Below are positions 1-33,625 of a stretch of 33,625 bases of DNA, piece after piece (the first letter of the stretch is position 1; every line of letters begins with the position of its first letter). The notes under the pieces were generated by a model. The model saw only the letters and a program-made list of their open reading frames with translations, had not been told where the DNA came from and ran no database searches. The stretch is taken from positions 1-33,625 of the IMG/VR virus record IMGVR_UViG_3300006308_000068; one strand, 5' to 3'. The stretch is from a virus. A program made the translations under genes and the position numbers.

Positions 1-87
1 CGACTTAAAAGAGTATTGGGACTTTCAACGTTAGATAGAATTCAATTAAGAGAATCTTCGGTTGATGTCCAAAGTAATGCACGGTAA
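1..87 (+). CDS. possible 3' end of an upstream gene (partial)
   Basis: Frame 1 is open from the first base to a TAA at 85-87, giving 28 residues ending in DVQSNAR. It could be the tail of a gene that begins outside the window and overlaps the next gene by about 20 bases, as many gene pairs here do. Frame 2 is also open, to a TAG at 32-34, and is a competing candidate. The fragment is too short to assign to a family, and an open frame of this length can arise by chance in AT-rich DNA. Confidence 0.25.
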   Translation, partial: RLKRVLGLSTLDRIQLRESSVDVQSNAR

Positions 88-331
88 AGTGTATAATCAA
101 ATGGGTATGATGTCCGAGCAAGAACTCTTTGATAGTATCTGGACTAAACTTCCACAAGAGGCATACGAAACACCTGCACCGACTTGGATACCAGAAAATG
201 AGGATTACAGATTTGAATGGGAAGGCGAACCTAAAGAACAAGTCAAAGCAATTGAATATACAAAGCCAGGACGTAAAGTAGTCCTACGTGCAAGAAATAA
301 ATTAGATGAGGTTTTTCCTTGGGATGATTAG
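65..331 (+). CDS. small hypothetical phage protein
   Basis: An 88-residue acidic, soluble protein that I do not recognise. It has a Pro-rich middle (TPAPTWIP, about residues 38-46) and ends in the acidic Trp-containing tail FPWDD. No membrane segment or metal motif is visible. The ATG at 65 follows an alternative TTG at 62. Further in-frame ATGs at 77, 107 and 110 are possible starts because no clear Shine-Dalgarno sequence precedes any of them. The reverse-strand frame over 5-241 is Phe/Cys-rich and reads like a shadow. The coding assignment is fairly safe; the start is not. Confidence 0.6.
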   Translation: MSKVMHGKVYNQMGMMSEQELFDSIWTKLPQEAYETPAPTWIPENEDYRFEWEGEPKEQVKAIEYTKPGRKVVLRARNKLDEVFPWDD

Positions 332-389
332 TGTTTACTTATTAATGTTATTATTCATTACAATGGCTATTATTCTTGGAAATCTATAA
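324..389 (+). CDS. possible 21-residue hydrophobic peptide
   Basis: An ATG at 324 overlaps the last codons of the previous gene and opens 21 codons to a TAA at 387-389. The peptide (MISVYLLMLLF...AIILGNL) is almost wholly hydrophobic and would form one membrane span. Tiny overlapping membrane peptides occur in T4-like phages, but no ribosome binding site is evident, and AT-rich DNA readily encodes Leu/Ile/Phe runs. Treat as a candidate only. Confidence 0.25.
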   Translation: MISVYLLMLLFITMAIILGNL

Positions 390-457
390 AGCATATATAG
401 ACGTGTAGTGTCTGCAAGAATGCTTTGAGTGCTTAAAGACCAAAACGCCGAAATTTC

Positions 458-733
458 TCAATATCTCTTTCCTTTTACATAACTCTTATTCCACAAATAG
501 ATATAGTGACCTCTACGTGTATAAGTTATAGTGAGTGGTTTCCATCTATCGTGTTGTCTTAATGTTTTAATATAGGCAATGCAATACTCTGGTTCCCAAT
601 CTACAATTCTTACACGAAATGGTTGTCTACTATATAAGGCTTTCTGGCAGTAAACGATAAAGTCTACGTCAGCAAAGGTGTGACTATGATGGCTTGATTC
701 TATGATGATTTTGTTTTTAGAAGGCACTTCCAT
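458..733 (-). CDS. hypothetical minus-strand protein, probably early
   Basis: A 91-residue protein of unknown function, rich in His, Tyr and Arg (HHSH near residues 15-18, a basic Tyr/Trp-rich C-terminus). It is the only plausible gene between 390 and 860 and lies opposite to all its neighbours. Directly upstream on the same strand is a TTGACA-N17-TAAACT sigma70-like promoter, placing the transcription start about 18 bases before the ATG, which supports a real gene expressed by host RNA polymerase. A TATAAATA late box also lies 10 bases from the ATG on this strand. No fold or catalytic motif is visible. Confidence 0.6.
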   Translation of the reverse strand: MEVPSKNKIIIESSHHSHTFADVDFIVYCQKALYSRQPFRVRIVDWEPEYCIAYIKTLRQHDRWKPLTITYTRRGHYIYLWNKSYVKGKRY

Positions 734-743
734 TCTAAAGTTA

Positions 744-751
744 TATTTATA
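744..751 (-). promoter_or_regulatory. candidate T4-type late promoter box (TATAAATA)
   Basis: The exact 8-base T4 late consensus on the minus strand, ending 10 bases before the ATG of the gene at 458-733. The spacing would leave almost no 5' untranslated leader, so it may be fortuitous or act as a second, late start for the same gene. Confidence 0.35.
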
Positions 752-753
752 AG

Positions 754-782
754 AGTTTATCAGGTTTGGCTGGTAATGTCAA
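754..782 (-). promoter_or_regulatory. sigma70-like promoter for the minus-strand gene at 458-733
   Basis: On the minus strand, TTGACA (777-782) is a perfect -35 hexamer. It is followed after exactly 17 bases by TAAACT (754-759), a 4-of-6 match to the -10 consensus. The position fits the ATG at 733. Inference: host-type, probably early, transcription divergent from the late plus-strand operon. Confidence 0.6.
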
Positions 783-832
783 GTCTGAAATTTTTTTAGA
801 ATCTTGCAAGTTTGAGAGGGTGGGCGTGGCGT

Positions 833-840
833 TATAAATA
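833..840 (+). promoter_or_regulatory. T4-type late promoter (TATAAATA)
   Basis: Exact TATAAATA, 19 bases before the ATG at 860, with an AGGAG Shine-Dalgarno at 848-852 in between. In T4 this box is recognised by the gp55 sigma factor together with the gp45 sliding clamp. It appears to drive the unbroken plus-strand run 860-6048, including the hem genes, since every following gene abuts or overlaps its neighbour. Confidence 0.75.
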
Positions 841-859
841 GTATTATAGGAGATTATGT

Positions 860-1288
860 ATGAACAAAAATATTATGGAGACCTTTGCACAAAAAATAGC
901 GCAAGAAGAAGACGCAGGTATCTATCCTGCTACGTATGACTTTAACGCAAGTCCTAAAGATTCCAAATTTTTAGATGATATCGCAAACAACACACCCAAC
1001 TCGGGTATGTTTGATTCAGTCAAGAAAAAATCAAAAAAGAAAAAACATCAAGTCATTAACTTAAATAACTATGAACGTTATTGGGATAACTCAACACCCA
1101 CAGGACACCAAATAAGAATAGTATGTCAAGATGATTCTACTTTAACACTCAATCTGAATTGGCCGAAAGGATATAATCCACGACTACACGATATAGACGA
1201 AAGGACAATATATGGCGGAATTAAAAGCAAATCACAAAGACTTAAAAAGAAAAACAAGACTACAAGAAGAGGTAAGAAACAACGATAG
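860..1288 (+). CDS. hypothetical lysine-rich phage protein
   Basis: A 142-residue protein not assigned to a family. The N-terminal 50 residues are mixed and acidic. A Lys block (KKKSKKKKH, about residues 55-63) precedes a small globular stretch (QVINLNNYERYW to LNLNWPKGY), and the C-terminus is again strongly basic. It starts at the ATG 7 bases after AGGAG and follows the late promoter at 833, so it opens the late operon. Its last 77 bases overlap the next gene in another frame, which may explain the low-complexity basic tail. Nucleic-acid contact is possible from charge alone, but nothing specific supports it. Confidence 0.65.
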   Translation: MNKNIMETFAQKIAQEEDAGIYPATYDFNASPKDSKFLDDIANNTPNSGMFDSVKKKSKKKKHQVINLNNYERYWDNSTPTGHQIRIVCQDDSTLTLNLNWPKGYNPRLHDIDERTIYGGIKSKSQRLKKKNKTTRRGKKQR

Positions 1289-1400
1289 GTCATCTGATTC
1301 TTGGAGAGATTTAAAAGACTTGAAGAAACTGAAACTCGCATTGAAAGATAAACTACAGTATGAAAAACGCAACACAACAATTTCTAAAGTACAGACCTAA
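1212..1400 (+). CDS. small helical protein, DUF465/YdcH-like
   Basis: A 62-residue, highly charged helical protein: Lys/Arg/Glu-rich, with an NHKDLKRKTRLQEEV helix and an LKKLKLALKDKLQ helix. The helix-turn-helix layout and the LKKxKLxLKD signature resemble the small DUF465 (YdcH) coiled-coil family; this is pattern resemblance only. The ATG at 1212 is preceded by AAGGA at suitable spacing. It overlaps the end of the previous gene by 77 bases and the start of the next by 41 bases, so three frames are stacked here. Confidence 0.55.
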   Translation: MAELKANHKDLKRKTRLQEEVRNNDRSSDSWRDLKDLKKLKLALKDKLQYEKRNTTISKVQT

Positions 1401-1842
1401 CGCACAATACATAGAAAAGGTTGAACATAGACCGAATAGTAATTATCAAAGACGTGAGTGTATTACTATGTCCGTTGTAGAAGCAAAAAACTTTGGTACG
1501 AAGTTTATTACAGGTTGGTTGGTTGATAATTATAATGAAAGTATTAATGCAACACCGATTATACATCATTGTTGGAATATAGATAAAGGAGTGCATTATG
1601 ATACGATACCGAAAAAAGAAACTAAATATGATTATGTTATGGATCCAGATGTTAACAAACCTTATAGTTATCAAGGCATATATTATATCTCACCAGTAAT
1701 ATATTTAACAGATACAGAACTAAAGATAATAGTACGTGATGGACGAAAAGCAACGATTACAGAAGAAGAACATAAAAGGTTTTATAATGAAAGACAACAA
1801 GAAGCAGTTTTACAAAAAATGGATAAAATAAGGAAAGAATAA
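1360..1842 (+). CDS. hypothetical conserved-type phage protein
   Basis: A 160-residue protein with no function I can name. The centre contains IIHHCWNIDKGVHYDTIP (about residues 67-84), a His/Trp/Tyr-rich segment of the kind seen in conserved hypothetical proteins of marine T4-like phages. The C-terminal 30 residues form a charged helix. The start at 1360 overlaps the previous gene by 41 bases; an internal ATG at 1468 is an alternative that would remove the overlap and the first 36 residues. It belongs to the same late operon. Confidence 0.6.
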   Translation: MKNATQQFLKYRPNAQYIEKVEHRPNSNYQRRECITMSVVEAKNFGTKFITGWLVDNYNESINATPIIHHCWNIDKGVHYDTIPKKETKYDYVMDPDVNKPYSYQGIYYISPVIYLTDTELKIIVRDGRKATITEEEHKRFYNERQQEAVLQKMDKIRKE

Positions 1843-1844
1843 CT

Positions 1845-2030
1845 ATGTATGATGAAATGAATGGACTACAAGTACTATGGTACTTATTAACAAATTGGGA
1901 AGAAGGAAAGGGTCTTTGGTTGATAATTGGATTTGCAATGATTGTCTTATGTTTTTCAATATGGGCAGATAAACATTTTGATAATGACGGATACAAACCT
2001 AAACCAAATGAATATGATTATTGGATATGA
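1845..2030 (+). CDS. small single-span membrane protein
   Basis: A 61-residue protein with one clear transmembrane helix (LWLIIGFAMIVLCFSIWA, about residues 24-41). It is flanked by an acidic N-terminus and a Tyr/Pro/Asp-rich C-terminal tail (YKPKPNEYDYWI). The function is unknown. It starts 2 bases after the preceding stop. Its stop codon is part of an ATGA (2027-2030) that also provides the next gene's start, so the two genes are probably translationally coupled. Confidence 0.6.
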   Translation: MYDEMNGLQVLWYLLTNWEEGKGLWLIIGFAMIVLCFSIWADKHFDNDGYKPKPNEYDYWI

Positions 2031-2803
2031 CAGATAATAACGATAAATTTAATCCACATTTTTTAAATCACCGTAAACATAAAGAGGATACGCTAATTGT
2101 TGAAGAAGAACAAAAGGGTGGCAATTTAAATTTTGGTCCTTATGTGGCAATGTATTATGCTCATCAAGAGTTATTAGAAGGACTTACTGAAAGAGGACAA
2201 AAACTAATACCAGGTTCAGTCAATGAAAACTTAGCAGGGATAATAGAAGACCAACGAGGTTTTGGTTTAGAAGATAAAAAATGGTTTATAAAAGAGTTTC
2301 AACGATACATTAATGAGTATGTTAAAGCGTCAGCGAACTATATTGGACAACCTTTTACAGAAGACCGATTTTCAACAAAATTCACACTTATGAACTTATG
2401 GATTAATTATATGAAAGAGAACGAAGCTAATCCTGAACATACACACGAAGGAATGTTATCTTGGGTTATCTTTTTAAATACGCCAGACTTAACAGAAGAA
2501 AGAAAAAATTATAAAGGCAAGAGTTTTGGTCCAGGTGGTATTACGTTTCATTATGGTGAACAAGCTAATCCAACTTGGGCAGAACACTCATATGGTTATA
2601 ATCCTCAAATGGGTGGGATGTGGATATTTCCAGCACAATTAAGACATCAAGTAATTCCTTTTAAAACAAAAGGAACAAGAATAAGTGTATCAGGCAATTT
2701 ATACTTTAATCATCCTAAAGATGTATCAAAGACACTTGAAGAAGTAAAATTAAAAAAAGAAGAAAGTAGCTTTGCTTCAAGAATAGCCGCTGAAATAAAG
2801 TAA
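2027..2803 (+). CDS. 2-oxoglutarate/Fe(II)-dependent oxygenase
   Basis: A 258-residue cupin-fold dioxygenase of the phage-associated 2OG-Fe(II) oxygenase family, which couples decarboxylation of 2-oxoglutarate to oxidation of a substrate. Visible signatures are HTHEGMLSWVIFLN (H138 and H140, metal-site region), a glycine-rich middle segment, GGMWIFPAQLRHQVIPF (distal metal ligand H207) and TRISVSGNLYF (R218, the usual 2OG-carboxylate anchor). The ATG at 2027 overlaps the previous stop as ATGA; a TTG at 2021 is an alternative. Such genes are common in marine T4-like phages and their substrates are largely unknown. Its position directly before hemF is notable, but a link to tetrapyrrole is inference. 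The stop overlaps the hemF start (TAATG). Confidence 0.8.
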   Translation: MTDNNDKFNPHFLNHRKHKEDTLIVEEEQKGGNLNFGPYVAMYYAHQELLEGLTERGQKLIPGSVNENLAGIIEDQRGFGLEDKKWFIKEFQRYINEYVKASANYIGQPFTEDRFSTKFTLMNLWINYMKENEANPEHTHEGMLSWVIFLNTPDLTEERKNYKGKSFGPGGITFHYGEQANPTWAEHSYGYNPQMGGMWIFPAQLRHQVIPFKTKGTRISVSGNLYFNHPKDVSKTLEEVKLKKEESSFASRIAAEIK

Positions 2804-3582
2804 TGAAACAAGAAGCGTTGCAATGGTTTATTGAATTGCAAAAATCAATTTGTCAGACTATTGAAGAGTTAGAAACTAAAGCAAAATTTAAAGATAACAA
2901 ATGGAAATTTGGTAACTTTAAAACAATTAAAGGTGACGTGATTGAAAAGGGAGGTGTCACCTTTAGTAATGTTGTAGGTAAGTTTCCAAAAGACTTCGCA
3001 AAAGAAATCCCTGGTACAAAACATAGTAGAAACTTCTGGTCAACAGGAGTATCAGTAGTATTACATCCAAAGAATCCTAAAGTACCTGCAATACATTTTA
3101 ATACAAGATATATTGAAACAGAAAAAAGTTGGTTTGGTGGTGGTACAGATATGACACCGTGTTTGAAAGATGATGTAGAAAGAAATTTATGGCATTACAG
3201 ATTAAAACAATTATGTGATAGACATAATAAACTTTATTACAAAACATATAAGAAATGGTGTGATGAGTATTTTTATTTACCCCATAGAGAAGAAACAAGA
3301 GGTGTAGGTGGTATCTTCTTTGATTACAAATATGGTAAGAAACATTTTGAATTTGTTAAAGATGTTGGTAGAACCTTTTGTCAATTACTTAAAGAGATTA
3401 TAACACCAAAGATGAATTTAAAATATACGAAGCAAGATAAGTATACACAACTATTAAAACGTGGACGATACGTTGAATTTAATTTAATGTATGATAGAGG
3501 AACAAAGTTTGGATTGAGAAGTGGAGGAAATCCTGAAGCAATATTAATGTCTATGCCACCAGGTGCGATATGGGAAGAGTAA
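2803..3582 (+). CDS. hemF: oxygen-dependent coproporphyrinogen III oxidase
   Basis: Predicted to oxidatively decarboxylate two propionates of coproporphyrinogen III to give protoporphyrinogen IX, using O2, in the cytoplasm. The family pattern is strong across 259 residues: VVLHPKNPKVPAIHFNTRY (about 85-103), SWFGGGTDMTP (109-119), KKWCDEYFYLPHREETRGVGGIFFD (150-174), then RGRYVEFNLMYDRGTKFGL (220-238) and GGNPEAILMSMPP (241-253). It is shorter than typical HemF (about 300 residues). It stops at MPPGAIWEE, just where cellular enzymes continue through a final segment of about 25-40 residues. It is tightly packed: the start overlaps the 2OG oxygenase stop and the end overlaps the next gene by 13 bases. 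The family assignment is secure; activity without the normal C-terminus is untested. Confidence 0.93.
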   Translation: MKQEALQWFIELQKSICQTIEELETKAKFKDNKWKFGNFKTIKGDVIEKGGVTFSNVVGKFPKDFAKEIPGTKHSRNFWSTGVSVVLHPKNPKVPAIHFNTRYIETEKSWFGGGTDMTPCLKDDVERNLWHYRLKQLCDRHNKLYYKTYKKWCDEYFYLPHREETRGVGGIFFDYKYGKKHFEFVKDVGRTFCQLLKEIITPKMNLKYTKQDKYTQLLKRGRYVEFNLMYDRGTKFGLRSGGNPEAILMSMPPGAIWEE

Positions 3583-4403
3583 TATCTTGTTCAGCAAGAA
3601 AACAATGGGACGTACATATCAAAGCATTTTTAGATAGTCATATACGCCACGCAGAAGAACATTCTAATTTTTCATTTGGCTATGATGATATAGATTCTGT
3701 TTTTGGACAAACGGAAGAACATTGTCCTTTATACGGTGGACGTCCTGCAGAAACTCCAGAAATGTTTGAGAAAGATATTGAATGGATTTATGATAAGGGT
3801 ATTGGTCTTAAACTTACTTTACAGAATAAATTTATAACAGATGATAAGTATAAAGAAAGTAAACCGTTTTTAAAAGAATATCATAGAAAAGGAAATGCAG
3901 TTATTACAGCAACTGATAAGTTGGCTGAATATATTAGAAATGATTTTCCTGATTATAAAATAGAAGCAAGTTGTATACAAGATATTACAGACAATGAACA
4001 TTATGAAAAGAAAGTTGCAACTGGATTATATGATACGATTGTTTTACCTATTCATTGTAATGATGATTTAAAGTTTATAGAAAGTATTAAAAGAAAAGAT
4101 TTGTTAAGATTGTTTATGAACATAGAGTGTTCTTATAATTGTCCTAGTAAAGTTTGTTATGGTACAACTTCTAAAATCAATCGTGAAGAAAAGAGAAAGT
4201 TTATGTGTAGTTTAATTCATTTAGGTATGGAACGTTCTTTTTATAATGATGATATAAATTGGAGTGAATTTTATTTTGATTTACCTATGTATGAGAAAAT
4301 GGGTATATCTAAATTTAAATTAGTTCCACCAAAAGAAGACCAACAACGAACAGCATTAATGTATAAAAGAAACCATCAATGGTTAGCAAAGTCAGCAAAA
4401 TGA
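3570..4403 (+). CDS. unrecognised Cys-cluster protein between hemF and hemB
   Basis: A 277-residue soluble protein I cannot name with confidence. Repeated blocks such as GIGLKLTLQN (78-86), AVITATDKLAEYIRNDFP (110-127), IEASCIQDI (131-139), YDTIVLPIHCNDDL (154-167) and LLRLFMNIECSYNCP (178-192) read like strand-helix repeats of a TIM-type barrel. The Cys set C187-x3-C191-x4-C196, plus C213, could hold an Fe-S cluster. That layout recalls peptidase-U32/UbiV-like barrels only in style; I claim no homology. It overlaps hemF by 13 bases and hemB by 4 (ATGA), so it is translated as part of the tetrapyrrole block. A role in a missing tetrapyrrole or redox step is inference from context. Confidence 0.75.
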   Translation: MGRVISCSARKQWDVHIKAFLDSHIRHAEEHSNFSFGYDDIDSVFGQTEEHCPLYGGRPAETPEMFEKDIEWIYDKGIGLKLTLQNKFITDDKYKESKPFLKEYHRKGNAVITATDKLAEYIRNDFPDYKIEASCIQDITDNEHYEKKVATGLYDTIVLPIHCNDDLKFIESIKRKDLLRLFMNIECSYNCPSKVCYGTTSKINREEKRKFMCSLIHLGMERSFYNDDINWSEFYFDLPMYEKMGISKFKLVPPKEDQQRTALMYKRNHQWLAKSAK

Positions 4404-5191
4404 GATTAATACAACCGATATTCGCCAGTAATACTACAAGAGAAACTGGACTAGGAGAAGATAATAAAATCTTTAATGCAAAAGAAGTTAAAGAACGTGT
4501 TAAGAAAGATATTGATTTAGGAGTAAAAGAATTTCTTTTATTTTACATACCTGAATTAAAGTTATTTAACTTTGAGGAAGTTTGTTTAACTGCCGCTAGT
4601 CTTTCAACGTTACCTATAAAATTAAATGTTGATGTATGTTTATGTTCTTACACGCAAGACGGACATTGTTGTGTAACAGGAGACCAAGAAAAAACAGATG
4701 ACCTATTACTACAATCAGCTGTAGATATTTACACAGCGTCAGGTGCTACAGTAGCGCCAAGTGATTGTCAAGACAATACAGTTAAGAATATTAAATCAAT
4801 TAATAATGGTCAGATACCTGTAATGAGTTATAGTACAAAATTTCGTTCAACATTTTATAGAGGTTGGCGTGATGTAATGAAGATACCAAAAGGTATTCAT
4901 AGACCCTATCAATTAGATGTTAGCGATAGACATAAGGCAATTATAAGGTCTATAAAATATTCAGATGATGGCGCAGATGAATTAATGGTAAAACCTGGTA
5001 TGACAAGTTTAGACTTAATTGAACCAATAAGAAATATTACAAAGAAACCTGTAGGTGTATATCAAACATCTGGAGAATGGTTAGGTATTGGTGCGCCTGG
5101 TAGTTTAGAAGAAACATATCACATATTCAAAAGAGCAGGTGCTTGTTATATGATAACTTATGGTGCAAGACGATTATGTCGCTCACAATAG
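4400..5191 (+). CDS. hemB: porphobilinogen synthase (delta-aminolevulinate dehydratase)
   Basis: Condenses two 5-aminolevulinate molecules to porphobilinogen. With the ATGA-overlap start at 4400 (263 residues) the protein begins MRLIQPIFAS, as expected for the family; an upstream in-frame ATG at 4379 is less likely. Key features are present: the zinc-type Cys triad in DVCLCSYTQDGHC (C80, C82, C90), VAPSDCQDN (118-126), MSYSTKF with active-site K147, ELMVKPG with Schiff-base K198, and YQTSGEW (221-227). It is shorter than cellular HemB (about 320-340 residues), mainly in the N-terminal arm that normally builds the octamer, so its oligomer may differ. The end overlaps hemC by 16 bases. Confidence 0.92.
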   Translation: MRLIQPIFASNTTRETGLGEDNKIFNAKEVKERVKKDIDLGVKEFLLFYIPELKLFNFEEVCLTAASLSTLPIKLNVDVCLCSYTQDGHCCVTGDQEKTDDLLLQSAVDIYTASGATVAPSDCQDNTVKNIKSINNGQIPVMSYSTKFRSTFYRGWRDVMKIPKGIHRPYQLDVSDRHKAIIRSIKYSDDGADELMVKPGMTSLDLIEPIRNITKKPVGVYQTSGEWLGIGAPGSLEETYHIFKRAGACYMITYGARRLCRSQ

Positions 5192-6048
5192 GATCAAGAG
5201 GAAGTAAATTAGCACGTATCTATGCTGAAAAAGCTAAAGCAGTATTAAACAAAGAAATACTTATCAAAGAAATTGAAACCAAAGGTGACCAACTTAAAGA
5301 TGTAAGACTTTCTGAAGCTGGAGGTAAAGGTCTCTTTTCCAAGATGATAGAAGTTGAATTATTAGATAAAAAAATAGATATAGCCGTTCACGCATTAAAA
5401 GATATGCCAACGGAAGAAACAGAAGGTTTATTAACTAATTGTTTTTTAGAAAGAAACGATCCAAGAGAAATTTTAATTAGTAGAGATAATAAACACTTAA
5501 AAGATTTAGCTCCAAATTCAATTATAGGTACTTCTTCATTTAGAAGAGAATTCCAATTAAAGAATATAAGAAAAGACCTTATATGTAAGTTGATAAGAGG
5601 AAACGTTGATACACGAATTAAAAAACTAAATGATGGTTTATTTGACGCTATTATTTTGTCTTATGCAGGAATTCAATCATTAGGTTTAGAGAACAAGATT
5701 TCTCAAACGTTTTCTACTAGTGAAATGATACCGTGTGCAGGACAAGGTGTTATTGCCTTACAATGTAGAAATGATGATGAAGAGATAATTGAGTTATTAG
5801 AATGTGTTAATCATACAGCAACACACAATTGTGTTAAAGCTGAAAGAAATGTGCTTAAGATTATAGAAGGAGATTGTGATACAGCGATAGGTGTATTTGC
5901 AAATATTGATGGTAATACGATTAATCTTGAAGCAGAACTATTTTCACCAGATGGTAAAGATAGATTCTATTCAAAATCATCTAAAACTATTGATAAAGCA
6001 AGTGAGCTAGGAATAGAGATAGGCTATTTATTAAAATCTAGTGGTTAG
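5176..6048 (+). CDS. hemC: hydroxymethylbilane synthase (porphobilinogen deaminase)
   Basis: Polymerises four porphobilinogens into hydroxymethylbilane on a covalent dipyrromethane cofactor. The 290-residue form starting at 5176 begins MSLTIGSRGSKLA, matching the family's N-terminal strand; the upstream ATG at 5143 would add 11 unrelated residues. Conserved elements are GGKGLFSKMIE (49-59), VHALKDMP with catalytic D76, GTSSFRREFQ with R123/R124, RGNVDTRIKKL (141-151), PCAGQGVIALQ (186-196) and GDCDTAIG with cofactor Cys234. The length is close to cellular enzymes (about 310). It overlaps hemB by 16 bases and ends 4 bases into the convergent minus-strand gene. No uroporphyrinogen III synthase (hemD) or decarboxylase (hemE) follows within the window. 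Confidence 0.94.
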   Translation: MSLTIGSRGSKLARIYAEKAKAVLNKEILIKEIETKGDQLKDVRLSEAGGKGLFSKMIEVELLDKKIDIAVHALKDMPTEETEGLLTNCFLERNDPREILISRDNKHLKDLAPNSIIGTSSFRREFQLKNIRKDLICKLIRGNVDTRIKKLNDGLFDAIILSYAGIQSLGLENKISQTFSTSEMIPCAGQGVIALQCRNDDEEIIELLECVNHTATHNCVKAERNVLKIIEGDCDTAIGVFANIDGNTINLEAELFSPDGKDRFYSKSSKTIDKASELGIEIGYLLKSSG

Positions 6049-6251
6049 TCTTGTTCAGAATACAACGTTTGCGAGTATAATGCTAAAATAAACATAGCAA
6101 TTCCTAACAATGACAAAGTACCACATAAAAACCAATTATCGTTCATTGGAACTCCGTTATAACCGCCGTCAATTGCGCCGACAGCACCGATTAAACAGAA
6201 AGTACCTACTATTGATAAAATGATAGTTAAATATTCAAGTAGTTTTTTCAT
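6045..6251 (-). CDS. small two-span membrane protein
   Basis: A 68-residue protein with two hydrophobic helices: LLEYLTIILSIVGTFCLIGAVGAI (about 4-27) and WFLCGTLSLLGIAMFILALY (about 40-59), joined by a short Gly/Asn loop. The ATG at 6249-6251 is preceded on the minus strand by an AAGGAG ribosome binding site and a near-consensus sigma70 promoter. The gene is convergent with hemC, overlapping by 4 bases. The function is unknown; an early inner-membrane protein such as a superinfection-immunity or membrane-remodelling factor is possible but unsupported. Confidence 0.75.
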   Translation of the reverse strand: MKKLLEYLTIILSIVGTFCLIGAVGAIDGGYNGVPMNDNWFLCGTLSLLGIAMFILALYSQTLYSEQD

Positions 6252-6279
6252 AATGTTCTCCTTTTCAACTTATACGTTA

Positions 6280-6308
6280 AATATACACTAAAAATTTAGG
6301 AAAGTCAA
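6280..6308 (-). promoter_or_regulatory. sigma70-like promoter for the membrane protein gene
   Basis: Minus strand: TTGACT (-35, 6303-6308), a 17-base spacer, then TATATT (-10, 6280-6285). Each hexamer matches the consensus at 5 of 6 positions. The start would fall near 6273, giving a leader of about 22 bases that contains AAGGAG. This looks like a host-polymerase (early) promoter, unlike the TATAAATA boxes around it. Confidence 0.75.
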
Positions 6309-6326
6309 GGGAAAAATTCAAAAAAA

Positions 6327-6464
6327 ATGAGAAAAATCAAGGTTTTTTTAGTTGTGTGTTCGCTTTTTGTTCTAGTTTCTTGTGGAAACGTTCATAATTG
6401 CAGATTTTCCTATGACATAGACAAATTTCCGAATCGGGAAGCAGTTTACCTTTGCGATTTTTAG
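6327..6464 (+). CDS. small predicted lipoprotein
   Basis: A 45-residue protein with a textbook lipoprotein signal: MRKIKVF (basic n-region), a hydrophobic core, and a lipobox LVSC with lipidation Cys19 followed by Gly. The mature part is only about 27 residues, with two further Cys and a few charges, ending YLCDF. The TAG at 6462-6464 immediately precedes a late promoter. The size and lipobox are reminiscent of outer-membrane spanin subunits or other phage surface lipoproteins, but no partner is evident. No strong Shine-Dalgarno precedes the ATG. I judge it real mainly from the signal peptide. Confidence 0.5.
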   Translation: MRKIKVFLVVCSLFVLVSCGNVHNCRFSYDIDKFPNREAVYLCDF

Positions 6465-6472
6465 TATAAATA
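6465..6472 (+). promoter_or_regulatory. T4-type late promoter (TATAAATA)
   Basis: Exact TATAAATA directly after the lipoprotein stop codon and 7 bases before the ATG at 6480. It probably drives 6480-7590 (Cys-rich protein, basic protein, bL12, membrane peptide, PAAR). The very short distance to 6480 would give a leaderless first cistron; the next start at 6619 is well placed. Confidence 0.65.
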
Positions 6473-6479
6473 CTATATT

Positions 6480-6641
6480 ATGACTTATTGCAACAATTGT
6501 GGGAGAGAATCCCATTGCGGAAAGCCAAAGTACGAAATGATGGAAGCAAGAAAATTGGAAATCTGTAAATATTGTAGATGTGATGATAAAAAATGTAGTG
6601 CGAAAAGGAATAAACAGAATGTCAAAAGAAAAAAAGTTTAA
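6480..6641 (+). CDS. tiny Cys-rich, zinc-finger-like protein
   Basis: A 53-residue basic protein with Cys at 4, 7, 13, 29, 32, 34 and 39, including C4-x2-C7 and C29-x2-C32, the spacing of a two-knuckle zinc-binding module, followed by a Lys/Arg tail. Such small zinc ribbons often bind nucleic acid or partner proteins; the role here is inference. It follows the late promoter at 6465 and overlaps the next gene by 23 bases. No leader or Shine-Dalgarno fits between promoter and ATG, so translation may be leaderless. Confidence 0.55.
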   Translation: MTYCNNCGRESHCGKPKYEMMEARKLEICKYCRCDDKKCSAKRNKQNVKRKKV

Positions 6642-6825
6642 GTTTACAGATAATAAAGAAATAAATCAAGAAATAACTGCTACGAGTTGGAAAAAGGCAG
6701 TTAAATCTTTCCAAAATAAAGTAAAAGTGCCATTAATCTTTATGGAATGGATAAGTAAGAAAGGTGTTGAAATGACAAAGTGGCAAAAACTACCTATAGG
6801 TAGAAAAGACAAGATAGGAAAGTAA
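6619..6825 (+). CDS. small basic hypothetical protein
   Basis: A 68-residue Lys-rich protein beginning MSKEKKFKFTDNKE and ending KLPIGRKDKIGK, with no recognised domain. The middle (ATSWKKAVKSFQNKVKVPLIFMEWI) looks like a helix then a strand, as in small single-domain phage proteins. The ATG at 6619 has AGGA upstream and is preferred over in-frame ATGs at 6580 and 6583. It lies 3 bases before bL12 and is presumably co-transcribed with it. Confidence 0.6.
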   Translation: MSKEKKFKFTDNKEINQEITATSWKKAVKSFQNKVKVPLIFMEWISKKGVEMTKWQKLPIGRKDKIGK

Positions 6826-6828
6826 ATT

Positions 6829-7191
6829 ATGAGTAATATTGATACGTTAGTAGAACAATTGGGTAAATTAACAGTTATTGAAGCGGGTGAATTAGCAAAA
6901 AAACTAGAAAAGACTTGGGGTTTAGATTTAAATGCTATAATGAGTACACCTGCACCAGTTGAAGAAGTAAAAGAAGAATCTTTATTCAAAATTACACTAA
7001 CAGGTTTTGATCCTGATAAAAAAATTAGTGTAATTAAAGCAATTAGAGCTTTTAAAGATATGGGACTACTTGAAGCAAAGAATTTTGTAGAAGGTTGTCC
7101 TTCAATTATTGCCGAAGACCAAGCAAAAGATGAGGCAGATAAAATTAAGGCAGATATTGAGTCTGCTGGAGGTAAAATAGAGGTAAAATGA
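6829..7191 (+). CDS. rplL: ribosomal protein bL12 (L7/L12)
   Basis: A 120-residue, full-length homologue of the ribosomal stalk protein that recruits translation GTPases. The N-terminal dimerisation domain (LVEQLGKLTVIEAGELAKKLEKTWG), a short Pro/Ala/Val/Glu hinge (about 38-50) and the C-terminal domain (ITLTGFDPDKKISVIKAIRAF, LLEAKNFVEGCP, IESAGGKIEVK) are all present in order. Virus-encoded bL12 has been reported for pelagiphages and other marine viruses, so this supports the host inference. Its placement behind a late promoter, just before baseplate genes, suggests late supply of stalk subunits that could bias host ribosomes. The stop overlaps the next ATG (ATGA). Confidence 0.95.
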   Translation: MSNIDTLVEQLGKLTVIEAGELAKKLEKTWGLDLNAIMSTPAPVEEVKEESLFKITLTGFDPDKKISVIKAIRAFKDMGLLEAKNFVEGCPSIIAEDQAKDEADKIKADIESAGGKIEVK

Positions 7192-7286
7192 TAGAATATT
7201 TAAAAGACGCAAAAAAATGGTTAACTGAAACTAAAGTTCCAGTATACGTTTTAATATTAGTAGTTCTAATTTGGATATTAGCATAA
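7188..7286 (+). CDS. 32-residue single-span membrane peptide
   Basis: Starts in the ATGA overlap with bL12 and ends at a TAA at 7284-7286, 4 bases before the PAAR gene. An amphipathic basic N-terminus (MIEYLKDAKKWLTETK) leads into a membrane helix (VPVYVLILVVLIWILA) that runs to the C-terminus. Tight coupling on both sides makes it likely to be a real cistron. Small hydrophobic proteins near tail and lysis genes can act as holins or membrane anchors, but nothing here is specific. Confidence 0.5.
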   Translation: MIEYLKDAKKWLTETKVPVYVLILVVLIWILA

Positions 7287-7290
7287 AGCA

Positions 7291-7590
7291 ATGCCAGGTA
7301 TCAGTAGAAAAGGCGACCAATTAACAACAGGACACACTTGTGCTGGAGTAACTACGTTAGATACTCCAACACAATCTACTGTAAGAGCAAATAATATTGT
7401 TATAGCAAGAAAAACAGATAAAACTGTAGTACACCCAGCACCACCACCACCTTTTTGTCCAGCACACGTGATGATGGTTAATGTAGGAAGTTCTACAGTT
7501 AGAGTTGTAGGATTACCTGTATCACGAATTGGTGATAGCGCAGACGCAGGACAATTAATTAAAGGTTCTACTACTGTAAGAGCGGGTTAA
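7291..7590 (+). CDS. PAAR-domain spike-tip protein
   Basis: A 99-residue PAAR-repeat protein that caps the central baseplate spike and sharpens it for membrane penetration (the role of gp5.4 in T4). It shows the opening MPGISRKGDQLTTGHTCAG, repeated short beta-strands, the Pro-rich HPAPPPPFCPAH segment with likely metal-binding His/Cys, and VVGLPVSRIGDSADAGQLIKG, the Gly/Asp-rich strand turn typical of the family. It is the first baseplate gene of the late module and precedes gp25. Confidence 0.88.
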   Translation: MPGISRKGDQLTTGHTCAGVTTLDTPTQSTVRANNIVIARKTDKTVVHPAPPPPFCPAHVMMVNVGSSTVRVVGLPVSRIGDSADAGQLIKGSTTVRAG

Positions 7591-7594
7591 ACTG

Positions 7595-7602
7595 TATAAA
7601 TA
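7595..7602 (+). promoter_or_regulatory. T4-type late promoter (TATAAATA)
   Basis: Exact TATAAATA between the PAAR and gp25 genes, 8 bases before the gp25 ATG. It probably starts transcription of the long baseplate run 7611-13192. The short leader leaves no room for a Shine-Dalgarno. Confidence 0.65.
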
Positions 7603-7610
7603 TTACAGTT

Positions 7611-8093
7611 ATGGCACAAAGCAATTCAGCATTTTTAGATGATTATACAAAACACGTTAAAAGTACTAGTACTAGAACATCTAGGAAATTTAAAGATATA
7701 GATTTAGACTTTGGTAGAAATCCAGTTACTAATGACGTTAATGTGGTTGAAGACGCAATAGCAATAAAGAGGTCTGTTAAAAATTTAATACAAACAAATT
7801 TCTATGAAAGACCTTTCCATCCAGAATTAGGTTGTGGTGTAAGGGGATTGCTTTTTGAAAATTATTCTCCAGTATTGAATGTCTATTTAAAAAGAAAAAT
7901 AGAAGAGTGTTTAATTAATAATGAACCTAGAATTGAGTTAACTGGTATTATGATAAATGGAGATGATTTTGAAAAAGGTGCAAGAGTTAGTGGTAATGCT
8001 GATGAGAATAGATTAGATGTAACCATATATTTTAATATTATAGGTGTACCAGAACCACAAGAAACAGCAATAAGTTTACAAAGGTTAAGATAA
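7611..8093 (+). CDS. 25: baseplate wedge protein gp25
   Basis: A 160-residue GPW/gp25-family protein with lysozyme-like fold ancestry, a conserved element of the baseplate wedge and of contractile injection machines, where it helps initiate sheath assembly. Family features are AIKRSVKNLIQTNFYERPFHPELGCGVRGLLFENYSP (about 46-82), with the RPFxPxxG turn, and the LTGIMING strand. An N-terminal extension of about 40 residues is basic. Gene order gp25 then gp6 is T4-like, with one insertion in between. The start is the ATG just after the late promoter. Confidence 0.9.
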   Translation: MAQSNSAFLDDYTKHVKSTSTRTSRKFKDIDLDFGRNPVTNDVNVVEDAIAIKRSVKNLIQTNFYERPFHPELGCGVRGLLFENYSPVLNVYLKRKIEECLINNEPRIELTGIMINGDDFEKGARVSGNADENRLDVTIYFNIIGVPEPQETAISLQRLR

Positions 8094-8100
8094 GAAGATT

Positions 8101-8742
8101 ATGAGTGAATATAATAAATTTTTAGAAAGAACAATTGCAAAATCACAGCAATGTAATAGGAATTGGGATTTATCTAAACAAATTCCAGATAAAGATATTA
8201 AAACGATGGAACAGGCGGTGACACAATGTTCATCTAAACAAAACCGTGTATTTTATAAAGTTCTATATACACAAGACCGTAATAAGATTGAAGCAATACA
8301 TAATGCTACAGATGGTTTTACATATCGTTTGCAAAAGGACAAAGATGGTAATTATTTAACAATTACTAATCCTCAAGTATTAGCAAATACATTATTTGTT
8401 TTTGCAAAAGATAGAGATGATAATATGGAAGCCAGAACGGATAAAGAGAATGAACTTGGCATAGAAGAAGAAAGAAATTCTGAAGACGGAAAGACGGATG
8501 AAAATCGTGCAATTGGAATTGCTGCTGGATATTTAACTCTTACTGCTAATCTTTTAGGATATGAATCAGGTTGTTGCCAGTGTTTTGATGGAGATAAAGT
8601 TAAAAGTATATTAGGTGAAGATGTATTTTTGTTAATGGGTGTAGGTTATGGTGATAAAACAAGACCACGAAAAGAACATCATATGGATCCAAGCATTACA
8701 TTTCCTTCTTTCAATAAAAAAATAAAAGTAGAACGAGTATAA
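8101..8742 (+). CDS. nitroreductase-like protein within the baseplate operon
   Basis: A 213-residue protein with nitroreductase-family traits. RNWDLSKQIPDKDIKTMEQAVTQCSSKQN (about 20-48) matches the N-terminal helix/FMN-phosphate region, and GIAAGYLTLTANLLGYESGCCQCFD (138-162) with LMGVGYG (178-184) matches the C-terminal dimer-core pattern of these FMN enzymes. The assignment is by motif only. A redox enzyme between gp25 and gp6 is unusual from T4's viewpoint. It could be a virion component, a repurposed fold or a metabolic gene riding the late operon. It sits 7 and 4 bases from its neighbours. Confidence 0.65.
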   Translation: MSEYNKFLERTIAKSQQCNRNWDLSKQIPDKDIKTMEQAVTQCSSKQNRVFYKVLYTQDRNKIEAIHNATDGFTYRLQKDKDGNYLTITNPQVLANTLFVFAKDRDDNMEARTDKENELGIEEERNSEDGKTDENRAIGIAAGYLTLTANLLGYESGCCQCFDGDKVKSILGEDVFLLMGVGYGDKTRPRKEHHMDPSITFPSFNKKIKVERV

Positions 8743-8746
8743 TAAG

Positions 8747-10600
8747 ATGTCACAACATAAATTACAAATATCAGAATTAGATTTTGATTTAATTAAAGCA
8801 AATTTAAAAACATTTTTACAAAGTCAAACTCAATTTCAAGACTATGATTTTGAAGGGTCTAGTTTATCTATTCTATTAGATGTACTATCATATAACACTC
8901 ACTACTTGTCATACATTGCTAATATGTCAACTAATGAAATGTATTTGGATAGTGCTGATATTAGAAAAAATATTGTTTCATTAGCAAAGATGTTAGGATA
9001 TACTCCTACATCTCCTAGAGCACCAAGAGCGTCTATTGATGTTGTTGTTAATGGCGCAACAGGTTCGTCTGTTACAATGCAGAAGGGAACAGTTTTCACA
9101 ACTACAGTTGATACAGTTGATTATCAATACGTGACTAATGAAGATATAACAATTTCACCAGTAAATGGAGTTTATAAATTTGAAAATGTGCCTCTTTATG
9201 AAGGAACATTGGTTACATTTAAATATACATATGACACAAATGATACTGACCAGAAATTTGTTATACCTAGTGTTTTAGCAGATACTTCAACTTTAAAAGT
9301 TATTGTTCAAACTAGTGGAACAGATACAGCACAAAAGGTTTATACAGTAGCGGGTGGTTATAATGATGTATCAAGTATTTCAAAAGTATATTTTATACAA
9401 GAAGGTGTAAGTAATAAGTATGAAATTTATTTTGGTGATGGTGTAACAGGTAGAAAATTAGAAGATGGTAATATTGTAATAATGGAATATATTGTAACTA
9501 ATACAATAAATTCAAACGGTGCTTCAAAATTTAATTTATCAGGAAATGTTGGTGGATTTACAAACGTAACTATAACAACTGAATCAAATTCTTCAGGTGG
9601 TGCAATTGGAGAATCAAATGAGTCAATAAAATTTAATGCACCTTTACAATATGGTGCTCAAGATAGAGCAGTTACAGCAACTGATTATGAAACTATAGTT
9701 AAATCAATTTATCCAAATGCATTATCAGTAAGTGCTTGGGGTGGAGAAGATGATGAAACTCCAACTTACGGTGTTGTAAATATTTCAATTAAAGCAAAAT
9801 CAGGAACAGTATTATCAGATACATCAAAAGCAGATATAGTAACTCAATTAAAACCTTATAACGTTGCTTCAGTAAGACCAATTATAAAAGATCCAGAAGC
9901 AACTTCTGTATTAATTACTTCAAATGTTAAGTATGACGCAAAGGCAACAGCAAAAACTGCTGATACTATAAAGGCAGATGTTATTGATAAGTTACTAGCT
10001 TATAATACTTCTACTTTACAAAAGTTTGATTCAGTATTTAGATTTTCAAAAGTTACAGGTTTGATTGATAATACAGATGATAGTATTTTATCAAACATCA
10101 CAACTGTTAAAATAAGAAAATCTTTCCAACCTATACTTTTAACATCTTCAAAATATAGTATCTATTTTAGAAATGCATTATATAATCCACACTCTGGACA
10201 TATGGCAAGTACAGGTGGAATATTAAGTTCATCTGGATTTAAAATTGATGGTAATGATAACGAATGCTTTTTTGATGATGATGGCGCAGGTAATGTAAGA
10301 TTATATTATTTGTCAAGTGGAGTAAAATCTTATTTAAATTCAACACAAGGTACTATTGATTATGGCACAGGTGCAATAATAATTAATTCATTAAACATTG
10401 CTAGTATATCAAATATTAGAGGCACAACTTCAACAGTAGTTGAATTAACAGTAACACCAAGTTCTAATGATGTTGTTCCAGTTAGAGACCAAATTGTTGA
10501 AATGGATATTGCAAATTCAACTATAACGGTTACTGCTGATAGTTTTGTAGGAGGAAGTGCTGAGGCAGGTGTGGGATACACAACTACTTCCAGTTATTAA
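8747..10600 (+). CDS. 6: baseplate wedge protein gp6
   Basis: A 617-residue gp6-like protein, the wedge subunit that forms the continuous inner ring of the baseplate. The N-terminal signature LDFDLIKANLKTFLQSQTQFQDYDFEGSSLSILLDVLSYNTHY (about 8-50) and ADIRKNIVSLAKMLGYTP (70-87) are diagnostic of the gp6/J-like family. Later stretches such as FGDGVTGRKL, GAQDRAVTATDYETIV and VNISIKAKSGT match the J-like domain. The C-terminal third is beta-rich and more divergent. The length is close to T4 gp6 (660). Confidence 0.92.
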   Translation: MSQHKLQISELDFDLIKANLKTFLQSQTQFQDYDFEGSSLSILLDVLSYNTHYLSYIANMSTNEMYLDSADIRKNIVSLAKMLGYTPTSPRAPRASIDVVVNGATGSSVTMQKGTVFTTTVDTVDYQYVTNEDITISPVNGVYKFENVPLYEGTLVTFKYTYDTNDTDQKFVIPSVLADTSTLKVIVQTSGTDTAQKVYTVAGGYNDVSSISKVYFIQEGVSNKYEIYFGDGVTGRKLEDGNIVIMEYIVTNTINSNGASKFNLSGNVGGFTNVTITTESNSSGGAIGESNESIKFNAPLQYGAQDRAVTATDYETIVKSIYPNALSVSAWGGEDDETPTYGVVNISIKAKSGTVLSDTSKADIVTQLKPYNVASVRPIIKDPEATSVLITSNVKYDAKATAKTADTIKADVIDKLLAYNTSTLQKFDSVFRFSKVTGLIDNTDDSILSNITTVKIRKSFQPILLTSSKYSIYFRNALYNPHSGHMASTGGILSSSGFKIDGNDNECFFDDDGAGNVRLYYLSSGVKSYLNSTQGTIDYGTGAIIINSLNIASISNIRGTTSTVVELTVTPSSNDVVPVRDQIVEMDIANSTITVTADSFVGGSAEAGVGYTTTSSY

Positions 10601-10606
10601 TGACAA

Positions 10607-13192
10607 ATGGCAAAATTTAATGATAAGATTTCTACAATACTTTCTGGTCAACTACCTGAATTCGTAGTTACTGAACATCCAAAGTTTGCTGAATTTCTTA
10701 AAGTCTATTACCAATTACTAGAGTCCGCTGAGTTATCAGTAACTTCTGTTAAATCTACAGAAGGTATCTTATTAGAAACAGAAACAGACCAAGCAAATAA
10801 TTTAGTTTTAAATGCAAGTGCTTTAGGTAGTGCAAGAACATCACTTGACGCAGGTGATAAACTTATTTTTGAAATTTACTCTGGTACTGAATATGGAAAA
10901 TTTGAAAGAGGTGAAACAATTACAGGACAAACTTCTGGTGCAACTGCTGTTGTATTAACAGAAGATTTAGATACTAAACGTTTATTCATAAGTGCTAATA
11001 GTAAATTTATAACAGGTGAAATAATTGTAGGTGGTAGTTCAAATGCTTATGCAACAATAAATAATTATAAACCCAATCCAGTAAATAATATTGCTGACCT
11101 AGTTAACTTTAGAGATCCAGATAATGTAATTAGTAATTTCTTATCAAATTTTAGAGATGAGTTTCTTGCAACACTACCAGATACATTAGCAAATCAAGTT
11201 GACAAAAGAAGTCTTATAAAAAATGTTAAATCACTTTATCGTTCAAAAGGAACGAATAGAGGACACGAAATATTTTTTAGAATATTATTCAATGAAGAAT
11301 CACAAACCTTTTATCCAAGAGAACAAATATTAAGAATATCAGATGGTAAGTATGATACATTAAAAGTTTTAAGAGCTATTGCTGATATTGGCGATACAGC
11401 ACAATTAGTTGGAAGAACAATTACAGGTGCAAATAGTGGTGCCTATGCAGTTGTTGAAAATGTTACCAATTTTCAAATAGGTGCAGATACAGTTACAGAA
11501 TTTATTTTAAATAGTGATTCTATTCAAGGCACATTTCAAATTGGAGAACAACTACAAGGTTCTGCTTCAGATGAAGACGATTGGTATATTAAAGCAACTA
11601 TAACAGGAATACCAGGAACAAAATCACTTACAAATGATGGTGCATTAAATGAAACTACTGATACAATTAAAGTTATTGCAGGTGGAGTTGGTGCTATATT
11701 TAATATTGATGAAGTTGGTTCTGGTGGAATAACAGATATTGTAATTAATAATAAAGGAATAAATTATGAAGTCGGTGATAAATTAGTATTTGATAATACT
11801 GGAACAGGTGGAAGGGATGCTGCTGGATTTGTAAGAGTTATTAATGGTGGTATTGCAGGTGAAGATTCTGACCAAATAGTTTTAGAAGATGGTACTATGG
11901 CAGCAGACCCATATTTTGGTAATAGTATTATGCAAGAATTAGGAACAGGCACAGGAACAATTGAAAAGATATTTTTAATTTATAATGGAACAGGATATAC
12001 TTCTTTACCTGGCGTAACTATAACATCATCAGGCGGTTCAACTGGAAGTGTAAAGGCGTGGGGTGATGAAATTGGAAGAATTATTGCATTAAAAACAATT
12101 GAGTTAGGAAAAAAATATCAAGACGCTCCTAGTCCTCCAGTATTAGAATTTTATAACAGTTGTGTATTAACAGGTGCTACTGGTCTATTTACAGTAGGGC
12201 AATCTTGTACAGTTTCAGGTGGACAAGGAACAATTGTTTCATATAACACTTCTACAAATGTATTAAGAATTAAAAGTATTACAGGTGCATTTACAGAAGG
12301 TCAATTATTATCAGCAGATTCAGGTGGGTCAGGAACTATTGCTAAAATTGATGTTGCAACAGCAAATGTCAATGTAGTTTCAGTTTCAGATACAGATGGT
12401 AAATTTATTAATGAAGATGGTAAACTTTCTGAAGTAACAATGAAAGTACAAGATAGTAGATACTATCAAGATTTTTCTTATGTATTAAAAGTTGCTAGTT
12501 CTATTGCAGTATGGCGGGACGCATTTAAAAAGACAATGCATACAGCAGGATTCTATTTTACAGGTCAAGTAGATATTACTTCACAACTAGATGTTAGAGG
12601 AACACTACCATTAGTTGGTGCTGTTTCTGGTAGAACAGAAGTTGAAATACCATTAATTGCAATTCTTAATACTTTATTCTCGGTGATATTTGGTAGAAGA
12701 TTAGGAACGATAGATGATGGAACATCTTTAAGAGCAAAACCTCTTGAACCAGGAGCTATTGATTTAGACCATAATACAAATGAACATTTTGAAGCAAATC
12801 AAAGAGATTTAACTTTAACAAGACCTGGATTAACAATAGATTATTTGAGTAGAAAAAGGGCAACAATAGGTGGTCAATTTGTTAAAGCTGGTTACGCATA
12901 TGCTGGACCAAAATGGGGAACACTTAATAAGTATGCAAATACTATATTTAATACTTCAATTGGTGGTACAGGACATACGTTTGAACAATTAAATAATTTA
13001 AAAATATTTGGAACAAGAACTAGTTTAGATGGTCAAGGTGGAGTATTCCTAATGTCTTCTCATCCTGAAGGACAGAAAGTTAAAATGGCTCTTGCGTTTC
13101 CTTCATTCTTAACTTATAGTAATAATGAGTTTAGTAATACAGTAACTAACTTCTCTCAAACAGGACCAACTTTTGATGATACAACACCGTAA
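10607..13192 (+). CDS. large baseplate wedge protein in the gp7 position
   Basis: An 861-residue structural protein. The N-terminus (ISTILSGQLPEFVVTEHPKFAEFLKVYYQLLE) and LADLVNFRDPDNVISNFLSNFRDEFLATLP through KSLYRSKGTNRGHEIFFRILF (about 160-230) match a large protein found after gp6 in marine T4-like phages. T4 has gp7 in this slot; homology to gp7 itself is inferred from order, not seen. Several copies of a beta motif (GExITGxTSGAT and variants) lie at roughly 105-120, 140-155 and 265-280, plus Gly-rich stretches resembling fibre modules. The C-terminus contains a helical segment around WRDAFKKTMHTAGFYFTG. Confidence 0.75.
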   Translation: MAKFNDKISTILSGQLPEFVVTEHPKFAEFLKVYYQLLESAELSVTSVKSTEGILLETETDQANNLVLNASALGSARTSLDAGDKLIFEIYSGTEYGKFERGETITGQTSGATAVVLTEDLDTKRLFISANSKFITGEIIVGGSSNAYATINNYKPNPVNNIADLVNFRDPDNVISNFLSNFRDEFLATLPDTLANQVDKRSLIKNVKSLYRSKGTNRGHEIFFRILFNEESQTFYPREQILRISDGKYDTLKVLRAIADIGDTAQLVGRTITGANSGAYAVVENVTNFQIGADTVTEFILNSDSIQGTFQIGEQLQGSASDEDDWYIKATITGIPGTKSLTNDGALNETTDTIKVIAGGVGAIFNIDEVGSGGITDIVINNKGINYEVGDKLVFDNTGTGGRDAAGFVRVINGGIAGEDSDQIVLEDGTMAADPYFGNSIMQELGTGTGTIEKIFLIYNGTGYTSLPGVTITSSGGSTGSVKAWGDEIGRIIALKTIELGKKYQDAPSPPVLEFYNSCVLTGATGLFTVGQSCTVSGGQGTIVSYNTSTNVLRIKSITGAFTEGQLLSADSGGSGTIAKIDVATANVNVVSVSDTDGKFINEDGKLSEVTMKVQDSRYYQDFSYVLKVASSIAVWRDAFKKTMHTAGFYFTGQVDITSQLDVRGTLPLVGAVSGRTEVEIPLIAILNTLFSVIFGRRLGTIDDGTSLRAKPLEPGAIDLDHNTNEHFEANQRDLTLTRPGLTIDYLSRKRATIGGQFVKAGYAYAGPKWGTLNKYANTIFNTSIGGTGHTFEQLNNLKIFGTRTSLDGQGGVFLMSSHPEGQKVKMALAFPSFLTYSNNEFSNTVTNFSQTGPTFDDTTP

Positions 13193-13197
13193 ATGAT

Positions 13198-13205
13198 TAT
13201 AAATA
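13198..13205 (+). promoter_or_regulatory. T4-type late promoter (TATAAATA)
   Basis: Exact TATAAATA in the short gap after the gp7-position gene, 21 bases before the ATG at 13227, with an AAGGAAG ribosome site in the leader. It drives the fibre/adhesin pair 13227-16029. Confidence 0.75.
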
Positions 13206-13226
13206 GTAAAGTAATTTAAGGAAGAA

Positions 13227-14729
13227 ATGGCAAAAAAATCAATAGATATAGGATCAGCAGCTAATGACGGAACAGGTAGTAACCTACGTGTTGGTGGTGG
13301 TATTATAAATGATAACTTTAATGAAATTTATACTGCTCTAGGTGACGGTACTACTATAGACCAGAATAGATTACTTAATTTAGCAGGTGGTACTGGTATT
13401 GATACTACTTTAGTTGGTAATACTTTAACTTTTGATATTGACGCTACAGTTCTTACAGAAACATCAACAGATACATTAACAAATAAATCAATTGATTTAG
13501 CAACTAATACCATTACAGGTACTACAGCACAATTTAATACTGCTTTGTCAGGTGATGATTTTGCGACACTTTCTGGTGTAGAAGTTCTTACAAGTAAAAC
13601 TTTAACTACTGCTACTCTTGGTGGTAAATTGATAAACGATTCTGGTGATATGGAGTTAGAACCTGTTACTGCTAATTTAGTAATTAGAGGTGATGGTTCT
13701 TCCCAAGACGCAAAAATTACACTAAATTGTGATGCTAATACACACGGACAGACTATAACAGCACAACCTCATAGTTCGGGTCAAACTAACACAATGTTAT
13801 TACCAAAAGGCGGTAATTCAACTTTAGTTTCAGAAATTGCAACACAAACTTTAACAAATAAAACTTTAGACAGTCCAGTTATTAACACACCAACAGGTGA
13901 TGTAGTATCATTATCAGGTTTTCAAACCCTTACAAATAAAACTATTTTAACTCCTGTAATTACAGGTTCTTTATTCAATATTGCAGATGATACATCAACA
14001 ACTTCTTCCATAGCACAAGGAGATGTTTTTAAAATATCTGGTGGTACTGGTATAACAACAGTTGTAAGTGGTGATACTGTTACACTAACAGCTGGAGGAC
14101 TTACAAATTCAGAATTAAGTGGTACTGCTGGAATTTCAAATGCTAATTTAGCAAATGATTCAGTTACTATTGGTTCTACAGCAATTTCATTAGGATCAAC
14201 TGCTTCAACAGTAAATGGTTTATCACTAATAGGTTCTGCTTATATAACAGTTAGTGGACAAAATTCAGCAATAAGATTTAATCACGCAAACTTAGCAGCC
14301 TTTCCTAATTCAACTACTTATTCAGGTACACCTGCTTTAGCAGAAGATACACTTAAACCTTATATAGCAACTACTTCAGGTTGGGTTGAAATGTTAACAG
14401 AAAATTCTAGTGCTGATGATATTTCAAATGTAAGTATGACAGGAATTACTGATGGACAAGTATTGGCTTGGAATTCTTCAACTACAAAATTTGAACCAAC
14501 AGCTGCCGCTTCAGCTACACCTTTCACAACAGATAAATCACACGTAGGTGATGGTTCAACAACAGGATTTACAATTCTTGGTAGTAGAACTGTAGATAAT
14601 ATTTTAGTATTTGTAAATGGTATTTGTTTAGTACCAACAGACGATTATACATATGCTGGAACAACATTAACTTTCATAACAGCACCTGCCACTAGTGCAG
14701 AAATAGTAATAAGATATTTAGGATCATAA
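13227..14729 (+). CDS. tail-fibre protein with TLTNKT repeats
   Basis: A 500-residue Ser/Thr/Gly-rich fibrous protein. The N-terminus (IDIGSAANDGTGSNLRVGGGIINDNFNEIYTALGDG) is a common attachment domain in marine phage fibres. The repeat TLTNKT/S recurs four times (near residues 82, 130, 210 and 236), each followed by a short beta turn. This is a typical trimeric beta-helix shaft pattern. The C-terminal 65 residues (DGSTTGFTILGSRTVDNILVFVNGICLVP) form a compact tip domain. Receptor binding is inferred. Confidence 0.8.
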   Translation: MAKKSIDIGSAANDGTGSNLRVGGGIINDNFNEIYTALGDGTTIDQNRLLNLAGGTGIDTTLVGNTLTFDIDATVLTETSTDTLTNKSIDLATNTITGTTAQFNTALSGDDFATLSGVEVLTSKTLTTATLGGKLINDSGDMELEPVTANLVIRGDGSSQDAKITLNCDANTHGQTITAQPHSSGQTNTMLLPKGGNSTLVSEIATQTLTNKTLDSPVINTPTGDVVSLSGFQTLTNKTILTPVITGSLFNIADDTSTTSSIAQGDVFKISGGTGITTVVSGDTVTLTAGGLTNSELSGTAGISNANLANDSVTIGSTAISLGSTASTVNGLSLIGSAYITVSGQNSAIRFNHANLAAFPNSTTYSGTPALAEDTLKPYIATTSGWVEMLTENSSADDISNVSMTGITDGQVLAWNSSTTKFEPTAAASATPFTTDKSHVGDGSTTGFTILGSRTVDNILVFVNGICLVPTDDYTYAGTTLTFITAPATSAEIVIRYLGS

Positions 14730-14730
14730 A

Positions 14731-16029
14731 ATGGGAATTAGAACAAGAAATAGAGCTAACAATGTAAATGCAGATGGCACACCTTTAACTTTAGGTGCAA
14801 GTGTGCAACCAGTTAAAGATGATGTAACAGCTTTGGCTTTAAGAGAAGCAACAAACGAATCGTCTGCTGCTTTCAATTTGCCTAATACTTTTATAGATAC
14901 GTTTTCAGATGACACAAATCTAGGAACACAAACAGATGTAGATAGAGTTAGTGGTCATATAACAACTGCTATAACAACTGTTGACGAATGGGTAAGCGAT
15001 GCTAATACTTTAGCATTATTACATTATAATGGAGCTAATGCTGGAACAGTATTTACAGATAGTTCTTCACACAATAGAACAATAACTAGACGTAATCAAC
15101 CTACTACAAATACAGGAGAGAAAAAATTTGGAAGTGCTTCTGCTTTCTTTGATGGTTCAGATGACTCTTTATCAATGCCTGATAGTGATGATTGGATTTG
15201 GGGAACAGGTGATTGGACTATGGAAACTTGGATATATATGAACGTCAATACAGGCACACACGGATATGATATATTCAACCAAGCAAAAACAGATGCTACC
15301 GATATTGGTGGTGCTTGGCATTGGGGTATTAGTCCTAATGCAGGAATGAAACAAAAATTTAATGTTTATCATAGAAATAGTACAACAACAGCAGATGATT
15401 TTGCTTTTGAATCTGGTACTGCTATGTCAACAGGTCAATGGTATCATATGGCAGTAGTTAGAGATGGAGGTACAATAAGATTTTATAAAGATGGTGTACA
15501 AGATGGTTCTGCTTCTGTACCAACTTCTTCTGGTGGTCATTTAATGACTGGTGCTTTAGGTGGTCAAGTATGGATAAGTAAAAGAGCTTATACTGACTCT
15601 TATGGTGTTCTTAACGGTTATTTAGATGAAATGAGAATATCAAATAATTGTAGGTATCCTAATGGAACAACTTTTACTCCACAAGAACGTACAACATCAA
15701 CAGCTACAGGAACATTAATTCAATCAGCTAATACAGTAGATGTAGCTAAAACAAAAGTAGCTGGAACAATGCTTTATAAAGATGGTATTGGAACAGGAGT
15801 TATCGGAACGGATTTAAAGATATATTTCAGTTGTGATAATGGTTCAAATTGGACTGAAGCGGTAAGTTATGATACTATTACTCCAGTCTATAGTACTGGT
15901 GTTAAACAAGTCCGTTTAGGAGAAACAACTTGTACAAGTGGCACAGGAGTTATTTACAAAGCTGTTTGGGCGAACCAGACAGATACTACTAAAGAAACAC
16001 AACTCCACGGAATAGGAATTAATTACTAA
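14731..16029 (+). CDS. LamG/concanavalin-type adhesin
   Basis: A 432-residue virion protein with a laminin-G/concanavalin-like jelly roll at about 88-315. Matching segments are LALLHYNG, GSASAFFDGSDDSLSMP, DWTMETWIYM, GQWYHMAVVRDGGTIRFYKDGVQDG and LNGYLDEMRISNNCRY, the usual order in LamG_3 domains. The first 85 residues form an attachment region, and the C-terminal 110 residues (YFSCDNGSNWTEAV, VKQVRLGETTCTSG) form a separate beta domain. LamG domains commonly bind glycans, so a role in host-surface recognition is likely. It follows the fibre gene by 1 base and precedes the gp8 promoter. Confidence 0.82.
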   Translation: MGIRTRNRANNVNADGTPLTLGASVQPVKDDVTALALREATNESSAAFNLPNTFIDTFSDDTNLGTQTDVDRVSGHITTAITTVDEWVSDANTLALLHYNGANAGTVFTDSSSHNRTITRRNQPTTNTGEKKFGSASAFFDGSDDSLSMPDSDDWIWGTGDWTMETWIYMNVNTGTHGYDIFNQAKTDATDIGGAWHWGISPNAGMKQKFNVYHRNSTTTADDFAFESGTAMSTGQWYHMAVVRDGGTIRFYKDGVQDGSASVPTSSGGHLMTGALGGQVWISKRAYTDSYGVLNGYLDEMRISNNCRYPNGTTFTPQERTTSTATGTLIQSANTVDVAKTKVAGTMLYKDGIGTGVIGTDLKIYFSCDNGSNWTEAVSYDTITPVYSTGVKQVRLGETTCTSGTGVIYKAVWANQTDTTKETQLHGIGINY

Positions 16030-16041
16030 TTAGAAAACTTG

Positions 16042-16049
16042 TATAAATA
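16042..16049 (+). promoter_or_regulatory. T4-type late promoter (TATAAATA)
   Basis: Exact TATAAATA, 18 bases before the gp8 ATG at 16068, with an AAAGGAAA ribosome site in the leader. It drives gp8 and the genes after it, probably through 25941, because no further late box was seen in those gaps. Confidence 0.75.
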
Positions 16050-16067
16050 TAGATAAAGGAAATAAGA

Positions 16068-17528
16068 ATGCCAGCAATTATAACAAATAAATTCAGAATA
16101 CACAACTCGGAACAATTCCAAGAAGCGTTTACTGAAGCGTCAGGAAATACTTTCTATTTAGGTATAGGAAGACCTCAACCATTTGGGACTTCTACAAGAG
16201 GAGATGGAAGAACAAATAATGAAGGAACAGACGCATTACCTGTGACTCCTGCAGATAACGAAAATACACAAAATTTTACATATGATGATATGCTTGCTTG
16301 TAAAAAAGTAGCAAGTACAAATGCTGGATTTGTAATTCCTAGAAGAAATTGGACGACTGCTACTGTATATGATTATTACAGACACGATTATGGAGAATAC
16401 ATTACTGGAACAACAACAGCACAAACTTCAAATAGTGGTGCTGTTACTTTATATGACGCAACTTTTTATGTATTAAGTGCTGCTAGAAATGTTTACAAAT
16501 GTTTAGATAATAATAGCGGTGGTACTTCAACTGTAGAACCTACAGGAACATCAACAACAATATTAGCAACTGCTGATGGATACAAGTGGAAATATATTTA
16601 CACTTTAACTGCTGCTCAACAAGCAGAATTTTTATCAGTAGATTTTATGGCAGTTGGTACAAATGGAACAGTTAATGCTGCTGCTGTAGATGGTGCAATC
16701 AATGTAATTAAAATTAAAACAGCGGGTTCTGCTGGTACAGATGGAACACACGCAAGTGTTCCAATACGAGGAGATGGATCAAGTGGAGTTTGTTCAGTAA
16801 CCATTGCTTCAGGTGCAGTTACAGCGGTAACCGTAACTACTCCAGGAACAGGATACACTTACGCATATATTAAACTTGCAGATATAAATGCTGCTGGTGG
16901 TGGTGCATTAATTAGTACAGAATTAGATTGTATGATTGAACCAAAAGGTGGACACGGATTTAATGCAGTACAAGAGTTAGGTGGATTTTTTGTTATGTTG
17001 AATACAAGTTTAGAAGGAACAGAATCAGCTAATTCAGGTGACGTAACTGTTGCAAATGATTTTAGAAAAGTAAGTTTAATAAGAGACCCGAAATCAGGTG
17101 GTACTGCTGCTTCTGCTGCTACATTGAGAGCAACAAGTGCCGTTGTTGGTGCGTCCAGTAATTTAACATTTTCAGTTGACGAAAAAATTTCACAAGCAAG
17201 CACAGGTGCAGTTGGAAAAGTTGTAGAGTGGGATCCAACAAATAAAATATTATATTATATTCAACCAAGACACAATGATGAGGGAGTAGATACTAACGGT
17301 AATCAGACAGCATTTAGTGGCACAAATATTATTACTGGTGCAGATACAAACGCAACTTTAACACCTGCTACGACAACAGGTACAGTTAATAGTCAAACAT
17401 TTTCAAACGGATATTCTAGTTCGGAAATTGACCACGGTTCAGGTGAAATAGTTTATGTAGAAAATAGAGCGCCAATCACTAGAGCTGCTGACCAAACCGA
17501 AAATATCAAATTGATTATAGAATTTTAG
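16068..17528 (+). CDS. 8: baseplate wedge protein gp8
   Basis: A 486-residue gp8-like wedge protein. The N-terminus MPAIITNKFRIHNSEQFQEAF, then FYLGIGRP, the DMLACKKV/FVIPRRNW block (about 75-100), VYKCLDNNSGGTSTVEPTG and DGYKWKYIYTLTAAQQ (about 165-180), is the pattern of gp8 in T4-like marine phages. In T4, gp8 dimers bridge the inner and outer wedge. The protein is larger than T4 gp8 (334), with Gly/Ala/Thr-rich additions in the second half. Confidence 0.85.
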   Translation: MPAIITNKFRIHNSEQFQEAFTEASGNTFYLGIGRPQPFGTSTRGDGRTNNEGTDALPVTPADNENTQNFTYDDMLACKKVASTNAGFVIPRRNWTTATVYDYYRHDYGEYITGTTTAQTSNSGAVTLYDATFYVLSAARNVYKCLDNNSGGTSTVEPTGTSTTILATADGYKWKYIYTLTAAQQAEFLSVDFMAVGTNGTVNAAAVDGAINVIKIKTAGSAGTDGTHASVPIRGDGSSGVCSVTIASGAVTAVTVTTPGTGYTYAYIKLADINAAGGGALISTELDCMIEPKGGHGFNAVQELGGFFVMLNTSLEGTESANSGDVTVANDFRKVSLIRDPKSGGTAASAATLRATSAVVGASSNLTFSVDEKISQASTGAVGKVVEWDPTNKILYYIQPRHNDEGVDTNGNQTAFSGTNIITGADTNATLTPATTTGTVNSQTFSNGYSSSEIDHGSGEIVYVENRAPITRAADQTENIKLIIEF

Positions 17529-17537
17529 GGGAGTTAA

Positions 17538-20500
17538 ATGCCAAGTCCAACAGATTTTAACTTATCGCCCTATTATGATGACTTTAATGAAAATAAAAAA
17601 TTTCATAGAGTTCTTTTCAGACCAGCATTTGCTGTACAGGCGAGAGAGTTAACACAATCACAGACGCAATTACAAAACCAAGTAGAAAGGGTTAGTGACC
17701 ATCTATTTGAAAAAGGTGCTATGGTTATACCTGGAGAAATCGGGTACGACTTAAATTACACTTCAGTAAAACTTTCAGCAAAATCAAACTCAACTTTAGC
17801 AGATTATAATGGATTAGAAGTAACAGGTGCAACTTCAGGTCTTGTTGCAAAAGTTATAGGTGTATCTGTAGCTGATGGAACTGATCCAGATACATTATTT
17901 GTAAAATATTCAAAAACTGGAACAGATAATACATCAACTTCCTTTTCTGATACAGAAATTTTAGATTGTACAATTAATTCTTTGGCTGCTACAGCGACTG
18001 TTGCTTCAACACATAAAGGTTGCGCTGCTGAAGTACAAAAAGGAGTTTATTATATTAATGGATATCACGTTGAAGTTTTACAACAAACAGTAGTACTAGA
18101 CAAATATACAAACACACCTTCATATAGAGTTGGTTTATTAGTTACAGAATCTTTTGTAACTCCAAATGAAGATGGAAGTTTAAATGATAATGCTCAAGGA
18201 ACATCAAATCAAAATGCTCCTGGTGCTCATAGATTTAAAATTGATTTAACACTTCAAAAGAAAACTTTAGCAGCTACAGATGATAAAAATTTCATAGAAT
18301 TATTAAGACTATCAAAAGGTATTTTACAGAATAGAGTTAGAAATACAGAATATGGAGTATTAGAAGATACTTTTGCTCGTAGAACATATGACGAGTCAGG
18401 AGATTATATTATTAAAGGTTTTGAATTAGATATAAGAGAACATTTACTATCAGGAAATAATAGAGGTATTTACGCTTCAGGTGCAGGTGGTGATTCATCT
18501 AAACTTGCAATAGGTTTAGCTCCAGGAAAAGCATATGTTAAAGGTTATGAAATAGAAAAATTAGGAACAACTTTTGTTGATGTAGATAAAGCAAGAGAGT
18601 TTGATACAGAACCAAACTTTAAAACTAGATTTGATTTAGGTAATTACTTAAACGTAACTAACGTTTATGGTACACCAGATATTGGTTTTGTAACAGGTGA
18701 TATAGAATCATATAAAAGTCTTGACTTATATAGTACGGCAACTGCTGTTAGAGGTGTAGTTAATACAGCAGCAGGTTCAAGTATTACTCAAATAGGAAGA
18801 GCAAAGTCAAGAGGATTTGAATACTCATCTGGTACTGCTGTAAATAATATTGTTTCAAGTGGTGGTTTAACAAGTTCTATTTTTAAACATTATCTATTTG
18901 ATGTAGAAACGTATACTCACTTAAATATATTAACAGCTCAAGCTTTTACAACTGGTGAAACTGTAACAGGTGGCACTTCTGGTGCAACTGGTGTTGTTCA
19001 ATCAATATCAACAACAGAAACGGCAACAATTAATAGTATAACTCAAGCAAATCCTTGCGTAGTTCAACACGCAAGTCCCCATAATTTTTTAGATGGACAA
19101 CAAGTTACTATTGCAGGTGTTGGAAGTTCTTGGGCAATTGATTCAGTTGTAACTACTGGTGGAGTATTTACAGTTAGAGTAGTTAATACTGTTGATTATA
19201 ATTTATACAAAGAAGATGGAACAACTCCTGTTAATTGTACAACTCCAGGTGCAGGTGGAACATCAACACACGGAATTGTAATAGCTTCAAATGTACAAGG
19301 TTCATTTACACCAGGTGAAATAATTACAGGTGGAACTTCAAGTAATACAGCAACTTTACAAGCAGATGTTTTAGGACGTAAAGCGGCAATAGTTTATGGT
19401 TCTTCTGATATTAAAACAATTAGTATGACAGGTTCTCCTGGGTATGTTGCGGATGTAGTGAGAGATAATGTTAGTATGACAGGTACACTATCTGTCGCAG
19501 GTGCAGGAAAAATAATTAATGGATTTGGTACAAGATTTACAGATGAATTAAAAATTGGAGATAAAATTACATATATAACAAATACTCCTCTTGCAGAAAC
19601 AAATGAAGTAGCCTATGTTATTAATGATACAAGTTTTGCAGTAACTTTAGGTGCAGGTGCTGATGTTACCAAATCATCTTTTACTAGAGGACGTGGTGCA
19701 GTAAAAGAACCAGGTAAAAATATTTCTATCTTTAAAATGCCTTATGAAACTATTAAGACATTAAAGACAACTGTTAATTCAGGAATAACAGATACAAATT
19801 TTGCAATTAGAAGACATTTCACAGCAACATTATCAGGTAATGGTGACGCTTCAATTACAGCAGGAACAAATGAAACATTTAGTGGATTAAAAGAATCAGA
19901 CTTTACTGTTTCTATTATGACAACTGGTGGTGGTAGTGCTGGTGCAGTATCAGATATATTAAGTTTAAGTGGTAGTAACCATTTAGCACAAACAATATTT
20001 ACTTTAGCAGGTTCTCCAACTGGTAAAACTTTAACATTAAATTTTGGTACTAATTATGCAGGACATAAAGTAAAAATATTAGCAACAGTTAATCGTTCAG
20101 TTGCAAGTTCTAAAACTAAAACATTAAATTCAGCACAAACAGTACAAATTGCTACACAAGCAACTGTTGAATCTGGTGTATGTGGATTAGGTAGAGCAGA
20201 TGTTTATAAAATTAATAACATTTATATGGCAGCAGATTTTTCTACAAATGCTATTGCTGGTGATACAGATATTACAGATAGATTTGATTTAGATACAGGA
20301 CAAAGAGATAACTTCTATGACATTGGAAGAATTAAATTAAAAAATGGTGCATTAACACCAACAGGAAGATTACTAGTTAATTTTGATTACTTCTCTCACG
20401 GTTCTGGAGATTATTTTGATGTAGACTCTTATTCAGGTATTGTTGATTATGAAAATATACCAGCATACGAATCATCAACAACTAATGAAAGATTTGAATT

Positions 20501-23500
20501 AAGAGATACTTTAGATTTCAGACCAAGAGTTGATGACGCTTCAACAATAAATTCAGGTAGCCAAGACCGTTCATATGACGGTGTAGGTGCTTCTACAGTT
20601 GATTCAGTTAAATTTGGTACAGACATAACATCCGATTTTGAATATTATTTACAAAGAGTTGATAAAATATATTTAGATTCAGCTGGAAAATTTCAAGTAT
20701 TGAGTGGTGCAAGTTCAGCAACACCAGATGTTCCTGGTTCTTTAGATAATGCTATGCATATGTACACTTTATTTTTACCAAGTTATGGATTAGATACAGC
20801 TGATGTTAGTATAGAAACAGTTGACAACCGAAGATATACAATGAGAGATATTGGACATTTAGAAAGAAGAATAACAAATGTTGAATATTATACTCAATTG
20901 TCTTTATTAGAAGTTGCTGCTCAAACATTACAAATACAAGACGCTGATGGATTTGATAGATTTAAAAATGGATTTGTTGTAGATAATTTTACAGGACACG
21001 CAATAGGTGACCCAGGAAATGTAGATTATAAAGTTTCAATGGATATGGCGAAAGGTGAAATGAGACCAACATTCCACGAGGATGCTATTCAACTTATTGA
21101 ACGTGATGGTGATGGTACAGCTATTGTTGCCGCTGATAGAACGGATGGACAATACCAAAAAACTGGAGATTTAATTACATTACCTTATAGTGAAACTGCT
21201 TTAATAACTCAACCGTATGCAAGTAAATCAATTAATGTTAACCCATTTGGAATATTTACTTGGATAGGTTCAATTGCATTAACACCAGCAAATGATGAAT
21301 GGAAAGAAACAGAAAGAGCACCAGAATTAACAATTACAAATGATGATGGTACTTGGGATACTTTAGTTGCTGTTTCTGGTAATCCAAATCTTCAAGAAGT
21401 AGAGATAGGTACAGTATGGAACGAGTGGACAAATAATTGGACTGGAACATCAACAACTAATACTACAGAAAATTTTGAACAAAGAGGTGGTCACGGTTGG
21501 AGAGTAATGCAAAGAGATATCCAAACAACTACTCAAACTGGAACAAGAACAAGAGCAGGAATTAGACAAGTAATAGTTCCAAAAACAATAACAAATAGTA
21601 TTGGTGATAGAATTATAAGTGTAGCATTTGTTCCGTTTATTAGAAGTAGAACAGTATCATTTACTGCTACAAGAATGAGACCAAATACAAGAGTTTATGC
21701 TTTCTTTGATAGTGATGATATATCTACTTACATAACACCAGATGGTGGTTCTTTAGGTGGTAATCTTGTCACGGATGCTAACGGTGCTGTAACGGGAACT
21801 TTTGCAATACCTGATCCAAAAGTAAATTCAAATCCAAGATGGCGAACAGGTCAAAGAATTTTTAGATTAACAAGTTCATCTACAAACGTTTTAACACAAG
21901 CACCAGATACAGCTGCTAATGCTGAATATATTGCTAGAGGTATTATAGAAACAGTACAAAATACAATTATTTCTACAAGAACAGCTGCTATAGAATTTAG
22001 AGCAACTAATGAAACAGAAAATGTAACTAGAACGGATGTCCAACGAGGGGCAGCTAGACAAGTTGGTTATCACGATCCATTAGCACAAACATTTATGATT
22101 GATGACGCTGGAGGTGTTTTCTTAACATCTATGGATTTATTTTTCAGTTCTAAAGACGCTAATGTACCTTTAACTTTACAAATTAGAAATACTGTAAATG
22201 GTTATCCAGGACAAAATATATTACCGTTTAGTGAAGTATCATTAAATCCACCTTCAGTTAATATAAGTGCTGACGCAACAGTTAAAACTACATTTACTTT
22301 TGCAAGTCCTGTTTATGTACAAGAAAATACAGAATATTCTTTTGTATTAATGGCAAACTCAACTGATTACAATTGTTATGTTGGTAGATTGGGAGAAACT
22401 GTAATAGGTTCAGATAGAACAATATCAGCACAACCATATGCTGGTGTAATGTTTAAATCACAAAATGGTGTGACTTGGACAACTGAACAAAACGAAGATA
22501 TTAAATTTACATTGAAGAGAGCAGAATTTGAAAATGTAACTGGAGATGTTATGTTGACAAATAATACTTTACCTGCTAGAACACTTAAACTTAATCCATT
22601 ACGAACAACAAATGCTTCAGGTGTAGTTAGAGTTTATCATCCAAATCACGGAATGCACGGCACATCAAATAATGTGACCATTGCAGGAGTGTCGGCTGGT
22701 ACCTATAATGGTATTGCTCATACTGATTTAAATGGAACATATACAAGTATTTCAAATGTAACCCTAGATAGTTATGATATTACAACAGCTGGAACAGCAA
22801 CTGCTACTGGTGATATTGGAAGCAATACTGTAACTGCAACACAAAATAGAAAATATGATGTAATGAATTTATCAGGTGTTCAAACAATGAAATTACCTGG
22901 TACAAGTATTGAATGGTATATTAGACCAACTACTGGACAATCAATGCACGGTGCAGAATCAGAATTTAGTTTAACTTCAACGGCAAATAAAGTTGCTGTT
23001 GTTAATTCTGAAAATGTACACTTTAACAATCCAAAAGCTGTAATGAGTGAAATAAATGAAACAAATGAAATGTCAGGTCAAAAATCTTTTTGGTTAAATT
23101 TAAAACTTTTAACTACTAATACAAAAGTTTCACCAGTTTTAGATACACAACGAATGAGTGCTTTTATGATTTCAAATAGATTAAATAATCCAACTTCTGG
23201 TAATACACCAGATTTTGTTGATGATATTGCTTCAACTGGTTCATCTACAGCTGCTCTTTATTTAACTAAACCTGTAGTATTAGAAAATTCATCAACTTCT
23301 TTAGACGTTAGATTGACTTCAAATGTTAGGTCAAGTTCAGTAGTACAAGTTTATCATAGAACATTAGGACCAGAAGATGATAGAAAGATTGAAGATTTAT
23401 CTTGGACACCATTTAATACAGATGGTTCGGAAGATACAACAGTAACACCTGCTGAAGATGACACAACATTTAGAGAATACAAATATTCAGTAGCTAGTTT

Positions 23501-23603
23501 AAATCCATTTACATCTTTACAAATTAAAATAGTAATGAAAGGGTCTATCTCATCATATCCTCCAATTGTAAGAGATATGAGAACAGTAGCATTGGCGATA
23601 TAA
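17538..23603 (+). CDS. giant DUF4815-type virion structural protein
   Basis: A 2021-residue protein, the longest gene in the window. The N-terminus SPYYDDFNENKKFHRVLFRPAFAVQARELTQSQTQLQNQVERV is the DUF4815 signature. NAQGTSNQNAPGAHRFKIDLTL (about 225-245) and GLAPGKAYVKGYEIEK (about 327-342) continue it. The middle carries modular beta repeats (GETVTGGTSGATGV, GEIITGGTSSNTAT near 475 and 595). The later part resembles a fibre: EYYTQLSLLE, a charged region and a long beta-rich C-terminus ending in PIVRDMRTVALAI. An AGGGGAG ribosome site precedes the ATG. It probably forms a peripheral baseplate or fibre component. Confidence 0.8.
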   Translation: MPSPTDFNLSPYYDDFNENKKFHRVLFRPAFAVQARELTQSQTQLQNQVERVSDHLFEKGAMVIPGEIGYDLNYTSVKLSAKSNSTLADYNGLEVTGATSGLVAKVIGVSVADGTDPDTLFVKYSKTGTDNTSTSFSDTEILDCTINSLAATATVASTHKGCAAEVQKGVYYINGYHVEVLQQTVVLDKYTNTPSYRVGLLVTESFVTPNEDGSLNDNAQGTSNQNAPGAHRFKIDLTLQKKTLAATDDKNFIELLRLSKGILQNRVRNTEYGVLEDTFARRTYDESGDYIIKGFELDIREHLLSGNNRGIYASGAGGDSSKLAIGLAPGKAYVKGYEIEKLGTTFVDVDKAREFDTEPNFKTRFDLGNYLNVTNVYGTPDIGFVTGDIESYKSLDLYSTATAVRGVVNTAAGSSITQIGRAKSRGFEYSSGTAVNNIVSSGGLTSSIFKHYLFDVETYTHLNILTAQAFTTGETVTGGTSGATGVVQSISTTETATINSITQANPCVVQHASPHNFLDGQQVTIAGVGSSWAIDSVVTTGGVFTVRVVNTVDYNLYKEDGTTPVNCTTPGAGGTSTHGIVIASNVQGSFTPGEIITGGTSSNTATLQADVLGRKAAIVYGSSDIKTISMTGSPGYVADVVRDNVSMTGTLSVAGAGKIINGFGTRFTDELKIGDKITYITNTPLAETNEVAYVINDTSFAVTLGAGADVTKSSFTRGRGAVKEPGKNISIFKMPYETIKTLKTTVNSGITDTNFAIRRHFTATLSGNGDASITAGTNETFSGLKESDFTVSIMTTGGGSAGAVSDILSLSGSNHLAQTIFTLAGSPTGKTLTLNFGTNYAGHKVKILATVNRSVASSKTKTLNSAQTVQIATQATVESGVCGLGRADVYKINNIYMAADFSTNAIAGDTDITDRFDLDTGQRDNFYDIGRIKLKNGALTPTGRLLVNFDYFSHGSGDYFDVDSYSGIVDYENIPAYESSTTNERFELRDTLDFRPRVDDASTINSGSQDRSYDGVGASTVDSVKFGTDITSDFEYYLQRVDKIYLDSAGKFQVLSGASSATPDVPGSLDNAMHMYTLFLPSYGLDTADVSIETVDNRRYTMRDIGHLERRITNVEYYTQLSLLEVAAQTLQIQDADGFDRFKNGFVVDNFTGHAIGDPGNVDYKVSMDMAKGEMRPTFHEDAIQLIERDGDGTAIVAADRTDGQYQKTGDLITLPYSETALITQPYASKSINVNPFGIFTWIGSIALTPANDEWKETERAPELTITNDDGTWDTLVAVSGNPNLQEVEIGTVWNEWTNNWTGTSTTNTTENFEQRGGHGWRVMQRDIQTTTQTGTRTRAGIRQVIVPKTITNSIGDRIISVAFVPFIRSRTVSFTATRMRPNTRVYAFFDSDDISTYITPDGGSLGGNLVTDANGAVTGTFAIPDPKVNSNPRWRTGQRIFRLTSSSTNVLTQAPDTAANAEYIARGIIETVQNTIISTRTAAIEFRATNETENVTRTDVQRGAARQVGYHDPLAQTFMIDDAGGVFLTSMDLFFSSKDANVPLTLQIRNTVNGYPGQNILPFSEVSLNPPSVNISADATVKTTFTFASPVYVQENTEYSFVLMANSTDYNCYVGRLGETVIGSDRTISAQPYAGVMFKSQNGVTWTTEQNEDIKFTLKRAEFENVTGDVMLTNNTLPARTLKLNPLRTTNASGVVRVYHPNHGMHGTSNNVTIAGVSAGTYNGIAHTDLNGTYTSISNVTLDSYDITTAGTATATGDIGSNTVTATQNRKYDVMNLSGVQTMKLPGTSIEWYIRPTTGQSMHGAESEFSLTSTANKVAVVNSENVHFNNPKAVMSEINETNEMSGQKSFWLNLKLLTTNTKVSPVLDTQRMSAFMISNRLNNPTSGNTPDFVDDIASTGSSTAALYLTKPVVLENSSTSLDVRLTSNVRSSSVVQVYHRTLGPEDDRKIEDLSWTPFNTDGSEDTTVTPAEDDTTFREYKYSVASLNPFTSLQIKIVMKGSISSYPPIVRDMRTVALAI

Positions 23604-23607
23604 TAAA

Positions 23608-23829
23608 ATGGCAAACGGAATATTGAAAGTTGAAGGACACTCAAATTTAGTTAGAGATATAAGTACTAATGCTATAGTAAGAACAAGTAATGAATATGCT
23701 ATCTATATGAAAAGAATAAGACAAAGAGAAGAGAATGCAGACCAATTAAGAGGTATGTGTTCCGAGATAAATAATTTAAAGAAAGAATTAAGAGAAATAA
23801 AAGATTTAATTAAGAAGGTTATAAAATAA
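23608..23829 (+). CDS. small coiled-coil protein of the tail module
   Basis: A 73-residue protein. The first 30 residues (ILKVEGHSNLVRDISTNAIVRT) form a short beta segment. The rest is a helix with heptad-like Leu/Ile spacing (INNLKKELREIKDLIKKVIK), consistent with a coiled coil. Similar short proteins sit beside fibre genes in marine T4-like phages. A chaperone or structural adaptor role is possible but not shown. Gaps of 4 and 1 bases to its neighbours indicate co-translation. Confidence 0.7.
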   Translation: MANGILKVEGHSNLVRDISTNAIVRTSNEYAIYMKRIRQREENADQLRGMCSEINNLKKELREIKDLIKKVIK

Positions 23830-23830
23830 A

Positions 23831-24763
23831 ATGGCTGTAAGAAATATAGCATTAACAGATACACTAGAACAATTTAGAACAAATTTTAACGATATGTGTC
23901 TAAATGATTTTGGAGATATTGGAACTTTAGACCCTTCAATGTCGGCAACTAGTGTTATTGGTGCAGTTAATGAATTAGCTAGTCAAATTTTTGCTGCTGA
24001 AGGTTGGAAGATGGAAGATTCTTCTTCAACTGTACAGCAAATTGGTGCAGGTCAAACTGCTCAATTTAAAGGTGTTTCAAACCAAACAACTGCTGTTGTA
24101 TCTGTTCCAGATATTTTAACAATTGGTTTAACAAATGTTGTTAATATTACTACTTCTTTATCAGCTCCAATTGTATCTGCAGGAAGTTTAACTTTAACAA
24201 ATGGTTCTATTACAGATTCAAGTGGTTCTATAGATTTTGGAGATGACCATATAATAACAACTGGTGACATACAAGCAAATAATATCACAGCGCCGACTAT
24301 TACAACTACAGGTGGGACGAATACTTTAGGAACAGTTTCAGTAGTTGGTAATACATTTTCATCTACAGATTCTACTGTACTTCATTTTGATGATGATGTT
24401 CAAATTGAAGGTGGATTAAAAACAAATACTATTACTGCTCGCACAGGAGATAGTGTTAATTTTGGTGGTAGTCATATATCAACAAATAATATAACAACAA
24501 GTGGGGCTATTTACTTAACAGGTGCAAATAGCAATTTAGGTATTTATTTTGAAGGTGCAACAAATGACGCATTTAAAACATATATAAGACCTACAGACCC
24601 TACAGCAGAAAGAATAGTAACATTACCTGACTCAACAGGAACAGTTGCTTTAACTAATACGACAGGATATGCTGATGGTACTATTTTTACATCTTCATCA
24701 ACTTTAGTAATCTACAATTCAGCGGGAGTAGCGCAAAAGACGATTGTTGGTAGTGCTACATAG
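23831..24763 (+). CDS. tail-fibre-like structural protein
   Basis: A 310-residue protein. The N-terminal domain (LTDTLEQFRTNFNDMCLNDFGDIGTLDP, SATSVIGAVNELASQIF) is a recognisable attachment module of marine phage fibres. It is followed by a repetitive Thr/Gly/Ser/Asn-rich shaft. The C-terminal 60 residues (YIRPTDPTAERIVTLPDSTGTVAL) are a common fibre-tip motif with an ERIVTLP strand. Receptor contact is inferred. Confidence 0.75.
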   Translation: MAVRNIALTDTLEQFRTNFNDMCLNDFGDIGTLDPSMSATSVIGAVNELASQIFAAEGWKMEDSSSTVQQIGAGQTAQFKGVSNQTTAVVSVPDILTIGLTNVVNITTSLSAPIVSAGSLTLTNGSITDSSGSIDFGDDHIITTGDIQANNITAPTITTTGGTNTLGTVSVVGNTFSSTDSTVLHFDDDVQIEGGLKTNTITARTGDSVNFGGSHISTNNITTSGAIYLTGANSNLGIYFEGATNDAFKTYIRPTDPTAERIVTLPDSTGTVALTNTTGYADGTIFTSSSTLVIYNSAGVAQKTIVGSAT

Positions 24764-24774
24764 GAGATTTAATT

Positions 24775-25941
24775 ATGGCTATACGAGCCCCTTTATATTA
24801 TGACGCTGGAGATTTAAAAGAAATGAACTCTGGTGAGGTTGACCAAATAATAGCACAAGTAATTTATCAATATTCATTAGCACCATCTGTAGCATTATCA
24901 AGAGTAAATTCTGGTGGTAGTGTAGGAACAATAACAGATACAAGACAACAAGCTGGTGCTATGTCAACTCATAACTCATCTTTTCCTAGTGAGGCAACAA
25001 CAGCAGAACCTTCAACAGTAACTATTTCTTATGACACTATAGACCAAACAGTTACCTCTGGTTCAGCTCCAGCTGATACAGGAAAAACTTGGCCTTGTTA
25101 TAGAACAGCAACTAATGATATTCAACCAATGACGTTAGATGATGTTAAAGATACATTTATACATCCTGCTATTGATTTATTGACAGCGGCGACTACAACG
25201 CAAGAACAAGCAGGAACATATCATATTAGTAATTTAAATGTTGTTGCAGGTTCTACTTTAGTAGACCCAACACCAACTTTTGTAAATACTCAAGCAGATA
25301 CAACTGCTTATACAGGTGACGCTGCTGGGATAGGACAAAACTTTGATAAATCTTATTCTAGTCTTGGTGCAAGTGGCACAAATACAATAACTGTAAATAA
25401 TGTAACTGATTTGGAAGTTGGTATGACAATTTTTAGACAAGACAACTCAACTCTTCCAGATAAATCTACAAGTCCAACTACTATAACTGAAATTGTTGGC
25501 ACTACATTAACATTAAGTCAAAATTTTACAAGTCAAGCGTCAGGCACATATACAATTGGTGCTGAGGCAATAGACCAACCTACAACAATGCAGGAATATT
25601 TTTTGCATAGAGTAGATGGTGTTGATAATACTTTAACAAAAGTTCCAGTTTTTGTAAGAGCAAGTGATAATGATATACAAGAATATACAGAAGTTGCTTT
25701 TGAAACATTATTAGCAGACCATATTAAATATACTGCCGCTGCTTCAGTTGACGGTTATAAAATAGAATATAGTTTTATAACTGGAGTAAATAGAGGTTCT
25801 GGTATGGCAGATACAATACTGACAGGTTCAGGAGATTATCAAACACACCAAGTTGATGGTGATGATTATAGAGCGCAAGAGTTCCCAAATGGCTCACCAA
25901 CAACAGCAAATACTTGGTATTTGAAGATAAATAAGAGTTAA
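24775..25941 (+). CDS. virion structural protein (tail region)
   Basis: A 388-residue protein beginning MAIRAPLYYDAGDLKEMNSGEVDQIIAQVIYQYSLAPSVALS, a pattern I associate with a structural protein at the end of the tail module in marine T4-like phages. SGGSVGTITDTRQQAGA (about 45-61) and the WPCYRTATNDIQPMTLDDVKDTFIHPAIDLL block (about 104-135) continue the family pattern. A Thr/Asn-rich region (180-260) contains VNNVTDLEVGMTIF, a common beta motif. AGGAG lies upstream of the ATG. It is the last late gene before the sigma70-driven unit. Confidence 0.65.
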   Translation: MAIRAPLYYDAGDLKEMNSGEVDQIIAQVIYQYSLAPSVALSRVNSGGSVGTITDTRQQAGAMSTHNSSFPSEATTAEPSTVTISYDTIDQTVTSGSAPADTGKTWPCYRTATNDIQPMTLDDVKDTFIHPAIDLLTAATTTQEQAGTYHISNLNVVAGSTLVDPTPTFVNTQADTTAYTGDAAGIGQNFDKSYSSLGASGTNTITVNNVTDLEVGMTIFRQDNSTLPDKSTSPTTITEIVGTTLTLSQNFTSQASGTYTIGAEAIDQPTTMQEYFLHRVDGVDNTLTKVPVFVRASDNDIQEYTEVAFETLLADHIKYTAAASVDGYKIEYSFITGVNRGSGMADTILTGSGDYQTHQVDGDDYRAQEFPNGSPTTANTWYLKINKS

Positions 25942-25943
25942 CA

Positions 25944-25972
25944 TTGACTTTTTAATTTTTTGGTGATATAAT
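25944..25972 (+). promoter_or_regulatory. strong sigma70-like promoter opening the sugar/radical-SAM unit
   Basis: TTGACT (25944-25949), a 17-base spacer, then a perfect TATAAT (25967-25972). This is the best host-type promoter seen on the plus strand. It marks a switch from the late (TATAAATA) regime to a separate transcription unit. The expected start near 25979 leaves almost no leader before the ATG at 25981. Confidence 0.8.
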
Positions 25973-25980
25973 GGCAAATT

Positions 25981-26733
25981 ATGGATATATTATTAACTGG
26001 TGGTAGTGGCTTTGTAGGAAAAAATCTAACAACTTGGTTAGAAAAAAAATACTTTAACGTAATTAGTTTAGACCGTAGTACAGGTAAAGAATTACTTACC
26101 TGTGATTTAAAATATAATGTTGATTGTGTTATACATCTAGCAGGTCTATCTGGTGTCAGACAAAGTTTTGAAAATCCTACAGACTATTGGAAACAAAACG
26201 TTATCGTAAGTCAAAGAATATTTGACCATTTTAAAGATACAAGAATTTTGTATGCAAGTTCAAGTACTGCATATGAACCCTGGAGAAATCCTTATGCAAT
26301 GAGTAAGTATAGTATGGAACAAATTGCTCCTGCAAATAGTTTAGGTATGAGATTTACTACTGTATATGGACCTGGTGCAAGAGATACTATGTTGATACCA
26401 AGAATATTAAGAAATGATGTACCGTATGTTAATACAAATCATAGTAGAGATTTTATACACGTATATGATATTTGTTCAGCTATTGAATCTATATTAAGAC
26501 AAAAATCAATCACAGCATTTCCAGAAAAGACAGGTGTAATAGATATAGGTACAGGCACTACACATAAGTTAACTGATATAATGGACTACTTTGGAATTAC
26601 TACTGAAAAAAAAGTTGGTGGAGATAATGAAAGACTTGATAACAAAGCAAACATAGACGCAATGACAAGTTATGGTTGGGAACCTCAATACGAACTAAAG
26701 AAGTATATAGAAAAAAATAGGAGAACAAATTAA
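25981..26733 (+). CDS. NAD-dependent epimerase/dehydratase (extended SDR)
   Basis: A 250-residue short-chain dehydrogenase of the extended, nucleotide-sugar type. The N-terminal Rossmann signature TGGSGFVG (6-13) fixes the start at 25981. HLAGLSG (52-58), YASSSTAYEP (91-100) and the catalytic pair Y105-x3-K109 (YAMSK) are present, followed by RFTTVYGPGARDTMLIPR and SRDFIHVYDI, the substrate-domain pattern of UDP/GDP-sugar epimerases and 4,6-dehydratases. It is shorter than typical members (about 310), lacking some loops. The exact sugar cannot be told. It is first in the sigma70-driven unit. Confidence 0.88.
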   Translation: MDILLTGGSGFVGKNLTTWLEKKYFNVISLDRSTGKELLTCDLKYNVDCVIHLAGLSGVRQSFENPTDYWKQNVIVSQRIFDHFKDTRILYASSSTAYEPWRNPYAMSKYSMEQIAPANSLGMRFTTVYGPGARDTMLIPRILRNDVPYVNTNHSRDFIHVYDICSAIESILRQKSITAFPEKTGVIDIGTGTTHKLTDIMDYFGITTEKKVGGDNERLDNKANIDAMTSYGWEPQYELKKYIEKNRRTN

Positions 26734-27203
26734 TGATATCAAAAGAAAATTATATAATAGCATATTTCATAGACAATGCAAGAAAAAATATTGAGATTTT
26801 ATTAAAAGGTGATAAAAAAGTTTATTCACATATAATGGAATATGATACCAAGCATCCAGATTGCCAAGAGTTGTTAAAGGTATGTACTTTAGACCAACTT
26901 CACGAAAATACACATACAAGGTTGCAAGAACAAAAAAGAGAATTTGAAGCAACGGCAATGGGAATTGCTAAAAAAAGTGGAATATTATTTGATGAAAAAA
27001 AAGTAGGTACAAAATTTTATCCTGTACTTGTTAAAGCAATCTTTAATGATGTAGAAAATGAAGACCATTTATTTGCTTTAAAACTAGCATTGTTTGAAGT
27101 AGAAAAAATTAGAAACTCAAAAGATAATGAAAGTAAAAAGAAATTAAGACAAGCTAAAAATAAAATTGAGGTGTTAAAGATTGCTTTTGATTTAATGAGT
27201 TAA
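26733..27203 (+). CDS. hypothetical helical protein
   Basis: A 156-residue mostly helical, charged protein without a recognised domain. The N-terminus (ISKENYIIAYFIDNARKNIEILLKGD) may be a helix-strand start. The C-terminal 45 residues (ALFEVEKIRNSKDNESKKKLRQAKNKIEVLKIAF) look like a coiled coil. The start overlaps the epimerase stop by one base (TAATG), and the next gene follows after one base, so it is part of the operon. Its function is unknown. Confidence 0.6.
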   Translation: MISKENYIIAYFIDNARKNIEILLKGDKKVYSHIMEYDTKHPDCQELLKVCTLDQLHENTHTRLQEQKREFEATAMGIAKKSGILFDEKKVGTKFYPVLVKAIFNDVENEDHLFALKLALFEVEKIRNSKDNESKKKLRQAKNKIEVLKIAFDLMS

Positions 27204-27204
27204 T

Positions 27205-28086
27205 ATGAATATAGTATGTACTGGTAAACCAGGCGATGGATTATTACGTTATAGTTATGAACATTGTTGTTATTTAAATTCTGTTGGAATTAAAAGTCAA
27301 GTAGTTATTATACCCAATCCTAAACACACCAAAGAAGATTATATAAAAGCAATTAAAGACCAATATACGACTTATGAAAATATTGTCTTTAACCATTACA
27401 CACCAGCTACAGATGAATTAACTTTAGTACTAGGTAGAAGTATGATAACTTTAGCTTACCTAGACAAACACAACTATACTAAAGACCAATTATTAACTTT
27501 ACATTTACTATTCAGTAATAATGTAATAGCACTTTATTCAGAAAATCATCCTAAAGAATATCCTTTAGCATTAAAATATTTTAAAACTAAAAAGGTTTAT
27601 GACTTATGCGACCACGAAGTCTATCCTAATGGTGTTGGTACACAATATGAAAAGATAATTAACTTTGAAGTTTATAAACCTGTGAAAGATGATATTCAAT
27701 TTAGATATTTATTTTTAGGAACAAACGAAATATATTATAAGGAACTTGAAAAAGTAATTGACAAGTATCCTGACCACGGCATTATAACTTATAATGAGAA
27801 GTGGATTAATCCTAAATTAAATAATCTATTTGCCCCTATATCAAATATACTAGGCAAATTTGAAACCTATGTATATACAAAACCTAATTTTGATCCTGCA
27901 CCTAGACTCTTTGTAGAGTTTAAGTGGTTAGGTAAAAAGATAGAGTATTTGAGAGATAAGAATATAAAAGATGGTGGTATGGTATATTGGAACAGACCTG
28001 TTCCCACAAAACAGATATATTCTGCCAATATAAATATTCTTATTGAATTGAAAAGGGCAATAAATGAGAAGTATAAAATTTTTTAA
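27205..28086 (+). CDS. glycosyltransferase-like protein
   Basis: A 293-residue protein. The N-terminus MNIVCTGKPGDGLLRYSYEHCCYLNSVG resembles the first Rossmann unit of GT-B glycosyltransferases, which often have a Gly-rich loop there. The C-terminal block APRLFVEFKWLGKKIEYL...DGGMVYWNR (about 230-266) recalls the sugar-nucleotide-contacting Glu/aromatic segment in small phage GT-like proteins. Neither is diagnostic. Context (SDR, aminotransferase, carbamoyltransferase) supports sugar transfer. Its last 23 bases overlap the next gene. Confidence 0.5.
   Translation: MNIVCTGKPGDGLLRYSYEHCCYLNSVGIKSQVVIIPNPKHTKEDYIKAIKDQYTTYENIVFNHYTPATDELTLVLGRSMITLAYLDKHNYTKDQLLTLHLLFSNNVIALYSENHPKEYPLALKYFKTKKVYDLCDHEVYPNGVGTQYEKIINFEVYKPVKDDIQFRYLFLGTNEIYYKELEKVIDKYPDHGIITYNEKWINPKLNNLFAPISNILGKFETYVYTKPNFDPAPRLFVEFKWLGKKIEYLRDKNIKDGGMVYWNRPVPTKQIYSANINILIELKRAINEKYKIF
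28029..28036 (+). promoter_or_regulatory. candidate internal late promoter box (TATAAATA)
   Basis: An exact late consensus inside the end of the glycosyltransferase-like gene, 27 bases before the radical SAM start at 28064. The spacing suits a late promoter for that gene, but a single intragenic 8-mer in AT-rich sequence can be coincidence. Confidence 0.3.
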
Positions 28087-28720
28087 TAGAACAATAGGTC
28101 TTAATGCAGACATTACTTTTAGATGTCCTTTAGAATGTCCTTCTTGTCAAAGACAATTTGCATTTAAAGAACGAGGTAAACCTGTTCACGGTCACGATAT
28201 ATCTTTAGACGATATAAAAAAACTTGCAAAACATTTTAAAGGTATTGATTTTTGTGGTCAACTATCCGATCCTGTCCATCATCCAAAATTTATAGAAATT
28301 TTAAAATACCTTTATGATAATAAGGTATATGTTAGTGTTCATAATGCTTCTTCAGCAAAACCAAAGTCTTGGTATATTAAAGCATTTAAAGCACATCCTA
28401 AAGCTGAATGGATATTTGGTATAGATGGACTACCTGAACAAAGTCACCTTTATAGAAAAAACCAAAATGGAGTAAAATTATATGATATAATGTTGGAAGC
28501 TAAAAAATATATCAAAGGTAAAATATATTGGCAGTATATTATTTTTAACTACAATGAAGATAATATAGAAGAAGCAAAAGAGATGGCAAAGAGAGATGGT
28601 ATATCTTTGTTTATAGTACAATCATCAAGGTGGCGTAAAAACGACCCGCTTATACCTTCACATAAGTATAGGTTAAATAATAAACTATACGGCGCTCCAA
28701 GGAAGTTTATAAATGTTTAG
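28064..28720 (+). CDS. radical SAM protein (core domain)
   Basis: A 218-residue radical S-adenosylmethionine enzyme core. The cluster motif C21-x3-C25-x2-C28 (RCPLECPSC) binds the [4Fe-4S] used to make the 5'-deoxyadenosyl radical. The barrel continues with IDFCGQLSDPVHHPKFIEIL (an equivalent of the GGEP strand, here CGQLSDP) and WIFGIDGLPEQSHLYR, a standard beta-5 pattern. It ends at about 218 residues without the C-terminal auxiliary-cluster domain, which appears to be supplied by the next gene, overlapping by 8 bases. The substrate is unknown; peptide or sugar modification are the usual choices. Confidence 0.85.
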   Translation: MRSIKFFNRTIGLNADITFRCPLECPSCQRQFAFKERGKPVHGHDISLDDIKKLAKHFKGIDFCGQLSDPVHHPKFIEILKYLYDNKVYVSVHNASSAKPKSWYIKAFKAHPKAEWIFGIDGLPEQSHLYRKNQNGVKLYDIMLEAKKYIKGKIYWQYIIFNYNEDNIEEAKEMAKRDGISLFIVQSSRWRKNDPLIPSHKYRLNNKLYGAPRKFINV

Positions 28721-29057
28721 ACCAAAATGTTTAGTAGGTAAAATACAACTAGCATTAACAAATAGAGGACATTTAATACCTTGTTGTTGGTGTGATGAAG
28801 AGTGGAGTTTAAAAACTCCTGCATTTCAAAAACTATTAAAAGTTAGTAAAATTAGTGAGGTTGAGGATATTGAGGAAATATTATATTCAAAAGAATGGAT
28901 GGAGTTTGAAGAAAAATTAAGAACAGAAAAAAATATACCTAAAATTTGTATTCAGCATTGTATGATTGAAGAAGAAGGAAAATATGCTGAAGATAGTAGA
29001 AAAATTGAAACAATTATAAATGAACAAGGCGTACAAGTTAAAAAAAATATAGTATGA
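28713..29057 (+). CDS. Cys-rich, SPASM-like auxiliary partner of the radical SAM protein
   Basis: A 114-residue protein. C6, the cluster GHLIPCCWCDEEW (C24, C25, C27) and KICIQHC (C79-x3-C83) match the C-terminal SPASM/twitch-type domain that normally follows a radical SAM core in one polypeptide and carries an auxiliary Fe-S cluster. Here it is a separate gene in another frame, starting immediately after an in-frame TAA and overlapping the upstream stop by 8 bases, consistent with translational coupling. The stop overlaps the next ATG (ATGA). Confidence 0.65.
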   Translation: MFRPKCLVGKIQLALTNRGHLIPCCWCDEEWSLKTPAFQKLLKVSKISEVEDIEEILYSKEWMEFEEKLRTEKNIPKICIQHCMIEEEGKYAEDSRKIETIINEQGVQVKKNIV

Positions 29058-29779
29058 AAAAAATATTATTAGCTAGTGGTTGTAGTTTTACAGATACAGG
29101 ATGGATAAGTGATTTTCACGATATAGGTCCTAACGCTTGGTCAATGTGGCCCGAGCTATTAGCAAAAAAATTAGATATGCAATGTATAAACGTTGCCTAT
29201 AGTGGAGCAGGTAATGAATATATTTACTCTTCTTTATTGGACGCAATAATGAGTATTCTTCCAACTTCATCTATAGGATTAGTAATTCCTGGTTGGTCAC
29301 AGGTTTCAAGAAGAGATTGGAAAATAAAAAAGAAATGGAAAAATAATTCTGAATATGCAGGTGACCCTAGCACATTTTGGAATGATATGAAAGCTGATAT
29401 AGATAAATCTTTAAGATATTTTTATAGTCTTCAGGAGATATGTAAATCTAAAAAGATACATTATAAAGCGGTTCAAATGCTTCATCCATTTCGTGGTTGG
29501 TCTTGGAGTAAAGAAGAACAAAGACATAAAGAAAATGAACGATTTTATAATGTTGATTTTTTAAAACGTATTCATAATAGTATTTATTTTGATAAGATAG
29601 ATGATAGTTTTATAGGTTGGCCAGGTTCACCAGAATTAGGTGGGTTTAGTATTAAGAGTGATATACTAAAAGGGTATGAAAAAGAAAGTTTGCCTTGGGC
29701 AGTTTCAGAAAGAGATAATCACCCTAATGCAAAAGGGCAAGAAAAAATAGCGGAGTTTTTATATGACAGGTTGGGATAG
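29054..29779 (+). CDS. SGNH/GDSL-family hydrolase-like protein
   Basis: A 241-residue protein with SGNH-hydrolase blocks: KKILLASGCSFTD (block I, nucleophile Ser11 in GCSFTD), VAYSGAGNEYI (48-58, the Gly/Asn oxyanion-hole block) and RDNHPNAKGQEKIAEFL (about 220-236, with the catalytic D/H near the C-terminus). The family hydrolyses esters, including O-acetyl groups on glycans. In this operon a sugar O-acyl esterase or transferase role is a fair inference. Trp-rich segments in the middle (WKIKKKWKNN, FRGWSWSKEEQ) are not part of the core motifs. It overlaps the next gene by 17 bases. Confidence 0.8.
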   Translation: MKKILLASGCSFTDTGWISDFHDIGPNAWSMWPELLAKKLDMQCINVAYSGAGNEYIYSSLLDAIMSILPTSSIGLVIPGWSQVSRRDWKIKKKWKNNSEYAGDPSTFWNDMKADIDKSLRYFYSLQEICKSKKIHYKAVQMLHPFRGWSWSKEEQRHKENERFYNVDFLKRIHNSIYFDKIDDSFIGWPGSPELGGFSIKSDILKGYEKESLPWAVSERDNHPNAKGQEKIAEFLYDRLG

Positions 29780-31037
29780 AGAATATTTAGCAAACAAAGA
29801 AGCGTATTTAAAAATCTTTGATAGTGCTATGCAACAAGAACAGGAACAAAATGTAGAGTTCCTTGAAAAGAGTCTTGCTAAAATAACAGGTAGAAAGTAT
29901 GCTGTTGCGTGTAATAGTGGAACAGACGCTTTACATTTTGCTTTAATTAGTTTAGGTGTTAATTCTGGTTATGATGTATTGACAACTCAATTTTCTTGGA
30001 TAGCAACAGCGTCTTGTATATCTATGGTAGGTGCAAGACCTGTGTTTTGTGAACCTAATATTTTAACTTATCATATGGATTTAGATAGTATTAAAAGAAT
30101 GTGGACGCCAAGAGTAAAGGCGATAGTGTATCCACATCTATTTGGTAGTATGTCTGATACAAAAGAGATATTAGATTTTTGTAAAGAAAAGAATATTGCA
30201 TTTATAGAAGACGCTGCTCAATCATTAGGTGCTAGTTTAAATGATGTTAAGGCAGGTTCAATAGGAGATGTTAGTTGTTTAAGTTTCAATGCAAATAAAG
30301 TTGTTGCTGGTATCGCTGGTGGTGGGGCAGTCTTAACAGATGATAAAGACAAAGCAGAATTATTTAAGAAGTTAAGAAGACACGGCAACAATGAAGTGTT
30401 AGGTCGTAACTCAAAAATGTTAATGCTTAATGCTTGTTTTATTAACTTTAGATTAAAGAAGATGAACGAATGGATATCTAAAAGACAAGAGATAGCAAAA
30501 CAATATGATGAACAATTAAAAGATTATGTGACCATACAACCATCAACAAATGGTCTTAATCATAACTATCACAAATATGTTATTAGATTACAAAATAAAA
30601 AAGTAAGAGATAAGGTTAAAGATATGCTAAATGCAAAAGTACATTATGATAAACCTTTGTCTGAAAGTCCTATGTATAAAAACATTAATCATAGAAAAGA
30701 TAAACAGTTTATTAGTAAAATTATTTGTGATACTATATTGACATTACCTATACACCCTTATATGAAACAAGAGGAGATTGATGAAGTTATTAATAAAATT
30801 TTACTTTGTTTAGGATATGAAGAGAATATACTTGTAAAAAATATGAAAAGAGTATTAGGTGATGATGTATTTGACAAGAGTTTAATTAATGAAACAACTG
30901 AACCTATTTACGATTTTATTGTAGAGAAGACCTATCAAACACCAGAGTATATTGAAGACGTTGAGTTTAAAGACAAAAGAAAGTTGAAGATAGCATTTAA
31001 TAAATTTTATGAAAACCTTACAAGAGATACAAAATAA
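29763..31037 (+). CDS. DegT/DnrJ/EryC1-type PLP aminotransferase with C-terminal extension
   Basis: A 424-residue sugar aminotransferase. The PLP fold is clear: CNSGTDALHFALISLGV (50-66), QFSWIATASCISMVGARPVFCE (76-97), EDAAQSLGA (149-157, PLP-contacting Asp150), and SFNANKVVAGIAGGGAVLT (174-192) with Schiff-base K179. Family members transfer an amino group from glutamate to a keto-sugar nucleotide. The C-terminal about 74 residues after LLCLGYEENI are additional to the usual length (about 370) and look helical (DFIVEKTYQTPEYIEDVEF, KIAFNKFYENL). The start at 29763 overlaps the SGNH gene. Confidence 0.9.
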   Translation: MTGWDREYLANKEAYLKIFDSAMQQEQEQNVEFLEKSLAKITGRKYAVACNSGTDALHFALISLGVNSGYDVLTTQFSWIATASCISMVGARPVFCEPNILTYHMDLDSIKRMWTPRVKAIVYPHLFGSMSDTKEILDFCKEKNIAFIEDAAQSLGASLNDVKAGSIGDVSCLSFNANKVVAGIAGGGAVLTDDKDKAELFKKLRRHGNNEVLGRNSKMLMLNACFINFRLKKMNEWISKRQEIAKQYDEQLKDYVTIQPSTNGLNHNYHKYVIRLQNKKVRDKVKDMLNAKVHYDKPLSESPMYKNINHRKDKQFISKIICDTILTLPIHPYMKQEEIDEVINKILLCLGYEENILVKNMKRVLGDDVFDKSLINETTEPIYDFIVEKTYQTPEYIEDVEFKDKRKLKIAFNKFYENLTRDTK

Positions 31038-31830
31038 TTATTTAGCGGTAGATTTCTTTCTATCAATGTCTTGTAATAAAGACTGCCACTATTGTACAAG
31101 TTATACTTTAGAAATGAGAAACTTGACAGTAGATATGGTCTTTTTGAAAAGCACTTTAGAAAAATTTAAAAACTATAAGATGAGAATATGTTTACTTGGT
31201 GGTGAACCTGGACTAATTAAAAATTTAGATAAAGTTATTGCAGAAATTAAAAAGTATCCTAACTTTGTTTGTTCAGTATTATCAAACTCGTTTGTTAGAA
31301 AGAGATATCCTGAAGTATTAGAAGATAAAGAAATACTGTATGTTGAACATAACATATTAGACTTCTATGAAAATGAAGTAAAGATGTTAGGTAACTTTGA
31401 TTTTGTACCTGAAAATGATATGAACAATTATAACGTAGTTGTAAAGACACCAAACTATTTTAAATATAAAGACAATCATAAAGAAGTAATAAAAAAGTTA
31501 GACCATAAAAATACTATGTGGAAAGCATTTAATGGCAGGTCACCAGAGTTTACAGATGTTATACAAGCGGATGAAATAGATAGAAAATTGTGTGCTTCTT
31601 TTCCAATGGTGCCTGTAATAAATTTTGAAACAAAAACTATAGTACATTGTAGTAAGAAGTTTGCTAATAATAAAGAGTTATCAAAAGAGTGGGACATTAC
31701 ACAGGAGAATGTTGATAAGATGATGAACTTTAGATTATTTAAATATGAAAACTATTGTAAGACTTGTACTGAATTTGTACCACCACAAGGACATTTTCCT
31801 ATGAGAAAATATGCGAAGGTATTAAAGTGA
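31009..31830 (+). CDS. radical SAM enzyme (second)
   Basis: A 273-residue radical SAM protein. The cluster motif is C22-x3-C26-x2-C29 (SCNKDCHYC), followed by CLLGGEPGL (61-69), the SAM-binding GGEP strand. The C-terminal part has C195, C214, C250 and C253 (NYCKTC), which may bind an auxiliary Fe-S cluster as in twitch/SPASM types. This is a complete single-gene counterpart to the split pair at 28064-29057. It overlaps the aminotransferase by 29 bases. The stop is part of GTGA, and the next gene starts on that GTG. Confidence 0.9.
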   Translation: MKTLQEIQNNYLAVDFFLSMSCNKDCHYCTSYTLEMRNLTVDMVFLKSTLEKFKNYKMRICLLGGEPGLIKNLDKVIAEIKKYPNFVCSVLSNSFVRKRYPEVLEDKEILYVEHNILDFYENEVKMLGNFDFVPENDMNNYNVVVKTPNYFKYKDNHKEVIKKLDHKNTMWKAFNGRSPEFTDVIQADEIDRKLCASFPMVPVINFETKTIVHCSKKFANNKELSKEWDITQENVDKMMNFRLFKYENYCKTCTEFVPPQGHFPMRKYAKVLK

Positions 31831-32492
31831 TTTATAAAAATAAGTTTGGTGAAGTTAATATACTAGATAAGGAATATTTCAATAATAAAATTGTAGGATT
31901 ATCTATGTCTGGTGGTGCAGATAGCACTTTGTTATGTTATCTATTAGCAAAAACTATACAAGAAGAAAAATTAAATGTTATTATACAACCCTATAATGGT
32001 TATGATATTGATGTATCTGGTGATTCTGAAAAACTACCAAACATTATAGATTATATACGAAACAAATTTACAGATGTTGAATTAAGATGGCCGATAGCAA
32101 CAGTTTTTAGAGGTAACTATAAAGATGTTAAAAATAATTATATAGGAACATTAAGAAAAAAACTTGAAGAATATAAAGTATATGATATTAGGATTATAGC
32201 AATTTCACAAGGTCCTCCTTTGGAAGCACAAACAAAGTTTAAAGCTAAATCTGGACAAAGTATAATGAGATTAAAGGGATATTATTTGTATGATGAAGTT
32301 ACTGATATTGGGGATAAGAATGCACCTTTTAAATATATTGATAAACGATTTATGATACAATGTTATAAAGATTTTAAAGTTGATGATTTATTAGAAATGA
32401 CTGAATCGTGTACTGAACTTGACAAATGTAAATCTGAAAAATGCTGGTGGTGTTTGGAAAGAGAATGGGCAATGAAAGAAGTAAATGACTAA
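31827..32492 (+). CDS. PP-loop ATPase (QueC/amidotransferase-like)
   Basis: A 221-residue adenylating enzyme of the PP-loop family. SMSGGADSTLLCYLL (26-40) is the pyrophosphate-binding SGGxDS motif. C195-x5-C201-x4-C206-x2-C209 near the C-terminus, followed by ERE, resembles the QueC zinc site. Members activate a carbonyl with ATP for amidation or thiolation. QueC makes preQ0; relatives such as WbpG-type enzymes amidate bacterial sugars. In this neighbourhood (SDR, DegT aminotransferase) a sugar amidotransferase role fits better, but neither is shown. It starts with GTG overlapping the upstream stop. The stop overlaps the next ORF by 8 bases. Confidence 0.8.
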   Translation: MIYKNKFGEVNILDKEYFNNKIVGLSMSGGADSTLLCYLLAKTIQEEKLNVIIQPYNGYDIDVSGDSEKLPNIIDYIRNKFTDVELRWPIATVFRGNYKDVKNNYIGTLRKKLEEYKVYDIRIIAISQGPPLEAQTKFKAKSGQSIMRLKGYYLYDEVTDIGDKNAPFKYIDKRFMIQCYKDFKVDDLLEMTESCTELDKCKSEKCWWCLEREWAMKEVND

Positions 32493-33625
32493 AATATTTG
32501 CAGTAGCATTAAACTTACACGACCACAATACCTATAATGGTGTATGGCATAATCAAAGAGAAAGATTTACTAGGTTTAAACATAATCTACCATATAAGGT
32601 TGACTCTTATGCTCATCAAGAACAATTAGATACAGCTGATTATAAATTAAATAATGAATTTGTTAAAGACTATTTTAGAAAACAAGAAGGCGCTGTGTTA
32701 GGTTTTTCAATGACAGTTGGTGGTGTTAGAATGTGTAAAGATATATTACCTAAAGAAGTATTAGATTATAAACCTACACACTTATGGGATCATTATCTTA
32801 AAGATGATATTTATTTTATAGACCATCATCAAGCACACGCTACTTATGCGTATATCAATTCTGGATTTGAAGAATCTGATATAGTTGCTATTGATGGTAT
32901 TGGTTATAAATTTAGATGTATCTTTATTGATAGAAATAAACAGATAGTAGATTTATCAAAAGAATTACCTATCGGTTGGTTATGGAATCAAATGTCTAAA
33001 CTAACTGGATTTGGTTCGTTAGGCGCAAGTAAATTAATGGGGTTAGTTGGTTATGGAAAATTTAATCAATATTATTATGATGTCTTTGAAACAATAATTG
33101 GTGGAGATGTAAGAGAGAAATCGTATAAAATTCACGAACTAATTAACGTTGAAGAATATGGTAAGTCAGATTTAGCATTTACATTACAACAATTTACAAA
33201 TGATAAAATTAAAGAACATATCTATCCATTAAAGACTTGCGACAATCTTTGTTTAGCGGGAGGAGTTATATACAATGGTTATTTAAATGAACAGTTTACA
33301 AAACATTATAAAAATGTTTATATACCACCTGCTGTTGGAGATGAAGGACAAGCATTAGGAGTTTATCAACACGCTGATTATGTATTGAATAAGAATAAAC
33401 ATAAGACAGAAACTTTTGCTGGAAGAGAACACGAATATATTGGCAATTCACTTGTTAATCTTCAAGATGTTGCTCAAGAAATTGCTAATGGAAAAATAGT
33501 AGGTTGGTATCAAGGCAAATCAGAAAGTGGTAATCGTGCATTAGGTAATAGATGTATATTAGCAGACCCTAGAAGAAAAGATATTAAACAAGTTATAAAT
33601 GATACTATTAAAGATAGAGAAGACT
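32485..33625 (+). CDS. carbamoyltransferase, NodU/CmcH type (3' truncated by window end)
   Basis: The ATG at 32485 opens a frame that is still open at the window end (380 codons). The YrdC/Kae1-like domain motifs are FIDHHQAHATYAYINSGF (111-128; H114, H115, H118), AIDGIG (135-140) and LGASKLMGLVGYGK (179-192). The C-terminal domain begins with NLCLAGGVIYN (254-264), PPAVGDEGQALGVY (281-294) and GWYQGKSESGNRALGNRCILADPR (340-363). Such enzymes use carbamoyl phosphate and ATP to carbamoylate sugars or antibiotics (NodU, CmcH), and homologues are frequent in marine T4-like phages. The acceptor is probably a product of this operon. Confidence 0.93.
   Translation, partial: MTKIFAVALNLHDHNTYNGVWHNQRERFTRFKHNLPYKVDSYAHQEQLDTADYKLNNEFVKDYFRKQEGAVLGFSMTVGGVRMCKDILPKEVLDYKPTHLWDHYLKDDIYFIDHHQAHATYAYINSGFEESDIVAIDGIGYKFRCIFIDRNKQIVDLSKELPIGWLWNQMSKLTGFGSLGASKLMGLVGYGKFNQYYYDVFETIIGGDVREKSYKIHELINVEEYGKSDLAFTLQQFTNDKIKEHIYPLKTCDNLCLAGGVIYNGYLNEQFTKHYKNVYIPPAVGDEGQALGVYQHADYVLNKNKHKTETFAGREHEYIGNSLVNLQDVAQEIANGKIVGWYQGKSESGNRALGNRCILADPRRKDIKQVINDTIKDRED

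Follow-up and report, generated by a model that had tools for sequence, protein, structure and literature searches.

A putative twitch-type radical SAM enzyme divided between two overlapping genes in a T4-like phage

Radical SAM enzymes of the twitch and SPASM types, among them BtrN, MoaA, SuiB, PqqE, SkfB and BlsE, combine a core bearing the CX3CX2C motif with a Cys-rich auxiliary domain, a full SPASM domain having about seven cysteines and two auxiliary clusters. The lipoyl synthase proteins LipS1 and LipS2 are both radical SAM proteins. In the sources cited here, SPASM and twitch domains are described as C-terminal extensions of the core (PMC9012708), the role of the auxiliary clusters – probed by cluster-deletion variants – is still debated (PMC10470005, PMC9012708), and in LipS1/LipS2 a radical SAM reaction is split over two gene products (PMC9585515). 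In published work on phages, the pelagimyophage host-recognition cluster holds radical SAM cassettes together with LPS-type genes (PMC7029224), and one T4-like marine genome has 12 radical SAM genes (PMC5332604).

The window, that is, the whole 33,625-base virus record analysed here, contains T4-type baseplate genes and, after them, an operon that includes genes of sugar type (epimerase, DegT aminotransferase and carbamoyltransferase), to which the two genes of interest belong (Table 1). The original prediction placed a radical SAM core ending at 28720 and a separate frame of Cys-rich, auxiliary-cluster type from 28713. Both were found: an ORF at 28064-28720 contains C21, C25 and C28, and a second ORF, at 28713-29057, encodes 114 aa. 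The three core cysteines are invariant in 36/36 cores; the window core matches Pfam PF04055 (Radical_SAM) at 22.4 bits, below the curated 29.5 (E 0.00015), and 8/8 close members of the core family match it at E 0.1 or better. That the product of this gene belongs to the radical SAM enzyme class is well supported.

Table 1. Features of the window around the core and SPASM/twitch-type genes (n/93: contigs with a split pair that hold a homologue).
Feature	Position	Strand	Remarks
Nucleotide-sugar epimerase/dehydratase gene	25981..26733	+	
Upstream neighbour	27205..28086	+	293 aa; homologue in 72/93 loci
Radical SAM core subunit gene	28064..28720	+	218 aa; CX3CX2C at C21/C25/C28; without auxiliary-cluster domain
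Shine-Dalgarno-like AAGGA	28699..28703	+	inside core gene; 9 nt before second ATG
Start/stop overlap, ATGTTTAG	28713..28720	+	8 nt; second gene in +1 frame
SPASM/twitch-type subunit gene	28713..29057	+	114 aa; Cys-rich; +1 frame relative to core
Downstream neighbour, SGNH/GDSL-like	29054..29779	+	Pfam match below cut-off; homologue in 64/93 loci
DegT/DnrJ-type aminotransferase	29763..31037	+	homologue in 70/93 loci
Second radical SAM gene of operon	31009..31830	+	homologue in 42/93 loci
Nol-like carbamoyltransferase gene	32485..33624	+	continues beyond window edge

The small protein scores 19.7 bits against Pfam PF13186 (SPASM), below the curated 21.5 (E 0.0011), and 8/8 close members of its family hit SPASM with E no higher than 0.1. 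Five cysteines (C6, C24, C25, C79 and C83) are invariant in 35/35 diverse SPASM rows. All of C24, C25, C27, C79 and C83, as first listed, are present in the protein, of which C27 proved not to be conserved, while the invariant C6 had been overlooked. Five invariant cysteines exceed the minimum of four fit for one auxiliary cluster and fall short of the number in a full SPASM domain; because five are conserved, the sequence suggests a single auxiliary cluster of twitch type as a better guess than a two-cluster SPASM domain. A model of the window protein (pLDDT 82.7) gave a sole PDB match at Z of at least 2, a weak one to residues 166-239 of BtrN, its auxiliary domain (Z 3.0, rmsd 2.6 over 70 residues).

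A tblastn search of 50,697 phage records found both halves in one record only, Pelagibacter phage Mosig EXVC030M, an isolate in which core and SPASM are two annotated genes, 62.8% and 57.4% identical to those of the window. In Mosig the core is annotated as a molybdenum cofactor enzyme and the SPASM gene as hypothetical, an example of how phage annotation under-calls these enzymes. On 102 viral contigs (window and Mosig included) there are 129 adjacent core-SPASM pairs: 124 are split and five, on three contigs, are fused. Comparison of homologues, which had been proposed as a check, thus gives mostly split rather than uniformly fused viral pairs. A further 19 cores, some of them cut by contig ends, lack a SPASM within 400 nt and were kept outside the 129 pairs. 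On contig L079 a divergent SPASM gene that the profile missed lies directly after the core. These phages have a second radical SAM family, a distant one, in which core and SPASM again have separate genes (L079:4814-5765; L140:2391-3597), and its SPASM in L079 passes the Pfam cut-off with 30.8 bits.

Because the pair recurs in an isolated phage (at 57% to 63% identity) and as 124 split viral pairs, it stands well above chance. It had been cautioned that the division might be a sequencing error at the junction, or a once-single gene broken by a frameshift and kept by coupling. Apart from that caution, an error or a recent pseudogene split has on its side a dN/dS of ~1.1 for the small gene in comparison with one near relative (L006, 90 codons), a noisy measure that gives 0.5 against L005 and 0.41 against Mosig; against it stand the identical split in the isolate and across many contigs, and the invariance of the cysteines. 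For the family this explanation is rejected, since the split is conserved in Mosig and the viral contigs, and we regard it as practically excluded; the same recurrence speaks against the broken gene held together by coupling.

Gene ends overlap commonly throughout the operon of the window, so the overlap and coupling of core and small gene are ordinary there. As originally described, a TAA (28710-28712) directly precedes the second ATG at 28713. Overlap is found in 119 of the 124 split pairs, the frame relation being +1 in 94 and -1 in 30. Grouped at 70% core identity, the pairs form 30 clusters, 25 of them overlapping, with 19 in +1 and 11 in -1; six hold both. At the junction Mosig has ATGGCTAA (an 8-nt overlap) and others have ATGA. 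These junction statistics cover the first 102 contigs (94 unique junctions by protein, 98 by DNA), with loci from later scans kept apart.

The overlap of the ORFs and the existence of single-chain relatives would be in keeping with programmed frameshifting that makes some joined core-SPASM protein, and a +1 slip at GTTTAG had been suggested. This motif is not conserved at the junctions, and both +1 and -1 relations occur among close relatives that share no common slip motif: because no single slip site serves both, a joined product is unlikely. Given also that the second gene has its own Shine-Dalgarno-like site and that the order of the genes is reversed in contig L121, programmed frameshifting was rejected and seems to us highly improbable.

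Anti-Shine-Dalgarno pairing averages -4.26 kcal/mol at second-gene starts (n=98) as against -1.22 at core-internal ATGs (n=1477), and pairing at -4 or below is found at 54/98 of the former and 169/1477 of the latter. By 70% clusters, pairing is stronger at the second start in 22/30 (p 0.0001), leaving eight of 30 in which the second start has no stronger site than internal ATGs. Since these eight deviate, and since the first ATGs of core ORFs average only -1.42, use of such sites is not universal. A start of its own for the second gene, and hence separate translation, is well supported: overlapping ends and Shine-Dalgarno sites in a compact operon bear on separate translation and not on association of the products.

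The scans for relatives kept the best 80 of 261, the best 80 of 197 (genome assemblies) and the best 80 of 274. A genome scan with eight close cores gave no relative, whereas a wider alignment did; when the fused pair was the only query, the scan chose poor patterns and returned five loci. Among the best 80 of the 197 genome-assembly relatives, 69/69 loci (L142-L210) have a core ORF that runs on into a tail of 80 aa or more, which carries a [PA]CC motif in 63/69, and nine (L131-L139) are split. The one of these nine that was examined, L133, carries homologues (by eye) of window genes 24775-25941, 25981-26733 and 26733-27203, and therefore looks like a phage contig. Going by these sequences, the split appears to be kept across many related viruses, most cellular relatives having one gene.

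Other arrangements are known from one contig each: in L121 the SPASM gene lies ahead of the core, as a separate overlapping gene; in L140 the fusion is reversed, SPASM then core in one chain; and in L133 SPASM is joined to a glycosyltransferase (phrog_1962, E 6.9e-16). L141, like L140 one of the 80 assembly loci, is of ambiguous form, with an in-frame stop close to a contig end. Two assemblies have a split pair followed directly by a fused radical SAM/SPASM gene (L144:1863-3748; L148:3033-4918), and just upstream of the split pair in L133 lies a 391-aa radical SAM protein with its Cys-rich region before the core (L133:2839-4014). Two tandem fused genes occupy an odd location amid T4-like packaging genes (L123:1431-3393), flanked by the Terminase DNA packaging enzyme (1031-1438) and the large terminase (3368-4993). 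On a tree of 77 chosen core rows (quick method, arbitrary root) the main clade of 53 rows comprises 48 split, two fused (L123) and three odd forms. This tree needs four changes between fused and split, of which starred branches force three, so the state has changed repeatedly.

Searching PDB sequences with the split proteins, the fused pair, the 293-aa neighbour and the L133 glycosyltransferase part turned up no relative of use in any case. A fused relative that occurs naturally, in L123, was folded with 88 rows; its model (pLDDT 84, pTM 0.79) has a partial TIM-barrel fold, and the weakest inner stretches (residues 200-209 and 218-227) coincide with the site of the split. Across both domains it aligns with SuiB (Z 18.0, rmsd 4.0, 268 residues), MoaA (16.9, 3.8, 250), BlsE (16.8, 4.0, 261), PqqE (16.6, 3.5, 239), SkfB (16.5, 3.8, 250), DesII (16.1, 4.5, 259) and BtrN (14.9, 3.4, 216).

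Core and SPASM distances are correlated (r 0.78) over 53 pairs, the number left from 120 once near-copies are removed. Tandem core-SPASM-core-SPASM arrays (for example L005:4001-6039 and L006:2579-4482) are present as exactly two pairs on 27 contigs, and 11 of these were compared: a core correlates with its own partner at r 0.938 and with the SPASM of the other copy at r 0.69, a comparison that controls for mere linkage. These values bear on whether the small protein is a structural part at all, or a dedicated ferredoxin-like electron carrier for the radical SAM enzyme or enzymes of the operon. A carrier would be consistent with a gene of its own, with the second radical SAM gene in the operon and with the L133 fusion, according to which SPASM need not be tied to its own core. 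It is harder to reconcile with the closer covariation of SPASM with its own core than with that of the neighbouring copy, and with the fusions of SPASM and core, both in the single-chain relatives and, with the order reversed, in L140; we consider it quite unlikely. The auxiliary region of the second radical SAM protein shows no kinship to the small-subunit SPASM family.

Conservation of the split, a start site for the second gene, reversed and fused variants and partner-specific covariation all point to an evolved two-subunit enzyme, one of the possibilities first raised. We put at about three in four the probability that each gene is translated on its own and that the products are the two subunits of a single twitch-type radical SAM enzyme from a T4-like phage.

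A survey of 93 contigs with a split pair (window and Mosig excluded) shows homologues of the neighbouring genes – the 293-aa protein, DegT, SGNH, second radical SAM and carbamoyltransferase genes – all on the same strand, the last of these in 13/93 loci. The most frequent neighbour is the 293-aa protein, which has a glycosyltransferase-like look, judged by eye only, and for which Pfam and PDB gave no match and PHROG none that convinces. The C-terminal ~100 aa of the DegT aminotransferase are apparently a separate ORF in relatives, again by eye (L020:5702-6010; L111:4403-4705; L079:2568-2972), and therefore gene joining and splitting seem common in this operon. A scan for promoters and terminators gave AT-rich noise only.

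As to subunit association, clusters, reaction and substrate, we infer the following. The core subunit would bind the SAM-cleaving [4Fe-4S] cluster and generate a 5'-deoxyadenosyl radical; the small subunit would dock at the place that the SPASM/twitch domain takes in single-chain enzymes and contribute one auxiliary [4Fe-4S] cluster, which may take up or relay an electron or hold the substrate. The substrate – the weakest step – would most likely be a sugar or amino sugar from the neighbouring genes, to be used in the surface glycan of the host or in a phage structure, an assignment that is tentative and that we rate somewhat short of an even bet. A two-subunit enzyme might instead act on a peptide or protein, in RiPP-like or tail-fibre modification: the peptide-modifying SuiB, SkfB and PqqE are among the structural neighbours of the fused relative, and the pair's genes come after tail genes. 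Yet the sugar enzymes BlsE, DesII and BtrN are likewise close in fold, the neighbours include an epimerase, a DegT aminotransferase and a carbamoyltransferase, and SPASM is fused to a glycosyltransferase in L133, so that a peptide substrate is unlikely.

A broader possibility, which we hold to be doubtful, is that radical SAM chemistry is modular in these phages: cores and auxiliary-cluster subunits would be separate parts, open to duplication, to changes of order, to renewed fusion and to tethering to further enzymes, the glycosyltransferase among them. If true, multi-enzyme complexes might diversify surface sugars during infection, and the role of the auxiliary cluster could be tested by omitting or swapping the subunit.

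How, then, does the pair compare with known systems? The accounts of pelagimyophage cassettes (PMC7029224) and of the T4-like marine genome (PMC5332604) concern phages and islands of this kind, sugar genes included, and the available parts of both make no mention of a split SPASM/twitch domain. No account of a split or stand-alone domain of this kind was recognised in the literature searched, a limited search that leaves absence from print unproven. NCBIfam NF033640 (twitch domain-containing radical SAM protein) is a single chain, and the window proteins score far below its 170-bit cut-off; the small subunit matches its N-terminal part weakly (E 0.008) and the cores of relatives with one chain match at later positions, and therefore the order twitch before core, as in L121 and L140, seems to be known. 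LipS1/LipS2 resemble the phage pair in that a radical SAM reaction is split over two gene products; in the phage pair, however, only one subunit carries a radical SAM core. With the twitch/SPASM enzymes the pair shares the CX3CX2C core and the Cys-rich auxiliary domain, but these are separate genes rather than a core with a C-terminal extension. What appears to be new here is a conserved two-gene form of the twitch-type radical SAM enzyme, itself a known class: a natural enzyme with its auxiliary domain as a separate subunit would make omission, titration and partner-swap tests possible.
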